NCBI GenBank assembly: GCA_902799045.1
Contig: CADBZH010000019.1
Coordinates: 27,356-91,355 of the forward strand
Source of the DNA: an uncultured Eubacteriales bacterium
Lineage (GTDB): Bacteria; Bacillota; Clostridia; Christensenellales; Aristaeellaceae
Reading direction: 5' to 3'
Length of the DNA: 64,000 bases
Under the pieces are notes generated by a model. The model saw nothing but the letters and a program-made list of their open reading frames with translations, was not told where the DNA came from and searched no databases. Position numbers and translations under genes: made by a program. Of the stretch, positions 1-64,000 are shown one piece after another (the first letter of the stretch is position 1; each line of letters opens with the position of its first letter).

Positions 1-52
1 CCGCGCGGTCCGCCGGGCTGCCCGGATCCACCGAAACGATGAGATGCGACAT
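1..52 (-). CDS. N-terminus of a leftward gene, possibly PDZ/DUF512-type protein (partial)
   Basis: The reverse strand has an ATG at 52 preceded by GGAGG at good spacing, and it opens into a frame that runs off the left edge. The 17 visible residues begin MSHLIVSVDPGSPADRA, which resembles the start of PDZ-like domains such as those in DUF512 radical-SAM-associated proteins. The visible part is too short for certainty. It is divergent from ppdK, so the 150 bp between them holds both promoters. Confidence 0.45.
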   Translation of the reverse strand, partial: MSHLIVSVDPGSPADRA

Positions 53-199
53 GCTGTCCTCCGCGAACAAAAACTCTTCCAATTACCATTATGCCCCATT
101 TTTCCGCTTCCGTCAACGCCGAAAGGGTAAAAAGGGCTGGCTTTAGCGCATTTTTGGGCGCAGATTGGATAAAATGGCGATTATTTACTGAAAGATGCT

Positions 200-228
200 T
201 GCATACAGTCGCTCCAAGGTGTATAATG
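200..228 (+). promoter_or_regulatory. Sigma-A promoter of ppdK
   Basis: TTGCAT at 200-205 and TATAAT at 223-228 are separated by 17 bp. They lie 50 bp upstream of the ppdK start. Confidence 0.75.
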
Positions 229-278
229 AAGTGCTTTTAAGTAACCCTTTGCAATAAATATCGGGAGGATGAAAGACC

Positions 279-2909
<2,631 letters not shown>

Positions 2910-2929
2910 TCGAACCGAAACTGAACCCA

Positions 2930-2972
2930 CAAAACGGCCCCGTCCGAAAGGACGGGGGCCTGGTTTGTGTGA
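2930..2972 (+). terminator. Intrinsic terminator after ppdK
   Basis: A GC-rich hairpin (GGCCCCGTCC, GAAA loop, GGACGGGGGCC at 2936-2960) is followed by a short T-rich stretch, about 27 bp after the ppdK stop. Confidence 0.75.
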
Positions 2973-3013
2973 GGACTTATCGCAAGAATGCTGACGTTCA
3001 ATCCCCGCCGTAG

Positions 3014-3033
3014 GGACGCCATATATGGCGTCC
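3014..3033. repeat. 20-bp perfect palindrome, dispersed copy 1
   Basis: GGACGCCATATATGGCGTCC is a perfect palindrome. The identical 20-mer recurs at 29771-29790, in both cases in an intergenic region. Confidence 0.7.
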
Positions 3034-3051
3034 GCAGGGCCGGAGGGATCG

Positions 3052-4659
3052 TCAGCCGTCCTGGAAGCAGGAGATGTCCTCGCCTTCCTCCCACTCGGCG
3101 GGGCCGGGTTTGCCGCCGGCGCACACGGGGCAGGGCTTCTTGCCGTCCTCCACGGCCTTGGAGATATCCCAGTGCACGGCGGAGTACATGCCGGAGCAAT
3201 GTTCCTCCAGGTGGTAATAGGTGCCGCCCTTCGTGGCCCAGACGGTGATCTCCGGGTCGCCGGGCTGCCAGCTTCCCGCGGCCTCCCTCGTGGCGAGGGC
3301 CTGGGCCTCCTCCTCGGCGGCGGCGGTGTCCAGGATGGGCGTGAGGTCGGCAATGACAACCTCGTCCGTAAATTCCCGCTTCGCCTCGTCCCAGTGCTTC
3401 GCCACCAGCTGCAGCGATTGGATGTCGCCCAGCGGGACGTAGCCGTCGTAGGTGTAATCCCAGCAGAAGGCGCGGGTGTCGTTCCGCATGGATTCGGTGC
3501 CGCCCCACAGGGCGCTGTACAGCTCCCTGCCGTTCACGTAGAAGAGCAGCTCGGGAAAGCGGCTGAAATCCACGTCCTCGTCGCTTGCCGGCATGCCCTC
3601 GTCCGGCAGCAGCCAGATCCTGGTCTCGATCTTGAAGTGGGTCATGCGGAACTTCTCGATGGTGATGGTCATGCCGTCGTAGCGGAAGGTGTTTTTCTCC
3701 AGGCCGTTGTACAGGTCGTGGGACACCATGTCCTTGTTCAGCGGCAGCGACACGCTCCGCTCGGCCGCCAGGCTGGCGATGCCGGTGTGGTCCAGGCCCT
3801 TCGGGGTGATCGCCCTGTCCGAGAAGGCATAGTCCTTCATGTCAATGGCATAGCCCTTCTCCTCGGCATCCTCCGCCGACAGGACCTCCAGCACATCGGG
3901 GAACATCCACAGGTCCACCATCGGCGCGCCGCACTCGTCCATATCCCAGTAGTACAGCGTGTCCGAGTCCGGGAAGGCGGTTGTCTTGAAGCGGGCGCTC
4001 TTCCAGGGGACCAGCATCTCGGGATGGGCGTAGTCGCCTTCCTCGTTGTAGAAACCCGGCAGGTATTGAAGCGGCCGGTTGGACTTGAAGAAGGCCGCGC
4101 CTACCTCCAGCTTCATGTCCTTCAGCTCCAGCTCCCTGGAATCGGCGATGATCGGCTTTACGAAGGTGTCCGTGGCGGGGTATTTGCCGCCCAGGGCGAT
4201 GGTTGAGCAGGTCCAGCCGTCCTCCAGGTAGCCGCCCACCCGGTATTCCGCGGGCTTGCCGTTGATGCGGGGCACCAGCAGCCCGACCAGGTAGGTGTTT
4301 CCATCCTCCGGCACGGACAGGGTGTAGGAGACGTACAGGTCGTCCCCCTCCCAGACCGCCTCGTCGATGGTGAAATTGAAGCCTTCCCCGGCGTCGGCCA
4401 GGTGCACGTCCTGCACGCGCTCGGCCATGTCCTTTGCGCCCGCGTCGCTCAGCTCGTCCTTCAACTGGTTGTTCCCGATCACCGCCGCCACGGCCCCGAT
4501 GGCCAGCAGCGCGATCAGCGCCGCCACCAGGGCCAGCGTCAGCTTCCTGTAGCGTTTGCTTTGCTTCATATCCCTATCCTCCAGCCCGCGCAGCGTCTGC
4601 TCCACGCGGTCGTGGAACCCCTTCGGGGTCTGGGGGAACGGGTCCTTCCAGCGCTTCAT
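3052..4659 (-). CDS. Membrane anti-sigma factor, DUF4179 type, with C-terminal Cys/His motif
   Basis: This is the probable cognate anti-sigma of the ECF factor directly upstream, whose stop overlaps this start by 4 bp (ATGA). The 535 residues start at ATG 4659 after AGGAGG; the frame extends further upstream, but that part is the sigma gene in another frame. Residues 1-39 would be the cytoplasmic sigma-binding part, residues 40-62 form one hydrophobic segment, and about 470 residues lie outside. The DUF4179 assignment rests on the N-terminal layout and the sigma context. The last 60 residues carry YYHLEEHCSGM and PCPVCAG, a pattern seen in small metal-binding tails of secreted proteins. That tail could sense metal or redox state, which is inference. 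Confidence 0.75.
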   Translation of the reverse strand: MKRWKDPFPQTPKGFHDRVEQTLRGLEDRDMKQSKRYRKLTLALVAALIALLAIGAVAAVIGNNQLKDELSDAGAKDMAERVQDVHLADAGEGFNFTIDEAVWEGDDLYVSYTLSVPEDGNTYLVGLLVPRINGKPAEYRVGGYLEDGWTCSTIALGGKYPATDTFVKPIIADSRELELKDMKLEVGAAFFKSNRPLQYLPGFYNEEGDYAHPEMLVPWKSARFKTTAFPDSDTLYYWDMDECGAPMVDLWMFPDVLEVLSAEDAEEKGYAIDMKDYAFSDRAITPKGLDHTGIASLAAERSVSLPLNKDMVSHDLYNGLEKNTFRYDGMTITIEKFRMTHFKIETRIWLLPDEGMPASDEDVDFSRFPELLFYVNGRELYSALWGGTESMRNDTRAFCWDYTYDGYVPLGDIQSLQLVAKHWDEAKREFTDEVVIADLTPILDTAAAEEEAQALATREAAGSWQPGDPEITVWATKGGTYYHLEEHCSGMYSAVHWDISKAVEDGKKPCPVCAGGKPGPAEWEEGEDISCFQDG

Positions 4660-5126
4660 GGGCGGGCCTCCTTTCCGTTCAATGCGTCCTTGAGCAGCGC
4701 GCGGCCGCGGCTGAGCCGCCACTTCACCGTTCCCTCGGGAACGGCGAGGATGCGGGCGGTCTCGGCGACGCTGTAGCCCTCGATGTAGTGCAGCTCCAGC
4801 GCCGCGCGCAGCTTCTGCGGCAGGCCCATCAGCGCTTCCAATAGCGGCGCGTCCTCCGGCTCCGGCTGGGGAATGTCCTCCGTGAGCTCGGTGGGCGCGG
4901 GCGGGCGGCGGCGGTAGAAGGTCTTGCACTGGTTGATGAGTATGCGCATCAGCCACGTCTCGAAGTACGCCTCGTTTTTCAGCGTGTCCAGCCTGTCCCA
5001 TGCCCGCAGCAGCGCCTCCTGGACCGCGTCCTCGCAATCGCACTCCCGCGGGAGCTGCGTTCGCGCGACGCGGTAGAGCCTGCGTTCACAGGCCCGCACG
5101 CGCTGGATGAAGTCGGCTTGCAGCAT
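4656..5126 (-). CDS. ECF-family RNA polymerase sigma factor
   Basis: The 156-residue protein has sigma region 2 (ECDCEDAVQEALLRAWDRL) at about residues 25-80 and region 4 (VAETARILAVPEGTVKWRLS) at about residues 115-150. There are no other domains, as is usual for ECF factors. ATG 5126 is chosen because GGAGG sits 8 bp upstream and the product then begins MLQADFIQRVRACERRLY; longer in-frame extensions lack a ribosome site. It is translationally coupled to the anti-sigma gene. A promoter-like CGTCTAA element upstream suggests autoregulation. The resemblance is to the SigV/ECF30 group. Confidence 0.92.
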   Translation of the reverse strand: MLQADFIQRVRACERRLYRVARTQLPRECDCEDAVQEALLRAWDRLDTLKNEAYFETWLMRILINQCKTFYRRRPPAPTELTEDIPQPEPEDAPLLEALMGLPQKLRAALELHYIEGYSVAETARILAVPEGTVKWRLSRGRALLKDALNGKEARP

Positions 5127-5157
5127 TGTGGTTCCCTCCAAAGTACCGGTACACCTG

Positions 5158-5186
5158 TTAGACGCGCGGGGACGGGAAACGGTTGG
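5158..5186 (-). promoter_or_regulatory. Putative autoregulatory ECF promoter
   Basis: Read leftward there is CCAACCGTTT (5177-5186) and, about 12 bp further on, CGTCTAA (5158-5164). These resemble the -35 AAC and -10 CGTCTAA elements of SigV/ECF30-type promoters. The element lies about 32 bp ahead of the sigma gene start. Confidence 0.55.
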
Positions 5187-5266
5187 GCGGTCCGACAATT
5201 TTACGCCCCGTCACGTTTCGGCTCCAAATTGTTGGAATAAAGCGCTATTTGAGGCGCGTGGCGGCG

Positions 5267-5296
5267 TTGACAGGGGGCCCTCTGTAATGTTATCAT
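5267..5296 (+). promoter_or_regulatory. Promoter of the 5.4-15.5 kb envelope operon
   Basis: TTGACA at 5267-5272 and TATCAT at 5291-5296 with an 18-bp spacer, 114 bp before the first start codon of the operon. Confidence 0.65.
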
Positions 5297-5410
5297 TAAA
5301 TACTGAAAAATGAGCATCAATTTGGGGGCTCAGGCCGTCCAATATATCAGTTGAACGGAGAAACGCGCCGCGTTTGTCCTGCCTATATATCGGAAAGGAA
5401 GCAATTTGCA

Positions 5411-7657
5411 ATGAAGAAATGGGTTTGCCTGCTGGCGCTTTGCCTGTGCTTGAACGGGACGCTGGCGCTGGCGAGCGAAGTGGAGCCCGCTGCCCCGGCC
5501 GCTGGGGCGGCGCAGACGGAGGCCGTCCAGGAGGCCGCCGAGGCTGGAGAGCCCCCCGCGGCGGGCGGGGAGAACGCCGGTCCCACCGCGGAGGAGATGC
5601 CCGCCGCAGAAGTCGAAAGCGCGGAGCAGGGCGAAGCGCCCGCGAGCCAGAATCCCGCAAGCGAGAATCCCACGAGCGAAAGCCCTGCCAATGAGAATCC
5701 GACCGGCGAGAACCCGGGGAGTGAGAACCCCGCGAGCGAAAGCCCCGCGAGCGAAAGCCCTGCCAGTGAGAACCCCGCGAGCGAAAGCCCCGCGAGCGAA
5801 AGCCCTGCCAGTGAGAACCCCGCGAGCGAAAGCCCCGCGAGCGAGAGCCCTGCCGGTGAGAATCCGACCGGCGAAAACCCCGCGAGCGAAAGCCCCGCCA
5901 GCGGGAACGCGGACGGCGCGGCCACGGAACCCGCCAGCGCCGACGCGCAAGACGCCGGTGACGCGGGCGAAGCGCCCGCCGGGGCGCCCACCGAGGCCCC
6001 CGCGGACGCGGTGCCGGAGGACGCCCAGGCCTGGTTCGAGGCGGACGGCGCGAAGGTGGGCGGCACGCTGGAGGCGCTGCTGCCGCAACTGACCGGCAAG
6101 GTCACGCTGAACCTGATCGACAAGAACATCGAGGGCGTCGCGCGGGTGAAGGACCTGCCGCTGAAGGCGCTGAGCGAAGTGACGCTGAAGCTGGACCCCG
6201 AGGATGACAGCCGGGTGATCCGCGTGTCCCGGAGCGATCCCGCTGGCGTGGAGCGCCCGGAGACCATCGCTCTGAAGGACCTTTCGGACTGCGCTGGGGA
6301 CGAGCGCGGCGATCTCTTCATCTGGATCGAGGACGCCGCACAGCCCACGCCCCAGCCCACGGCCACGCCGGAACCCGTTCCGGTGCTGAGCGTGTCGGCG
6401 GAAAAGCTGTCCGCCGGGGCGTGGAGCAACGAAGCGCCCTCGTTCACCCTCTCCGGCATTCCGGAGGGCAAGGCCTACAGCTATGCCGCCGTGATCTATG
6501 ACGAGCGCATCGTGCCCCTCTCCGGCAACGCCTACGCGCCGGACATGGAGGGCAGGTATTCGGTGCGCTTCGCGATGGTGGACGGCATCGGCGACATCGT
6601 CTCCGCCTCGGAGACGTATCCGCTCTGGCTGGATTTCACCGCGCCGAAGGACGTGATGATCGAATATGACGATGCGTCGGACTACACCCTGCACATCACC
6701 GCCACGGACGGCCTGAGCGGCGTGACGGGCGTGTCGTTCGACGGCGGCGCGACCTGGGAGGCGCTCTCGGACGGCGAGGAATTCACCTATACCGCCGCGG
6801 GGGAGACGACGCTCTCGCCCGGCACGGTGCAGGTCCGGGACGCGGCCGGGAATCTCTGGCGCAGCACAAGCGAGATCCGGCTGGAGGCCGTGACGCCGGA
6901 GCCCGGCGGCGGCGGTGGCGGGGGCGGCGGCAGCGGCGAAAAGAAGCCCGTCCAGTCCCACGCCAGCGGCGACGGCGAGGAGGGCGTGGAGTACGAGGCC
7001 CTGGAGCTGGAGCTGCCCGCGGAGCCGATGAAGAAGCTGACCGTCGGCGGCGAGGAGATGGAGCTGACGCTGGTGCTGGAATCGGCCCGGGCCGAGGGCG
7101 CACCGGTGGGGGAGGAACAGCCCTTCACCGCCGCGCTGGCCCGCTGGCAGGTGCCCGCCGACGCGGACGATCCCCACGAGAACGTGCTGGCGGACGCGGC
7201 GGAGCCCGCGCCGAACACGCTGGTGCTGACCGCGAAAGCGGACGCGAACCTGGGCGACGCCTTCGCCTATACCTGGCGCTTCAACGGCGAGGTGTACCGG
7301 CTGCTCGCCAACAGCGGCATCCGCTACGTGGCCCTGCGGGTGGGCGACGACGTGGCCGCCTTCCCCACAGAGGGCTTCACCGGCGGCACGAAGTACACGG
7401 AGCTGAAGATGCTGGGCGTGTCCACCCGCAAGTTTGACTACACCCTGACGATGCGGGTGAACCTGGACCCGGGCTACGTGTCGGCCATGTCCGACTGCGA
7501 TTTTTCCCGGTCCTGCGATCTGTCCATCCGCGCCGAGGTGGAGAACATGGCCTATGAGCTGAGCGCCTCCACCAACAGCCTGATGTATTTCTACGACGTC
7601 TACCTGGGGCCGGAGGCGATGCTCGACGCGCCCTTTGGGCAGTACAGGGCCGATTGA
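5411..7657 (+). CDS. Secreted protein with PASES-type repeats and Ig-like regions, unknown function
   Basis: The family is not recognised. The 748-residue product starts at ATG 5411 after GGAAAGGAAG; an earlier in-frame start lacks a ribosome site and would bury the signal peptide. Residues 1-21 form a signal peptide ending LALA|SEVEP. Residues about 76-167 are a five-residue repeat block (variants of NPASE/SPASE). After a Pro/Thr linker come beta-rich segments containing an Ig-like stretch (TDGLSGVTGVSFDGGATW) typical of bacterial surface modules. A Gly run near residue 500 separates a C-terminal domain of about 240 residues. No sortase motif, lipobox or C-terminal membrane segment is seen. 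It is the first gene of the operon, so it may be an extracellular partner of the transporter-like proteins that follow. Confidence 0.8.
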   Translation: MKKWVCLLALCLCLNGTLALASEVEPAAPAAGAAQTEAVQEAAEAGEPPAAGGENAGPTAEEMPAAEVESAEQGEAPASQNPASENPTSESPANENPTGENPGSENPASESPASESPASENPASESPASESPASENPASESPASESPAGENPTGENPASESPASGNADGAATEPASADAQDAGDAGEAPAGAPTEAPADAVPEDAQAWFEADGAKVGGTLEALLPQLTGKVTLNLIDKNIEGVARVKDLPLKALSEVTLKLDPEDDSRVIRVSRSDPAGVERPETIALKDLSDCAGDERGDLFIWIEDAAQPTPQPTATPEPVPVLSVSAEKLSAGAWSNEAPSFTLSGIPEGKAYSYAAVIYDERIVPLSGNAYAPDMEGRYSVRFAMVDGIGDIVSASETYPLWLDFTAPKDVMIEYDDASDYTLHITATDGLSGVTGVSFDGGATWEALSDGEEFTYTAAGETTLSPGTVQVRDAAGNLWRSTSEIRLEAVTPEPGGGGGGGGGSGEKKPVQSHASGDGEEGVEYEALELELPAEPMKKLTVGGEEMELTLVLESARAEGAPVGEEQPFTAALARWQVPADADDPHENVLADAAEPAPNTLVLTAKADANLGDAFAYTWRFNGEVYRLLANSGIRYVALRVGDDVAAFPTEGFTGGTKYTELKMLGVSTRKFDYTLTMRVNLDPGYVSAMSDCDFSRSCDLSIRAEVENMAYELSASTNSLMYFYDVYLGPEAMLDAPFGQYRAD
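5638..5910 (+). repeat. Pentapeptide-coding tandem repeat (PASEN/PASES)
   Basis: About 18 degenerate 15-bp units encode (S/N)P(A/T)(S/G/N)E. Higher-order identity between blocks suggests expansion by slippage or unequal exchange. The repeat is in frame within the secreted protein and forms a Pro-rich, acidic, probably extended spacer. Confidence 0.85.
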
Positions 7658-7700
7658 CGGCATGGGACTGGCTGACACAGACACGGAGGGAGGTTGAATC

Positions 7701-8834
7701 ATGAGTATGAACAAGCGCATCGCAATCGCGCTGGCAGCGCTTCTGACCCTGGCGATGGGCATGCCGGCGCTGGCGCAGGTGACCTTCCAGGGCAACGTCA
7801 TCTCCCGCGAGACCAAGGCGGTGATCGCGCCGTTCGGCGGCCTGGTGGACGAGCTGCCGCTGCGCAAAGGCGACGTGATCCACGTGGGCGACGCCGTCGC
7901 CACGATCCGCACCACCAAGGTCTACGCCGAGATGGACGGCGTCGTCAGCGGGATATTTGCCCGCGAGGGCGACCAGACCGAGGGCATCACCGAGCGCTAC
8001 GGCGGCGTGATGTACCTGGAGCCGGTGAACAAGTACGTGGTCTCGGCCACCACCGAGAAGGCCTACAACAGCAGCGCCACCAAGTACGTGCACATCGGCG
8101 AGCGCGTGTACCTGTCCTGCACCAAGGACGGCACCCACGTGGGCACCGCCGTGGTGACGAAGATCGACGCCGTGGACGACAACGGCAACACCCCCTACAC
8201 CCTGGAGGTGACCGGCGGCGAGTTTTACATGGGCGAGACCGTGGGCATCTATCGCGACAGCGGCCACGCCTCCGAGAGCCGCATCGGCCGGGGCACGATC
8301 CAACAGAACGCCGCCGTGCCGGTGAAGGGCACGGGCAGCGTGCTGAAGGTGCACGTGCAGGTGGGCGACCGCGTGGAGCGCGGCGAGGTGCTGTTTGAGA
8401 CGGTGGAGGGCGTGCTGGACGGGCTGTTCGCCGTGGACAACACCATCTATTCCCCGCTGGACGGCTTCGTGGCCACCGTGGACGCGGCCCAGGGCAGCGC
8501 CGTGGAAAAGGGCGGCAAGCTGATCACCGTGTTCCCGACGGACGCCATGCAGATCGAGATGAAGGTCTCGGAGCTGGACCTGGCGGAGATCCACGAGGGC
8601 GACAAGGTGTCCATCGAATTCGAGTGGGACGCGGACGGCACGCTGCAGCTGGAGGGCGTGGTTTCCGGCATATCCAGCGTCGGCGACGACAAAGCCGAGG
8701 GCAGCACCTCCACCGACGCCCAGTACAGCGCCTACGTGGACTTCACCCCCGTGGACTCCGTTCGGCTGGACATGTCCGTGATCGTGTACGTGCAGGATGA
8801 GGCCGACGCAGCCGACGCGGACGACGGCGAATAA
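7701..8834 (+). CDS. Secreted HlyD/membrane-fusion-like adaptor protein
   Basis: The 377-residue product has a signal peptide of about 25 residues (ALAALLTLAMGMPALA). Two biotinyl-lipoyl-like segments are visible: residues about 30-75 (VIAPFGGLVDELPLRKGD, ending YAEMDGVVSGI) and about 205-300 (VLKVHVQVGDRVERGEVLF, then IYSPLDGFVATV). The C-terminal beta-barrel-like part (MKVSELDLAEIHEGDKVSI) is typical of MacA/HlyD adaptors. The central helical hairpin usual in the family is not evident. GGAGGGAGG supports the start. It lies 43 bp after the repeat protein in the same operon. Gram-positive adaptors of this type pair with ABC exporters, but no ATPase is encoded here. Confidence 0.82.
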   Translation: MSMNKRIAIALAALLTLAMGMPALAQVTFQGNVISRETKAVIAPFGGLVDELPLRKGDVIHVGDAVATIRTTKVYAEMDGVVSGIFAREGDQTEGITERYGGVMYLEPVNKYVVSATTEKAYNSSATKYVHIGERVYLSCTKDGTHVGTAVVTKIDAVDDNGNTPYTLEVTGGEFYMGETVGIYRDSGHASESRIGRGTIQQNAAVPVKGTGSVLKVHVQVGDRVERGEVLFETVEGVLDGLFAVDNTIYSPLDGFVATVDAAQGSAVEKGGKLITVFPTDAMQIEMKVSELDLAEIHEGDKVSIEFEWDADGTLQLEGVVSGISSVGDDKAEGSTSTDAQYSAYVDFTPVDSVRLDMSVIVYVQDEADAADADDGE

Positions 8835-8864
8835 AGCAAAACAATCAGACAGGAGTACAGGATC

Positions 8865-11129
8865 ATGAAAAAGCTATGCCTGCTGCTGGCCCTCGCGCTG
8901 GCGCTTTCGACGATGCCCGCCTTCGCGGCCCAGGGCGATATGCTGCTGGGGCGCGGGGAAGAGGGCTCCATGTTTTTCAACTACGCCTTCCCGATGGGGG
9001 ACGAACTCTGTCTGGTGCCCGGCGGGCCCGTCCTCTACACCTACCACCTGGGGGATCTGGAATTTGCGGAGCACGCCATTGTCCTGCCCCAGCGGGAAAG
9101 CGGCGCCTCCGAGGAGATCTTCCCCTTCCCGGCGAACGACGCGATCTACGGCATCGGCCTGGCGATGAACTACGGCGAGCAGAGCGAGTTTGAGGGCGCG
9201 ACGCTCTACCGGCTGAACGAGGACGGCGAGGGGAACTTCGCCGCCGAGGCCCTGTCGGAGCTGGACTGGAGCGAGCTGATCGAGTATTACGACCAGGACA
9301 GCTACGCCAAGCGCCCGGAGGGCATCGTCGGCGTGGCCGGCAGGGCCATGTTCCGCGCCTATGACGAGAGCGGCACCTACAACCTCTACACGCTGGACGT
9401 GGACAGCGGCCGGCTCGAGCGCGTCGACGCGCTGCGCGACGCCTACAACCTGACGCCCTACCGGGATGACACGCTGCTGGTGCAGTGCTATTCCTACGAC
9501 CAGCCCGGCACGAGCCGCCTGCTGGCGTTCGACCCCGAGAGCGAAAGCGTCGAGCCGGTGGCCGAGCTGGCCATCGACGACTACAGCCCGCTGGACGCCC
9601 TCGGCTATGACTTTGACACCGATACGCTCTACTGCGCCAAGGCCGGGGAGATCCGCCCGGTGGATCTGCAGAGCGGCGAGCTGGGCGAGGGCGTGACGGA
9701 CATGCCCCTGGAGACCTACAACGGCGGCACGGCCTACGTGCTGAACGGCTGCTATGTGTATTGCGCCGAGGGCATGGTCGTGCGCAACCTGGACCCGGAG
9801 CAGATGGCCCAGACGCGGCTGAAGATCAACGATTCCAGCTGGAACGACACCATCACCAACGCCTATTACCGCTTCTCCAACGCCCACGGCGACGTGAGCG
9901 TGGTGCTCTCTCACGATTGGGCCGAGTCGCAGAATCTGCTGGAGAAGATGATGAACCATGACGACAGCGTGGACATCTACGTGCTGTCCAGCAACAGCAA
10001 CATCTTCGACGCGCTGTACCGGCGCGGCTACCTGATGGAGCTGGACGGCAGCGAAAAGCTGGCGGCGCTGTGCGAGGGCATGTATCCGGACCTGCGCGAG
10101 GCCATCTCCGCCAACGGCCACATGGTGGCCCTGCCGCTGTCGTTCTACAGCTGGTCGCTGGGCGTGAACGAGGCGCCGCTGGAGGCCCTGGGCTATGCCA
10201 TGGCGGACGTGCCGGACAACTGGATGGACCTGCTGGACTTCATCGCCGGCCTTCGCCAGCCGCTGGAGGAGAACCCGGGCATCCACCTGTTCTACGCGGG
10301 CTACACCGCGCGGGAGGCCCGAAACGACCTGTTCAACTGCCTGTTTGAGGATTACGAGCGCTATGTGAACGCCGTCGAGCCGAACCTGGGCTACAACACG
10401 CCGCTGCTGCACGATCTGATCACGAAGCTGGAGCAGATCGATTTCGTGGCCCTGGGCTGCGCCGAGGACAACGGCGACGAGGAGGGCGAAGCGGGCGAAC
10501 GGGTGGAATACGTGGACTACAGCGAGGAGACCGTGCTGTTCTCCAGCGGCGTCGGCTGCGCCTTCGGCAGCTTCTATTCCAGCTATACCCCGCTGCTGCT
10601 GGGCCTGGACGCGAATACGCCCATGCCGCTGGTGCTGCGGGCCGACCTGGCCTTCATCAATCCCTACACGAAGAACCCCGATGTGGCCCTGGCCTTCATG
10701 GAGGAGGCGGCGGACAACCTGAACCTGGCCGCCCGCTACTCGATGGATCCCACGCTGAACGAGCCGGTGCGCGGCGCGAACAACGAGCAGAACGTGGCCG
10801 AGGCCCGGCAGTGGGTGGACGATGCCCAGCGGCAGCTGGACGAGGCCGACGAGGCCGACAGGCAGATGCTGGAGGAGAGCCTGCGCTCCGCCCAGGAAAA
10901 CCTGGAATACTGGGAGAACTACGGCTGGGACGTGTCCCAGCGGGAGATCGACTGGGTCCGCGCCCACGATGACAGCCTGACGCTGGAGCGCGTGAACTGG
11001 CTCTATGCCGATGACAGCGGCGACGCCTGGGACCTCATCAACCAATACCTCGACGGCGCCATCGGCGTGGACGAAATGCTCGCCGGCATCGACCGCAAGG
11101 CGCAGATGATGATGCTGGAGGGGAATTAG
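8865..11129 (+). CDS. Extracellular solute-binding-like protein with added N-terminal beta-rich half
   Basis: The 754-residue product has a Sec signal peptide of about 22 residues (LALALSTMPAFA) without a lipobox Cys. Residues about 25-325 look like repeating beta strands (for example MFRAYDESGTYNLYTLDVDS, LLAFDPESESV), as in propeller-like lipoproteins. Residues about 335-700 read like a family-1 solute-binding protein (VSVVLSHDWAESQNLLEKMM, VDIYVLSSN, LPLSFYSWSLGVNEAPLEAL). A charged helical stretch follows. Directly downstream are MalF/MalG-like permeases, so it may be their binding component. The double-size architecture and missing lipid anchor are atypical. Its ligand cannot be inferred. 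Confidence 0.75.
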   Translation: MKKLCLLLALALALSTMPAFAAQGDMLLGRGEEGSMFFNYAFPMGDELCLVPGGPVLYTYHLGDLEFAEHAIVLPQRESGASEEIFPFPANDAIYGIGLAMNYGEQSEFEGATLYRLNEDGEGNFAAEALSELDWSELIEYYDQDSYAKRPEGIVGVAGRAMFRAYDESGTYNLYTLDVDSGRLERVDALRDAYNLTPYRDDTLLVQCYSYDQPGTSRLLAFDPESESVEPVAELAIDDYSPLDALGYDFDTDTLYCAKAGEIRPVDLQSGELGEGVTDMPLETYNGGTAYVLNGCYVYCAEGMVVRNLDPEQMAQTRLKINDSSWNDTITNAYYRFSNAHGDVSVVLSHDWAESQNLLEKMMNHDDSVDIYVLSSNSNIFDALYRRGYLMELDGSEKLAALCEGMYPDLREAISANGHMVALPLSFYSWSLGVNEAPLEALGYAMADVPDNWMDLLDFIAGLRQPLEENPGIHLFYAGYTAREARNDLFNCLFEDYERYVNAVEPNLGYNTPLLHDLITKLEQIDFVALGCAEDNGDEEGEAGERVEYVDYSEETVLFSSGVGCAFGSFYSSYTPLLLGLDANTPMPLVLRADLAFINPYTKNPDVALAFMEEAADNLNLAARYSMDPTLNEPVRGANNEQNVAEARQWVDDAQRQLDEADEADRQMLEESLRSAQENLEYWENYGWDVSQREIDWVRAHDDSLTLERVNWLYADDSGDAWDLINQYLDGAIGVDEMLAGIDRKAQMMMLEGN

Positions 11130-11254
11130 GGAGCAGGGACACCGATCAACGCCTCCCCTCCGCGCTGGAAGCATCAGCCCGAAGGGCCGGGGGGCATGCC
11201 GTCCCGGCTGCCTGCGCCCTCGATCATCTGATATCCGATTTATCGGAGGAAACC

Positions 11255-12109
11255 GTGTTTACCAAGAAGAAATCCGTATGGCTGTTCCTGCTGCCGGGGG
11301 CGCTGGGGCTGATGCTGTTTTACATCGTCCCGTTCTTCGGCGGCATCTGGTACAGCCTGACCGACGGCAGCTACAAGAACGCCTTCGTGGGCTTGGACAA
11401 TTACGTCAACATCTGGAAAAACCCGATGTATCTGCTGGGCCTGAAGAACACGATGCTGCTCTCGCTGATCTGCGCGCCGCTGGTGTGGCTGCTCAGCTTC
11501 GGCATCGCCTCGCTGCTGAACCGGCTGCGGCCGGGCGGGGCGTTCTTTCGCAACAGCGTGCTGCTGCCCTATCTGATGCCGTCCTCGGCCATGCTGCTGA
11601 TCTGGCTGGTGGCGTTCGACTACGGCGGCGTCATAAACCGCCTGTGGACGGCGCTGGGCCTGGGCCGCGTGATGTGGCTGCAGGGCGCCGAGCTGCGCGT
11701 GCCGATCATACTGATGTTCGTCTGGAAGAACCTGGGCTTTGCCGTCATCATCTTCATGGCGGCGCTGCAGGCCATTCCCGAGCCGCTTTATGACTTTGCC
11801 AGGCTCGAGGGCGCAGGCTTTTTGCGCCAGACCTTCGGCATCACGCTGCCGATGATCGTGCCGACGGCGTTCCTCGTCATCATACTGGAGTGGATCAACG
11901 CCTTCAAGATCTTCAAGGAGGTCTACTTCATCGGCGGGGCCTATCCGGACGAGAGCGTCTACACGCTGCAAAACTATATGAACAACATGTACGGCAAGCT
12001 GAACTATCAGAACGTGACGACGGCGGCCTACAGTTTCGCGCTGATCGTCTTTGCCCTGTTCGGCGCGCTGTTTTTGACGCAGCGGCAGCTGCTGAAGAGG
12101 TTGAGCTGA
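11255..12109 (+). CDS. ABC transporter permease, MalF/UgpA type
   Basis: The 284-residue protein has six predicted membrane segments beginning WLFLLPGALGLMLFYIVPF. It carries the cytoplasmic EAA loop of importer permeases (PLYDFARLEGAGFLRQTFGI, then TLPM). The GTG start at 11255 is chosen because GGAGG lies 5 bp upstream and the reading then begins MFTKKKSVWLFLL. It overlaps the next gene at TGATG. In this family the permease pairs with a MalG-type partner, a binding protein and an ATPase; the ATPase is absent here and might be a shared MsmX-type protein encoded elsewhere. Confidence 0.92.
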   Translation: MFTKKKSVWLFLLPGALGLMLFYIVPFFGGIWYSLTDGSYKNAFVGLDNYVNIWKNPMYLLGLKNTMLLSLICAPLVWLLSFGIASLLNRLRPGGAFFRNSVLLPYLMPSSAMLLIWLVAFDYGGVINRLWTALGLGRVMWLQGAELRVPIILMFVWKNLGFAVIIFMAALQAIPEPLYDFARLEGAGFLRQTFGITLPMIVPTAFLVIILEWINAFKIFKEVYFIGGAYPDESVYTLQNYMNNMYGKLNYQNVTTAAYSFALIVFALFGALFLTQRQLLKRLS

Positions 12110-12990
12110 TGAAGGGCAAGCCGAAGAATGCCGTATACCGCCCCGGCCGCTCGAAGCTGGCGACCCGGGGGCTGCTGATGGCGCTGGCGCTGGTGATGCT
12201 GGTGCCGGTGGCGGTGACGTTCCTCTATTCCTTCTTCTCGCCGGACGAGATCAAGGCCTTCATGGAGACCCGCGGCAGCTATGACGCGGAGAAGTGGATG
12301 GACGTGAAACTGTCGCCGCAGATGTTTTCGCTGACGCAGTACTATGAGATCCTGATCCGGGACACCTCGATCCTGCGCATGTTCGTCAATTCCGCGTTCT
12401 ACACGGTGATGATCCTGCTGGGCCAGGCGGCGGTGATCCCGATGATGGCCTACGGCCTGAGCCGGTTCCGCTTCAGGGGCCGGGACGCGCTGTTCTTTGC
12501 CATCATCATGCTGATGCTGCTGCCCTTCCAGGTGACGATGGTGCCGAACGTGCTGACACTGCGGGCCATTGGGCTGCTGAACACGGTGTGGGCGGTGATC
12601 ATGCCGATGTGGTTCGCGCCGTTTTACATCTTCCTGATCCGCCAGTACATGCTGGGCCTGCCCAACGAGCTGCTGGAGGCGGCGCAGGTGGACGGCGCGG
12701 GAACCATCCGCTGCTACGGCCACATCGTGCTGCCGGTCTGCCGGCCGATCATCGGCGCGGCGGTGGCGCTGAGCTTCGCGGACTGCTGGAACCTGGTGGA
12801 GCAGCCGATGACCTACCTCAGCCAGCGCATGGAGCTGCAGCCGCTGTCGGTGATGTTCAACCAACTGGCCAGCGCCTCCACCGGCATCGAGTTTGCCGGC
12901 GCGGCCATCTACATGCTGCCGGCGCTGTTCATCTACCTGTACTTCCTGAAGGACATCCTGGCGGGCGTGCAGCTGACGGAGCTGAAATAG
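12109..12990 (+). CDS. ABC transporter permease, MalG/UgpE type
   Basis: The 293-residue product starts at ATG 12109, overlapping the previous stop by 1 bp. It has an N-terminal membrane segment, a longer extracytoplasmic loop (residues about 40-75), five further segments and the EAA motif ELLEAAQVDGAGTIRCYGHI. This is the usual partner of the preceding MalF-like gene. Translational coupling implies equal synthesis. Type I sugar importers of this class use a binding protein and a separate ATPase. Confidence 0.92.
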   Translation: MKGKPKNAVYRPGRSKLATRGLLMALALVMLVPVAVTFLYSFFSPDEIKAFMETRGSYDAEKWMDVKLSPQMFSLTQYYEILIRDTSILRMFVNSAFYTVMILLGQAAVIPMMAYGLSRFRFRGRDALFFAIIMLMLLPFQVTMVPNVLTLRAIGLLNTVWAVIMPMWFAPFYIFLIRQYMLGLPNELLEAAQVDGAGTIRCYGHIVLPVCRPIIGAAVALSFADCWNLVEQPMTYLSQRMELQPLSVMFNQLASASTGIEFAGAAIYMLPALFIYLYFLKDILAGVQLTELK

Positions 12991-13010
12991 TATCGACAAG
13001 AGGTTTTTGC

Positions 13011-14348
13011 ATGAATCTGAAGAAGTTTGCCGTTCGGGGCATCATCATCCTGGCGATCTGCGTGGCGCTGTGCATGTTTTTCTCCGGCACGGTGCGCACC
13101 ATCACCACCCCCAAGGTGCGCCTCACCTCCGCCAAGCGCGGCAAGCTGGAGGAGCGCGTGGAGCTGGCCTGCAAGCCGGCGTTTCCGCTGGTGGAGGAAG
13201 TGGGCGTTGCCATGCCGGATGACATGACGCTGACCATCACCCGCGTGAACACCCGCGAGGGCTACACCGTGAAGGCGGGCGACGTGGTGGTCGAGGGCAG
13301 GATTTCCAACTATGAGCAGCAGCGCAAGGCCGCCCAGGAGGCCTACGACAACGCCTCCGAGGCGCTGATGACGCTGGAGAACAAGAACCGCGGCATCCGC
13401 ATTTCCAAGCGGGACCAGGCCTACGCCGACGCCTTCTTCGCGCTGCGCGACGCCCGCCGATCCGCCGTGGCGCTGGAGCTGAACATGGAGGCGGAGTTGG
13501 GCCGCGAGGGCCTGGAGCGCGTGGACGAGGGCTATCCCGAGGGCGCGAGCGACGCCCTGAAGGAGCTGATCGACGCCTGGCGCGAGGCCGCGGAGGCGCA
13601 GCGAAAGGCCCAGGAGGCCATGGATGCCGCCGGGCGCTACACCGTGCCGGACGACGTGTGGAGCTACATCACCGAGCAGCGGGAGCAGCAGGAGAAGAAG
13701 GCCGAGGCCGAGGCGCAGCTGCGCCAGCTGGTGACCCTGAACGACCAGGTGAAGGCCATCACCGCGCCCCACGACGGCTATGTGGCGCAGATCAACGTGA
13801 AGGAGAGCGAGGTGTGGGACGGCACCCACGCCCTTCTGACGATCACGCAGGAGGGGGAGATGCCCGTGCTGCGGGCCGATACCAGCGAGCTGACCCGCAC
13901 GATCTCCGAGGGCATGACCGCCGCGATGAACCCCGACAGCTACGACGCCATCGAGACGAAGGTGGTCGCTGTCGGCACCGACAGCGACGGCAGGAAGTAC
14001 GCCGACATCGAGCTGAACGACCGGCTGATCAAGGCCCGCGGCAGCCTCTTTTCCATGATGCAGGAGGACACGCCGATGACGCTGATCTTCCGCGCCCGGG
14101 AGGCCACCGGCCTAATCCCCACCAGCGCGGTGCGGGGCAGCGGCGACGAGCGCTACATATTCGTCACCGAGCAGAACACCGCCGCCTTCGGCGGCAGCAC
14201 GCTGAAGATCCACCGCATGGACGTGACCGTGGTGGGGGAATACGGCGGCACCACCTCCGTGAAGGAGGACGTGAGCTACTACACGATCGCCTATGGCGAG
14301 GACCGCGCCATCAGCGACGGCGACGCCGTGATGGAATACCTGAACTGA
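13011..14348 (+). CDS. Membrane-anchored HlyD-type adaptor with long coiled coil
   Basis: The 445-residue product starts at ATG 13011; upstream in-frame sequence is the permease gene in another frame. Residues about 8-28 form one membrane anchor. A first lipoyl half lies near residues 70-100 (NTREGYTVKAGDVVVEGRI). Residues about 100-240 are Ala/Glu/Arg/Gln-rich coiled coil, and the second lipoyl half (ITAPHDGYVAQINVKESEVW) follows at about 245-265. A C-terminal beta domain completes a MacA/HlyD-like layout. It precedes a MacB-core-like protein, the standard adaptor-before-MacB arrangement. It is the second adaptor of this operon. Confidence 0.85.
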   Translation: MNLKKFAVRGIIILAICVALCMFFSGTVRTITTPKVRLTSAKRGKLEERVELACKPAFPLVEEVGVAMPDDMTLTITRVNTREGYTVKAGDVVVEGRISNYEQQRKAAQEAYDNASEALMTLENKNRGIRISKRDQAYADAFFALRDARRSAVALELNMEAELGREGLERVDEGYPEGASDALKELIDAWREAAEAQRKAQEAMDAAGRYTVPDDVWSYITEQREQQEKKAEAEAQLRQLVTLNDQVKAITAPHDGYVAQINVKESEVWDGTHALLTITQEGEMPVLRADTSELTRTISEGMTAAMNPDSYDAIETKVVAVGTDSDGRKYADIELNDRLIKARGSLFSMMQEDTPMTLIFRAREATGLIPTSAVRGSGDERYIFVTEQNTAAFGGSTLKIHRMDVTVVGEYGGTTSVKEDVSYYTIAYGEDRAISDGDAVMEYLN

Positions 14349-14361
14349 TCGGGAGGCGCGC

Positions 14362-15528
14362 ATGACGAAGCAAACCAAGCGCAGGCTGCCCTGGGTGCTG
14401 ATGATCCTGGGCGCGGCGATGGCGCTGTGGGGGCTGGGCATGCTGCTCGGCACCGGGAGCGCCCTGCAATACTGCGTCGCGGCCCCCGACCCCGGCGAAA
14501 AGGGCGAAAACTATGCCAAACTGAACCGCGCCGCGCTGAGCATCGGCACGGCGCTGAAGGACGCGCTGGCCTGGACGGCAGCGGGCGGCACGGCGGCGGA
14601 GGTGAACGTCTCCGCCGGCAGCGCCACCGAGACCGCGGTGCTCACGGCCATGGGCGAGGGCTGGCTGGAGGTGTATCCCCGGGCCCTCGTGCAGGGCCGC
14701 CGCATCGGCGAGAGCGAGCTGCAATCCGGCGTTCGCGTGGCTATGCTGGACGAGGGGCTGGCCTTCAAGTGCTTCGGCGAGACGCTGCCGGAGGGCGCGA
14801 CGGTGAAGCTGGGCGACGTCGATTTCCAGGTGGTGGGCACCGTGCGCCACGCCTCGAACCGCTGGGGAGGGCGCGGCGTGGGCGACATGCAGCGCTATGA
14901 CGTGTACGTGCCGCTGCTGGCGACCACCGGCGCGGAGATCGCGCTGGACACGCTCACCCTTTCGGCGCGGCCCCAGGGCGACGGGGCGGGCGCGTCGCAG
15001 CTGTTTCAGGAGGCCGCCGAGGGCGAATGGCAGGGCGGCGGCACGTTCATCAACCTGAAAAAGGAGGCCATGCGTCGCACGATCCTGCCGCGCATCGTGC
15101 TGTTGGTCGCAGGGCTGTATGCCCTCGTCGGCCTGTTCAAGCGGATGACGCTGCTGGCCGAGGGCTGGGCCGCGAACTTCCGCGCGCGCCTGAAGCAGAG
15201 CTACTTGAAGCCGCTGCTGCCCCGGCTGCTGGGCATGATTGCGCTGATCCTTGCGGGCTATGCCGCGCTGATCGGCCTGACCTGGCTTTTGATGGTGTTC
15301 TCGGCACAGCCGCTGTACGTGTTTACCGAGTGGGTGCCGGAGAACATCGTGGAATGGTCGTCGATCGCAAAGGTGTTCTGGAGCCTGACCTCGGACGCCG
15401 CGCGGCTGCTGCGCGTCGCCACCCGCGAGCTGCGCGAGATCGAGTTCTGGGGCGGCCTCGTGCGCTGGGGCACGGTGCTTACCCTGCTGGGCGCGGCGCT
15501 GCTGCCGAAGCGGACGGGCGGGGCATGA
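14362..15528 (+). CDS. MacB-core/FtsX-like membrane protein without ATPase domain
   Basis: The 388-residue product has one N-terminal membrane segment (WVLMILGAAMALWGLGMLL). An extracytoplasmic domain of about 200 residues follows, carrying MacB periplasmic-core-like signatures (ALVQGRRIGESELQSGVRVA, then FQVVGTVRH). Three more membrane segments lie at about 243-262, 283-307 and 368-385. This is the four-segment topology of MacB/FtsX permeases with no nucleotide-binding domain. GGGAGG supports the start. It is the last gene of the operon, 13 bp after the adaptor. Substrate is unknown; MacB homologues act in mechanotransmission, lipoprotein or peptide export, or hydrolase control. Confidence 0.75.
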   Translation: MTKQTKRRLPWVLMILGAAMALWGLGMLLGTGSALQYCVAAPDPGEKGENYAKLNRAALSIGTALKDALAWTAAGGTAAEVNVSAGSATETAVLTAMGEGWLEVYPRALVQGRRIGESELQSGVRVAMLDEGLAFKCFGETLPEGATVKLGDVDFQVVGTVRHASNRWGGRGVGDMQRYDVYVPLLATTGAEIALDTLTLSARPQGDGAGASQLFQEAAEGEWQGGGTFINLKKEAMRRTILPRIVLLVAGLYALVGLFKRMTLLAEGWAANFRARLKQSYLKPLLPRLLGMIALILAGYAALIGLTWLLMVFSAQPLYVFTEWVPENIVEWSSIAKVFWSLTSDAARLLRVATRELREIEFWGGLVRWGTVLTLLGAALLPKRTGGA

Positions 15529-15542
15529 TACTCGGATGAAAA

Positions 15543-15594
15543 GAGGCTGTCTCAAATGGACCCCTTCAGGTCGTTTTGAGACAGCCTCTTTTTT
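15543..15594 (+). terminator. Strong intrinsic terminator of the envelope operon
   Basis: A perfect 14-bp stem (GAGGCTGTCTCAAA at 15543-15556 with its complement at 15575-15588) is followed by a run of six T. Confidence 0.9.
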
Positions 15595-15623
15595 GGCTCT
15601 TCACGTTTTTCTGGGGAATGCCC

Positions 15624-15742
15624 CTCTCAGTCAGCCTTCGGCTGCCAGCTCTCCCCCTCGCGGGGGCGAGCCAAGCGCTGAATAAAACCTTGCCTCGCCC
15701 CCGTGAGGGGGAGAGGTGCCCGTAGGGCGGAGAGGGGGATCT
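15624..15742. repeat. Intergenic hairpin repeat (CTCCCCCTC family)
   Basis: An imperfect long inverted repeat: CTCCCCCTCGCGGGGGCGAG is mirrored by CTCGCCCCCGTGAGGGGGAG, with smaller flanking hairpins such as AGCCTTCGGCT. It is non-coding and of REP/MITE-like character. Confidence 0.6.
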
Positions 15743-15797
15743 TCTCAATTCCCCAAGTTTCCGTGAAGAACCTCTTTTTTTCGCCGTCGCGGGCCTG

Positions 15798-17126
15798 TCA
15801 GCCCGCCGTCGGGGCGTCGGCCAGCGGCGCCTCGTCGAAGGCCTCGGGCAGGGCGACCTGCTCGGCCTCGTCGAGCGCCGCGGGGGCGTCGCCAAAGATG
15901 AGCTGCGGCTTTTCGCCGTTCAGCACGGCCTCTTTGGTGATGACGCACTTGCGCACGTTTTCCATGCTGGGCAGCTCGTACATCGTGTCGGTCATCACGC
16001 CCTCGATGATGGCGCGAAGGCCGCGCGCGCCGCTCTTGCGGGTCAGCGCCTGGCGGGCGATCTCCTGCAGGGCCTCCGGCGTGAATTCCAGCTCCACGTC
16101 GTCAAAGCTCAGCAGCTTGGCGTACTGGCGCACCAGGGCGTTCTTCGGCTCGGTGAGGATCTTCACCAGGGCCTCCTCGTCCAGGCTGTTCAGCGTCACC
16201 AGCACGGGAAGCCGGCCGATGAACTCCGGGATCAGGCCGAAGCGCAGCAGGTCCTCCGGGCGCACCTGGCTCATGATCTCGGCGTTGGTGCCGTCGTTCT
16301 TGCCCTTTACCTCCGCGCCGAAGCCCATCACCTTCTTGCCGATGCGGCTTTCGACGATCTTTTCGATGCCGTCGAACGCGCCGCCGCAGATGAAGAGGAT
16401 GTTGCTGGTGTCGATCTGGATGAACTCCTGCAGGGGATGCTTGCGGCCGCCCTGCGGGGGAACGGAGGCGATGGTGCCTTCCAGGATCTTCAAAAGCGCC
16501 TGCTGAACGCCCTCGCCGCTCACGTCGCGGGTGATGGAGGGGTTTTCGCTCTTGCGGGCGATCTTGTCGATCTCGTCGATGTAGATGATGCCCCGCTGGG
16601 CCAGCTCCACGTCGAAATCGGCGTTCTGGATCAGGCGCAGCAGGATGTTTTCCACGTCCTCGCCCACGTAGCCGGCCTCGGTGAGGCTGGTGGCGTCGCC
16701 GATGGCGAAGGGCACGTTCAGGATCTTCGCCAGCGTCTGCGCGAGGTACGTCTTGCCGCAGCCGGTGGGCCCGAGCATGACGATGTTGCTCTTTTGCAGC
16801 TCCACGTCGCCCTTTTTGTTGCCCATGCAGCGGATGCGTTTGTAGTGGTTGTACACGGCGACGGACAGGGCCTTCTTGGCTTGCTCCTGGCCCACCACGT
16901 ACTGATCGAGGATCTCCTTGATCTCCTGCGGCTTCTTGATTTCCGGCTCGCCGGCGCTGCCGATGGATTCCACGTCGTCGGAAACGATCTCGTTGCACAG
17001 CAGCACGCACTCATTGCAGATGTAGGTGTTGTTGGGGCCGGAAATCATGCGGCGCACGTGGTCCGCGGTCTTGCCGCAGAAGGAGCAGCGCACCTGCTTC
17101 TTGAAAGAATCCTTGCTGTTTGCCAT
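15798..17126 (-). CDS. clpX: ATP-dependent Clp protease ATP-binding subunit ClpX
   Basis: The AAA+ unfoldase that feeds tagged substrates to ClpP. The 442 residues show the N-terminal zinc finger (CSFCGK with CNECVLLC), Walker A GPTGCGKT near residue 118, Walker [13 protein letters not shown], and the sensor and ClpP-contact regions usual for the family. A slightly long acidic C-terminal tail (residues about 410-442) is species-specific. The gene lies 3 bp after clpP in the order tig-clpP-clpX, transcribed leftward. Confidence 0.98.
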
Positions 17127-17129
17127 GAT

Positions 17130-17714
17130 TTATCTCCTCGGGGCGATGATCTCGTCGATGAGGCCGTAGTCCCTGGCCTGCTCGGCGGTCATGAAGTGGT
17201 CGCGGTCGGTGTCCTTTTCGACGGTCTTGAGGGGCTTGCCGGTGTTCTTGGCGAGCAGTTCGTTCATGGTCTTCTTGACGCGCTGGATCTGTTCGGCCTG
17301 GATCTGGATGTCGCTGGCCTGGCCGCGCGCGCCGCCGAGGGGCTGGTGGATCATGATCTCCGCGTGGGGCAGGGCCTTGCGCTTGCCCTTCGCGCCCGCC
17401 GCCAGCAGGAACGCGCCCATCGACGCCGCCAGGCCCACGCACAGCGTGGAGACCTCGCACTTCAGATACTGCATGGTGTCGTAGATCGCCAAGCCCGCGG
17501 AAACGGAGCCGCCGGGGCTGTTGATGTAGAACATGATGTCGGCGTCCGGGTCCTCCATCTCCAGAAAGAGCATCTGGGCGACGACGGTGTTGGCCACGTC
17601 GTCGTCGATCTCGCCGCCCAGGAAGATGATGCGGTCCTTCAGCAGGCGGGAGTAGATATCGTAGGAGCGTTCACCGCGGTTGGTCTGTTCAATGACATAG
17701 GGCACCAGATTCAT
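17130..17714 (-). CDS. clpP: ATP-dependent Clp protease proteolytic subunit ClpP
   Basis: Serine protease barrel of the Clp system. The 194 residues match the family length. The catalytic triad is visible as Ser in GLAASMGAF (about residue 98), His in AEIMIHQP (about 123) and Asp in EKDTDRDHF (about 172). AGGAGG precedes the start. The gene is followed at 3 bp by clpX and preceded by tig, the classical order that couples nascent-chain folding to proteolysis. Confidence 0.98.
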
Positions 17715-17739
17715 GGGCGCACCTCCTTATGCTGATTCA

Positions 17740-17802
17740 ATAATGGAAAATGGGGAATGGAGAATGCAGGCGGCATGCTCCATTCCTCATTCCAATTTAG
17801 TA
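17740..17802. repeat. Hairpin repeat between tig and clpP
   Basis: GGAATGGAGAATGC is mirrored by GCATGCTCCATTCC in the spacer. It could attenuate or process the tig-clpP message. It is not an ORF. Confidence 0.45.
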
Positions 17803-17820
17803 TGTGGCCGAAGTTCGGGT

Positions 17821-19104
17821 TTATTCCGCGTTCGCCTTCAGGAAGTCGATGGTCTTGCGGACCGCGGCGGCCTCGGCGAAGTATTCCTTGTCGCCGTCGG
17901 ACAGGCCTTCCTTGAACTTCTCCAGGTCCACCTTGCTCTGGTCGGCATAGCGGCCAATCTCGGCGTCGATCTCCTCGTCGGTGGCCTCGATGTTCTCGGC
18001 CTTCTTCACGGCCTCGATCACCAGCTGGCTCAGCACGCGCTCCTCGGCCTGGGGCTTGTAGAGGTCGCGCACCTGCTCGCGGGTCTGGCCGGTGTACTTG
18101 AAGTAATCGTCCAGCTTCATGCCCTGATAGGCCATGCGCATCTCCATGTCGCGCAGCATGCCGTCCACCTGGTCGTCGATCATGGCGGCGGGAATGTCCA
18201 CCTTGGCGTTCTCGCAGACCTTCTCGATCACTTCGTTCTCGAAGGCGGTTTCGGCGCGGTCGTCGGCGGCCTTTTCCAGGTTGGCGCGGATCTCGGCCTT
18301 GTATTCCTCGACGTTGTTGGCGGTCTCGGACACCTCGGTCACAAAGTCGTCGTCCAGCGCGGGCATCTCCTTTTCACGGATGCCGTTCACCTTCACCTTG
18401 AACACCACGGGCTTGCCCGCCAGCTCCTCGGCGTGGTACTGCTCCGGGAACGTGACGTTCACGTCGAACTCATCGCCCACGCTGTGGCCGACGATCTGGT
18501 CTTCGAAGCCGGGGATGAAGCTGCCGGAGCCCAGGATCAGGTCGTGGCCCTGGGCGGTGCCGCCGTCAAACTGCTCGTCGCCGTTGAAGCCGGCGTAGTC
18601 GATGTTCACCTGGTCGTCCAGCTTGGCGGGACGATCCTCGATTTCCACCCAGCGGGAGGAGCGGTCGCGGGCGCGCTCGATCTCGGCGTTCACGTCGTCG
18701 TCGGTCACCTCGTCCACGGTCTTGACGAGGCCCAGGTGCTTGTATTCACCCAGCTCCACGTCGGGGCGCACGAACACCTCGACGGTGAACTTGAGCTCCT
18801 TGCCGCGGCCGATCTGCTCCACGTCCAGCTCCGGACGGTCCACGACCTGGATGTCGTGCTCCTTCAGCGCGGCCTGGTAGATCTCGGGGAAGATGGCGTC
18901 AAAGGCGTCCTCGTAGAACACGCCCTCGCCATAGTGGTTTTCGATCACCCGCATCGGGGCCTTGCCCTTGCGGAAGCCGGGAATGTTGATGCGGCCTTTC
19001 AGCTTGTTGTAGGCAATTTTGAGGCCCTCGTCGAACTTCTCCGGTTCGACGACGAAGCCGAGCTTTACCTTGTTGGAAGAGAGCTTTTCAAAAGTCGTGC
19101 TCAT
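17821..19104 (-). CDS. tig: Trigger factor
   Basis: Ribosome-associated chaperone and peptidyl-prolyl isomerase. The 427 residues contain the N-terminal ribosome-binding domain (signature GFRKGKAPMRVIENHYGEGV), the central FKBP-like domain (about residues 150-240, DDQVNIDYAGFNGDEQFDGG) and the C-terminal helical domain. The start is ATG 19104, preceded by AGGAGG; upstream in-frame codons lie beyond the promoter. It heads the tig-clpP-clpX cluster. Confidence 0.97.
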   Translation of the reverse strand: MSTTFEKLSSNKVKLGFVVEPEKFDEGLKIAYNKLKGRINIPGFRKGKAPMRVIENHYGEGVFYEDAFDAIFPEIYQAALKEHDIQVVDRPELDVEQIGRGKELKFTVEVFVRPDVELGEYKHLGLVKTVDEVTDDDVNAEIERARDRSSRWVEIEDRPAKLDDQVNIDYAGFNGDEQFDGGTAQGHDLILGSGSFIPGFEDQIVGHSVGDEFDVNVTFPEQYHAEELAGKPVVFKVKVNGIREKEMPALDDDFVTEVSETANNVEEYKAEIRANLEKAADDRAETAFENEVIEKVCENAKVDIPAAMIDDQVDGMLRDMEMRMAYQGMKLDDYFKYTGQTREQVRDLYKPQAEERVLSQLVIEAVKKAENIEATDEEIDAEIGRYADQSKVDLEKFKEGLSDGDKEYFAEAAAVRKTIDFLKANAE

Positions 19105-19153
19105 GGAATGTCCTCCTGATATGCTTGTTCTGCATTTATTTAGCGCAAGCACC

Positions 19154-19182
19154 AGTTTATCACAGCCTGTGGCGTTTTGCAA
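19154..19182 (-). promoter_or_regulatory. Promoter of tig
   Basis: On the reverse strand TTGCAA (19177-19182) and TAAACT (19154-19159) are spaced by 17 bp, 50 bp upstream of the trigger factor start. Confidence 0.65.
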
Positions 19183-19228
19183 CACGGATAAGTAAATTTC
19201 GGTTTATCTTTTAATATAATAAGAAAGA

Positions 19229-20410
19229 TTATTTTGCCCGCCGCCGCAGCCGGGCGATGCCGGCGAGGATCAGCATGGGGAAGACGACGGCGAAGAGCAG
19301 GCCGCGCTTCAGGTCGCCCCCGAAGGCGCTGGCCACGAAGCCCACCAGCGTCGGCCCGCCGGAGCAGCCCACGTCCCCGGCCAGGGCCATGAAGGCGTAC
19401 ATGGCCGTGCCGGCGCTGGGCAGCGCCGCCGCCGCGATGGAGAACGTGCCGGGCCAGAAGATGCCCACCGAGAAGCCGCAGGCCGCGCAGCCCGCCAGAC
19501 CCAGCGCCGGGCTGGCCGTCAGCGAGGCGAGCAGGTAGCAGCCCACGCACAGCGCCGCGCAGCCGATCATGGCCTTCTTCAGCGGCAGCTTTTCGCTGAA
19601 TTTGCCGTAGAGGGCGCGGGAGGTGCCCATCAGCAGCGCGAACAGGCAGGGCCCCGCCAGGTCGCCCACGGTCTTGGACAGGTGAAGCGCCGACTCCGCG
19701 AAGGCCGAGGCCCACTGGCTCATGGCCTGCTCCGACGCCCCGGCGCACACCATCACCACCATCAGCACCCAGAACACCCGCTGCCGGAACAGATGCCTGA
19801 TGGACAGCGGCGCCTGCCCGCCGGTGAGGGAGTAGAGGGGCACCCGCGCGAAGTAAAAGCAGTTTGCCAGCGGCACCAGCGCCCACAGCCCCGCCAGCCA
19901 CGGCCAGCGGTCGATGCCCGCCAGCGTGAAAAACAGCGTGGACAGCAGGATCACGGCCAGGTGGCCCCAGCAATAGAACGAGTGCAGCAGGCTCATGGCG
20001 GCCTCCTTGCGCTCGGTGGGGCAGGATTCCACGATGGGACTGATGAGCACCTCGATCAGCCCGCCGCCGACGGCGTAGAGCACCACGGCGATCAGGATGC
20101 CCGCGTAGGCGTCCGGCATCAGCTGCGGCAGCAGCGCCAGCGCGACCAGCCCCGCTGCCGCGAGCACATGGGCCGCCACCACGCAGACGCGGTAGCCGAT
20201 CCGGTCCACCACCCTGGCGGAGACGAGGTCCACCAGCAGCTGCACCGCGAAGTTCAGCGTGGTGATCAGCGCCAGCCGGTCCAGCGTCAGGGAAAACTGC
20301 CGCGCGAACGTGAGAAACAGCAGCGGGGCGAAGTTGTTCACGATCGCCTGGGTGATGTAGCCGACGTAGCTGGCGTAGAGAGTGTGGTTGTAGTCGTCGC
20401 GTATGCTCAT
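19229..20410 (-). CDS. Major facilitator superfamily transporter
   Basis: The 393-residue protein has about twelve hydrophobic segments and MFS features, including VDLVSARVVDRIGYRVCVVA after TM2 (motif-A region) and a charged central loop. The start is ATG 20410 with GAGGTG upstream; the extra N-terminal residues of the longer frame lie in the promoter. The overall look (short loops, FWPGTFSIAAAALPSAGTAM in the C-half) is like fucose/sugar- or drug-type MFS proteins. The substrate cannot be assigned. It is a single gene with its own promoter. Confidence 0.88.
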   Translation of the reverse strand: MSIRDDYNHTLYASYVGYITQAIVNNFAPLLFLTFARQFSLTLDRLALITTLNFAVQLLVDLVSARVVDRIGYRVCVVAAHVLAAAGLVALALLPQLMPDAYAGILIAVVLYAVGGGLIEVLISPIVESCPTERKEAAMSLLHSFYCWGHLAVILLSTLFFTLAGIDRWPWLAGLWALVPLANCFYFARVPLYSLTGGQAPLSIRHLFRQRVFWVLMVVMVCAGASEQAMSQWASAFAESALHLSKTVGDLAGPCLFALLMGTSRALYGKFSEKLPLKKAMIGCAALCVGCYLLASLTASPALGLAGCAACGFSVGIFWPGTFSIAAAALPSAGTAMYAFMALAGDVGCSGGPTLVGFVASAFGGDLKRGLLFAVVFPMLILAGIARLRRRAK

Positions 20411-20440
20411 GGGACACCTCAGCGTTGGTATTGCGCTTGC

Positions 20441-20470
20441 ATTATAAGGGACGGGCCGGGCAGAGCGCAA
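20441..20470 (-). promoter_or_regulatory. Promoter of the MFS gene
   Basis: On the reverse strand TTGCGC (20465-20470) and TATAAT (20441-20446) with an 18-bp spacer. Confidence 0.6.
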
Positions 20471-20545
20471 GGGAAAGGGGCGTTAAGATTGTTGGAGCGG
20501 CCGCCGCGCCGGAAAGCCTTTCCACAAGGAGGAGGCAGGGAGACC

Positions 20546-20651
20546 GGATTGCCGCGACGGTTCCGTTGGAACCTCCTCGCAATGACGAACAGCGAAGCAT
20601 TATCGAACAACGTCATTGCGAGGAGGCCTTTGGGCCGACGTGGCAATCTGG
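20546..20651. repeat. Inverted pair of GATTGCC-N-GCAATGAC repeat units
   Basis: GGATTGCCGCG to CGCAATGAC (20546-20586) is followed by the same unit inverted (CGTCATTGCGAGGAGG to GTGGCAATCTGG, 20611-20651). A third unit occurs at 26731-26770. These are non-coding BIME-like elements between the MFS promoter and the rplJ promoter. Confidence 0.65.
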
Positions 20652-20748
20652 CCTTCTCTTTGCTTCCCCTCAACGCCTTCCCCTTTGAAGAAGGCGCCTT
20701 TGGGCCCGCTCCATTTTTTCTCCACATGTTAATCTTTGTTGGCGCATA

Positions 20749-20777
20749 TTGACATCCCCGCCGGCATTTGCTATAAT
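20749..20777 (+). promoter_or_regulatory. Consensus promoter of rplJL
   Basis: TTGACA (20749-20754) and TATAAT (20772-20777) with a 17-bp spacer, both perfect consensus, as expected for a ribosomal protein operon. Confidence 0.9.
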
Positions 20778-20799
20778 ACTCCTTGGCTATTAAAGGCTC

Positions 20800-20904
20800 T
20801 GTGCCATAGACAGCGAGCACGCAAGTTCAATGACCGGAAGGTCGCTCGCCGAGGCGCAAAGGTAGGAATCACACCGCCCTTGCGTCTTGCGCAAGGGTTT
20901 TTAA
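20800..20904 (+). promoter_or_regulatory. L10-type ribosomal protein leader with attenuator
   Basis: The leader contains ATAGACAGCGAGC pairing with GCTCGCCGAGGC, the layout of the L10(L12)-binding leader of Bacillota. It ends in a terminator hairpin, CCCTTGCG-TCTT-GCGCAAGGG, followed by five T (20876-20902). By family knowledge, excess L10-L7/L12 binds the leader and reduces rplJL expression. Confidence 0.75.
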
Positions 20905-20948
20905 TTTGCCGTCTGAATATCTTTGGACGGAATGCGAGGTGTATGAAA

Positions 20949-21446
20949 ATGTCCAAAAACCTGGAGATCAAGAAGGGCGTCGTGGCCGACATCAAAGAGA
21001 AGTTTGAAAAGGCCCAGTCCGTCGTCCTGGTGGATTATCGCGGCCTGAACGTCGCGGAAGTCACCGATCTTCGCAACCAGCTGCGCAAGGCGGGCGTTGA
21101 GTATGCGGTTCTGAAGAACACCATGATCAACCTGGCCGTGAAGGATATGAACCTTGACGACATGAAGCCCCACCTGGAAGGCCCCACGGCCGTGGCCTTT
21201 GGCTACGAGGACGCGGTTGCTCCCGCCAAGATCCTGTCGGATTTCGCCAAGAAGAACAAGAACGTCACCATCAAGTGCGGCGTTGTCGACGGCGCCTTCA
21301 TCGACGAGACGGGAGTGCAGTCCCTGGCCAACACTCCCAGCCGCGAGGTTCTCATCGCGAAGATCATGGGCAGCATGATGAGCTCTGTGTCCAAGTTCGT
21401 GTACGCGCTGGAAGCGATCCGCAAGAAGCAGGCCGGCGAGGAATAA
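20949..21446 (+). CDS. rplJ: 50S ribosomal protein L10
   Basis: Stalk-base protein that anchors L7/L12 dimers. The 165-residue product (MSKNLEIKKGVVADIKEKFE) has the L10 core VVLVDYRGLNVAEVTDLRNQ and YAVLKNTM. Two ATGs occur 6 bp apart; the second (20949) is preferred because GAGG lies 9 bp upstream of it and only 3 bp from the first. The gene follows the L10 leader and is separated from its usual rplKA neighbours, which lie downstream. Confidence 0.96.
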   Translation: MSKNLEIKKGVVADIKEKFEKAQSVVLVDYRGLNVAEVTDLRNQLRKAGVEYAVLKNTMINLAVKDMNLDDMKPHLEGPTAVAFGYEDAVAPAKILSDFAKKNKNVTIKCGVVDGAFIDETGVQSLANTPSREVLIAKIMGSMMSSVSKFVYALEAIRKKQAGEE

Positions 21447-21497
21447 TCGCAGCCTGAAGCACTACGACCCATATCAAATAATTTGGAGGATATAATC

Positions 21498-21878
21498 ATG
21501 GCTAACAATGCTGAAATCATCTCCGCGATCGAGAGCATGACGATCCTGGAGCTGGCCGATCTGGTTAAGGAAATGGAAGAGAAGTTTGGCGTGTCCGCCG
21601 CGGCTCCCGTGGTTATGGGCGGCGCTGTGGCCGGCGGCGAGGCCGCTGCGGCTGAGGAAGAGAAGACCGAGTTCGACGTGATCCTGAAGAACGCCGGCGC
21701 CAAGAAGCTGAACGTCATCAAGATCGTCCGCGAAGTGAAGCCCGGCCTGGGCCTGAAGGAAGCCAAGGACCTGGTGGATGGCGCGCCCTCCACTCTGGCT
21801 GAGGCCGTCACCAAGGAAGCGGCTGAAGAGCTGAAGAAGAAGTTCGAGGAAGCCGGCGCCGAGATCGAGATCAAGTAA
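21498..21878 (+). CDS. rplL: 50S ribosomal protein L7/L12
   Basis: Stalk protein that recruits translational GTPases. The 126-residue product has an N-terminal dimerisation domain, an Ala/Gly hinge (about residues 33-55) and the globular C-terminal domain ([20 protein letters not shown]). GGAGG 8 bp upstream fixes ATG 21498. It ends the rplJL unit and is followed by a strong terminator rather than rpoB. Confidence 0.97.
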
Positions 21879-21893
21879 TTTCGACGCGCTTCG

Positions 21894-21926
21894 AAAAGAC
21901 CATGCGCGCGAGCGCATGGTCTTTTT
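21894..21926 (+). terminator. Terminator of rplJL
   Basis: AAAGACCATGCGC, loop GCGA, GCGCATGGTCTTTTT, located 16 bp after rplL. It shows that rplJL is a closed unit not read into rpmG. Confidence 0.9.
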
Positions 21927-21967
21927 CGGGGTTCTATGTAAAATTTCCCCGCTAACGCCAATAATGC

Positions 21968-21996
21968 TTGCATTTGGCGCAAAGCTATTCTATAAT
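21968..21996 (+). promoter_or_regulatory. Promoter of rpmG-secE-nusG-rplK-rplA
   Basis: TTGCAT (21968-21973) and TATAAT (21991-21996) with a 17-bp spacer. The leader of about 110 nt contains a small CGGCAAATTTGCCG hairpin. Confidence 0.8.
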
Positions 21997-22112
21997 ATAT
22001 CAGTCTGCCCCGGATGTGGGCTGCTGTTGTCGTCGGCAAATTTGCCGCTCGCATATCGGCAGCCGCGCAAGGAACGCGGGTTGCCGAATTAACAGATGGG
22101 GAGGTGTCAAGC

Positions 22113-22274
22113 ATGGCATCGGATAAGCGTATCAAGGTGACGCTGGCCTGCAGCGAGTGCAAGCAGCGCAATTACAATACCATGAAGAACAAGAAGAACG
22201 ATCCCGATCGTTTGGAGATGAACAAGTATTGCCGCTTCTGCAAGAAGCACACCAGCCACAAGGAGACCAAGTAA
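22113..22274 (+). CDS. rpmG: 50S ribosomal protein L33 (zinc-binding form)
   Basis: The 53-residue product has two CXXC pairs (CSEC and CRFC), so it is the zinc-containing L33 type. GGGGAGG lies 6 bp before ATG 22113. The rpmG-secE-nusG order is standard in Bacillota and supports both this small gene and secE. Confidence 0.95.
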
Positions 22275-22314
22275 GGTCGGCCCTCTGTGAAGCCATAAGC
22301 GAGGAAGTGTAAGC

Positions 22315-22557
22315 ATGGCAAACGAAGAGAACAAGAACACCAAGCCCGGCTTTGGTCAGCGTGTCGTCAATTTCTTCAAGGGCATCGGCCGCAGCTTCAA
22401 GAACATGTTCCACGAGCTGAAGAAGGTCTCCTGGCCCACCAAGAAAGAGCTGATCAACTATTCCGTGGTGGTATTCGTATTCATGATCGTCATGGGCGTG
22501 ATCATCGGCCTGTTCGATCTGGGCGCCGGCGCTCTGATCAAGCTGATCACCGGCTGA
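22315..22557 (+). CDS. secE: Preprotein translocase subunit SecE
   Basis: Single-pass subunit of the SecYEG channel. The 80-residue product has a basic cytoplasmic region with the signature ELKKVSWPTKKEL and one C-terminal membrane segment (VVVFVFMIVMGVIIGLF), the short Gram-positive form. It lies between rpmG and nusG. Confidence 0.96.
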   Translation: MANEENKNTKPGFGQRVVNFFKGIGRSFKNMFHELKKVSWPTKKELINYSVVVFVFMIVMGVIIGLFDLGAGALIKLITG

Positions 22558-22574
22558 TCGCATAGGAGCCGAAT

Positions 22575-23102
22575 ATGTCTGAAAACGCGGATATCAAATG
22601 GTATGTTGTGCATACCTATTCCGGCTATGAGAACAAAGTGCGCGACAGCCTGCTGAAGGCCGTTGAGAACAACGGCATGCAGGACAAGATCGTGGATGTT
22701 CGCATTCCGGTTGAAGAGGCCGTAGAGATCAAGAACAACAAGCGTCGCATTGTTCAGCGCAAGCTGCTGCCCAGCTACGTGATCGTCAAGATGGAAATGA
22801 CGAACGAAACCTGGTATGTGGTGCGCAACACCCGCGGCGTGACCGGCTTCGTGGGCTCCGGCAACAAGCCGACGCCCCTTTCCGAAACGGATTTCGCCTC
22901 CATCTTCGACGCGGCGCCCCAGGCGCGCATCGACATCATGGTGGGCGACAGCGTGCGCATTCTCACGGGTCTGTTTGAGAACTTCACCGGCAAGGTGACG
23001 GCGATGGATCCCAAGACCCAGAAGCTCACCGTCACGGTGCCGATGCTCAAGCGCGAGACCACCGTGGAGCTGGCGTACGACGAGGTGGTGCGGGAGGACT
23101 GA
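22575..23102 (+). CDS. nusG: Transcription termination/antitermination protein NusG
   Basis: The 175-residue protein has the NGN domain (WYVVHTYSGYENKVRDSL, then TRGVTGFVGSG) and a C-terminal KOW domain (GDSVRILTGLFENFTGKVTA). It binds RNA polymerase and couples transcription to pausing or translation. TAGGAG precedes ATG 22575. It lies 17 bp after secE. Confidence 0.97.
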   Translation: MSENADIKWYVVHTYSGYENKVRDSLLKAVENNGMQDKIVDVRIPVEEAVEIKNNKRRIVQRKLLPSYVIVKMEMTNETWYVVRNTRGVTGFVGSGNKPTPLSETDFASIFDAAPQARIDIMVGDSVRILTGLFENFTGKVTAMDPKTQKLTVTVPMLKRETTVELAYDEVVRED

Positions 23103-23151
23103 TCCCCGCGCACCCAATGACAAGCTGAACCCCCGGATTGGGTTTCAGGGA

Positions 23152-23186
23152 GTGGGAGGGACGCTTTGCCGTCCCGCTTCACCACA
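23152..23186 (+). promoter_or_regulatory. Putative L1-binding mRNA element 1 (before rplK)
   Basis: GTGGGAGGG is followed by a small hairpin and ACCACA, 24 bp before rplK. The same GTGGGAGG...ACCACA arrangement recurs before rplA. L1 autoregulates rplKA in other bacteria; that this element binds L1 is inference. Confidence 0.5.
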
Positions 23187-23209
23187 TACATGTTAAGGAG
23201 GATACCCAA

Positions 23210-23635
23210 ATGGCAAAGAAAGTTACCGCGCTTATCAAGCTGCAGGTGCCTGCCGGCAAGGCGACGCCCGCGCCGCCCATTGGCCCCGCGCTCGGTCAGC
23301 ATGGCGTGAACATCCCCGGCTTCTGCAAGGAGTTCAACGATCGCACCGGCAAGCAGGCCGGCCTGATCATCCCGGTGGTCATCACCGTGTATCAGGATCG
23401 CTCCTTCACCTTCATCACGAAGACGCCCCCGGCTGCCGTTCTGATTAAGAAGGCCTGCGGCATCGAGCATGCCTCCGGCCGTCCGAACAAGGACAAGGTC
23501 GCCAACATCACCAAGGCCCAGATCAAGGAGATCGCCGAGCTGAAGATGCCCGACCTGAACGCCGCGTCCGTCGAGGCCGCGATGAGCATGATCGCCGGCA
23601 CCGCCCGCAGCATGGGCGTCGTGGTGGTAGACTGA
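23210..23635 (+). CDS. rplK: 50S ribosomal protein L11
   Basis: The 141-residue protein has the N-terminal domain [20 protein letters not shown] (thiostrepton/GTPase-centre region) and the C-terminal rRNA-binding domain. AAGGAGG precedes ATG 23210; earlier in-frame codons fall in the leader. It is followed by rplA as usual. Confidence 0.97.
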
Positions 23636-23649
23636 CAAGCCACAACTAC

Positions 23650-23679
23650 GTGGGAGGATTTTCAATCCGCTTGACCACA
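23650..23679 (+). promoter_or_regulatory. Putative L1-binding mRNA element 2 (before rplA)
   Basis: GTGGGAGG at 23650-23657 and GACCACA at 23673-23679 flank a small loop. This element sits just before the rplA ribosome site AAGGAGG and mirrors the element before rplK. Confidence 0.5.
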
Positions 23680-23692
23680 AGGAGGATGTTTT

Positions 23693-24436
23693 ATGAAAAA
23701 GGGTAAGAAATATTCCGACAGCTTGAAGCTGATCGACCGCAGCAAGCAGTATGACCCGGAGGAGGCCATCGCGCTGGTCAAGCAGACCGCCAAGGCCAAG
23801 TTCGATGAGACCGTGGAGATCTCCGTCCGCCTGGGCGTCGATCCCCGCCACGCTGACCAGCAGGTTCGCGGCGCCGTCGTTCTGCCGAACGGCACCGGCA
23901 AGACCGTGCGCGTGCTGGTGATCTGCAAGGCTGACAAGGCCGCCGAGGCTGAGGCCGCGGGCGCGGATTACGTGGGCGCCGAGGACATGGTCGCCAAGAT
24001 CCAGGGCGGCTGGTTCGATTTCGACGTGGTCGTGGCCACCCCCGACATGATGGGTCAGGTCGGCCGTCTGGGCCGCGTGCTGGGCCCCAAGGGCCTGATG
24101 CCTTCCCCGAAGGCCGGCACCGTGACCATGAACGTGGCGCAGGCCATCAGCGAGATCAAAGCCGGTAAGGTTGAGTATCGCGTGGACAAGACCGCCATCA
24201 TCCACTGCCCGGTCGGCAAGGCTTCCTTTGAGGAGCAGAAGCTGGTCGAAAACCTGCGTGTGCTGATGGAGGCCATCATCAAGGCCAAGCCCGCTGCCAC
24301 CAAGGGAACCTACATTCGCTCTGCCGTGATCTCCAGCACCATGGGCCCCGGCATCAAGAAGGGAACCTACATTCGCTCTGCCGTGATCTCCAGCACCATG
24401 GGCCCCGGCATCAAGCTGAATTCCCTGAAGTTCTGA
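23693..24436 (+). CDS. rplA: 50S ribosomal protein L1 with duplicated C-terminal segment
   Basis: The stalk protein L1, likely also a translational repressor of rplKA. The 247 residues exceed the usual length of about 229 because a 19-residue segment ([19 protein letters not shown]) is present twice in tandem at residues 204-222 and 223-241. It is followed by the normal end LNSLKF. The rest is canonical ([40 protein letters not shown]). The duplicated part normally forms the last strand of domain I, so the second copy must either replace or extend it. The reading frame is intact. Confidence 0.95.
24302..24415 (+). repeat. Exact 57-bp tandem duplication inside rplA
   Basis: Bases 24302-24358 and 24359-24415 are identical, codon for codon, and in frame. 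Absence of any difference suggests a very recent event or an assembly artefact. Confidence 0.95.
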
Positions 24437-24452
24437 TCTCATGAATAGATGA

Positions 24453-24483
24453 GCCGCGCATCCGCAAGGGTGCGCGGTTTTTT
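24453..24483 (+). terminator. Terminator after rplA
   Basis: CCGCGCATCC, loop GCAA, GGGTGCGCGG, then six T. It closes the rpmG-rplA operon. Confidence 0.9.
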
Positions 24484-24545
24484 GCATATATGCAGAAAAA
24501 CCGGCATAATTTACCATTTTGCCCCGCATTTCAGCCCGCCCGCGA

Positions 24546-24574
24546 TTGAAATGGCGTTTGCGTTGTGATATAAT
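24546..24574 (+). promoter_or_regulatory. Promoter of the L,D-transpeptidase gene
   Basis: TTGAAA (24546-24551) and TATAAT (24569-24574) with a 17-bp spacer. Confidence 0.75.
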
Positions 24575-24611
24575 TAAAAAAGATTTATTTGGTATAACAG
24601 GGGTTTTTGCG

Positions 24612-26525
24612 ATGAAGCTGCGAAGGATCATTGCCCTGGTCGGGGCGATGCTGATGCTGATGACGGCCATACCCGCCTTTGACCGGGTGGCGAAGGCCGG
24701 CTACGACATGCCCTATTACATCCGGGCCGACCTGACGAACCAGATCGTCACCATCTACTCCACCGAGACGGATGTGATCGTGCGCCAGTTCCTGTGCTCG
24801 TCGGGCCTGGAGAATGCCACGCCCCACGGTACGTTCTATCTGCCGAAGAAGACGGAGGAATCGGAGCGCGAATACTGGTATTACTTCCGCTCCTACGACT
24901 GCTATGCCCACTATGCCACGCGCATCTTCAAGGGCGTGCTGTTCCACTCCATCCCCTACAAGATGATGGACGAATCCACCATCAGCGAATCCGGCGTGGC
25001 GAACTTCGGCAAGCCCGCCTCCCACGGCTGCCTGCGCCTGCGCTGGCAGGACGCGGAATTCATCGCCAAGTGCTGCATGGCGGGCACCCGCGTGAAGATC
25101 TACACCAGCGACAAGGAGGACCAGAACATCCGCACGCTGCTGATGCGCGGCTCCTACACCAACGAGCGCGGCCAGTCCTACGACTACTTCCTGGCCAAGA
25201 CCGACGAGGAGGGCGTGCTGGGCAACGGCTCGAAGGGTAACGAGGTGCGCGACCTGCAAACGCGCCTGCGCGACCTGGGCATCTTCAGCGATGCGATCAA
25301 CGGCAAGTACGGCGGCTCCACCATCAACGCCGTGCGCGACGCCCAGCAGCTGTTGGGCGTGGAGGAGACGGGCCTGGCGACGCCGGAGTTCCTGAAGGTG
25401 CTGTATTCCGACCAGGCGCCCACGGCCTCCAACGTGACGCTGGAGGAGGGCATGAGCGGCCCCGTGGTGCGCAAGGTGCAGCAGCAGCTGGCCGATCTGA
25501 AACTCTATGACCCGAACGCCATCGACGGCGTGTTCGACGTGGACGTGCTGGAGGCGGTGAAGCAGTTCCAGAGCGCCTATGCCTATCCCGCCGACGGCAT
25601 CCTGATTCCGGGAATGCAGAAGGCGCTGGAATACGAGGCCAACACCGTGAAGGGCCTGTTCGAGGGCGGCGATTGCGAGCTGGAGACCACCAACGACCAG
25701 ATGACCATGGCGCGCACGAACCTGAGCGTGTCCATCCGCCTGCGCTCGGAGCCCAGCACCAGCGCCCAGGCCCTGACGAGCCTGACCTCGCAGAACGTGG
25801 TGATCGCGCTGGACAGCAACAAGGAATGGGGCCACGTGCAGCGCGGCGTGAACGTGGGCTTTGTGAAGAACGTGTTCCTGGATTACTACACCCAGGACAT
25901 CGCCTCGCTGACCTATCGCGATCCCGCGGGGGAAAAGGCCTACACCATCGGCTATACCCGGGAAGAATACCTCAGCGGCGTCAACATGCCCTGGGAGGTA
26001 TTCGCCAACTACCTGGCCACCGACAAACCCGTCGAGGAGTATCGCGGCATGACGACCTACGCCCAGGTGGACACCGGCGACCCGAATGTGACGCTGAACC
26101 TGCGCAAGGAGCCGAACACCTCCTGCGCCGTGCTGGCGGAGGTGCCCTGCGAGACGCAGGTGCGCGTGCTGCTGAGCAACCCGGAGTGGTCCTACGTGGC
26201 CTGCGACGGCACGAACGGCTATCTGCTGAACCAGTATCTGCAGTTCCCCGAAGGCCAGAACCCCGCCGGGGACGCCGAGGCCGCCCAGGTGGCGGCGGAC
26301 GAGTCCACGATCCCGGCGGTGGTGCACGCCACGACCGAGAAGAAGGCGCCGGTCTACGATGTGGATTCCGGCGATGCGACGGTGCTGGGCCACCTGGAAA
26401 ACGGGGTCCGCGTGGAGGTGCTGGAGACCGTGGACGGCTGGAGTCACATCCGACTGGAAGACCACGAGGGCTATATGAAGGACGCCGATCTGCAATTCCT
26501 GCTGGCGGACGAAGTGGTGATCTGA
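24612..26525 (+). CDS. Secreted L,D-transpeptidase with peptidoglycan-binding and SH3 domains
   Basis: A cell-wall enzyme expected to form 3-3 cross-links or attach proteins to peptidoglycan. The 637-residue product starts at ATG 24612 and has a signal peptide or anchor (IIALVGAMLMLMTAIPAF). The YkuD catalytic domain covers about residues 38-165, with SHGCLRL containing the nucleophile Cys140. Two peptidoglycan-binding-1 repeats follow at about 204-265 and 279-345 (GNEVRDLQTRLRDLGIF, GPVVRKVQQQLADLKLY). Three SH3-like repeats lie at about 370-425, 485-545 and 570-637. It is monocistronic with a good promoter and resembles a spore or envelope cross-linking enzyme. Confidence 0.92.
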   Translation: MKLRRIIALVGAMLMLMTAIPAFDRVAKAGYDMPYYIRADLTNQIVTIYSTETDVIVRQFLCSSGLENATPHGTFYLPKKTEESEREYWYYFRSYDCYAHYATRIFKGVLFHSIPYKMMDESTISESGVANFGKPASHGCLRLRWQDAEFIAKCCMAGTRVKIYTSDKEDQNIRTLLMRGSYTNERGQSYDYFLAKTDEEGVLGNGSKGNEVRDLQTRLRDLGIFSDAINGKYGGSTINAVRDAQQLLGVEETGLATPEFLKVLYSDQAPTASNVTLEEGMSGPVVRKVQQQLADLKLYDPNAIDGVFDVDVLEAVKQFQSAYAYPADGILIPGMQKALEYEANTVKGLFEGGDCELETTNDQMTMARTNLSVSIRLRSEPSTSAQALTSLTSQNVVIALDSNKEWGHVQRGVNVGFVKNVFLDYYTQDIASLTYRDPAGEKAYTIGYTREEYLSGVNMPWEVFANYLATDKPVEEYRGMTTYAQVDTGDPNVTLNLRKEPNTSCAVLAEVPCETQVRVLLSNPEWSYVACDGTNGYLLNQYLQFPEGQNPAGDAEAAQVAADESTIPAVVHATTEKKAPVYDVDSGDATVLGHLENGVRVEVLETVDGWSHIRLEDHEGYMKDADLQFLLADEVVI

Positions 26526-26584
26526 CGCGGGGATATGCCCGGGCCTTTTCCGATGGGGAACAGCGATAGAGGTATGCTCATTCC

Positions 26585-26662
26585 TGTAGGGACGGCGTTG
26601 CGCCGCCCGCCCAAAAACGAAACGTTGCGTTCAGGGCGGGCGGAGCAACGCCGTCCCCTACT
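26585..26662. repeat. Long inverted repeat, GTAGGGACGGCG family
   Basis: GTAGGGACGGCGTTGC is mirrored by GCAACGCCGTCCCCTAC with GC-rich inner arms (CCGCCCGCC / GGGCGGGCGG). It lies within the 350-bp gap 26526-26876, which holds only repeats. Confidence 0.65.
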
Positions 26663-26730
26663 ACAGCGGAACAACCAATCATTTCCCATCAAGAATCAGC
26701 GGTTACTCCATACTACGAAAATGAGGCCCC

Positions 26731-26770
26731 GGATTGCCGCGTCGCTTCCCCAAACCAGCCTCGCAATGAC
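26731..26770. repeat. GATTGCC-N-GCAATGAC repeat, third unit
   Basis: GGATTGCCGCG to CTCGCAATGAC matches the units near 20.55 kb. Confidence 0.6.
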
Positions 26771-26827
26771 GCGGAGCATAACGCGAGGATCAACGTCATC
26801 CGGGAGGCGCGAGGCATCCGTCTCCCG

Positions 26828-26873
26828 GATGCCACAAGGCCGCCGGTCGATGGACCGGCGGCCTTGTGGCATC
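26828..26873. terminator. Perfect 21-bp-stem hairpin after the NUDIX gene
   Basis: Bases 26828-26848 pair perfectly with 26853-26873 around a GATG loop, ending 4 bp before the NUDIX stop codon. There is no clear T run, so it may be an RNA-stabilising or repeat-derived hairpin rather than a classical terminator. Confidence 0.55.
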
Positions 26874-26876
26874 GTG

Positions 26877-27296
26877 TCAGTGCGCGTGATATTTCTGTAT
26901 GTGTTCAAACGCGTCGCGCATGATCTTGCGGTCGCGCTCGTAGGTGAGCCGTTCGGCGGCCTCCCCGACGGGAAGCCAGAAGGCCTCGGCGATCTCCTCC
27001 GGCTGGGGGGTGATCTCCGCCTGGGTCGTCACGGCGGCGAATATGACCACCAGCTTTTGGGTGTCGGGCCGGATGTTGTAGCGGTTTTCCGCCCGATAGC
27101 GTCGGTCCACCCGCACCTTCAGGCCCGTTTCCTCCAGGATCTCCCGTTCGGCGGTCTGGCTCTCGGTCTCGCCCGTCTCCACATGGCCCTTTGGGAAGGA
27201 GATGTGGCGGCCCTTGGTGTGGCGGATCAGCAGCACGTTCCAGCCGTCTTCCGCCCTTCTGAAAATCACGGCGCCGCAGGATTTTTCATATCTCAT
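26877..27296 (-). CDS. NUDIX hydrolase, diadenosine polyphosphatase-like
   Basis: The 139-residue protein has a complete NUDIX box (GHVETGETESQTAEREILEE, then TGL), which coordinates the metal for pyrophosphate hydrolysis. The N-terminus MRYEKSCGAVIFRR and the tyrosine-rich middle resemble bis(5'-nucleosyl)-tetraphosphatases. The exact substrate is inference. It lies 36 bp downstream of the mrp-like gene on the same strand, so the two may be co-transcribed. Confidence 0.88.
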   Translation of the reverse strand: MRYEKSCGAVIFRRAEDGWNVLLIRHTKGRHISFPKGHVETGETESQTAEREILEETGLKVRVDRRYRAENRYNIRPDTQKLVVIFAAVTTQAEITPQPEEIAEAFWLPVGEAAERLTYERDRKIMRDAFEHIQKYHAH

Positions 27297-27332
27297 GGCA
27301 GCCTCCGTTGTCGCTTCATTGGTAATGGGCCC

Positions 27333-28163
27333 TCACAGCGCCTCCAGCGCCGAAGCCATGTCCTCCAGCCAGGGAGCCTCCATCATCTCGATGGAGCCGT
27401 TGTCACAGGCCGCGGCCAGGGCGGGCTGGATGGGCAGGCGCGCCACGTTTGCAACGCCGAAGCGCCTGGCGATCTCGTCCACGTGGCTCTCGCCGAAGAT
27501 GCGATGCTCCTTGCCGCACTGATCGCACACGAAGTAGCTCATGTTCTCCACGATGCCCAGCACCGGCACATTCATCATCCGGGCCATGTTGGCGGCCTTT
27601 TCGACGATCATGCCCACCAGCTCCTGGGGGGAGGTGACGATCAGGATGCCGTCCAGCGGCAGCGACTGGAACACGGTCAGCGGCACGTCGCCGGTTCCCG
27701 GAGGCATGTCCACGAACATGAAGTCCACGTCCTCCCACATCACGTCCGTCCAGAACTGCTTCACGGTTCCGGCAATGATGGGGCCGCGCCAGACGACGGG
27801 ATCGGTTTCATTGGAGAGCAGCAGGTTCAGCGACACCATCTTCACGCCGGTGGCGCTGGCGGCGGGGAAGATGCCGTCGTCGGAGGCCATCAGCTGGCCC
27901 TTCACGCCGAAGGCCTTGGGGATGGAGGGGCCGGTGACGTCGGCGTCCAGGATGCCGACGCTGTGACCGCGGCGGCGCATCAGCGCGCTCATCAGGCTGG
28001 TTACCATGCTCTTGCCGACGCCGCCCTTGCCGCTGACGACGCCGATGACCTTCTTGACGCGGCTGTTGGCGTTGGCGGGGGCGGAGAAATCCGGCTGCTG
28101 GCCGTTGCGGCTGGGACAGTCCACGCCGCAGGAATTGCAATCATGGGTACAGTTTTCGCTCAT
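27333..28163 (-). CDS. Mrp/NBP35-type Fe-S cluster carrier ATPase
   Basis: A P-loop ATPase that carries or inserts Fe-S clusters. The 276-residue protein starts at ATG 28163 and opens with a Cys-rich segment (CTHDCNSCGVDC) as in NBP35/ApbC-like proteins. It carries the deviant Walker A VSGKGGVGKS, Walker B FMFVDMPPGTGDVPL and a late CDQCG pair that binds the bridging cluster. The longer upstream frame includes promoter sequence and is rejected. A promoter at 28203-28231 drives it. Confidence 0.93.
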   Translation of the reverse strand: MSENCTHDCNSCGVDCPSRNGQQPDFSAPANANSRVKKVIGVVSGKGGVGKSMVTSLMSALMRRRGHSVGILDADVTGPSIPKAFGVKGQLMASDDGIFPAASATGVKMVSLNLLLSNETDPVVWRGPIIAGTVKQFWTDVMWEDVDFMFVDMPPGTGDVPLTVFQSLPLDGILIVTSPQELVGMIVEKAANMARMMNVPVLGIVENMSYFVCDQCGKEHRIFGESHVDEIARRFGVANVARLPIQPALAAACDNGSIEMMEAPWLEDMASALEAL

Positions 28164-28202
28164 AGGGCAAACATCTCCAATTTTCAAGATAATACTGGAT
28201 CT

Positions 28203-28231
28203 ATGATAGCGCACTTGCCCCGGTTCGTCAA
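28203..28231 (-). promoter_or_regulatory. Promoter of the mrp-like gene
   Basis: On the reverse strand TTGACG (28226-28231) and TATCAT (28203-28208) with a 17-bp spacer. Confidence 0.65.
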
Positions 28232-28350
28232 GGTTAAATCTCTGACTTTTTCGCCCGCGCCCCGGCGAGGCAATGAAAACGCAATGAAGCGGTGTTATAA
28301 TGCACAGCACTGGATGCGATTGAACGGCCAAGACGCCGGGGAGAGATACG

Positions 28351-29751
28351 ATGCGCCTGAGGAACAAGCACTACGAAATCGACATGCTGAACGGCCCGGT
28401 GATGCCGAAGCTGCTGAGCTTCGCGCTGCCGCTGATGCTGTCAAGCATGCTTCAGCTGACGTTCAACGCCGCGGATGTGATCGTGGTGGGCCGCTTCGAG
28501 GGCGACGCCGCGCTGGCGGCGGTGGGCGCGCCGGGGCCGCTGATCAACCTGCTGGTGAACCTGTTCATGGGTCTTTCGGTGGGCGCGAACGTGGTGGTGG
28601 CCCAGTGCTGCGGCGCGGGCAATTACAAGGATATCCGCGATTCCGTGCACACCTCCGTGGCGCTGAGCCTGATCGGCGGCGTGCTGGTGGGCCTGGTGGG
28701 CTTCTTCCTGTCCGGCACGTTCCTGAGCATGATGAACACGCCGCCGGAGGTGTTGCCCCTGGCGACGGACTACATGCGCATCTACTTCCTGGGCATGCCC
28801 GCGAACATGCTCTACAACTTCGGCGCGGCCATCCTTCGGGCCGTGGGCGACACCCGGCGGCCGCTGACCTACCTGACCATCTCCGGCGTGGTGAACGTGG
28901 CGCTGAACCTGTTCTTCGTGATCGCGCTGGGCATGGGCGTCTCGGGCGTGGCCCTGGCGACGATCATTTCGCAGGTGATCTCGGCGGTGCTGGTGTTGCT
29001 GTGCCTGATGCGCAGCGACGGCGCCATCAAGCTGGAGCTGAAGCAGCTGCGGCTGGACATGAACAAGGTGGCGCGGATCACCCGCGTGGGCCTGCCGGCG
29101 GGCCTGCAGGGCATGGTGTTCTCGATCTCGAACGTGCTGATCCAGTCCACGGTGAACAGCTTCGGCAAGGTCGTGGTGGCGGGCAACACCACCGCCAGCA
29201 ACCTGGAGGGCTACGTGTACGTGGCCATGAACAGCATCTATCAGGCGGCCATCACCTTCACGGGCCAGAACGTGGGCGCGAAGCGCTATGAGCGCATCTC
29301 GCGGGTGTGCCGCGACGCCCTGATGGCGGTGTTCGGCATCGGCGCGGCCCTGGGCGGGCTGCTGATGCTGTTCAGGCACACGCTTTTCGGCATCTACACC
29401 GCGGACGAGGCCGTGATCGCCGCCGCGGGCATCCGCACCACCATCATCGCGCCGACCTACTTTCTCTGCGGCATGATGGACACGATGGTGGGCATGCTGC
29501 GCGGCATGGGCAGCTCGGTGCTGCCGATGGTGGTCTCGATCATGGGCGCGTGCGTGCTGCGCATCATATGGATCCTGACCATCTTCCGCATGGACCCCAC
29601 GCTGACGATGCTCTACCTCTCCTATCCCGTCTCCTGGGCCGTCACCTTCGCCACCCACTTCGCGTGCTATCTGGTCGTGAAGCGGAAATTCCCGGCGGGA
29701 GCTGTGAAGGCCGGCAACCTGGAAACGAGGAATGATTCAAAACAAGGCTGA
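28351..29751 (+). CDS. MATE family multidrug/cation antiporter
   Basis: The 466-residue protein has twelve hydrophobic segments and the two MATE halves: VMPKLLSFALPLMLSSMLQL at the start and ITRVGLPAGLQGMVFSISNV at the middle repeat. Motifs such as AADVIVVGRF and NTTASNLEGYVYV are typical of the DinF/NorM-like group. A -10 TATAAT at 28296-28301 lies 50 bp upstream, with a weak -35. GGGGAGAG precedes the start. It is divergent from mrp. The substrate is unknown. Confidence 0.94.
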   Translation: MRLRNKHYEIDMLNGPVMPKLLSFALPLMLSSMLQLTFNAADVIVVGRFEGDAALAAVGAPGPLINLLVNLFMGLSVGANVVVAQCCGAGNYKDIRDSVHTSVALSLIGGVLVGLVGFFLSGTFLSMMNTPPEVLPLATDYMRIYFLGMPANMLYNFGAAILRAVGDTRRPLTYLTISGVVNVALNLFFVIALGMGVSGVALATIISQVISAVLVLLCLMRSDGAIKLELKQLRLDMNKVARITRVGLPAGLQGMVFSISNVLIQSTVNSFGKVVVAGNTTASNLEGYVYVAMNSIYQAAITFTGQNVGAKRYERISRVCRDALMAVFGIGAALGGLLMLFRHTLFGIYTADEAVIAAAGIRTTIIAPTYFLCGMMDTMVGMLRGMGSSVLPMVVSIMGACVLRIIWILTIFRMDPTLTMLYLSYPVSWAVTFATHFACYLVVKRKFPAGAVKAGNLETRNDSKQG

Positions 29752-29770
29752 CGGCGCAATTCCACCGCGG

Positions 29771-29790
29771 GGACGCCATATATGGCGTCC
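29771..29790. repeat. 20-bp perfect palindrome, dispersed copy 2
   Basis: Identical to 3014-3033; flanked here by further CGC/GCG pairing. Confidence 0.7.
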
Positions 29791-29845
29791 GCGAGCGGCA
29801 TGTATGCCGCCCCTGCTCTTTCGATGCCGGCAGCCGACGTAACGT

Positions 29846-29916
29846 ACAGATCCTTCGCTTCGCTCAGGATGACAGCAAACCAAAGCCTGTCATCCCGAGC
29901 GAAGCGAAGGATCTGT
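29846..29916. repeat. Family A hairpin repeat, copy 1
   Basis: ACAGATCCTTCGCTTCGC... is mirrored by ...GCGAAGCGAAGGATCTGT. It shares arms AGATCCTTCGCT and AGGATGACA with copies at 37304, 40154 and 45650. Confidence 0.85.
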
Positions 29917-29961
29917 TTATTGCGCTATCCTGAACGCTTCCCGCATGGGAATCCTTCGCCC

Positions 29962-31953
29962 TCACGCCTCTTCCACCGGGCAGTGCGCATACCCCTTCAC
30001 CTGATCCCAGGGCACCACGAAGCCCGCGCCATGGGAGCAAAACACGGAGTCCGGGGTGTCGTCCGCGAGGGGATTGTAGGCCGCCTCGGCCACGACGGCC
30101 TCGGCGTTTGGGCAGGGCGCGTAGTGGTCCAGCCGATGGCTCATCAGCCCGCGGCCGTGGGTGACGGCGAGGAAATCGTCCGAGTAGGCGGCGAAGGCGG
30201 CGAAGGCACATTCGCCCGTCAGCGCGAAGCGTTCGCCGTCCATGCGGGGCGGGTCGAGGGCGGCGCGCATGGCCGTCAAATCGCCCATCACGCGGCCGTA
30301 GCTCTCCTGCGGCGCGCTGACGGTGAAGCGGCAGATCGGCTCCAGCAGCACGCTCTCGGCGTACATCAGGGCGTTTCGGATGGCCCGGTAGGTGCTCTCG
30401 CGGAAGTCGCCGCCCTCGGTGTGCTTCAGGTGCGAGCGGCCGTGGAGCAGCTGCACCGTCACGTCCGTCAGCGGCGCGCCCGTCAGCACGCCCTTGTGCG
30501 CCTTCTCAAACACGTGCGTCTCGATCAGGCGCTGCCAGTTCAGCGAAAGCTCGTCCACGTGGCACAGCGATTCAAAGCGGATGCCGCTGCCCCGGGGCCC
30601 CGGGACCAGCCGCAGCTGCACCTCCGCGTAGTGCCGCAGCGGCTCGTAGTGGCCGACGCCCACGGCGGGGGAGGCGATGGTCTCCAGGTAGAGCACCCGC
30701 ATCGGGCCGAAGGCGATGGACAGGCCGAAGCGCTCCCGCGCCAGCTGCTGAAGCACCTCCAGCTGGATGCGCCCCATCACCCGCAGGTCGATGGCGCCGG
30801 TGGTCTCGTTGTAGGCGACGCCCAGCGCGGGGTCCTCGTCCTCCAGCTGCCGGAGCGCCTCCAGGAGCCTGCCGGTGGGAACGCCCTCGGCCAGCACCGT
30901 GGCGGAGAGCATCCCCTCGGCGTGGAAGGCGTTGCGCCGGCCTGCGTCCGCGCCGATATAGTCGCCCGCGCGAACGCCGCCCAAGCCCGTTGCGGCGCAG
31001 AGCATGCCCGCCTCCGCCCGCTGGACGGGGGTGAATTTCGAACCGTTGTACAGCCGCAGCTCGTTCAGCTTCGCCCTGCCGCCCAACACGTCGAATTCCT
31101 CCCGCGCGCCGAGGCTGCCGCGAAGCACCCTGAAAAAGCACAGGCGGTTGTTCTGGCTGTCGCGGCGGACCTTGTAGACCAGCGCGGAGAAAACTCCCTC
31201 CGACCCGGCTGTGCCGGGCCACCTCCCTCCGGAAAAGGAATCATTGGGGAGGTCATGGGCTCCCTTTGCCAGCGCCGTCAGCGCCTCGAGGAATTCCGCC
31301 ACGCCCACGTCGTTCAGCGCGGAGCCGCGCCAGACGGGGAACAGGGCGCGGCGCGCGAACTGGCCGCGCAGGGCCGCGAGCCACGCGCCCTCGTCATAGT
31401 CGTCGAGCATCCAGCGATCCAGCAGCGCCTCGTCCCGCTCCGCCACGGCCTCGACCAGCGCCGCAGGCAGCCCGTCCCCGCGCCAGCCCGCCGCGTCCAC
31501 GATGTCCGCGCTCAGCCGCTTTTTCAGCTGACCGAGCACCGCGTCGGCGTCGCAGCCGGCCCGGTCGGTCTTGTTGATGAACAGCATCGTGGGGACGTTG
31601 TAGGCCGCCAGCAGCGCCCACAGCGTCTCCGTGTGGCTCTGGATGCCCTCCGCGCCGTTGACGATCAGTAGCGCGCAATCGAGGATCGACAGCGCGCGCT
31701 CCATCTCGGCGGCGAAATCCGCGTGGCCGGGGGTGTCCACCCAGAAGAAGCGGGTGCCGCCCCGCTCGAACACGGCCTGGTCCGAGAAGATGGTGATGCC
31801 CCGCTGCTTTTCCAGCGGATGGGCGTCCAGCAGGGTGTTCTGGTGGTCCACCCGTCCCGCCGCGCGCAGTACGCCGGCGTGATAGAGCAGCTGCTCGGAG
31901 AAGGTGGTCTTGCCCGCATCCACGTGGGCCAGTATGCCGACGACGCGGTTCAT
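29962..31953 (-). CDS. TetM-like translational GTPase (ribosomal protection protein homologue)
   Basis: The 663-residue protein aligns with the TetM/TetW/EF-G-like family. It has G1 AHVDAGKT (residues 10-17), the switch region EKQRGIT, G3 DTPGHADF and G4 NKTD. Domains II-V follow, with the C-terminal EF-G-like fold (VSAPQESYGRVMGDLTAMRA). Family members release tetracycline from the ribosome, but divergent housekeeping homologues exist, so resistance is not assured. An unusual loop, NDSFSGGRWPGTAGSEG (about residues 232-248), corresponds to a hairpin-repeat-like sequence in the DNA. It is the last gene of the buk-pta-dipeptidase operon, 1 bp after the dipeptidase. Confidence 0.88.
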   Translation of the reverse strand: MNRVVGILAHVDAGKTTFSEQLLYHAGVLRAAGRVDHQNTLLDAHPLEKQRGITIFSDQAVFERGGTRFFWVDTPGHADFAAEMERALSILDCALLIVNGAEGIQSHTETLWALLAAYNVPTMLFINKTDRAGCDADAVLGQLKKRLSADIVDAAGWRGDGLPAALVEAVAERDEALLDRWMLDDYDEGAWLAALRGQFARRALFPVWRGSALNDVGVAEFLEALTALAKGAHDLPNDSFSGGRWPGTAGSEGVFSALVYKVRRDSQNNRLCFFRVLRGSLGAREEFDVLGGRAKLNELRLYNGSKFTPVQRAEAGMLCAATGLGGVRAGDYIGADAGRRNAFHAEGMLSATVLAEGVPTGRLLEALRQLEDEDPALGVAYNETTGAIDLRVMGRIQLEVLQQLARERFGLSIAFGPMRVLYLETIASPAVGVGHYEPLRHYAEVQLRLVPGPRGSGIRFESLCHVDELSLNWQRLIETHVFEKAHKGVLTGAPLTDVTVQLLHGRSHLKHTEGGDFRESTYRAIRNALMYAESVLLEPICRFTVSAPQESYGRVMGDLTAMRAALDPPRMDGERFALTGECAFAAFAAYSDDFLAVTHGRGLMSHRLDHYAPCPNAEAVVAEAAYNPLADDTPDSVFCSHGAGFVVPWDQVKGYAHCPVEEA
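31190..31262. repeat. REP-like hairpin element inside the GTPase gene
   Basis: On the plus strand the segment reads ACTCCCTCCGACCCGGC, then GCCGGGCCACCTCCCTCC. It has a GACCCGGCTGTGCCGGGCC hairpin and purine/pyrimidine flanks typical of intergenic repeats in related genomes. It contributes the extra linker in frame. Confidence 0.5.
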
Positions 31954-31954
31954 G

Positions 31955-32872
31955 TCAACGCCCGCGGGCCGCCTCGGCCTGCTTCAGCAGGTTCCACAGG
32001 TTCAGCCCCGCGAAGCCCTCGATCTGCGCCTCGGTGTAGCCGCGGCGGCGCAGCGCGTCCAGCAGGTTGCCGAACTCACCGGGGTGGGCGAGGCCCTCCG
32101 GCCAGGCGGAGATGCCGTCGAAGTCGGAGCCGAAGCCGATCACGCGCTCCGCGCCCAGCTCGCACAGCGCGTCGATGTGGCGCACCACGTCGTCCAGCGT
32201 GGCCGGGCCGTCCTCGCGGAGGAAGCGGCTGTAGAAGTTCACGCCGATGAAGCCGCCGCGCTCGACGATGGCCTTCACCTGCTCCCTGCGCAGGTTGCGC
32301 GGCACGTCGCAGAGCCACCGGCAGTCGGAGTGGCTGGCGATCGGCGGCAGCTGGGCATGCTCGCAGATGTCCCAGAAGCCTGCCTCGTTCAGGTGGGAGG
32401 CGTCGGGCAGCACGCCCTCGGCGTCCATGGCCTTCAAAAGCTCCAGCCCGAACGGCTTCAGGCCGCCCTCGGGGCCCTCGACGGCGGGGTGGCCGATCTC
32501 GTTTTCAAAGTTCCAGGTGAGGGCGATCATCCGCAGGCGCAGCGCGTCCTGAAACTCGTGGAAGCGGGCGAGGGAGCCCTCCAGCATCTCGCCGCCTTCG
32601 CAGGAGAACACGCCGGTGGGCGAGGCGGGCGGGGCGTCCGGCAAATCGCCGGTCAGGATCGGCACGCCGGCCTTCTCCACCGCCTTCAGCATGGACTGGG
32701 CGTCGGCGTAGGGGGTCCCGGCGGGGCCGTGCTTGCCGCAGAACAGCGCGAAGGTCTGAAGCCCCACGCCGCCCGCCGCCAGCCGCCCGGGCGTGACGAC
32801 GCAGTCCTCGGGGCGGGTGCCCTCGATGGCCATGGCGTAGAGGGTGTCGCAATGGGCGTCGGCTATGAACAT
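31955..32872 (-). CDS. Membrane dipeptidase family (peptidase M19)
   Basis: A zinc-dependent dipeptidase of 305 residues. Metal ligands are visible as ADAHCDT near the N-terminus (HxD), the Glu in FSCEGGE (about 92), and the His residues in DASHLNE and IASHSDCRW; GFGSDFDG supplies the late Asp. Family members cleave dipeptides, including D-amino-acid-containing ones. AAAGGA lies 9 bp before ATG 32872. It sits in the operon with pta/buk, possibly for amino-acid use, which is inference. Confidence 0.92.
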   Translation of the reverse strand: MFIADAHCDTLYAMAIEGTRPEDCVVTPGRLAAGGVGLQTFALFCGKHGPAGTPYADAQSMLKAVEKAGVPILTGDLPDAPPASPTGVFSCEGGEMLEGSLARFHEFQDALRLRMIALTWNFENEIGHPAVEGPEGGLKPFGLELLKAMDAEGVLPDASHLNEAGFWDICEHAQLPPIASHSDCRWLCDVPRNLRREQVKAIVERGGFIGVNFYSRFLREDGPATLDDVVRHIDALCELGAERVIGFGSDFDGISAWPEGLAHPGEFGNLLDALRRRGYTEAQIEGFAGLNLWNLLKQAEAARGR

Positions 32873-32906
32873 GGAATCGCGTCCTTTCAGAGTGGGATGG
32901 TCCGGT

Positions 32907-33899
32907 CTATTGCGCCTGCACGGCGGTGAGCGCGACGGTGTTCACGATGTCCTGCACGGAGCAGCCGCGGGACAGGTCGTTGCAGGGCTTTGCCAGGCCC
33001 TGCAGCACCGCGAAGGCTTCAGCCCCGGCCACGCGCTCGGTGATCTTGTAGCAGATGTTGCCGGCCTGCAGGTCCGGGAACACCAGCACGTTGGCCCGGC
33101 CCGCCACGGGGCTGCCCTTGGCCTTGGAGGCGCCGATCTCGGGCACCAGCGCGGCGTCGGCCTGCATCTCGCCGTCCAGCAGCAGCTCCGGCGCGAGGGT
33201 GTGGGCGATGGCCACGGCCTGCTGCACCTTCTCCACCAGCGCGTGCTTCGCGCTGCCCTTCGTGGAGAACGACAGCAGCGCCACCCGGGGTTCCTCGAAG
33301 CCGCAGAGCTTCTTGGCGGTGTCGGCGGCGGAGACGGCGATCTGGGCCAGCTCCTCGGCGGTGGGGCAGGGGACGACCACGCAGTCCGCGTAGACCAGCA
33401 CGCCGTCCTCGCCGAGGGCCTTGTTCCGGCACTGGATCAGGAAGCTGGAGGAGACCACGCGGATGCCCGGCGCGGTCTTGATGATCTGCAGCGCGGGGCG
33501 CAGCATGTCGCCGGTGGTGTGGCTCGCGCCGGAGACGAGGCCGTCGGCGTCGCCCTGCTGCACCATCAGCACGCCGTGGTACATTTCGTCCGCGGCCAGC
33601 CTCGCGGCTTCCTCGTGGGTCAGCCCCTTGGCCCTGCGCAGCGCATACAGCGCGTCCGCGTAAGCTTCGAGCTTTGGGCTTTTTGCGGGATCGACGATCC
33701 CGACGCCCGAAAGGTCTGCGCCGGCGGTCTTCGCCGCGGCGAGGATCGCGGCCTCCTCGCCCAGCAGGACGGGCCTTGCCAGCCCCTCCCGCGCGAGGAT
33801 CGCCGCCGCCTGCACGGTGCGGGGCTCGTCGCCCTCCGGCAGCGCGATGGTCTTCACGTCCGAGCGGGCCTTGGCGTAGATGCGTTCCATCATGCCCAT
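32907..33899 (-). CDS. pta: Phosphate acetyltransferase
   Basis: Interconverts acetyl-CoA + Pi with acetyl phosphate + CoA. The 330 residues match short Pta enzymes, with the signature [20 protein letters not shown] and downstream [20 protein letters not shown]. These sequences fit Pta better than phosphotransbutyrylase. The first of three close Met codons (33899) is chosen because AAGGAGG lies 7 bp upstream, overlapping the stop of the kinase gene. It is paired with a butyrate-kinase-type enzyme rather than AckA. Confidence 0.93.
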
Positions 33900-33911
33900 G
33901 CGTATTCCTCC

Positions 33912-35033
33912 TTACAGATCGATGTCTCCGAAGCCCTGCCAGACCGGTACGCCGGTGTATTTCAGGGCCTTTTTCTCGCCGCGCAGCACCTTCAGCGTCG
34001 ACAGGGCCAGCGCCTCCTGCTCCAGCTCGCCCACATACACGTCGATGGGCGCGATCCAGCCGCAGCGCGCGCGGATGCCCGCCACCACGTCGTCAAAGCG
34101 GGTCAGGCCGCCGGTGAGCAGGATGCCGTCCACCTTTCCGCAGAGCACGGCGCTCATCTCGCCGATCATCTTGGAGACCTGATAGATCATCGTGTTCCAG
34201 ACCAGCGCGGCCTTCCTGTCGCCCGCGTCCACCTTCGCGTGGATGGCGTCGGAATCGGAGGTGCCGAACAGGCTGACGAAGCCGCCGGAGCGGGCGCAGA
34301 GCAGACGCGCCTCGGCGATGGAGTGGGCCTCCACCCAATCCAGCATGGCCAGCACCGGCACGGTGCCGATGCGCGTGGGCGTGAAGGCGCCCTCGCCGTC
34401 CGCGCCCATGTTGCCGTCCACCATGCGCCCGTGGTCGTGGGCGGACACGGTGATGCCGCCGTCGATGTGGGCCACGATGAAGCTGCAATCCTCATAGGCG
34501 CGGCCCAGCTTTTCGGCCTGGGCTTCGGCCACGGCCTTCTGGTTCAGCACGTGGGAATGGCTGACGCGATAGACGCCCTTGATGCCGGTCAGGCGGGCAT
34601 AGTCGCCGTACTCGTCCACGTTGGTGGGGTTGAGCGTGTAGGCGGGCTTGCCGAATTCCCTCGCGAACCGCCAGGCCAGCATCACGCCCAGCTTGGCGGG
34701 GTGCTCGCTGCCGCCAACGGCGGCTTCGGTGTCGTCGAAGAGCTTCTGGTCCACCTCCGTCACGCCTCCGGGCTGGGTGCAGGCGCTGCCGCCGCGGCCC
34801 ACGAACACGTCGATCTCCGCCGGGTCCACGCCCTCCTCCCTCAGCATGTCCAGGATCACCCGGTAGCGGAAGGGCATCTGCAGGTTCACGTGGGGATACT
34901 TCAAAAGCTCCGGCGCGTCGTGAAACAGGCTGTGTTCAAACCGCACGCGCTCGTTTTCAAACAGGCTCACCTTCGTGGAGGTGGAGCCGGGGTTGATGAT
35001 CAACAGCTTCCAGGTCTTCTGTGCGTCGCTCAT
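33912..35033 (-). CDS. buk: Butyrate kinase-type acyl kinase
   Basis: Makes ATP from acyl phosphate. The 373-residue protein is of the ASKHA fold, with LLIINPGSTSTKVSLFENE at the N-terminus, the conserved GRGGSACTQPGGV loop, the phosphate-2 motif VAHIDGGITVSAHDHGRMVD and an adenosine motif ILLTGGLTR. It matches butyrate or branched-chain acyl kinases rather than acetate kinase. ATG 35033 follows GAGGAG at 6 bp. It is the first gene of a four-gene leftward operon with pta, the dipeptidase and the GTPase. Confidence 0.93.
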   Translation of the reverse strand: MSDAQKTWKLLIINPGSTSTKVSLFENERVRFEHSLFHDAPELLKYPHVNLQMPFRYRVILDMLREEGVDPAEIDVFVGRGGSACTQPGGVTEVDQKLFDDTEAAVGGSEHPAKLGVMLAWRFAREFGKPAYTLNPTNVDEYGDYARLTGIKGVYRVSHSHVLNQKAVAEAQAEKLGRAYEDCSFIVAHIDGGITVSAHDHGRMVDGNMGADGEGAFTPTRIGTVPVLAMLDWVEAHSIAEARLLCARSGGFVSLFGTSDSDAIHAKVDAGDRKAALVWNTMIYQVSKMIGEMSAVLCGKVDGILLTGGLTRFDDVVAGIRARCGWIAPIDVYVGELEQEALALSTLKVLRGEKKALKYTGVPVWQGFGDIDL

Positions 35034-35151
35034 GGCGTTCTCCTCGGTTTCTTCAGGCTGTTTCACAGTATAGCACACTTTATCGCTGGAATTTGTTAAA
35101 GCCCGGATAAATAATGGAATCGACCGGCGACGGGGGATTTTGCGCGGCCTA

Positions 35152-35180
35152 TTGCCAATGGGCGAAAAAGGTGTTAAAAT
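35152..35180 (+). promoter_or_regulatory. Promoter of the glycogen branching enzyme gene
   Basis: TTGCCA (35152-35157) and TAAAAT (35175-35180) with a 17-bp spacer. Confidence 0.6.
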
Positions 35181-35221
35181 GGGATGTAGATATTAACAAA
35201 ACCATAAAAGGAGTTTTTGCG

Positions 35222-37240
35222 ATGATACATGTGGACAACGCCCTGTGGCTGCTGATGGAAAAGGACCCCTGGCTGGGGCCCTATTCGGGAGAGGTGCGCA
35301 TGCACCTGGACCGCTACAACGACCGGCGCTGGCATCTGAACGGCGGGGAGAGCCTGGTGGACTTTGCCAACGGCCATCACTACTTCGGCTTTCACCGCAC
35401 CGACACCGGCTGGGCCTTCCGCGAGTGGCTGCCCGGCGCGGACGCGGCGTGGCTCACCGGCGATTTCAACGACTGGGAGCCGTACAGCCACCCGCTGACC
35501 AACATCGGAAACGGCGTCTGGGAGATCGAGCTGGAGGGCCGCGACGCCCTGCGGCACGGCCAGTTCGTCAAGCTGATGGTGGGCCGCCTGGGCGCCAGCT
35601 TCGAGCGCATCCCCGCGTGGATCACCCGCTGCGTGATGGACGAGAACACGAAGCTGCTCTGCGGGCAGATCTGGGCGCCGGACGAGCCCTTCCAGTGGAC
35701 CGACGGCGACTACTACGGCCGGCAGCGCCCCGACAGCCCGATGATCTACGAGGCCCACGTGGGCATGGCCCAGGAGAAGGCCGGCATCGGCACCTATCGG
35801 GAGTTTGCCGACGAGACGCTGGAGTGGATCAAGGGCGCCGGCTACAACACCGTGCAGCTGATGGCCATTCAGGAACATCCCTACTACGCCTCCTTCGGCT
35901 ATCAGGTGACGAATTTCTTTGCCCCCAGCCACCGATATGGCACGCCGGAGGACCTGAAGTACCTGATCAACAAGGCCCACGGCATGGGCATTTCGGTGCT
36001 GCTGGACGTGGTGCACGCCCACGCCTGCCCGAACGTGGGCGAGGGTCTGAACCAGCTGGACGGCACCGACGGCCAGTATTTCCACGAGGGCGCGCGGGGC
36101 TGGCACGACGCCTGGAAGACCCGCGTGTTCGACTACGGCCGCTTCGAGGTGCTGCACTTCCTGCTGTCGAACCTGAAGTACTGGCAGGAGGAGTTCCACT
36201 TCGACGGCTTCCGCTTCGACGGCGTCACCAGCATCATGTATGAAAACCACGGCATGTGCGCCTTCGGCAGCTATGACGACTACTTCTCGATGAACACCAA
36301 CATCGACGGGCGCATCTACCTGATGATGGCCAACGAGCTGATCCACGGCGTGAACGAGAAGGCCATGACCGTGGCCGAGGACATGAGCGGCTTCCCCGGT
36401 ATGTGCCTGCCGCTGGAGTACGGCGGCGTGGGCTTCGACTATCGGCTGAACATGGGCGCGCCGGACATGTGGATCAAGCTGGTGAAGGACATGCGCCAGG
36501 AGGACTGGGACCTGAACTACATGTGGCACGAGCTGACCAGCTGCCGCCCCGGCGAGATGAGCGTCAGCTACGCCGAGTCGCACGACCAGGCGCTGGTGGG
36601 CGACAAGACGCTGATGTTCCGCCTGGCCGACGCGGAGATGTACACCGGCATGGACAAGGACTATCACAGCCCCACGATGGACCACGCCATCGACATGCAC
36701 AAGCTGATCCGCTTTGTCACCTGTGCGCTGGCCCCGAACGGCTATCTGAACTTCATCGGAAATGAATTCGGCCATCCCGAATGGGTGGACTTCCCCCGCG
36801 AGGGCAACAACTGGAGCTATCACTATGCCCGCAGGCAGTGGTCGCTGGTGAAGAGCGACAAGTACAAGTACGAATGGCTGGCGAACTTCGACCGCGCCAT
36901 GACCTACCTCGTCAACACCAGCGGCCTGCACTGCTCCGGCCCGGCCGAGAGCCTGTGGATCGACAACGAGCGCAAGCTGATGATCTTCGCGCGGGGCGGG
37001 CGGCTGTTCGCCTTCAACCTGCATCCCACCTGGAGCCAGGAAAGCGTGTTCGTCAACTGCCGCGTCACCGGCCCCGGCGGCTACCGGGTGGCGCTCTCCA
37101 CCGACGACTGGCCCTTCGGCGGCCAGACGCGGGTGGACATGGACTACATCTATCACCCTCAGGAGACCGAGTTCGGCTACGGCTTCTGGCTCTACCTGCC
37201 CTGCCGCTGCGGCGTGGCGCTGGAGAAGGTGGAGGGGTAG
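35222..37240 (+). CDS. glgB: 1,4-alpha-glucan branching enzyme, eukaryotic-type (GH13_8-like)
   Basis: Creates alpha-1,6 branches in glycogen. The 672-residue protein starts at ATG 35222 after AAAGGAG. A CBM48-like N-terminal domain (AWLTGDFNDWEPYSHPL) precedes the GH13 barrel, with DGFRFDGVTS (nucleophile Asp), AEDMSGFPG (acid Glu) and AESHDQALVGDKT. The wording YEAHVGMAQE and the overall architecture match plant/animal-type and Bacteroides branching enzymes more than the usual bacterial GH13_9 group. No other glg gene is adjacent, so it acts with glycogen genes elsewhere. Confidence 0.93.
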   Translation: MIHVDNALWLLMEKDPWLGPYSGEVRMHLDRYNDRRWHLNGGESLVDFANGHHYFGFHRTDTGWAFREWLPGADAAWLTGDFNDWEPYSHPLTNIGNGVWEIELEGRDALRHGQFVKLMVGRLGASFERIPAWITRCVMDENTKLLCGQIWAPDEPFQWTDGDYYGRQRPDSPMIYEAHVGMAQEKAGIGTYREFADETLEWIKGAGYNTVQLMAIQEHPYYASFGYQVTNFFAPSHRYGTPEDLKYLINKAHGMGISVLLDVVHAHACPNVGEGLNQLDGTDGQYFHEGARGWHDAWKTRVFDYGRFEVLHFLLSNLKYWQEEFHFDGFRFDGVTSIMYENHGMCAFGSYDDYFSMNTNIDGRIYLMMANELIHGVNEKAMTVAEDMSGFPGMCLPLEYGGVGFDYRLNMGAPDMWIKLVKDMRQEDWDLNYMWHELTSCRPGEMSVSYAESHDQALVGDKTLMFRLADAEMYTGMDKDYHSPTMDHAIDMHKLIRFVTCALAPNGYLNFIGNEFGHPEWVDFPREGNNWSYHYARRQWSLVKSDKYKYEWLANFDRAMTYLVNTSGLHCSGPAESLWIDNERKLMIFARGGRLFAFNLHPTWSQESVFVNCRVTGPGGYRVALSTDDWPFGGQTRVDMDYIYHPQETEFGYGFWLYLPCRCGVALEKVEG

Positions 37241-37303
37241 TGCTCCATCCGACTCTCACGGATGGCTGTGATATGAGCAACAGCCGGTGAATGGACCCAT
37301 ATG

Positions 37304-37372
37304 CAGATCCTTCGCTCCGCTCAGGATGACAGGCTTTGATGCGATGCCATCCTGAGTGAAGCGAAGGATCTG
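37304..37372. repeat. Family A hairpin repeat, copy 2
   Basis: CAGATCCTTCGCTCCGC... with mirrored ...GAAGCGAAGGATCTG, between convergent glgB and the GH120 gene. It may end both transcripts. Confidence 0.85.
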
Positions 37373-37416
37373 TTCATCTATTCTCTTGTAACGCCGGCCG
37401 GAAGCCGGGCATGGCG

Positions 37417-39387
37417 TCAGTCGATCCCCAGCACCGTCCACCCCTCGAAGCACTTGTCATACGCGGGGTCAAGCGCGATCGGCGTGCCGTCGGGATTCTC
37501 GTAGCGCTCCTCCGGCTCGAAGGCCATGCCGAGGGCGTCGGTGTCGATGGCCCGGGCGGCGCGCCGCGGCAGCCTGCCGACGAGATCCGTCGCTACGACC
37601 CAGCCCGCCTCCGTCTCGCGGGCCTCCACTGTCGCGCGACCGAGGCGCTGCGGGTCTTCCTCCTTGTTCCAGGGCTGTGCGCCGTTAAAGTACAGGTTGC
37701 CGCCGGCCCACACCGGCAGCGGGATGTAGTAGCGGTCGCTGGCGGCGGAACCCATGCCGCAGTAGCCCTCGAACTGGGCCTGCCACTCCGCCTCGGTCAT
37801 ATAGCCGTCGTAGGGCTGGATGCCCACGTCCACGTTGCCGTCGTCCCAGACGTTCTTTTCGAAGCCGGCTTTGGCGTCCCGCAGGAATTGCGGCACCTCC
37901 TGCTGCACGAAGATGTTGTTGTAGAAGCGCATGTCGCCGTGAAGGATCGTCATGAAGCCGGCGACCTCCGTGCGATGGGGCACGTGATAGGGCGTGTAGC
38001 GGGGGGAATCCAGCGTCCTGGCGCCGTTGCCCACGCCGCGGCTGACGGTGGTGAAGGCCCCGGCGATCAGGTTGTGCGCCACGGCGACGCCCTGGGTGGC
38101 CAGCTTCAGCGAGCGCAGCGACAGCAGCAGGTTGTTGTCCACCAGCGTCGGTCCGTGGGAGACCTCGATGAAGATGTCCTCGCCATAGGCACCCAGGGCC
38201 TCGTTTCGCATCAGGAAATCCGCAGGCAGCGTGTTGTGGTGGAACAGGTTGCCGGTCACGCGGGTGCCCTGGGCCTGCCAGTCCAGCCAGAGGCCGCGGG
38301 TGCAGTGGTGGATGTGGTTGCGGCGGAAGACCACGTCGATGGCCGCGTGCATCTTGATGCCGCCGATCTCGGCCCCGGCCAGGTTCTGCTTGTTGTTGAT
38401 GTGGTGGATGTGGTTGTCCTCGATGAGGGAGAACACGCCGCCCAGGTGGCCGACGATGCCGGTCTGGCCGCAGTCGTGGATCTCGCAGCGGCGCACGATG
38501 TGCCCGCCGACGGCCTCCTTCGTCCAGCCTTCCCGCTGGGCCTGGCAGATGCAGTCGCGCTCGGTCTGGGTGCCGTCCTTGTACTTCCAGTGCAGCCACT
38601 TGTTGTCGTTGTTCGGCTGGAGATACTTGCCCAGGCTGATGCCGCTGCACTTGCTTTCGAATATCTCGCAGTCCTCGATGATCCAGCCCCTGGACCAGTG
38701 CGGGCCCACCATGCCCTCCTGATAGGCCGTGGGCGGGGCCCACTGGGTGGCCGCCTGGCAGATCCTGAAGCCGGAGAGGGTGATGTAGCCGACGCCCTCC
38801 TTTTCGGGGTAGAAGCAGTGCTTGCGGGCGCTGATCTCCACGTTCTCGGCGTTGGGGTCGTATTCGTGGAAGTTGGCGTAGACCACGGTGCTGTCCCCGT
38901 CCTGTTCGGCGTACCAGGTGTACACGGAGAAGTCCGGGTCCCAGGAGGCGGGAGAGGGCACGGGATTGCGCACGCCCTCGAGGTCCGTCGCCTCGTAGAG
39001 CGACTTGCCGTTCAGGTACACGTCGCCGGTGTGGGCGATGTAGGTGGCGATGAACCAGTCGCCGGAGACCAGGGTGGTGTAGGGGTTGCGGTCGGTGAAG
39101 ATCGCGTTGGAAACCGTCGCCTTCCACACGCCGTCGCCCAGCGGCTCCCAGCCCTTCACGGGCTCCGCGCCGGTGATGACCGCCGCGCCGCGTTCGCTGG
39201 CGCGATAGGTGATTCGCGCCTCGGGGGTGCCGCCGCTGCAGGGGTTGACCCACTCGCGATAGACGCCCGGCAGCACGATCACCTCGTCGCCGGGGTGGGC
39301 GAGGTTCGCCGCCTGTTGGATGGTGGGGAAGGGATTCTCCCGGGTGCCGTTCCCGGATGTTGCCGCCGCGCTGACATAGTATTGCAT
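37417..39387 (-). CDS. GH120-type beta-xylosidase, right-handed beta-helix
   Basis: Releases xylose from xylo-oligosaccharides. The 656-residue protein starts at ATG 39387 after AGGAGG and has no signal peptide, so it is cytoplasmic. The N-terminus (MQYYVSAAATSGNGTRENPF, then VLPGVYREWV) and helix repeats (EDNHIHHI) match Thermoanaerobacterium XylC, the GH120 founder. The likely nucleophile Asp369 lies in GLWLDWQAQGTR and the likely acid/base Glu408 in DIFIEVSHGP. The 39-residue gap, against 23 in XylC, is explained by an insertion of about 16 residues (PADFLMRNEALGAYGE). No xylan transporter is adjacent. Confidence 0.88.
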   Translation of the reverse strand: MQYYVSAAATSGNGTRENPFPTIQQAANLAHPGDEVIVLPGVYREWVNPCSGGTPEARITYRASERGAAVITGAEPVKGWEPLGDGVWKATVSNAIFTDRNPYTTLVSGDWFIATYIAHTGDVYLNGKSLYEATDLEGVRNPVPSPASWDPDFSVYTWYAEQDGDSTVVYANFHEYDPNAENVEISARKHCFYPEKEGVGYITLSGFRICQAATQWAPPTAYQEGMVGPHWSRGWIIEDCEIFESKCSGISLGKYLQPNNDNKWLHWKYKDGTQTERDCICQAQREGWTKEAVGGHIVRRCEIHDCGQTGIVGHLGGVFSLIEDNHIHHINNKQNLAGAEIGGIKMHAAIDVVFRRNHIHHCTRGLWLDWQAQGTRVTGNLFHHNTLPADFLMRNEALGAYGEDIFIEVSHGPTLVDNNLLLSLRSLKLATQGVAVAHNLIAGAFTTVSRGVGNGARTLDSPRYTPYHVPHRTEVAGFMTILHGDMRFYNNIFVQQEVPQFLRDAKAGFEKNVWDDGNVDVGIQPYDGYMTEAEWQAQFEGYCGMGSAASDRYYIPLPVWAGGNLYFNGAQPWNKEEDPQRLGRATVEARETEAGWVVATDLVGRLPRRAARAIDTDALGMAFEPEERYENPDGTPIALDPAYDKCFEGWTVLGID

Positions 39388-39427
39388 GGGGGCTGCCTCC
39401 TTGGTGATTGATTGAGTCCATTTAAAC

Positions 39428-39457
39428 AAAAAGCCCTGAACTTCCGTTCAGGGCTTT
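39428..39457 (-). terminator. Terminator of the tRNA-Gln/tRNA-Glu unit
   Basis: Read leftward, AAAGCCCTGAAC, loop GGAA, GTTCAGGGCTTT is followed by a T run. It directly abuts the CCA end of tRNA-Glu. Confidence 0.85.
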
Positions 39458-39531
39458 GGCACCGCCACGGGGACTCGAACCCCGGTTTTCGCCGTGAGAG
39501 GGCGACGTCTTAACCGCTTGACCATGGCGGC
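39457..39531 (-). tRNA. tRNA-Glu (anticodon CTC)
   Basis: A 75-nt cloverleaf with acceptor GCCGCCA/TGGCGGT, D arm GTCAAGCGGTTAAGAC, anticodon stem TCGCC/GGCGA with loop CTCTCAC (anticodon at 39496-39498), T arm CGGGGTTCGAGTCCCCG and an encoded CCA. The anticodon reads GAG codons. It is transcribed leftward after tRNA-Gln. Confidence 0.95.
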
Positions 39532-39535
39532 ATGC

Positions 39536-39609
39536 TGGCTGCCGAACCTGGATTCGAACCAGGACTAAATGAGTCAGAGTCATTCGTGCTACCTTTACAC
39601 AATTCGGCA
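39536..39609 (-). tRNA. tRNA-Gln (anticodon CTG)
   Basis: A 74-nt cloverleaf with acceptor TGCCGAA/TTCGGCA (U1-A72, typical of tRNA-Gln), anticodon stem AATGA/TCATT with loop CTCTGAC, T arm CCTGGTTCGAATCCAGG and an encoded CCA. It lies 4 bp upstream of tRNA-Glu in one transcript. Confidence 0.95.
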
Positions 39610-39649
39610 ACGTCGTCCGGACACGATTCGTACCCGACCGACAAGAGGT

Positions 39650-39678
39650 ATTATACTTCGTGGCAGGGGAAAAGTCAA
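39650..39678 (-). promoter_or_regulatory. Promoter of the tRNA pair
   Basis: On the reverse strand TTGACT (39673-39678) and TATAAT (39650-39655) with a 17-bp spacer, 40 bp before tRNA-Gln. Confidence 0.85.
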
Positions 39679-39768
39679 GCTGTTTTTGTAATTTCATCTG
39701 CTTTTTACGTTCGGACGGGGCGAAACCGGCACAAGGAATTTAAATGTTCGTTAAAGGGCACAAATGAC

Positions 39769-39797
39769 TTGAAAGCTTCATATTCAAGCGCTATGCT
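39769..39797 (+). promoter_or_regulatory. Promoter of the HPr-like gene
   Basis: TTGAAA (39769-39774) and TATGCT (39792-39797) with a 17-bp spacer. Confidence 0.55.
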
Positions 39798-39853
39798 GTC
39801 ATAAGAGTGGGATTGTTGCCCGCGAGAATCGTGTAAGTGAGGAGGGCGGAACC

Positions 39854-40084
39854 ATGAAAGCCGTTAACATTAAGCTGAGCCTGGCGGAGAACGTCAAGAC
39901 CTTCGTAAACATCGCCAATCGCTATCCCTATGACATCGACCTGCGCGTCGGCCGCCACGTGGTGGACGGCAAGTCCATCCTGGGCATTTTCAGCCTGGAC
40001 CTGTCCAAGCCGATCACGCTGGAGGTGTACGCCGATCATTGCGACGACCTGATGGAGGAGCTGAAGCCCTTCATCATCGGCTGA
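39854..40084 (+). CDS. HPr-like (Crh-like) protein lacking the active-site histidine
   Basis: A 76-residue HPr fold. The regulatory serine region is conserved (GKSILGIFSLDLSKPI, with Ser41 at the HPr Ser46 position). The phosphotransfer loop, normally GLHARPA around His15, reads AENVKTFVN and has no His or Arg. It therefore cannot pass phosphate from enzyme I to EII. It resembles B. subtilis Crh in keeping only the HPr-kinase site, so a role as a CcpA co-effector or metabolic sensor is possible. GTGAGGAGGG lies upstream. It stands alone, without ptsI. Confidence 0.85.
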   Translation: MKAVNIKLSLAENVKTFVNIANRYPYDIDLRVGRHVVDGKSILGIFSLDLSKPITLEVYADHCDDLMEELKPFIIG

Positions 40085-40153
40085 TGCAGAAAAAGAAAAA
40101 AGGCTCTTTCCGGATCGCCGGGGGATTGGTATAACGTCGCCTGTTGACGATGC

Positions 40154-40230
40154 GTACAGATCCTTCGCTGCGCTCAGGATGACAGCGTATCGCAATCCCT
40201 GTCATCCTGAGCGCAGCGAAGGATCTGTAC
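40154..40230. repeat. Family A hairpin repeat, copy 3
   Basis: GTACAGATCCTTCGCTGCGC... with a near-perfect complement ending ...GGATCTGTAC. Compensatory changes (GCAGC against GAAGC) keep pairing relative to the other copies. Confidence 0.85.
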
Positions 40231-40266
40231 GTTTTATCATCTGGCCGCCGCGCCGTGTTGCGGAAG

Positions 40267-41004
40267 CTACAGGTGTCCCCTCAAAAAGTGCACCGTGATG
40301 GACACGGCCTCGCGCACCATGAAGTGGATCAGCGTGGGCCCGGTGTACTCGGCGGCGATGCCGTGGGCGTTGGTGAAGCCCGCGCGCTTCGCCAGCCGCA
40401 GCGAGCGCCAGATGTGATAGTTGTTGGTGACGATGCCGACGGCCGCGTCGCCGTCGCCGATCATCGCGCGGCAGTTTTGAAGGTTCTCGCGGGTGTCTGT
40501 GGATTGATCCTCCATCCGGATGCGCGACGGGTCCACGCCCCGTTTCACCAGCTCGTCCCGGATGCAGCGGGCCTCGCTGACGGGCTCATTCGCGCCCTGG
40601 CTGCCGGAGGCGATGATCACGGCGTTCGGATGCTCGTCGAGGCAGGCCATCACCGCGTTCAGCCGACGGGTGAGCGCGGGGCTAGGGCCGTCCTGGTAGA
40701 CGCTGGCCCCCAGCACGATCAGATAGTCCATGTTCGGCGGGGCGGAGGCGTTCATGCCGCTGATCACCAGGCTCTCCAGGACGATCAGCAGCGCCAGTCC
40801 CGCGCACAGCAGCGCCCGCCAGGCGTAGCGCAGCCATTGGGGCAGGTGGGCGCGCGTCAGAAGGCCCGCCGCGACCAGGATCACGCCCGCCGCCGGCCAG
40901 ATCCAGCTGATGCTGAGCCCGAAGCGGGAGTAGAGGCTGATGACGAAATAGAAGGCGAAGCAGGCGATGCCCGCGACGATGTACACGATGCCCAGGGCAC
41001 TCAA
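40267..41004 (-). CDS. YdcF/ElyC-type DUF218 membrane protein
   Basis: The 245-residue product has about three N-terminal hydrophobic segments (GIVYIVAGIACFAFYFVIS, IWPAAGVILVAAGLL, ALLCAGLALLIVLESLVIS). The DUF218 domain follows, with DYLIVLGASVYQDGPSPALT, IIASGSQGANEPVSEA and DQSTDTRENL. Related proteins act in envelope or vancomycin-related pathways; the activity here is unknown. The TTG at 41004 is chosen over the GTG at 41013 because AAAGGAG overlaps the latter but lies 8 bp upstream of TTG. Confidence 0.85.
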   Translation of the reverse strand: MSALGIVYIVAGIACFAFYFVISLYSRFGLSISWIWPAAGVILVAAGLLTRAHLPQWLRYAWRALLCAGLALLIVLESLVISGMNASAPPNMDYLIVLGASVYQDGPSPALTRRLNAVMACLDEHPNAVIIASGSQGANEPVSEARCIRDELVKRGVDPSRIRMEDQSTDTRENLQNCRAMIGDGDAAVGIVTNNYHIWRSLRLAKRAGFTNAHGIAAEYTGPTLIHFMVREAVSITVHFLRGHL

Positions 41005-41058
41005 GGGATTCACTCCTTTGCGGATGCTTTCGTATACTATAGCATGCCCGCGTTAAAT

Positions 41059-41096
41059 GCGAAAGGGCCGCGGATCAAAGTCCGCGGCCCTTTCGC
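41059..41096 (-). terminator. Hairpin downstream of the Rrf2 gene
   Basis: A long stem (GCGAAAGGGCCGCGGA with its complement) lies 11 bp after the Rrf2 stop. The T run is weak. Confidence 0.65.
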
Positions 41097-41106
41097 GTTC
41101 CGGCGG

Positions 41107-41526
41107 TCATTCCGCGCCGGCGCGGCCCTCGATCACGTCTTCGAGGGTGATGCCGTTGAGGTAGTCGAAGATCAGCTTGTCCAGCTCCATCCACATCGGC
41201 AGCGTCTTGCACTTGTGGCAGCGCTCGCAGGAATTGGGCTGCTGCTCCAGGCAGGAGACGGGAGCCATGCTGCCCTCCACCACCTGCAGCACAGAGTGCA
41301 CGGTGTATTCGGAGGGATCCTTTGCCAGCATGTAGCCGCCCTGGTAGCCGCGCACGGCGCGTAGCATGCCCGCCTGGCTGAGATGCAGGGCGATCTGTTC
41401 AAGGTACTTCTTGGAGATATCCTGCCGCAGGGCCACGTCCTTGAGCGTTACGTAGCCGTCCTTCTGGTTTTCGGCGATATCGATCATCATGCGGATCGCA
41501 TAGCGCCCCTTCGTTGAAATTTTCAC
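41107..41526 (-). CDS. Rrf2/IscR-family transcriptional regulator
   Basis: A 139-residue winged-helix regulator with MKISTKGRYAIRMMIDIAEN and LEQIALHLSQAGMLRAVRGY, then QGGY. Four Cys in SCLEQQPNSCERCHKC could bind an Fe-S cluster as in IscR or NsrR. The GTG at 41526 is chosen: GGGAGG is only 2 bp from the ATG two codons earlier but 8 bp from this GTG, and the product then starts exactly like the family. No isc/suf genes adjoin it. A palindrome in its leader (41551-41574) may be its own operator. Confidence 0.92.
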   Translation of the reverse strand: MKISTKGRYAIRMMIDIAENQKDGYVTLKDVALRQDISKKYLEQIALHLSQAGMLRAVRGYQGGYMLAKDPSEYTVHSVLQVVEGSMAPVSCLEQQPNSCERCHKCKTLPMWMELDKLIFDYLNGITLEDVIEGRAGAE

Positions 41527-41550
41527 ACCCATAGCCTCCCTGATGGTATT

Positions 41551-41574
41551 GGAGAATGTTCCCCCACATTCTCC
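41551..41574. promoter_or_regulatory. Palindrome in the leader of the Rrf2 gene
   Basis: GGAGAATGT and ACATTCTCC around a 6-bp centre, between the promoter and the start codon. It is a candidate autoregulatory operator or RNA hairpin. Confidence 0.5.
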
Positions 41575-41590
41575 ATGGTTTCTATGTATA

Positions 41591-41619
41591 ATTGTAACAC
41601 AAAAGCTGCATTTATGCAA
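41591..41619 (-). promoter_or_regulatory. Promoter of the Rrf2 gene
   Basis: On the reverse strand TTGCAT (41614-41619) and TACAAT (41591-41596) with a 17-bp spacer. The remainder of the gap up to 41787 is AT-rich without a visible gene. Confidence 0.65.
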
Positions 41620-41787
41620 GACATGGCTCTGAGGAAAGCTGCTTTTGCAGGAAGAAACGGCAAAAATAGCCGATTTTGTCCCCATTTACACGGTGAAAGA
41701 ATTGGCTGTCGGGAAGAACCGATAACATTCCTTAAATAAATGGTCAAGCTATAGATCGCGTCTATAACATGATATCGCGTTCATGTA

Positions 41788-41817
41788 TTGGACAAGCCTA
41801 TAACTTCGTGCTATGAT
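41788..41817 (+). promoter_or_regulatory. Promoter of the permuted metQ-like gene
   Basis: TTGGAC (41788-41793) and TATGAT (41812-41817) with an 18-bp spacer. An inverted CATGA/TCATG pair overlaps the upstream region (41768-41785). Confidence 0.5.
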
Positions 41818-41851
41818 ATTGCCAGTTCAAAGAACAGGAGGCAAACCCACT

Positions 41852-42700
41852 ATGAAGATTCGCAAATTTCTGATCGGCCTGCTGGCCGCGCTGCTCGTGT
41901 TCTCTTCCGCCGCCGCGCTGGCGGACGTCACCATCGGCGTGCCGGACGACACCACCAACGAGGCCCGTGCCCTGAGGCTGCTGGCCGACAACGGCATCAT
42001 TGAGCTGGCCGAGGGCGCCGGCGAGCTGGCCACCAAGGCGGACGTCATCGCCGACGGCATCGAGATCGTCGAGGTGCAGGCGGATCAGCTGGTGAACCAG
42101 CTGGCGGACCTGGACTACGCTGTGATCAACTCCAACTTCGTGCTGGACGCGCTGGACGCCGGCCTGGCGATCAACACCGCGCTGCTGACCGAGGTGGAGG
42201 AGGTCTACCTGCCCAACGCCAACGTCATCGCCGTGCATGGCGACAACGTGGACGCCGACCTGACCCGCGCGCTGGTGGCGGCGGCCCGCAGCCAGCAGGT
42301 GAAGGACTACATCGAGAGCACCTATGCCGGCGCCGTGCTGAGCGTGGTGGACGATCCCACCGACGGCTATGATCCCGACGTGGACTATGACGCCCTGGCC
42401 GGCAGCAAGATCATCATCGCCGCCACGCCCGCGCCCCACGCCCAGATCCTGGAGATCGTGAAGGGCATCCTGGCCGAGAAGAATATCGAGCTGGAGATCA
42501 CCGTGTTCACCGGCTATACCGAGGAAAACCCGGCCGTGGACGCCGGCGATGCCTACGCCAACTACTTCCAGCATCAGCCCTACCTGGACAGCTATGTGCA
42601 GGAGACCGGCGGCAACGTGGTGTCCGTCACCACCGTGCACACCGAGCCGATGGGCCTCTACGGCGGCAAGCAGGCCGACCTGGCGGCGCTGGGGAAGTAA
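41852..42700 (+). CDS. MetQ/NlpA-type binding protein with apparent circular permutation
   Basis: Predicted methionine-type substrate-binding protein of the metN-metI importer downstream. The 282-residue product has a signal peptide (LIGLLAALLVFSSAAALA) and no Cys, so no lipid anchor. Residues 25-165 match the normally C-terminal part of MetQ (TIGVPDDTTNEARALRLLAD, then YIESTYAGAVL). Residues 184-282 match the normally N-terminal part (IIIAATPAPHAQILEIVKGI, ANYFQHQPYLDSYVQE, HTEPMGLYGGK). The halves are thus in swapped order, joined by a linker (DDPTDGYDPDVDYDALAGSK) where the family's natural ends would meet. Substrate-loop residues appear kept. AGGAGG supports ATG 41852. Confidence 0.88.
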   Translation: MKIRKFLIGLLAALLVFSSAAALADVTIGVPDDTTNEARALRLLADNGIIELAEGAGELATKADVIADGIEIVEVQADQLVNQLADLDYAVINSNFVLDALDAGLAINTALLTEVEEVYLPNANVIAVHGDNVDADLTRALVAAARSQQVKDYIESTYAGAVLSVVDDPTDGYDPDVDYDALAGSKIIIAATPAPHAQILEIVKGILAEKNIELEITVFTGYTEENPAVDAGDAYANYFQHQPYLDSYVQETGGNVVSVTTVHTEPMGLYGGKQADLAALGK

Positions 42701-42706
42701 CAGACA

Positions 42707-42733
42707 TGGCGGGGGACCTGCTTCCCCCGCCAT
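42707..42733 (+). terminator. Hairpin after the metQ-like gene
   Basis: ATGGCGGGGGACC/GCTTCCCCCGCCAT pairing lies a few bases past the stop. It lacks a T run and may protect the 3' end or partly terminate. Confidence 0.5.
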
Positions 42734-42847
42734 TACCACCCCTTTGACAGGCTTTGCTTGAGGCCCGGTGGGCCTCCGGCCGCAAAACCTGCAAGGTTGG
42801 GATTTTTCTTCCGGGAAATGAGATTTCCCTCCTGAAAAATGTCCTAC

Positions 42848-42874
42848 GTCCCTGACGCGCATGTCGTCAGGGAC
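42848..42874. promoter_or_regulatory. 10-bp-stem hairpin upstream of the metN promoter
   Basis: GTCCCTGACG and CGTCAGGGAC around a 7-nt loop. The function is uncertain (terminator or operator). Confidence 0.4.
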
Positions 42875-42883
42875 GATTTATGC

Positions 42884-42935
42884 TTGCAAGATACCGTTTT
42901 TCCACCTATAATAGATACGGACATCAATCGTATCT
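42884..42935 (+). promoter_or_regulatory. metN promoter with downstream inverted repeat
   Basis: TTGCAA (42884-42889) and TATAAT (42907-42912) with a 17-bp spacer. AGATACG (42913-42919) and CGTATCT (42929-42935) directly follow the -10 and would cover the transcription start, fitting a repressor operator. No S-box or SAM riboswitch core was recognised. Confidence 0.6.
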
Positions 42936-42973
42936 GTCACGGGCGATATTTCACTTCAACAGAGGGAAACTGT

Positions 42974-44002
42974 ATGATCGAGCTGAGAAACCTATCCAAG
43001 AGCTTTGTCACCGCCGACGGGCCGGTGGAGGCGCTGAAGCACGTGAACCTGACCGTGAACGACGGCGACATCTACGGCATCATCGGCATGAGCGGCGCGG
43101 GCAAGAGCACGCTGGTGCGCTGCATCAACATGTTGGAGCGGCCCACCGACGGCACCGTCCTGCTGGACGGGCGCGATTTGGGCGCCCTCGACAAGAAGCA
43201 GATGCAGGCGGTGCGCCGCGAGGTGACGATGATCTTCCAGAGCTTCAACCTGCTGATGCAGTCCACGTGCCTTCAAAACATCATGTTTCCGCTGAAGCTG
43301 ACGCGCACGCCCAAGGCCGAGGCCGAGGCGCGGGCGAGGGAGCTGCTGGAAACGGTGGGCCTGCCGGACAAGGCGAACGTCTATCCGGCGCAGCTCTCCG
43401 GCGGCCAGCAGCAGCGCATCGCCATCGCTCGGGCGCTGGCGACGAACCCGCGGGTGCTGCTGTGCGACGAGGCCACCAGCGCCCTGGACCCCCGAACGAC
43501 CCAGTCCATCCTGGAGCTGATCCGCCAGATCAACCGCGATACCGGCATCACCGTGATCGTCATCACCCACCAGATGAGCGTGGTGCAGGAGATCTGCAAC
43601 CGCGTGGCGATCCTCGAAAACGGCGCGGTGGTGGAGGAGGGCGAGGTGAGCCAGGTGTTCTCGCGCCCGAAGGCCGCCGCCACCCGGCAGCTGGTGTTCC
43701 CCGAGATGGCGAACGCCGAGACCCAGGCCGGCTCTGGCTACGGCCAGCTGCTGCGGCTGGTGTTTGAAGGCTCCGTCACCACCAACAAGCCGTTGATCGC
43801 CTCGATGGCCATCGAGTGCGGCATCGCGGCGAACATCCTCGGCGCGTCCACCCGAACGGTGGGCAAGCGGGAATACGGCTACATGCTGATCGAGATCCCC
43901 GGCGGGCCGGACGAGCTGGCCCGGGCGCTGAAGTACATCTCCGGCGCGGAGAACGTGGCCGTGCAGGTGGAAGCCGAATACCGGGCGAAGGAGGGTGCCT
44001 GA
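42974..44002 (+). CDS. metN: Methionine-type ABC importer ATP-binding protein
   Basis: The 342-residue ATPase has Walker A GMSGAGKST, signature LSGGQQQR, Walker B VLLCDEATSALDP and a switch His in VITHQ. Residues about 255-342 form the C-terminal NIL/ACT-like domain that in MetN senses intracellular methionine (transinhibition). ATG 42974 follows GAGGG; the longer frame begins in the promoter. It overlaps metI by 1 bp (TGATG). Confidence 0.95.
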   Translation: MIELRNLSKSFVTADGPVEALKHVNLTVNDGDIYGIIGMSGAGKSTLVRCINMLERPTDGTVLLDGRDLGALDKKQMQAVRREVTMIFQSFNLLMQSTCLQNIMFPLKLTRTPKAEAEARARELLETVGLPDKANVYPAQLSGGQQQRIAIARALATNPRVLLCDEATSALDPRTTQSILELIRQINRDTGITVIVITHQMSVVQEICNRVAILENGAVVEEGEVSQVFSRPKAAATRQLVFPEMANAETQAGSGYGQLLRLVFEGSVTTNKPLIASMAIECGIAANILGASTRTVGKREYGYMLIEIPGGPDELARALKYISGAENVAVQVEAEYRAKEGA

Positions 44003-44712
44003 TGAATCAGTTTGCGTTGGCGTTTGCGCCGGATAAGCTGGAGGAGGCCTGGCACGTATTCCTGACGGAGTTTCCGGCGGGCCTCTGGGAGACGCTGTAT
44101 GTCACGCTGCTCTCCACGCTGTTTGCCATCGTGCTGGGGCTGCCGCTGGGCATACTGCTGGTGACCGGCGACGAAAAGGGCATCCGCCCGCTGCCGAAGC
44201 CGGTGATGAAGGTGCTGAACGTGGTGATCAACTTCCTGCGCTCGGTGCCGTTCCTGATCCTGATGGTCATGGTGATCCCGCTGACCCGCGTGATCGTGGG
44301 CACGTCCATCGGCTCGGTGGCTTCCATCGTGCCGCTGGTGGTGGCGGCGTTCCCGTTCGTGGCGCGGCTGGTGGAGTCGTCCCTGCGGGAGTTGGACCCC
44401 AACATCATCGAAATGGCCCAGAGCATGGGCTCCTCCACGATGCAGATCATCTTCCGGGTGATGCTGCCGGAGAGCGTGCCCTCGCTGGTGACCAACTTCA
44501 CGCTGGCCATCACCACCATCCTGGGCTACACCGCCATGTCCGGCGCGATGGGCGGCGGCGGCCTGGGCAAGATCGCCATCAACTACGGCTATTCCCGCTA
44601 CAAGTACGCCGTGCTCTACCTGGCCGTGATCGTGCTGGTGCTGCTGGTGCAGGTGTTCCAGAGCGTGGGCAGCTTCCTGGCGGCCAAGCTGGACAAGCGG
44701 ATCAAGAAGTAG
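44002..44712 (+). CDS. metI: Methionine-type ABC importer permease
   Basis: The 236-residue permease has five hydrophobic segments, the MetI signature LLSTLFAIVLGLPLGILLV and a coupling loop (RELDPNIIEMAQSMGSSTMQ). It is translationally coupled to metN. Together with the permuted binding protein it makes a complete importer for methionine or a related compound. Confidence 0.95.
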   Translation: MNQFALAFAPDKLEEAWHVFLTEFPAGLWETLYVTLLSTLFAIVLGLPLGILLVTGDEKGIRPLPKPVMKVLNVVINFLRSVPFLILMVMVIPLTRVIVGTSIGSVASIVPLVVAAFPFVARLVESSLRELDPNIIEMAQSMGSSTMQIIFRVMLPESVPSLVTNFTLAITTILGYTAMSGAMGGGGLGKIAINYGYSRYKYAVLYLAVIVLVLLVQVFQSVGSFLAAKLDKRIKK

Positions 44713-44770
44713 AGTAGAGAGTGGATCGCGGATTGCCCGCCCGGATGGCCATTGCCACGCGGGATCCAAA

Positions 44771-44908
44771 AGCTTCCCCACCGCAGTGGGGAAGTGCCCG
44801 CGTCAGCGGGGGATAGGGCGCCCCTTACGCGGCGATTTCCGGGAGCGAATCGCCCGGAGCGCCCCATCGCCTGCTGCGCATGCGCCTCCCCATTGCGATG
44901 GGGGAGGC
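44771..44908. repeat. Intergenic hairpin repeats (CTTCCCCAC / CCTCCCCAT families)
   Basis: GCTTCCCCACCGCAGTGGGG (hairpin), then CCCGCGTCAGCGGGGG, and CCTCCCCATTGCGATGGGGG. They fill the 289-bp gap between metI and the next gene. No ORF is supported. Confidence 0.6.
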
Positions 44909-45001
44909 GAGCAGCCTCTGCTGTCGCGCGGCGGCCTCGTGGCCAGCCCCGGAACCAACCCGGCCTCACTGCCGTCCAATCATCAAAGGAGGTATACCAA
45001 C

Positions 45002-45580
45002 ATGAAAAAGCTGATTGCGACCATACTGGCGCTGTTGCTGTGCGGCGTGGCGCTGGCGGAGGGCGATGGCTTTGCCCTGGAGAACGGCGTCGCCTGGGGC
45101 ATGGGCCAGGGCGACGTGCTGGCCCTGGAGGGCTCGGCCGACGTGGACTATGAGACCATGGGCCTTGCGAACGTGTTGGATGTGGACGACGCGGCGTACC
45201 GGGGCTTTGAGGCCGACGCGAAGTATCTGTTCCGCAACGGCGCGCTGGCGGCGGTCCTGTACGAGCTGGACGCCGGGGACGTCAACGCGGACGCGCTGGC
45301 GGCGGCGCTGGATGGCGAGTACGGCGGCCGGGGCGCCTGCGACGCGAGCCGCCTTGGCGACCTGATGAGCGCGCTGACCGGCCAGAGCCGGGCGCTGAAC
45401 GCCGAACGCGCGGGCGATTTCTACTTTGACTGGATCGGCCCCGCCGATACCTGCGTGGCCCTGACCAACCGCTTCTCCGACGACGGGGACGACCTGTACG
45501 TGTGCTTCTTCGACCAGGCGGCAATCGCCGCGCTGGCGGAGGCCGGCCTGGGCGAACCCGCCCCGGCGCTGGGCGACTGA
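45002..45580 (+). CDS. Small secreted acidic protein, unknown
   Basis: Not recognised. The 192-residue product has a clear signal peptide (LIATILALLLCGVALA|EGDG), is acidic and has few Cys (two are in the mature part). A mixed alpha/beta pattern such as ENGVAWGMGQGDVLALEG recalls bacterial secreted proteins of unknown function. AAAGGAGG lies upstream of ATG 45002. It is followed by a family A repeat ending in a T run that could terminate it. Confidence 0.75.
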   Translation: MKKLIATILALLLCGVALAEGDGFALENGVAWGMGQGDVLALEGSADVDYETMGLANVLDVDDAAYRGFEADAKYLFRNGALAAVLYELDAGDVNADALAAALDGEYGGRGACDASRLGDLMSALTGQSRALNAERAGDFYFDWIGPADTCVALTNRFSDDGDDLYVCFFDQAAIAALAEAGLGEPAPALGD

Positions 45581-45649
45581 TCGATAAACCATTCAGTTTT
45601 TTCACGGAAGATTTTGAAATAGACACGACGCAGTCCGTTGACAGAGCGC

Positions 45650-45721
45650 ACAGATCCTTCGCTCCGCTCAGGATGACAACGAATCGAAGCCCTGTCATCC
45701 TGAGCGAAGCGAAGGATCTGT
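45650..45721. repeat. Family A hairpin repeat, copy 4
   Basis: ACAGATCCTTCGCTCCGC... to ...GCGAAGCGAAGGATCTGT followed by six T, so this copy can work as an intrinsic terminator for the preceding gene. Confidence 0.85.
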
Positions 45722-45786
45722 GTTTTTTGGGAAATGCGCTTCGCGCGTTCCCCGATTATCCGTGAAGAGCCGCCATTCGTTGGCCC

Positions 45787-48117
45787 TCATCCCTTCCCGG
45801 CGATCCGGAGCAGCTCCCTTTCGCAAAAATCGCAAAGCTCCCGGGCGGTCTCGTCGCTGGCGGCCTCGGCCACCACGCGGAAGGCGGCGCGGCGCTCGTC
45901 CGGGCCGATCCAGGCCCAGCCGTCCTTGCGGTGCAGGCGCATGCCGCCGCCCAGCTCCGCGTCCCGTTCCCGTCGGGCCAGGGCGCTGAACACCCGCCCG
46001 GCCTGGTCGATGGGCACGGAGACGCTGCGGCTGCGGCGGGGGATCGACGGCATGGCGCGCCGCCAGTCGGCCAGGCTGAGCCTCGCCCCGATGAGGGCGG
46101 AGAGCGCCGCCAGCGAGCCCGCCACGCCGTCGCATTGCAGCTCGAACTGCGCCGGAAGGCGCTCCGCCAGCGCGCTGAGCCACAGGGCGTTCTCCCCGGC
46201 CACGTATTCCGCCCGCGCGCCATGCGCCTTCGCCAGGGCGTGGATGGCCCGGGTGGCCTGCACCGGCAGAAGCAGCGAGCGCTCGCCCGATTCCAGCGCT
46301 GTCCAGGCCGCCAGCAGCTGACGCTCGCCCTCCGTCAGCAGGCCGGAAGCGTCGGCCAGGTTCCAGCCTTCGTCCTCCAGGCACACGGCCAGCTCGTCCG
46401 GCGCGAGCTCCAGCGCCGACGGCTCGCGAACGGTTCGCGCCGTGAGACCGGCGCGGCGATAGGCGCGCTCCGCCAGCGCCAGCAGCGCCGCGTCCTCGCT
46501 CTGCAGCGCCACCGGCGGCGCGAGGGCGGGATCGGCGGTGAATGCGGCGGCGGCGTGGGCGACCCAGAGCGCGTCCGTGGGCCCCGCGGGGCGGATCCCT
46601 GGTGTGTCGGCGACGAAGGGCGCGGCAAAGTCCTGCCGGTCGTATTGAGAGAGGATCGAGCGCTGGTCGCGGGTCAGGAGCCGCGCGCCGCGCTCGTCCA
46701 GCGGGATCAGGGTCTCCGCCGTCACCAGGGCGGCGCAGTCGGCCTGAAGCAACCGTTGGGCGAAGCGCAGCTGGGGCAGGGGGCAGGCGCCCGCGTCCAG
46801 CACCTGCGCGCCCTGGGCCATCGCCCCGGCAGCCGCCGCGTGCCACAGGGCGTCCGCCGTGCCGCCCTCGTCGCGCCCCAGCAGCAGCTCCCGGGGGCGC
46901 AGGGCCGCGCAGAGCGCCTGGGCCACCCGGGCCGCCTGGGCAGGGCCGGTGAGCGCCATCTCACCGCCGGAGAACAGCGAGGACCCGCGATGGCCCCAGA
47001 CCAGGTTGGCCGTCACGCGCTCGCCGTTCCCGCAGCGCTTGCCGGGCCAGAGCTTCACACCGGGCAGCACGGCGGCCCGTTCGCCCGCGATCGCGCCGCT
47101 GCCCAGCACGGCCTCCTCATAGGCCTGCGCGCCCGCGCCCAGCACCGCGCCCGCGCCCAGCACGCAGCCCCGCGCTTGGGCGCCGCGCTCCAGCCGCGCC
47201 CCCTGCCAGAGCACCGAGCGCTTGACGCTGGCGTTCTCGCCGATGACGCAGCCCGGGCCGATGACGCTGTAGGGCCCGATACAGGCTCCGGCCAGGACCC
47301 GGGCGTTCGGCCCGATGACGCACGGCCCCTCCAGCGCCGCCGACCGGTCCACCCGCGCGCCGGGCATCTGCACGACCCGCGCCGGGCCCGGCAGGAGCCC
47401 CTCCAGATGGATGCGGCCCTCCATGGCGTCGGCGTGGGCGGCGAGATAGGCGCGCACATCGCCGATGTCGCACCAGTAGCCCTCCATCACCCAGCCGTAC
47501 ACCGGCAGCCCCGCCTTCACCAGCGCCGGGAACAGGTCGTGCCCGAAATCGCAGGGTCGCCCCTCCGGGATGTGGCGCAGCACCTCCGGCTCGAGGATGT
47601 AGATGCCGGTGTTCACCGTATCGGACACCACCTCGCTCCAGTCCGGCTTTTCATGGAACGAGCGCACGCGCCCGTCCGCGCCGGTCAGCACCACGCCATA
47701 GTCCAGCGGGTTGTCCGCCCGCTTCAGCACCAGTGTGGCCAGCGCTCCCTTTTCCCGGTGATAGGCGAGGGCGGCCGTCAGGTCCAGATCGGTCACGCCG
47801 TCGCCGGAGAGCACGGCGAAGGTCTCGTCCAGGAAGGCTTCGGCACGCTTCACGCCTCCGGCGGTGCCCATGGGCGTCTGTTCCACATAATAGCGCAGGT
47901 CCACCCCGAAGGCGTCGCCCGCGCCGAAATAGTCGGTGATGGCGTCGGGCTGGTAGCCCAGCGTCGCCGCGATCTGCGTCACGCCGTGCCGCTTCAGCAG
48001 CGCCAGCGCGTAGCGCATCACTGGCCGGTTCATCAGCTGAATCATCGGCTTGGGACAGTCGCACGTCAGCGGCCGAAGCCGCGTGCCCTCGCCGCCCGCC
48101 ATGATGATCGCCTTCAT
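45787..48117 (-). CDS. Nucleotidyltransferase fused to degenerate phosphomannomutase-like domain
   Basis: The 776-residue protein has an N-terminal sugar-nucleotidyltransferase (MKAIIMAGGEGTRLRPLTCD, VLSGDGVTD, FHEKP), a left-handed beta-helix with hexad repeats at about 250-370 (VIGPNARVLAGACIGPYSVI), and a C-terminal phosphohexomutase-like region of about 390 residues. The mutase active-site loop TASHNP is replaced by TAETLI, and no DGDGDR metal loop is seen, so mutase activity is probably lost. Similar GDP-mannose pyrophosphorylase/phosphomannomutase fusions occur in actinobacteria and cyanobacteria. ATG 48117 is used because AAGGA lies 10 bp upstream; the GTG at 48126 is too close. Confidence 0.85.
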   Translation of the reverse strand: MKAIIMAGGEGTRLRPLTCDCPKPMIQLMNRPVMRYALALLKRHGVTQIAATLGYQPDAITDYFGAGDAFGVDLRYYVEQTPMGTAGGVKRAEAFLDETFAVLSGDGVTDLDLTAALAYHREKGALATLVLKRADNPLDYGVVLTGADGRVRSFHEKPDWSEVVSDTVNTGIYILEPEVLRHIPEGRPCDFGHDLFPALVKAGLPVYGWVMEGYWCDIGDVRAYLAAHADAMEGRIHLEGLLPGPARVVQMPGARVDRSAALEGPCVIGPNARVLAGACIGPYSVIGPGCVIGENASVKRSVLWQGARLERGAQARGCVLGAGAVLGAGAQAYEEAVLGSGAIAGERAAVLPGVKLWPGKRCGNGERVTANLVWGHRGSSLFSGGEMALTGPAQAARVAQALCAALRPRELLLGRDEGGTADALWHAAAAGAMAQGAQVLDAGACPLPQLRFAQRLLQADCAALVTAETLIPLDERGARLLTRDQRSILSQYDRQDFAAPFVADTPGIRPAGPTDALWVAHAAAAFTADPALAPPVALQSEDAALLALAERAYRRAGLTARTVREPSALELAPDELAVCLEDEGWNLADASGLLTEGERQLLAAWTALESGERSLLLPVQATRAIHALAKAHGARAEYVAGENALWLSALAERLPAQFELQCDGVAGSLAALSALIGARLSLADWRRAMPSIPRRSRSVSVPIDQAGRVFSALARRERDAELGGGMRLHRKDGWAWIGPDERRAAFRVVAEAASDETARELCDFCERELLRIAGKG

Positions 48118-48247
48118 GTCAAACACATCCTTCGATCAAACATGATAATATGTATGCTCTATTCTTGCCCCTCAAAACGCATTTCATGCAGCGTGGCGGT
48201 TTGTCGGCGCAATTCGGCTTTTTTTGTGGCGCGGCCGGGATTCCAGG

Positions 48248-48276
48248 TTGACGGAAAGATTAAAAGAAGGTATACT
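48248..48276 (+). promoter_or_regulatory. Promoter of the VEEAP-repeat protein gene
   Basis: TTGACG (48248-48253) and TATACT (48271-48276) with a 17-bp spacer. Confidence 0.7.
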
Positions 48277-48327
48277 GTTTAACAGAGCATTTATGCTGAA
48301 TCTACAACAGAGAGGGGATCCTGAAAC

Positions 48328-49551
48328 ATGAAGCGTTTCTTGGCATGCCTGGTGGCCGTCGCCTGTCTGATGACGGCGTTTGCGTTTGCGCTGGCGGAGG
48401 GCGAATCCGTCGACATGCGGGTCATCAAGTGCAGCGTGCGCGTGAATATCCGCCAGTATCCGAACATCAATGCCACCATCGTCGGCAAGGCCCCGCTGGG
48501 CGCGGTGCTGGTGGGCTGCCAGAAGTCCGCGAAGGTGCCGGACTGGTACGCGGTGGTGTATGAGGGTGTTGCCGGCTACATCCGCGGCGACTTCCTGGAG
48601 CCCGTGGGCGAGACCGCCGCGCCGGTGGAGGAGGCCCCTGTCGAGGAAGCTCCTGTTGAGGAGACCCCTGTTGAGGAGGCCCCTGTTGAGCAGGCCGTCG
48701 CCGAGGAGCCGCTGCCGGATTTGCCTTCCGACGAGGTTCCGGAGTATGACCCCGCCTCCGAGGTCGTCGAGGAGGAGCCGATCATCGAGGACGTGCCTGT
48801 CGAGGAAGCGCCCGTCGAGGAAGCGCCTGTCGAGGAAGCGCCCGTCGAAGCGGCCGTGACCGAGGAGGAGCCCGCCCCTGCGGAGGAAGCGCCGGTGCTC
48901 GAGCTGGTCGCGCCCGTGGAGGAAGCCCCGGCGGAGGCCGCGTCCGTCGCCCTGCCCGCCGTGGAGAACGCGCCCATCGCCGCCATCACCGACCCGGTGA
49001 CCCTGGAGAGCGACACGGTGGCCCTGGAGGCCGACGCCGGCGCGACGCACGTGGTGGCCCGCCGCATCTATGACAGCGAACGGGAATACATGATGGTGGC
49101 CGGCCTGGACGCCGAGGGCAACGAGCTGTGGCATCAGGAAACCGCCACCTCCGGCACCACAGAGCTGACGCTGACCGAGGCCTTCGTGGCCGGCATCGCG
49201 GCCCGTCCGCTGGTGATGCTCTACAACGCCGAGGTCGGCCTGGCGGCCATCGATCCCGCGAACGGCAATATCCGCTGGCTGCTGGGCACCGACGAGGTGC
49301 ACCTGGGCGCCAGCGTGTCCTATGCCGTGGGTGGCAACGGCATCGTCTACATCGGCGGCTACTATGGCCCAGACCCGGTGGCCATCGACGCCAACGGCAC
49401 CGTGCTGTGGCAGTCCAACGTCGGCAGCGACGACATCTACTGGCTGACCGACATCGAGCTGAAGCCGGATGGCATCGTCTGCACCTACGACAACATGGGC
49501 GGCGTGACCGGCACCGTGGAGTTTGATTACAGCGGAAACGTGAAGGGCTAG
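48328..49551 (+). CDS. Secreted protein: SH3 domain, VEEAP repeats, PQQ-like C-terminal region
   Basis: The 407-residue product has a signal peptide (LVAVACLMTAFAFALA). An SH3b-like domain covers about residues 28-90 (VNIRQYPNINATIVGKAPLG). An acidic repeat region follows at about 95-215 (units PVEEA). The C-terminal part resembles a few blades of a PQQ-type beta-propeller (GLDAEGNELWHQETATSG, AIDPANGNIRWLLGTD, AIDANGTVLWQSN). Too few blades are present for a full propeller. AGAGGGGAT precedes the start. It probably acts on the cell surface; no enzyme motif is visible. Confidence 0.8.
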   Translation: MKRFLACLVAVACLMTAFAFALAEGESVDMRVIKCSVRVNIRQYPNINATIVGKAPLGAVLVGCQKSAKVPDWYAVVYEGVAGYIRGDFLEPVGETAAPVEEAPVEEAPVEETPVEEAPVEQAVAEEPLPDLPSDEVPEYDPASEVVEEEPIIEDVPVEEAPVEEAPVEEAPVEAAVTEEEPAPAEEAPVLELVAPVEEAPAEAASVALPAVENAPIAAITDPVTLESDTVALEADAGATHVVARRIYDSEREYMMVAGLDAEGNELWHQETATSGTTELTLTEAFVAGIAARPLVMLYNAEVGLAAIDPANGNIRWLLGTDEVHLGASVSYAVGGNGIVYIGGYYGPDPVAIDANGTVLWQSNVGSDDIYWLTDIELKPDGIVCTYDNMGGVTGTVEFDYSGNVKG

Positions 49552-49803
49552 ATTGTGTTTCTAAATCCCAGGAGATGCAGTTTCGAGCGTAGTTGGCTGC
49601 ATCTCAAGGCGGTTTTCCGCAGGTTTACTGGCGGTAAATCAAGGAAAAGCAAACACACTCTAAGCCTGAAGGGCCGCTTTGACGGAACGGTTTCAAAGCG
49701 GCTCGTTCGCCCCAAGACGAATCGTATCGTTCAAAGAGGGCGCCGCAACGGCGCCCCTACAATATGGAGGCCCGGCTGAAGACCGGCAGACACCGCCAAA
49801 AAC
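49552..49803. other. Intergenic region with hairpin repeats
   Basis: It contains GAGATGCAG...CTGCATCTC (49572-49607), a GGGCGCCGCAACGGCGCCCC hairpin (49738-49757) and AACGGTTTCAAAGCGG. No supported gene. Confidence 0.5.
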
Positions 49804-49832
49804 ACAGATCCTGACGTTTTGTCAGGATCTGT
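49804..49832 (-). terminator. Terminator of the tilS-hpt-ftsH operon
   Basis: Read leftward, ACAGATCCTGAC, AAAA(C) loop, GTCAGGATCTGT, then GTTTTT, 25 bp after the ftsH stop. Confidence 0.85.
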
Positions 49833-49856
49833 TCACTATAACCGCCGGCAGCCGGA

Positions 49857-51872
49857 TCATTCCTCCGGTTCTTGCGGCTCCTCAAGCGCCTTCCAGGGGG
49901 CGTTCTCGGGTTCCGCCTTGGGAACGAATTCGGTCTCGACGGCCTGCTCAGGCGCGCCGTCCATGAAGGCGACGAACTCGGCGCGGTCGATCTTTTCCCG
50001 CTCGATCAGGATCTTCGCCAGGCCGTGCAGCTGCTCGATGTGCTCGCTCAGGATGCTCTCGGCCCGATCGTAGGCCTCCTGGAGCAGCTTGTGCACCTCG
50101 CTGTCAATGTCGGTGTTCACCATCTCGGAGAAGCCTGAATTCTGCTGGCTGAAGCTCCTGCCGAGGAAGACCTCGTGCTCGGTGCCCAGGAATACCGGGC
50201 CCAGCTTGCTGCTCATGCCGTATTCGGTGACCATGCTGCGGGCGATCTCCGTGGCGGACTTGATGTCGCTGGACGCGCCGGTGGTGATGTCGCCGAAGAT
50301 CAGCGCCTCGGCCACGCGGCCGCCCATGGCGCTGGCCATCTGGGCCTTCATCCGGGCGGTGGTGACGTAGTGGAACTCCTCCTGGGGCAGATACATCGTG
50401 TAGCCGCCGGCGGAACCGCGCGGGATCGTGGTGATCTCGTGCACGTCGTCACACTCGGGAATGTAGTGCGCCACGATGGCGTGGCCGCCCTCGTGATAGG
50501 CCACCAGCTTGCGATCCATGTCGGTGACCTTGCGGCTCTTCTTCTCCGGGCCGGCCATCACGCGGGTGATGGCCTCCTCGATGGCGTCCATGTGGATCAC
50601 CTCGCGGCCCTGGCGCGCTGTCAGCAGCGCGGCCTCGTTCATCACGTTCATCAGGTCCGCGCCGGTGAAATAGGGGGTGCGCCGGGCCAGCACGCCCAGG
50701 TCGACGTCCTCGCCCAGGGGCTTGTTCCGGCTGTGCACCTTCAGGATCTCCTCGCGGCCCTTCACGTCGGGATAGTTCACCACGATGCGCCGGTCAAAGC
50801 GGCCGGGGCGCAGCAGCGCCGGGTCGAGGATGTCCGAGCGGTTGGTGGCCGCCATGACGATTACGCCCTCGTTGTGGGTGAAGCCGTCCATCTCCACCAG
50901 CAGCTGGTTCAGGGTCTGCTCGCGCTCGTCGTGGCCGCCGCCCAGGCCAGCGCCGCGCTGGCGGCCAACCGCGTCGATCTCATCGATGAACACGATGGCC
51001 GGGGCGTTTTTCTTGGCCTGGTCGAACAGGTCGCGCACGCGGGACGCGCCGACGCCGACGAACATCTCCACGAAATCCGAACCGGAGATCGTGAAGAAGG
51101 GCACGCCGGCTTCACCGGCCACGGCTCGGGCCAGCAGCGTCTTGCCCGTGCCGGGAGGGCCCACCAGCAGCACGCCCGTGGGGATGCGCGCGCCCACCTT
51201 GGTGAAGCGCTGGGGATTCTTCAGGAACTGCACGATCTCGCGCAGTTCTTCCTTCTCCTCGTCCGCGCCGGCCACGTCCGCGAAGGTGACCTTGTTGGTG
51301 TTGGGGTCGGTGATCCTGGCGCGGGAGCGCCCGAAGTTCATCACGCCCTTGCCGCCGCCGGCCTGCTGGCGCATCAGGAAGTACCAGAGCAGGCCGAAGA
51401 GCAGCACCGTCACCAGCAGCGGCACCCATTCCACCCACCAGGCGGGCTGGGCCGGCAGCTTGGAGCTGATTTCAAAGTCGTATTCGGTGGGGCTGACGGA
51501 CCGGCCCAGCACGGCCTCGTAGATGGCGTTGACGTCGGCGTAGAACTGCGACTCGCTGGGCAGCGTGCACTCCATGTCAAAATTGCCGGTCAGCGCGTAG
51601 GCGGCCATGTTTTCCTCGGTCACGGCCATCAGCGTGCTGGACTGGATCACCACCTGGCCCAGCGTCTTGCCCTGCATCTGAACGGGCAGCGTCTCGCCCT
51701 GGCTGTGGCGCAGATCCGCCTCCACCCATTCCAGCAGCGAGGAATAGCTGATCTTCTGGATGGTGGGCTGGCTGCCGTCGCTCAGCAGATGCACCATCAG
51801 CAGGATCACTGCCAGAATCAGCAGATACATCAACGGGCCTTGCAGCGCTTTCCTTGTGGGTTTCTTGTTCAA
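49857..51872 (-). CDS. ftsH: ATP-dependent zinc metalloprotease FtsH
   Basis: Membrane AAA+ protease. The 671-residue protein has TM1 (residues about 13-30), an extracytoplasmic domain, TM2 (about 148-166), Walker [10 protein letters not shown], Walker [13 protein letters not shown], the second-region-of-homology Arg pair in [10 protein letters not shown] and the zinc site HEGGH with downstream Asp. The TTG at 51872 is the likely start since AGAGAGGA lies 8 bp upstream and it gives [10 protein letters not shown]. The acidic C-terminal tail is longer than average. Third gene after tilS and hpt. Confidence 0.97.
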
Positions 51873-51922
51873 AACGGGAGTCCTCTCTTTATCTTACAGT
51901 CATGTTTGTGAATGATAACCCT

Positions 51923-51951
51923 ATTATAACCAATCCGCATTCCGGAATGAA
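51923..51951 (-). promoter_or_regulatory. Possible internal promoter of ftsH
   Basis: On the reverse strand TTCATT (51946-51951) and TATAAT (51923-51928) with a 17-bp spacer, in the 87-bp gap between hpt and ftsH. Confidence 0.5.
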
Positions 51952-51959
51952 AGCATAAA

Positions 51960-52508
51960 TCAGTTATTTTCGTAAATTTCAGGCTTCAGCACGCCGATGT
52001 AGGGCAGGTTGCGATAGGCCTCGGCGTAGTCCAGCCCGTAGCCCACCACGAACGCGTCCGGCACCTCAAAGCCGGCGTAGTCGGCCTTCAGCGTGATGCC
52101 CGGGGCGCGGCGGCTGGGCTTGTCCAGCAGCGCGCAGATCTTGATGGACTCCGCCCCGCGGGCCGCCAGCATGCGGGTGAGGTAGGTGAGCGTGAAGCCG
52201 GAGTCGATGATGTCCTCCACGATGATGACGTGGCGGTGCTCGATGGAGGTGGACAGGTCCTTGCGGATCTCCACCTCGCCGCTGGATTTCGTGCCCTTGC
52301 CGTAGCTGGAGACGGCCATGAAGTCCATCGACAGATGGATGGGCATGGCGCGGAGCAGGTCGGTGTAAAACATGACCGCGCCCTTCAGGATGCACACCAT
52401 GGCGGGGTTCTTGCCGCGATAGTCCCAGGCGATCTGCCGGCCCAGTTCCTCCACGCGGGTGCATAGCTGTTCCTCGGTATACAGTACCCTCTCGATGTCC
52501 CTTTCCAT
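51960..52508 (-). CDS. hpt: Hypoxanthine phosphoribosyltransferase
   Basis: Purine salvage: hypoxanthine or guanine + PRPP to IMP or GMP. The 182-residue protein has the PRPP-binding loop [14 protein letters not shown], the flexible loop near [11 protein letters not shown] and the base-recognition end [20 protein letters not shown]. It sits between tilS (12 bp) and ftsH, the classical Bacillota order. Confidence 0.97.
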
Positions 52509-52520
52509 GTTCGTTCCTCC

Positions 52521-53852
52521 TTAGTACAGCATAGAAATATCAAATGAATATTGAATTTCCAGCCTGACTGCCCTTTGCGTGCGCGCCGTCAGCCTCGCGC
52601 CCTCCGCGATGCCCAGGCCGCAGACCCACAGCACGTCCCGCCCCTTCGCCACCAGCGCGAGGCAGTCGCGCAGCGGCCGGTCCACCTTCCGGTCGGTCAG
52701 ATAGTCGCTGAGCAGCTTTTCGCCGCAGCCCAGCGGGCGGATGCGGTCGCCGTCCCGGCGGGTGCGGATCACCGCGTCGCGCAGCGCGTCGGCGTCCAGG
52801 ACCTGCGTCATCGGATCGTCCCGGACCGGCGCGACGGGCGCATGCTCCGCCGCGACGGCGCACAGGCCGTCAAGCGCCGCTTCGCCCGGGATCGCCAGCG
52901 GGATCTCGGCGTTTGGCGCGGGCCGACTTTGGAGAAAATAGAGGCCGCGGTGGCCGCGCTCGGCGGCGAGCCCGCCAAAGATTTCCAGCCGGCCGCGCGC
53001 GCCTTCGCACAGCGCCTCCAGCGCGACGAGCTTTTCCCGGTCCAGCTCCGGGCCGCAGAGCCTGCGGATCGCCCGGCGCAGGATCGCCCGGGGCGGCATC
53101 GGCTCAAGCGGCAGGTATTCCCCATAGGGACCGGATCGGCGGTTTGTGGCGAGCCAGTCGTCCGTCAAAAGCGCGAGGTAGTCGCTCTCGATGCGCGCCG
53201 CTTCGGCATAGCGGGCGATGGCGGGCACCAGTTGGGGATAGGATTTCTCCAATTCGGGAATCCCATGCAGCCGAAGGGCGTTGCGCGGGGTGTCGTCGAT
53301 GGCGTTGGTGGCGTCCTCGCGCCAGGCCAGGCCGCGCGCCCGGAGGCAGGCGACCAGTTCCCGCTTGCGCAGGCCCAGCAGCGGCCGCGCCAGGTCGCCC
53401 TGGCGCTTGCGCATGCCGACGACACCCTCGGGGCCGGCGCCCCGGGCCAGGTGCATCAGCACCGTCTCGGCCTGGTCGTCCATGTGGTGGGCCAGGGCGA
53501 TCACGTCCGCGCCGACCTGGTCCTTCACCTGCCGGAGCCACTGGTGCCGCACCCGTCGCGCGGCGGTCTCCAGGCCCTCGCCGGTGCGGGCGGCCTCGGC
53601 GGGCACGTCGACGCGCGCGGTGTAAAACGGAATCCCAAGCCGCCGGCACAGAGCCCGGCAAAACGCCGCGTCGTCGGCGCTCTCGGGGCGGATGGCGTGG
53701 TCCAGGTGTGCGGCGAACAGCGTCATGCCCAGCGCCTCCCGGGCCTCGACGAGCAGGACGGCCAGCGCCACGGAATCCGCGCCGCCGGACAGCGCGATCA
53801 GCACGCGCAGGCCCTCAAGGCCGGTGAAATCCGCCGCAGCGCCCTTTCGCAT
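52521..53852 (-). CDS. tilS: tRNA(Ile)-lysidine synthase
   Basis: Modifies C34 of tRNA-Ile(CAU) to lysidine. The 443-residue protein has the N-type ATP pyrophosphatase P-loop ALSGGADSV, the HHMDDQAETVLMHLARGAG motif, and TilS central and C-terminal domains (TRRDGDRIRPLGCGEKLLSD). The ATG at 53852 is preferred: GGAGG lies 8 bp upstream and overlaps the alternative ATG at 53867. The first gene of tilS-hpt-ftsH. Confidence 0.95.
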   Translation of the reverse strand: MRKGAAADFTGLEGLRVLIALSGGADSVALAVLLVEAREALGMTLFAAHLDHAIRPESADDAAFCRALCRRLGIPFYTARVDVPAEAARTGEGLETAARRVRHQWLRQVKDQVGADVIALAHHMDDQAETVLMHLARGAGPEGVVGMRKRQGDLARPLLGLRKRELVACLRARGLAWREDATNAIDDTPRNALRLHGIPELEKSYPQLVPAIARYAEAARIESDYLALLTDDWLATNRRSGPYGEYLPLEPMPPRAILRRAIRRLCGPELDREKLVALEALCEGARGRLEIFGGLAAERGHRGLYFLQSRPAPNAEIPLAIPGEAALDGLCAVAAEHAPVAPVRDDPMTQVLDADALRDAVIRTRRDGDRIRPLGCGEKLLSDYLTDRKVDRPLRDCLALVAKGRDVLWVCGLGIAEGARLTARTQRAVRLEIQYSFDISMLY

Positions 53853-53880
53853 CCTAAACGCCTCCATTATAACAAACTCT

Positions 53881-53909
53881 ATTATAATCGGTTCGGAAAA
53901 ATATCGCAA
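53881..53909 (-). promoter_or_regulatory. Promoter of tilS-hpt-ftsH
   Basis: On the reverse strand TTGCGA (53904-53909) and TATAAT (53881-53886) with a 17-bp spacer. Confidence 0.75.
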
Positions 53910-54060
53910 CCGGTTTTGCGCACAAAACGGCATAAATGGAAAAAAAGAAGGTTAAAATCTGATATACAAGGAAATGAATGGCAAAAGCCCGGCGAAGCGC
54001 CCGCGGCGGCGGTGGCGGCGCGGCGCTATAAGATATTCCCACATTGCGGGGCATTTGCCA

Positions 54061-54090
54061 GCATACGCGGGGTCGGCGGCGGCCAAATTA
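54061..54090 (+). promoter_or_regulatory. Putative sigma-F/sigma-G promoter of spoIVB
   Basis: GCATA (54061-54065), 15 bp, then GGCCAAATTA (54081-54090) fits the forespore -35 GYATA and -10 GGnnAnAnTA pattern closely. It lies 88 bp before spoIVB, a forespore gene. The rest of the 326-bp gap holds nothing else recognised. Confidence 0.55.
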
Positions 54091-54178
54091 CAGGATGGTT
54101 CGCGGCGCGAACGGGCGGATGGGCCGGTAAAAAACGGAAAAAGCGGCGCGTGCCGAATGGGCGAAGGAGGCGTATGGA

Positions 54179-55519
54179 ATGGAAGGAAGGATCAGGCGGC
54201 GGCTGGGCGCGCTGCTGGCGGCAGCGATGGCGGCGCTGATGCTGTCGCCGCAGCTGGGGGCGGTGTCCCGGCTGCCGGAGGAGCTGGTGCTGGGCGCGGG
54301 CACGGTGACGGAGCTGGCGGTGTCTTCGGCGGTGCGGGTGGACGCCACGGCGGTGGAGACGGCGCGGGACGGCGCGGGCGGCGCGCTGCGGCTCACGGCG
54401 GGCGAGGCCGGGGATGGCGAGCTTCGCTTCAGCCTGCTGGGGCTGGTGCCGCTTCGAACGGTGAAGCTGTCGGTGCAGCCCCAGCGGCGGCTGGTGCCCG
54501 GCGGACAGTCGGTGGGCGTGGCCCTGCGCACCGGCGGCGTGGTGGTGGTCGGCAATTCCGATCTGGGCCGGACGCCCAGCCCGGCGCGGCTGGCGGGGCT
54601 GAAGAGCGGCGATGTGATCACCAGCGTGGACGGCTCAGCGGTGGGCGGCGCGAAGGAGCTGGCGGCTTCCATCGCAAACGGCGGCACGGCCCACCTGCGC
54701 CTGCTGCGGGACGGGGACGTGCTGGAGTGCGACGTGACGCCGGCGCGGGACGAGCGCGACGGCCAGTACCGGCTGGGCGCGTGGGTGCGCGACAGCACCG
54801 CGGGGGTCGGCACGCTGACCTACTATGACCCGGCGGGCGGCGGCTTCGGGGCGCTGGGCCACGCCATCACCGACGTGGACACCGGCGTGGTGATGCCGGT
54901 GGGCGAGGGCGCGCTCTACAATAACACCGTGGTGGCCGTGACGCCCAGCGAGGCGGGCGCTCCCGGCGAGCTGACCGGCGATTTCCTGGGCGAGACGGAG
55001 GCGCTGGGCAGCGTGGCGCTGAACTCGGAATCCGGCATCTTCGGCACGATGGACGCGCCGCCGGAGGGCGCGCTCTATCCCGAGGGCTTGCCGGTGGCGC
55101 GCCGGGAGGACGTGCACCCGGGCGCGGCCTCGCTGATCACGACCGTCGGGGGCCGCGAGGCGCGGGAATACGCCTGCGAGATCGTGCGCCTGTCGGACCG
55201 TTCCCAGGGCGCGGCCCGGGCGCTGGTCGTGCGGGTGACCGATCCGGCGCTGCTGGCGGCGACGGGCGGCATCGTGCAGGGCATGTCCGGCAGCCCCATC
55301 CTCCAGGACGGGCGCATCGTCGGCGCGGTGACCCACGTGATGGTGAACGACCCGACGATGGGCTATGGGATACTGATCGACAGCATGCTGAAACAGGGGG
55401 ACGCTTGCGCGTCCCCCTGTTTCAGCATGATATCCGTTTACCAGCCCAGGTTGTCGATCAGGATGTATCCGACCACGCCGCGCCAGTTGCAGCAGGCAAA
55501 GCGGTCGTTCACCATGTAG
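54179..55519 (+). CDS. spoIVB: SpoIVB-type sporulation serine peptidase (S55), with extended C-terminus
   Basis: In spore formers SpoIVB is secreted from the forespore and triggers pro-sigma-K processing. The 446-residue product has an N-terminal membrane/signal segment (LGALLAAAMAALMLSPQLGA), a PDZ domain at about 112-190 and the S55 domain with His228 in GALGHAITD and Ser372 in GMSGSPI. After the usual end near YGILIDSML the frame continues about 43 residues through a perfect hairpin (55384-55429) and into the opposite-strand SH3 gene. AAGGAGG 8 bp upstream fixes the start. The extension looks like stop-codon loss. Confidence 0.93.
   Translation: MEGRIRRRLGALLAAAMAALMLSPQLGAVSRLPEELVLGAGTVTELAVSSAVRVDATAVETARDGAGGALRLTAGEAGDGELRFSLLGLVPLRTVKLSVQPQRRLVPGGQSVGVALRTGGVVVVGNSDLGRTPSPARLAGLKSGDVITSVDGSAVGGAKELAASIANGGTAHLRLLRDGDVLECDVTPARDERDGQYRLGAWVRDSTAGVGTLTYYDPAGGGFGALGHAITDVDTGVVMPVGEGALYNNTVVAVTPSEAGAPGELTGDFLGETEALGSVALNSESGIFGTMDAPPEGALYPEGLPVARREDVHPGAASLITTVGGREAREYACEIVRLSDRSQGAARALVVRVTDPALLAATGGIVQGMSGSPILQDGRIVGAVTHVMVNDPTMGYGILIDSMLKQGDACASPCFSMISVYQPRLSIRMYPTTPRQLQQAKRSFTM
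55384..55429. terminator. Perfect 21-bp-stem hairpin between convergent genes
   Basis: Bases 55384-55404 and 55409-55429 are exact complements around a TTGC loop. It is placed as a bidirectional terminator for spoIVB and the SH3 gene, but lies inside the spoIVB reading frame; no long T run follows on the plus strand. Confidence 0.7.
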
Positions 55520-56214
55520 CAATCGGTGACCGTGTCGCCCAGCGGCACCTTCGCCAGCCGGTAGGAGGCCGTGTCGGGCAGCTCGCGCAGCGAGGCCCAG
55601 GAGCCGCAGTTGACGATGACGGCGTTTCCGATCCAGGTGCTGTCGTAGGCGGACTGTTCGCTGCCGCCGGACACCCAGGAGAGGTTGCTCGACAGGATAT
55701 AGCCCTCGATGCCGTTGTAGATGCAGTAGCAGAAGCGCTCGTCCTGGTAGAACACGTTCGTGACGATCTCGCCCAGCGGCACCCGCACCAGCAGGTTGGC
55801 GTTCGTGCTGGGATAGTCGCGCAGCGAGGCGTAGCTCTGGCAGTTCACGATCTGGCAGTTGCCCACGTAGTCTTCCTCGCGGTATTCATAGCCCACCGGG
55901 CCGTAGATGAACGAGAGGTTGCTGTTCAGGATGTAGCCGCCCACGCCGTTGTATTCGCAGTAGGTGAACTTCTCGTCCTGATAGTAGCAGTTGTAGACCA
56001 CCGCCCCGGCGGGCACCTTCATCAGCCTGGGCGCGGCGGAATCCGGATAGCTGCGCAGCGACGTCCAGCTCTGGCAGTTGACCACCTCCATCGCGCCGAT
56101 CAGATAGTCATAGCTGGAGCCGTAATCGTAGTAGGTCGAGGCCTGGGCGGCGCACAGGCCGATCAGCAGCGCGCAGGCCAGCACCAGGGCGGTGAGTCCG
56201 CGAACCTTCGTCAT
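55438..56214 (-). CDS. Secreted triple-SH3 protein
   Basis: The 258-residue product has a signal peptide (LVLACALLIGLCAAQA|STYY) and three SH3b-like repeats at about 40-105, 115-185 and 195-258. Each has V(I)VNC(Q/G)S(W/Y)xSLR..PD and ends G(Y)ILxxNLxW. One conserved Cys pair per repeat (NCQS with YC/CC) may form disulphides. No catalytic domain. It probably binds cell wall or is a regulatory wall protein. TAATAT/TTGACT promoter and AGGAGG are present. The 3' end overlaps spoIVB. Confidence 0.82.
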   Translation of the reverse strand: MTKVRGLTALVLACALLIGLCAAQASTYYDYGSSYDYLIGAMEVVNCQSWTSLRSYPDSAAPRLMKVPAGAVVYNCYYQDEKFTYCEYNGVGGYILNSNLSFIYGPVGYEYREEDYVGNCQIVNCQSYASLRDYPSTNANLLVRVPLGEIVTNVFYQDERFCYCIYNGIEGYILSSNLSWVSGGSEQSAYDSTWIGNAVIVNCGSWASLRELPDTASYRLAKVPLGDTVTDCYMVNDRFACCNWRGVVGYILIDNLGW

Positions 56215-56249
56215 GGGTCATTCCTCCTCGCACGGTTGTTCACACCTCT

Positions 56250-56278
56250 ATATTAAGTTATTATTGCGCGAAAGTCAA
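56250..56278 (-). promoter_or_regulatory. Promoter of the triple-SH3 gene
   Basis: On the reverse strand TTGACT (56273-56278) and TAATAT (56250-56255) with a 17-bp spacer. Confidence 0.7.
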
Positions 56279-56286
56279 GATTTCCC

Positions 56287-56315
56287 TTGTGCTCGGCGGC
56301 GTTTTCCGCTAAAAT
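56287..56315 (+). promoter_or_regulatory. Promoter of the DUF4236 gene
   Basis: TTGTGC (56287-56292) and TAAAAT (56310-56315) with a 17-bp spacer. Confidence 0.6.
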
Positions 56316-56359
56316 GAGGGTAATACAGGCGCGATTCGCGCCGGATGGGAGGCGGACAC

Positions 56360-57223
56360 ATGCGCTTTCGCAAGAGCATTACCCTGTTCAAGGGCGTGAA
56401 GCTGAACTTTTCCAAGTCGGGGGTGAGCCTGACGGTGGGCGGCAAGGGGCTGTCGGCCAACGTGGGCCAGAAGGGCCTGTTTTTGAACACCAGCATCCCC
56501 GGAACGGGCCTCTATGACCGCAGGAAGATCGCGGACTTTTCCGGCGGCGCGAAGCAGGCGCCTGCCGGGGCGTCGGGTCGGCTGGACGCAAGCGAGGTGG
56601 CGGCCCAGGCCGGTCTGTACCGGCTGGAGGCCCTGAACGACGCGTTCGTGAACATCGGCGCCTGCGCCCGGGACCTGCCGGACGACGCCGACTGGCCGGA
56701 GGCGGCGCTGAACGCCGCGCCGGATGCCGAGACCGTGGAGGCCGCCATCGGCCAATGGCTCGGGGAATTGCAGCTGCCCATCGACTTCAAGGTCAGCTAT
56801 GAATACGTGGACGGCGCGCTGCTGGCGGACATGGACCTGCCGGAGATCGAGCACCTGCCCACCGAGAAGGCCGAGCCCACGGCCGGCGGCGACCTGAAGC
56901 AGAAGGCCAAGACGCAGAAGGAGCTGAAGGCGGAGTACGCCCGCTGCGTGTTCGGGCTGGGCATGTTCTGCGCCAGCTATTTCTTCTCCGTCACGCCCCA
57001 CATGGAGAAGGTGCTGCTCTCGGCCTACACCCAGCGCCGCGACAGCCGGGGCGAGCTGGAGGACGCCTATATCTACTCCGTGATCTTCACCCGCGACGGC
57101 TTTGCGCGCGGCTTTCAGGCCGAGGCGCCGGAGGCCTTCCTCTGCCGCTTCAAGAACCGCATGAACAAGGGCGCGGACGGAACGCTGAAGAAGATCGTGC
57201 CCTACGGGCCGGAGGATTTGTAA
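56360..57223 (+). CDS. DUF4236 domain protein
   Basis: The 287-residue protein begins MRFRKSITLFKGVKLNFSKS and continues VSLTVGGKGLSANVGQKG with PGTGLYDRR, the DUF4236 signature of about 55 residues found at the N-terminus of many uncharacterised proteins. The remaining 230 residues are mostly soluble helix-rich sequence with one mildly hydrophobic stretch (CVFGLGMFCASYFF). ATG 56360 follows GGGAGG. Function unknown. Confidence 0.85.
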   Translation: MRFRKSITLFKGVKLNFSKSGVSLTVGGKGLSANVGQKGLFLNTSIPGTGLYDRRKIADFSGGAKQAPAGASGRLDASEVAAQAGLYRLEALNDAFVNIGACARDLPDDADWPEAALNAAPDAETVEAAIGQWLGELQLPIDFKVSYEYVDGALLADMDLPEIEHLPTEKAEPTAGGDLKQKAKTQKELKAEYARCVFGLGMFCASYFFSVTPHMEKVLLSAYTQRRDSRGELEDAYIYSVIFTRDGFARGFQAEAPEAFLCRFKNRMNKGADGTLKKIVPYGPEDL

Positions 57224-57233
57224 TCAGACGGAG

Positions 57234-57278
57234 CCCATCGACCCCGGAGCCGCCTCCGAGGTCGATGGGTCTTTTTTT
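57234..57278 (+). terminator. Terminator after the DUF4236 gene
   Basis: CCCATCGACC...GGTCGATGGG with an inner CGGAG/CTCCG hairpin, then TCTTTTTTT. Confidence 0.9.
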
Positions 57279-57375
57279 ATGTACTTTTAACATTCACTCC
57301 GTAAAAATCCGGTTTTGAACGCCTAGTAGTCCTCCCGCGGGAATGACCCGCAAAAAGGAAAGGGGAGGATGAAGC

Positions 57376-58122
57376 ATGGCAACGGTATACATTGGCGGCG
57401 CGTCCATCGACGAGAACGGCAAGGCTCACGGCGGCAAGGCCGGGAACCAGACGGGCAAGGAGCTGAAGAAGCAGAAGTGGTATCTGCACAGCAAGGGCTG
57501 GCGGGTGTTCCGCGCGAAGGACGCCGCCGTGGCGGCGAAGGTGGCGGCGTGCATGGCCGCGGCGGTGGCGAACCGGCACATCGGCTACGACCAGTACCAG
57601 CGCAACACGCTGTACAGGGAGGCGGAGAAGTACGGCTTCGACGTCGGCAAGGTCACGGCGGACGTGGAGTGCGACTGTTCCGCGCTGGTGCGGGTCTGCT
57701 GCGCCTACGCGGGCGTCACGGGCCTGCCGGAGGGCTTCCGCACGACGAATGAGCCGAAGAACCTGCTGGCCACCGGAGCGTTCACCGAGATGACCGGCGA
57801 ACGGTACGCGAAGCAGTCGGACTGCCTGAAGGCGGGGGACATCCTGTGCACGCCGGTTCAGGGCCACACGGTGATCGTGCTGAACGACGGTCCCCGGGCC
57901 GCATCCGACGCCCGGGAGGCCTGGGTGGAGATCACCGGAGGCTCGGTGAACGTGCGCAACGCGCCCGGCACCGTCGGCACGCGGATCCTCGGCGTGGCGC
58001 ACCGGGGCGACCGGCTCGCGGACCTGGGCGAGACGCGGGACGTGGACGGCAGGCCCTGGTATCGCGTGGCCTTCCGCGACGGCGAGGCCTGGGTCAGCAG
58101 CCGGTATGCCCGCCGGGTGTAG
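57376..58122 (+). CDS. Phage-type endolysin (NlpC/CHAP-like) with C-terminal SH3 domain
   Basis: The 248-residue product has no signal peptide. Its N-terminal part is a cysteine-peptidase-like domain with the probable catalytic Cys in ECDCSALVRVCCAYAG (about residue 100) and His in PVQGHTVIVL (about residue 163). The C-terminal 60 residues are an SH3-type wall-binding domain (GSVNVRNAPGTVGTRILG). This arrangement and the downstream holin mark it as a lysis enzyme. GGGGAGGA precedes the start. No other phage gene is seen near it. Confidence 0.82.
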   Translation: MATVYIGGASIDENGKAHGGKAGNQTGKELKKQKWYLHSKGWRVFRAKDAAVAAKVAACMAAAVANRHIGYDQYQRNTLYREAEKYGFDVGKVTADVECDCSALVRVCCAYAGVTGLPEGFRTTNEPKNLLATGAFTEMTGERYAKQSDCLKAGDILCTPVQGHTVIVLNDGPRAASDAREAWVEITGGSVNVRNAPGTVGTRILGVAHRGDRLADLGETRDVDGRPWYRVAFRDGEAWVSSRYARRV

Positions 58123-58124
58123 CC

Positions 58125-58274
58125 ATGGACGGGGCGAGACTCATACAGGTTGCCGTTGCCCGGGCGGACCTGGCGATGTGCGTGGCGGGCTTCTGGCTGA
58201 GGAGCCTGCTGCCGGGATTGATCACGGGCGTCGCGCTCTGGCGGATCATTGCAAGGGAGGAACGGAGAAGATGA
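58125..58274 (+). CDS. Small membrane protein in the lysis cassette
   Basis: A 49-residue ORF starts 2 bp after the lysin stop and overlaps the holin start by 4 bp (ATGA). One hydrophobic stretch (LRSLLPGLITGVALWRIIA) with a basic tail (REERRR) suggests a single-pass peptide. It could be a small holin-like or spanin-like factor; no family is recognised. Tight coupling on both sides supports it as a gene. Confidence 0.6.
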   Translation: MDGARLIQVAVARADLAMCVAGFWLRSLLPGLITGVALWRIIAREERRR

Positions 58275-58699
58275 ACTGGGACAGGATCATCAAGGCCCTG
58301 GCGGCGCTCGGCGGCGCGGTGGCGGGCCTGTTTGGCAAGTGGAGCATGACGATGACCATACTGGTGGCGGTGATGGCGCTGGACTACGTCAGCGGCCTGA
58401 TCGTCGCCGCCTGCGGACGCTCGCCCAAGACCGAGGGCGGCCGCCTGAGCAGTAAGGCCGGCTTCATCGGCATCGCGCGCAAGGCGCTGATGCTGCTTTT
58501 GATCGGCCTGGCCACGCTGGTGGACCGCGCCCTGGGCAACCAGGCGATGGTGTTCCAGACCTCGCTGGCGTTTTATTACATCGCCAACGAGGGCCTGAGC
58601 ATCCTCGAAAACGCCGCGCTGCTGGACGTGCGCTTTCCGGAGAAGCTGAAAAGGGCGCTGGAGAGCATGCGGGAGAAGGAGGACGAGAGCGGGGAGTGA
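58271..58699 (+). CDS. Phage holin family protein (TcdE/phage_holin_4 type)
   Basis: The 142-residue protein has three to four hydrophobic segments (ALAALGGAVAGLFG, MTILVAVMALDYVSGLIVAA, ALMLLLIGLATLVDRAL). The motif MALDYVSGLIVA followed by SSKAGFIGIARKALMLLLIG matches the toxin-secretion/phage-lysis holin family. ATG 58271 is translationally coupled to the small ORF. Holins of this type release endolysins or large toxins. The cassette may be a prophage remnant or a domesticated secretion unit. Confidence 0.88.
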   Translation: MNWDRIIKALAALGGAVAGLFGKWSMTMTILVAVMALDYVSGLIVAACGRSPKTEGGRLSSKAGFIGIARKALMLLLIGLATLVDRALGNQAMVFQTSLAFYYIANEGLSILENAALLDVRFPEKLKRALESMREKEDESGE

Positions 58700-58782
58700 A
58701 GCGAACGGCTGTCACCCCGCTATGGCGTGACGGCAGAATTCGACCTTGATACAACCGTTCAGCCACTGGTGAAACGCTTCAC

Positions 58783-58828
58783 GGGGACGGCTCTCAGAAC
58801 ACATCAACGTGTCGCGAAAGCCGTCCCC
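58783..58828. repeat. Hairpin repeat between the holin and guaA genes
   Basis: GGGGACGGCT and AGCCGTCCCC around a 26-nt loop, with neighbouring small hairpins. Possibly a terminator of the lysis cassette. Confidence 0.45.
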
Positions 58829-58925
58829 AAACACATTATCCCAAAATAACCTTCCATTAATGACGAACAGCCCTCTCCGGTGCTAAAATACCCCCATACC
58901 AAAACGAAAGATGGGGAGGCACATT

Positions 58926-60233
58926 ATGCAGCAGGACATGATCGTCATTCTGGACCTCGGCAGCAAGGAAAACACCCGCGTGGCCCGCGAGATCCGCACG
59001 CTGGGCGTGTACACGGAGATTCATCCCCACGACATTACGGCTGAGCAGCTTTCGGCGCTGCCGAACGTGAAGGGCATCATCCTGAACGGCGGCGTGAACC
59101 GCGTGGTGGACGGCGTCGAGATCGACGCCAGTGACGCCGTGTATGGCGCGGGCATCCCGCTGATGGCGGTGGATCACAAGGCCCGCAAGGCCGACGTTTC
59201 CCTGGAAGCCTGGCCGGAGGACGAGGCCGAGCGCAGCATGGCGCTGAAGCGGTTCGTGTTTGACGACTGCCACGCCATCGCCAACTGGAACATGGACAAC
59301 TTCATCGCCGACCAGATCGAGCTGATCCGCCAGCAGGTGGGCAATAAGAAGGTGCTGCTGGCGCTGTCCGGCGGCGTGGATTCCTCCGTGGTGGCGGCGC
59401 TGCTGATCCGCGCGATCGGCGACCAGCTGACCTGCGTGCACGTGAACCACGGCCTGCTTCGCAAGGGCGAGCCGGAGCAGGTGGTGCAGGTTTTCCGCGA
59501 CGAACTGGGCGCAAACCTGATCTACGTGGACGCCGTGGACCGCTTCCTGAACAAGCTGGCGGGCGTGGCCGATCCCGAGCAGAAGCGCAAGATCATCGGC
59601 GCGGAGTTCATCCGCGTATTCGAGGAGGAGGCCCGCAAGCTGGACGGCATCGAGTTCCTCGGCCAGGGCACCATCTATCCCGACATCGTGGAGTCCGGCA
59701 CCAAGACCGCCAAGATGGTGAAATCCCATCACAACGTGGGCGGCTTGCCGGAGGACCTGCAGTTTGAACTGGTCGAGCCGCTGAAGATGCTGTTCAAGGA
59801 TGAGGTTCGCGCCTGCGGCGTGGCCCTGGGCCTGCCGGACAGCATGGTCTATCGCCAGCCCTTCCCGGGCCCGGGCCTGGGCGTGCGCTGCCTGGGCGCC
59901 ATCACCCGCGATCGCCTGGAAGCCCTGCGCGAAGCCGACGCCATCCTGCGCGACGAGTTCGACAAGGCCGGCCTGCGCGGCAAGGTGTGGCAGTACTTCA
60001 CCGTCATCCCCGATTTCCGCTCCACCGGCGTGCGCGACAACGCCCGCTGCTTCGAGTGGCCTGTCATCCTCCGCGCCGTGAACACCGTCGACGCCATGAC
60101 CGCCACCGTCGAACAGGTTCAGTGGCCCGTGCTGCTGAAGATCACCGACCGCATCCTGGCCGAGGTCAAGGGCGTCAACCGCGTCCTCTATGACCTCTCG
60201 CCCAAGCCCGTCGCCACCATCGAGTGGGAATGA
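58926..60233 (+). CDS. guaA: GMP synthase with internally deleted glutaminase domain
   Basis: Converts XMP + ATP + NH3 to GMP. The 435-residue protein is about 80-90 residues shorter than the standard 510-525. The C-terminal two domains are intact: P-loop ALSGGVDSSV at residues 146-155, PFPGPGLGVR, and the dimerisation end (YDLSPKPVATIEWE). The N-terminal class-I glutaminase starts normally (VILDLGSKENTRVAREIRTL, then GVYTEIHPHDI and IILNGG) but lacks GICYG, with PLMAVDHKARKADVS instead, and misses the HPE triad part. It resumes at RFVFDDCHAIANWNM. It should need free ammonia or a partner subunit. GGAGG precedes ATG 58926. Confidence 0.92.
   Translation: MQQDMIVILDLGSKENTRVAREIRTLGVYTEIHPHDITAEQLSALPNVKGIILNGGVNRVVDGVEIDASDAVYGAGIPLMAVDHKARKADVSLEAWPEDEAERSMALKRFVFDDCHAIANWNMDNFIADQIELIRQQVGNKKVLLALSGGVDSSVVAALLIRAIGDQLTCVHVNHGLLRKGEPEQVVQVFRDELGANLIYVDAVDRFLNKLAGVADPEQKRKIIGAEFIRVFEEEARKLDGIEFLGQGTIYPDIVESGTKTAKMVKSHHNVGGLPEDLQFELVEPLKMLFKDEVRACGVALGLPDSMVYRQPFPGPGLGVRCLGAITRDRLEALREADAILRDEFDKAGLRGKVWQYFTVIPDFRSTGVRDNARCFEWPVILRAVNTVDAMTATVEQVQWPVLLKITDRILAEVKGVNRVLYDLSPKPVATIEWE
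60216..60233 (+). other. Probable attachment (att) core at the 3' end of guaA
   Basis: The guaA end (ACCATCGAGTGGGAATGA) is a known target of integrative elements with tyrosine recombinases. The integrase gene lies 1.1 kb downstream. The matching direct repeat should lie at the far end, outside the window. Confidence 0.55.
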
Positions 60234-60354
60234 CGCTCGAAACGGCGAAAACCCGCATGAATACAGGCTTTTTTGCCCGTCCATACTGCTCTTGATACTG
60301 GATTGATACTATTTGTGTCCGCCCGGTATTCTCAAGAGAAAAATCCCAAAAGGA

Positions 60355-60409
60355 CAAGCAAAACCGCCCTGCTGAACGACAAATTCAGCAGGGCGGTTTT
60401 TTTGCTTGT
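60355..60409. terminator. Strong bidirectional terminator
   Basis: AAACCGCCCTGCTGAA and TTCAGCAGGGCGGTTT, flanked by A and T runs, between the convergent guaA end and the XRE regulator. Confidence 0.9.
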
Positions 60410-60410
60410 C

Positions 60411-60968
60411 TTATTTATTTTTCCGCCAAGGGATATAATATTCGCTTTCCAGGCCATCGTCGCAGGTATGGGGCCAGTTGAGTTTCCATTCAAAATACTC
60501 TTCCCTGGTGATCTCCCCGGCGTGTAACTCCTGCTGACGAAAAAGCCATTCCCGCATGAACTCGTCCACAAGGCCATACTGGAAGTACATACCCACGGGA
60601 GGGTGTGCGGGCCAGTCATCGCTATCATTGTACCGTACAGCGGTATCATCAGCGGCCCCTGCTCTGCCCGGATTGCGGACAAGTTGGAACAGGCGGATAG
60701 CGCCAGGGCTGTCCTCGTCCAGCCAGAAGAATGTCCGCATGAAGTCCTCGGCAGAGCCGGGGGCGATGGTGTAGAAGTTCTGGCGGTCTACCCGCAGCGC
60801 CTCGGCCATCTTGTCCAGCAGTTCCCGTTTCGGAACACGGTAATTCGTCTCATACTGGGCGATCCGGTTGTCCGCTCCCTTTTCCTCAAAGCCGATAGCA
60901 AGCCCCAATTCCTTTTGTGTCATGCCTCGAAAGGTGCGGATTATCTTTATCTTGTCTCCGACTGTCAT
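60411..60968 (-). CDS. XRE-family helix-turn-helix regulator of the mobile element
   Basis: The 185-residue protein has an N-terminal HTH_XRE domain (residues about 5-60: IKIIRTFRGMTQKELGLAIG, IAQYETNYRVPKRELLDKMA) and a C-terminal region of about 120 residues. That region is rich in Trp and Tyr (DDWPAHPPVGMYFQYGLVDE, EYYIPWRKNK), common in regulators at the ends of integrative elements. It is divergent from the excisionase/integrase genes and likely represses them through the palindrome at 61056-61077. Confidence 0.88.
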   Translation of the reverse strand: MTVGDKIKIIRTFRGMTQKELGLAIGFEEKGADNRIAQYETNYRVPKRELLDKMAEALRVDRQNFYTIAPGSAEDFMRTFFWLDEDSPGAIRLFQLVRNPGRAGAADDTAVRYNDSDDWPAHPPVGMYFQYGLVDEFMREWLFRQQELHAGEITREEYFEWKLNWPHTCDDGLESEYYIPWRKNK

Positions 60969-60991
60969 AATATCCCACCGCCTTTGCCAAT

Positions 60992-61020
60992 AGTATAGCG
61001 CAAAAAAGCGAAAGATGCAA
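60992..61020 (-). promoter_or_regulatory. Promoter of the XRE regulator
   Basis: On the reverse strand TTGCAT (61015-61020) and TATACT (60992-60997) with a 17-bp spacer. Confidence 0.7.
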
Positions 61021-61052
61021 GATAATCTTTAACAAAAATGCGAAATAAATTC

Positions 61053-61101
61053 TTGACATTAACACTTATGTTAATGTATAATGAAGATGGTGACATTAAC
61101 A
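61053..61101 (+). promoter_or_regulatory. Excision/integration promoter with XRE operator
   Basis: TTGACA (61053-61058) and TATAAT (61077-61082) with an 18-bp spacer. A perfect 9-4-9 palindrome ACATTAACA-CTTA-TGTTAATGT (61056-61077) fills the spacer, and a further half site ACATTAACA lies at 61093-61101. This is a classic repressor-covered promoter. Confidence 0.8.
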
Positions 61102-61134
61102 TATTTGCGAAACTAAAATAAGGAGGTGCTGACC

Positions 61135-61323
61135 ATGGAAAAGGAGCTGTTTGTGAGAGCAGAGGAGGTCGCCAGGGAGCTGGGCATTTCCAAGCCCTAC
61201 GCCTACAAGCTGGTGCGGGAGATGAACGAGGAGCTGAAGAAAAAAGGCTTTCTCACCATTCCCGGACGGGTAAGCAGGCGCTACTTCGAGGAAAAATTCT
61301 ATGGGCTGCGGGACAGACAATAA
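61135..61323 (+). CDS. xis: Excisionase-like small HTH protein
   Basis: The 62-residue product (MEKELFVRAEEVARELGISK, then PYAYKLVREMNEELKKKGF and IPGRVSRRYFEEKFYG) resembles Tn916 Xis-type winged-helix DNA-bending factors. AGGAGG lies 8 bp before ATG 61135. It lies 13 bp before the integrase and is driven by the XRE-controlled promoter. The symbol is by analogy. Confidence 0.85.
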   Translation: MEKELFVRAEEVARELGISKPYAYKLVREMNEELKKKGFLTIPGRVSRRYFEEKFYGLRDRQ

Positions 61324-61336
61324 GGAGGGAACCACA

Positions 61337-62413
61337 ATGCCGGCATACAAAGACAAGGCAAAGGGCACATGGTATGCGTCCTTTTACTACGAGGACTGGA
61401 CGGGCAAGAAAGTAAAGAAAATGAAACGGGGCTTTCCCACCAAGCGGGAGGCTCTGGAGTGGGAGCGGACATTCCTGCAACAACAGACCGCCGACCTGGA
61501 AATGACCTTTGAAAACTTCGTGGCTGTCTATGTGGCGGACATGAAAGGCCGTATCAAGGAAAACACCTGGGGGACGAAAGAGCATATCCTCTACAAGAAG
61601 TTGGTGCCGTACTTCGGCAAGCGGAAGATGTGCGACATTCACTCCAAGGAGGTCATCGCCTGGCAGAATGAAATGCTGGGTTACCGGGACAAGAACGGCA
61701 AGCCCTACTCTCCGGTGTACTTAAAAACGCTGCACAATCAGTTGAGCGCCGTGTTCAACCATGCGGTACGGCACTACAATCTAAAGGTCAATCCCGCTGC
61801 CCAGGCGGGCAATATGGGAAAGCCAAAGGGACGGGAAATGCTGTTCTGGACAAAGGCGGAGTATCTGAAATTCGCCGAGGCCATGATGGACAAGCCCCTT
61901 TCCTATTACGCCTTTGAAATGCTCTACTGGTGCGGCGTCCGGGAGGGGGAGCTGCTGGCCCTCACTCCTGGCGACTTCGACTTTGAGAAACAGACCGTCA
62001 CCATCTCCAAGTCCTACCAGCGGATTAAGGGCAAGGATGTGATTACCGACCCCAAGACCCCTAAGAGCAACCGGGTCATTCAAATGCCCGCTTTCCTCTG
62101 TGAAGAAATGCGAGACTATATCAAGAGCCTGTATGGGGTGAAGCCCACCGACCGCATTTTCACGGTGACAAAATCCTACCTCCACCGGGAGATGGACAGG
62201 GGTGCGAAAGAGGCCGGGGTAAAGCGGATCAGAATACACGACCTGAGGCACTCCCACATTTCGCTGCTCATTGACATGGGCTTTACGGCCCTGGCAATCG
62301 CTGACCGGGTGGGACATGAAAGCATTGATATTACCTACCGCTACGCCCACCTGTTCCCCACCCGGCAGGCGGAGATGGCGGACAAACTGGACATGGAGCG
62401 AAAGGGGGCCTAA
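61337..62413 (+). CDS. int: Tyrosine recombinase/integrase
   Basis: The 358-residue protein has an N-terminal AP2-like arm-binding part (KGTWYASFYYEDWTGKKVKK), a SAM-like core-binding domain (residues about 60-150) and the catalytic domain. The catalytic residues are Arg in CGVREGELLAL, His-x-x-Arg in HDLRHSH, His in GHESID and Tyr in YRYAHL. ATG 61337 follows TAAGGAGGG. It would recombine the element into the 3' end of guaA. It precedes a mobilisation gene. Confidence 0.95.
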   Translation: MPAYKDKAKGTWYASFYYEDWTGKKVKKMKRGFPTKREALEWERTFLQQQTADLEMTFENFVAVYVADMKGRIKENTWGTKEHILYKKLVPYFGKRKMCDIHSKEVIAWQNEMLGYRDKNGKPYSPVYLKTLHNQLSAVFNHAVRHYNLKVNPAAQAGNMGKPKGREMLFWTKAEYLKFAEAMMDKPLSYYAFEMLYWCGVREGELLALTPGDFDFEKQTVTISKSYQRIKGKDVITDPKTPKSNRVIQMPAFLCEEMRDYIKSLYGVKPTDRIFTVTKSYLHREMDRGAKEAGVKRIRIHDLRHSHISLLIDMGFTALAIADRVGHESIDITYRYAHLFPTRQAEMADKLDMERKGA

Positions 62414-62416
62414 ATC

Positions 62417-62737
62417 ATGTCAGTGAAAAATCTTGACCGACACAACCGCTGGAGAAACAAAACTGTGGCTTTCCGGGTGTCCCCGGATGAGGACAGGGAA
62501 ATTGAAACCGCTGTGCGGCTCTCCGGCCTTACCAAACAGGACTACATCACCCGACGGCTGCTGTGCCGGGATGTGGTGGTACAGGGCAACCCCAGGGTGT
62601 ATAAGGCCCTGCGGAACGAGCTGGCCGCCGTTCTGGAAGAACTGGAGCGTATCGAGGCCGGGAATGGCGTGGATGGGGAGTTGCTGGACACCATCCGGCT
62701 GATCGCCGCCATCATGGACGGCATGAGGGAGGATTGA
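62417..62737 (+). CDS. MobC-like mobilisation/relaxosome protein
   Basis: The 106-residue protein has a ribbon-helix-helix-like start (KTVAFRVSPDEDREIETAVR, then LSGLTKQDYITRRLL), typical of plasmid mobilisation MobC-type proteins and relaxosome accessory factors. Its start is 3 bp after the integrase stop. A relaxase should follow further right, outside the window. Confidence 0.75.
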   Translation: MSVKNLDRHNRWRNKTVAFRVSPDEDREIETAVRLSGLTKQDYITRRLLCRDVVVQGNPRVYKALRNELAAVLEELERIEAGNGVDGELLDTIRLIAAIMDGMRED

Positions 62738-62740
62738 TAG

Positions 62741-63895
62741 ATGGATAGATTGCAAGAGAAAACGACTGCCCCATATCCGCCTGTTGGCGCAGACGGGGGA
62801 CAGTCGCTCTCACAAAAACCTAACCAAAGTATAGCAGAGGGCGTGACAGAACACAAGCCCCCGGAAAGAGATTTGGAGGAAATCCTGCGGCAGATAAGCC
62901 GGGTCAATGACCCGGCCTATCTGCCTACCGTGTCTATGAATGACCTCTACGAACAGGTGTACCCCGGCAGACCTCCTGTGGTAGACGGTCTGCTCTATGC
63001 GGGGACATATCTCTTTGTGGGCGCTCCCAAGGTGGGCAAGTCCTTTCTCATGGCCCAGCTTGCCTATCATGTGAGTATGGGCCTTTCCCTGTGGGGGTAT
63101 GAGGTGCGCCAGGGGACAGTCCTCTATCTGGCCCTGGAGGACAACCACCGTCGCTTACAGGAGCGGTTGTACCGGATGTTTGGAGTAGAGAGTACCGGAA
63201 ACCTGTTCTTTGCCATCGGAGCTAAGCAGCTCGGCGGTGGCCTGGAGGAGCAGCTAAAGGGCTTTGTCCGGGAACACACGGACACCCGGCTTATTATCAT
63301 CGACACCCTGCAAAAAATCCGGGAGGCCGGGGCAGAGAAGTACAGCTATGCCAACGACTATGAGGTAATCACCAAACTGAAACGGTTTGCCGATATAAGC
63401 GGGGTTTGCCTCCTGGTTGTACATCACACCCGCAAGCAGCAGGCCGATGATAAGTTTGATATGATCTCCGGCACCAACGGCTTATTGGGTGCGGCAGACG
63501 GGGCCTTTCTGCTCCAAAAGGAGCGGCGGGCAGACAACGCCGCCACCCTGGACATTTCTGGGCGGGATCAGCAAGACCAGCGCCTCTACCTCAAGCGGGA
63601 CGAGGAACGGCTTGTGTGGGAGCTGGAGCGGCGGGAAACGGAGCTGCGGCAGGAGCCGCCTGACCCGGTGTTGGAGGCTGTTGCCGCCCTGGTAACGGCG
63701 GAACGGCCAGAGTGGAGAGGGACGGCCACGGAACTTGTCGCCGCCCTGGGGCTGGATATGAAACCCAATGCCCTGGCTATGCGGCTGAATGTCCGGGCGT
63801 GGCGGCTGTCCTATGAGTACCACATCCACTATGAAAGCGCCCGAACCCATGCCGGGCGGAGTATCAAGCTCACGTTGGAGGAACCCCAGGCGTGA
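62741..63895 (+). CDS. RepA-like AAA/RecA-fold ATPase
   Basis: The 384-residue protein has a RecA-type ATPase domain with Walker A GAPKVGKSF (about residues 92-101), Walker B LIIIDTLQKIRE, a VVHHTRK sensor and an N-terminal linker. This matches hexameric RepA-like helicases that help replicate mobile elements (AAA_25 group). The C-terminal region looks like a winged helix (TATELVAALGLDMKPNALAM). It ends at the first GTGAC iteron. The frame starts at ATG 62741, 3 bp after the MobC-like gene. Confidence 0.85.
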   Translation: MDRLQEKTTAPYPPVGADGGQSLSQKPNQSIAEGVTEHKPPERDLEEILRQISRVNDPAYLPTVSMNDLYEQVYPGRPPVVDGLLYAGTYLFVGAPKVGKSFLMAQLAYHVSMGLSLWGYEVRQGTVLYLALEDNHRRLQERLYRMFGVESTGNLFFAIGAKQLGGGLEEQLKGFVREHTDTRLIIIDTLQKIREAGAEKYSYANDYEVITKLKRFADISGVCLLVVHHTRKQQADDKFDMISGTNGLLGAADGAFLLQKERRADNAATLDISGRDQQDQRLYLKRDEERLVWELERRETELRQEPPDPVLEAVAALVTAERPEWRGTATELVAALGLDMKPNALAMRLNVRAWRLSYEYHIHYESARTHAGRSIKLTLEEPQA

Positions 63896-63973
63896 CGACC
63901 GTGACAGCTGTGACAGCTTTTCGGAGTGCGGAGGCGGTGTGTAAAACATCGTCACGGTCGTCACGGCTGTCAC
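63892..63973. repeat. Inverted triplet of 9-bp GTGAC iterons
   Basis: GTGAC occurs at 63892, 63901 and 63910 with a 9-bp period, and GTCAC at 63951, 63960 and 63969 with the same period. The arms share CGTGACGACCGTGAC. The element overlaps the stop of the RepA-like gene and resembles an origin or replication-protein binding site. Confidence 0.75.
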
Positions 63974-64000
63974 GGGGAGCGGGGGCGAAAGTCAAGGGGG

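Follow-up and report, generated by a model that had tools for sequence, protein, structure and literature searches.

A probable natural circular permutant of a MetQ/NlpA-type binding protein encoded beside a MetNI-type importer

The locus described here raises the question of whether a MetQ/NlpA-type binding protein can be encoded with its two lobes in the opposite order to its family, as the initial annotation claimed, and what this would mean for its hinge, ligand and membrane anchor. The window (the whole stretch of DNA that was analysed, 64,000 nucleotides) contains the gene directly ahead of metN-like and metI-like genes (Table 1). The data suggest that the protein is very probably a natural circular permutant of a MetQ/NlpA-type (type II) binding protein that serves the MetNI-type importer encoded downstream.

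Segment order, topology and ligand

The 282-residue product matches PF03180 with 178.3 bits (Pfam gathering score 27 bits) in two stretches, and profile positions 98-234 precede positions 1-96, which departs from the canonical lobe order of the family. On the contig of its own genome the same matches lie at G000:C19:69282-69698 and then at 69765-70052, in one 298-codon frame. With phmmer, 22 distinct PDB sequences were matched in two stretches each, and in the five alignments shown the order is reversed, with residues ~25-163 aligned to chain positions ~101-249 and residues ~186-278 to ~4-103. Alignment with E. coli MetQ gave a best collinear local score of 154, obtained by segment A alone, versus 272 with the halves swapped; the best of 200 shuffles scored 63. 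No single collinear match to the family was found with phmmer, PF03180 or the E. coli MetQ alignment, and the reversed order put forward at the outset stands. The NCBIfam MetQ models give a split alignment and stay below their cut-offs (TIGR00363, 83.8 versus 228.85; NF008285, 90.2 versus 374).

The two parts had been described as the C-terminal lobe (residues 25-165) followed by the N-terminal lobe (residues 184-282). Their order is correct, and the assignment to lobes can be refined: segment A comprises lobe 2 together with the part of the chain that leads back to lobe 1, and segment B is the N-terminal part of lobe 1. In type II binding proteins the chain crosses between the lobes twice, and the content of the segments therefore places the new ends at the first of these crossings. 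This agrees with the proposal that the new ends fall at the inter-lobe hinge, a position that is conserved in relatives. The permuted chain would start in lobe 2, cross once to lobe 1, pass through a linker of ~22 residues between the old termini, complete lobe 1 and stop where a canonical MetQ would cross to lobe 2. It follows from this topology that one of the two lobe-to-lobe crossings would be cut by the new ends. With its end immediately ahead of the first crossing and its start immediately beyond, the chain would retain one covalent connection instead of two, and its N-terminus, at the hinge, would sit on lobe 2 rather than on lobe 1. According to the initial annotation, this arrangement could alter release kinetics.

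The seven methionine-contact residues are all kept in the window protein and are invariant in 46 aligned permuted proteins. An AlphaFold2 monomer of the window protein reached a pLDDT of 90.5 and a pTM of 0.81, and the permuted chain would be expected to adopt the usual two-lobed clamp. The first Foldseek row for this model was HisG, and whole-chain TM-scores were low (0.3-0.5), which is what a swapped order or a match of the general fold would give. Foldseek and VIA-align placed other proteins of the same general fold equally high (HisG, a phosphate-binding protein), so the fold match is not specific. A type I sugar-binding protein was not among the 50 entries listed in this fold comparison, which is itself non-specific, and the sequence matches PF03180. 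The cut crossing would also allow segments A and B to pair between two molecules as a domain-swapped dimer. Separated halves of a type I binding protein are reported to reassemble into a working heterodimer, and permuted ribose-binding-protein constructs to show swapped elements (PMC10601554). However, the confident prediction came from a monomer run (pTM 0.81) and the linker is short, with a median of 21 residues in group P1/2 (window type plus Faecalibacterium type), which makes such a dimer very unlikely.

A metN gene with a NIL domain and a metI gene adjoin the binding-protein gene, and the window protein is the only PF03180 protein found in its own genome (54-contig draft, 93% complete), no second MetQ being found elsewhere in that draft with PF03180. 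The NCBIfam models for MetQ, MetN and MetI were all matched below their cut-offs, so the substrate is one that we infer. A permuted binding protein whose ligand is some other amino acid or a peptide would be in keeping with these matches below the methionine cut-offs, but the invariance of the seven contact residues and the NIL domain on the ATPase argue against it, and we consider it unlikely. In the preferred reading the permuted MetQ would bind methionine or a close analogue and dock on MetNI. Ahead of metQ there was no Rfam riboswitch match at the gathering score. The possible terminator between metQ and metN may be seen beside the report that internal terminators set ABC transporter stoichiometry in Clostridia (PMC9045158). 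Among the 28 closest loci (L002-L029), some of which end at contig ends, 16 have the Rrf2-family regulator next to the permuted metQ.

Table 1. Features of the permuted metQ locus (window positions) and SBP_bac_3-type paralogues of the same genome
Feature	Position	Strand	Basis or remark
Rrf2-family regulator (IscR/CymR-like), divergent	41107..41526	-	PF02082
Promoter-like site TGGACA-17-TATGAT	41789..41817	+	consensus match only
Ribosome-binding site AGGAGG	41836..41841	+	sequence
CDS, probable circularly permuted MetQ/NlpA-type binding protein	41852..42700	+	282 aa plus stop; ORF, phmmer, PF03180
Signal peptide, residues 1-24	41852..41923	+	type I-like end ALA/DV (by eye), without lipobox; AF2 helix 3-21
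Segment A, residues 25-163	41924..42340	+	canonical C-terminal part, made up of lobe 2 followed by the C-terminal portion of lobe 1; PF03180 98-234; R39, N93, N124
Linker, residues 164-185	42341..42406	+	canonical C-terminus joined to canonical N-terminus; kept across P1/2 group
Segment B, residues 186-282	42407..42697	+	canonical N-terminal part of lobe 1; PF03180 1-96; Y222, F239, H241, Y244
Possible internal terminator between metQ and metN, a hairpin (11 pairs) with a T-containing tail after it	42847..42875	+	consensus match only
MetN-like ATPase with NIL domain	42974..44002	+	PF00005, PF09383; TIGR02314 349.6 bits, below cut-off 499.7
MetI-like permease	44002..44712	+	start codon overlaps metN stop codon; PF00528; NF008049 197.8 bits, below cut-off 212
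SBP_bac_3-type paralogue	L239:3785-4852	-	own genome
SBP_bac_3-type paralogues	L238:1237-2511, 2567-3700, 3863-4888, ~5035-5772	+	own genome
SBP_bac_3-type paralogue	L240:4202-5098	-	own genome

Distribution and number of origins

For a window from a 54-contig draft genome, an assembly or binning error that swapped the halves of an ordinary metQ has to be considered. A scan of GTDB contigs confirmed at least 457 relatives among at least 593 pattern matches, and the best 80 of them were compared. The segment order of the window was found in 78 of these 80 closest loci (L068 and L069 differ), which come from many different records, named isolates included. Additionally, the linker sequence is conserved among relatives, and the two halves are alike in GC (0.68/0.65) and GC3 (0.96/0.94). 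The conserved order refutes such an error as the source of the swap, leaving it with practically no probability.

Carriers of the permuted form include strains of Faecalibacterium, Lachnoclostridium, Slackia, Gemmiger and Fournierella. When a simple order rule was applied to 147 ORFs, 129 were permuted and 18 'canonical', with the caveat that the loci were picked by similarity and that L068 and L069 were filed as canonical. Among 150 genomes from the window's family, 42, the own one included, gave an in-order, nearly full-length match to the permuted protein at E < 1e-60. A sample of the class held a PF03180 match at E <= 1e-25 in 60 of 147 genomes, and 10 of the 60 were permuted, own included; among the matches listed for these ten genomes there was no full-length canonical copy, though one (G263) also had a weak partial match. 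Another Clostridia family had the permuted form in 3 of 100 genomes and any match in 55. In a phylum sample of 199 genomes no swapped pair beyond the window's own was seen among the matches listed (to ~1e-13), a few of which were cut by contig ends. The permuted protein was the sole PF03180 protein over the cut-off in 15 of 17 genomes reached via the loci, the other two having the order of L068 and L069. It should be noted that the homologue sets are biased by similarity searches and that many of the genomes are MAGs. In a genome of the same genus (G128), both MetQ and MetN (L127) are canonical and divergent and sit on long branches, and this genome gave no strong permuted match.

Besides P1/2, two further groups were distinguished, P3 (Slackia, Gemmiger and Fournierella type) and P4 (L111-L126 type). 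The break site is identical in all groups, between helix SLDEL and strand IAVPND of canonical MetQ. The linkers between the profile segments differ in sequence among the groups and are conserved within P1/2; their median lengths are 21 residues in P1/2 (129 ORFs, redundant), 16 in P3 (15 ORFs) and 45 in P4 (18 ORFs), the P4 count taking in the first strand of segment B. Gene order differs as well. Within the set distance, a metN gene follows downstream on the same strand at 84 of 106 P1/2 loci and 13 of 16 P4 loci but at none of 15 P3 loci, where metN and metI are upstream, as at most canonical loci. In L065, the P3 linker (EIPQAEGDD) is similar to the start of the mature canonical protein L127 (EIPAPEGDD), a weak hint that the linker may retain the start of a second copy; a similar motif occurs in 4 of 96 canonical rows, L127 among them. 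None of the 96 canonical sequences showed the P1/2 linker motifs in its N-terminal segment or tail.

P4 proteins are 46-50% identical to the canonical protein L302 (G641) in the three rows checked, and in a larger tree P4 falls inside canonical E. coli-type MetQs (97 and 99). For MetN, the P4 sequences cluster with their canonical counterparts of that kind (96) and away from the P1/2 MetN clade (98), in a tree that kept 93 of 171 rows and 1 of 13 P3 rows. All trees were built by a quick method. The position of P4 among canonical MetQs together with its own MetN lineage favours a second, separate permutation within MetQ. Further MetQ matches were present in 14 of the 16 genomes behind the P4 loci, so P4 looks like a second MetNI-type importer. 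The alternative that all permuted MetQs, P4 included, go back to one event agrees with the shared break site and with AU tests, in which a single clade holding every permuted form was not rejected (p 0.38, and p 0.20 in a second test). However, the two placements of P4 and the unlike length and sequence of the linkers speak against it, and we hold one event to be the less probable history, though by no means a far-fetched one. A separate origin of P3 from P1/2 is unsupported, as the tree that held them together scored even higher, and these two groups may form one clade.

The route to permutation and a second swapped family

In L068 (339-1190) and L069 (4908-5759) MetQ has a third order, consisting of the second half of B, A, the linker and the first half of B. 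Both share the P1/2 linker, have a hinge like the canonical one (SLDNIDGASIGVPND) and branch within P1/2 or at its base, and in L068 metN and metI follow downstream. The two contigs, from two MAGs, are 98.8% identical over 1213 bases and thus probably represent one species. A predicted structure of the L068 protein had a pLDDT of 79.1 and a pTM of 0.66 and was weak at both ends.

The initial annotation proposed a gene duplication with loss of the outer halves. Such an origin would involve tandem metQ copies that fused and then lost their outer parts; a fused tandem B-A-linker-B-A, trimmed at two different places, would give both the window order and the L068/L069 order. The evidence for this is indirect, namely two products with one linker, a pair of canonical metQ genes in L298 that share a frame, with one TAA and five codons between them, and fused double binding proteins of 577-580 aa in which SBP_bac_3 is followed by canonical MetQ after a lipobox-like start (L300:1370-3100 (-) and L301:1449-3188 (-)). 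However, no fused MetQ-MetQ gene was seen; the MetQ-holding frames of ~550-600 aa examined were L300 and L301, with five more such frames outside that set. The long ORFs L128-L130 were discarded as fusions, as their first part looks by eye like an out-of-frame reading. The third order and the tandem in-frame genes make the tandem-fusion route to circular permutation testable.

A parallel exists in the same genome, where six SBP_bac_3-type paralogues (L239 and five others in G000) align in one order and may make up another family of permuted binding proteins. Four of these have PF00497 pieces 97-131 ahead of 1-68 (G000:C26 near 31.3, 32.6 and 34.8 kb, and C10 near 261 kb). L239 was matched by phmmer to 3i6v, weakly (17.1 and 6.9 bits), with query 155-191 on chain 178-214 and query 213-284 on chain 5-76, and the order of the sixth (C26 near 33.4 kb) was placed solely by similarity to L239. 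Two long ORFs of this genome, L242:3288-6620 (+) of 1111 aa and L243:2-2668 (-) of 889 aa, hold four and three SBP_bac_3 stretches, respectively, and by eye begin with a lobe-2 segment and run into a permease-like region at the contig ends. Among 60 genomes of the family, L239 found some match in 19, and matches below 1e-10 were seen in only three genomes apart from the own one. A broader reading is that, among the type II binding proteins of gut Clostridia, circular permutation at the first lobe crossing could be an architecture that recurs. It would have arisen at least two times within MetQ and again in amino-acid-type (SBP_bac_3) proteins of the same genome via trimmed tandem fusions, and the resulting clamps would have one covalent link between the lobes and be tethered through an N-terminus on lobe 2. 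We regard the case for this reading as evenly balanced.

Lipid anchor and comparison with known systems

The absence of Cys from the 282 residues, pointed out in the initial annotation, was confirmed, and the lipobox Cys is accordingly missing. A link between the permutation and the lost lipid anchor is not supported. By a loose pattern with some false matches, a lipobox is found in 3 of 16 canonical and 4 of 49 permuted proteins of the window's family, which leaves 13 of the 16 canonical MetQs without one. In other loci the loose pattern is found in 66 of 80 canonical and 80 of 113 permuted proteins, these loci being redundant and including MAGs of the window's own kind. A lipobox is also present in the permuted relative from F. 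prausnitzii and in all 15 P3 proteins. Lgt and Lsp were found in the own genome. The missing lipobox is a lineage trait, and permutation is ruled out as its cause. With a lipobox rare in both forms of the family and both Lgt and Lsp encoded, permutation and anchoring seem unrelated to one another. In N. meningitidis, lipidated MetQ is reported to be required for interaction (PMC8416018).

The window protein shares both lobes, the seven ligand residues and the metN/metI neighbours with the MetQ proteins of E. coli and N. meningitidis (PF03180), and it differs from the MetQ/NlpA family in its swapped segments, new linker, new ends at the hinge and lack of a lipobox. Profile-based annotation misses the swap, as Pfam still gives Lipoprotein_9 and the NCBIfam MetQ models match solely below their cut-offs. 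Related gut bacteria pair the same kind of importer with either form of one family, and this amounts to a natural experiment on the role of the two-strand hinge and of the membrane-tether site in ABC import.

Naturally permuted binding proteins are already in print. TpMglB-2 (Tp0684) of Treponema pallidum is described as a naturally circularly permuted binding protein of an ABC importer with a 'Type Ic' topology that also occurs in Gram-positive gut bacteria (PMC4990184). It resembles the window protein in being a natural permutant of this kind, but it has a type I sugar-binding fold and belongs to another family with another ligand. The glycine-betaine-binding proteins OpuAC and ProX are reported to be related by circular permutation at under 24% identity (PMC2395249), and in the fold comparison OpuAC aligns in chain order with the window model. 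A permuted MetQ was not found in the titles and abstract openings of the open-access literature, with most subscription papers and bioRxiv outside that scope. In contrast to the OpuAC/ProX pair, the permuted MetQ is a clear homologue of canonical MetQ in one family, and in the rows that were compared the two forms have 48-63% identity across the domain they share.
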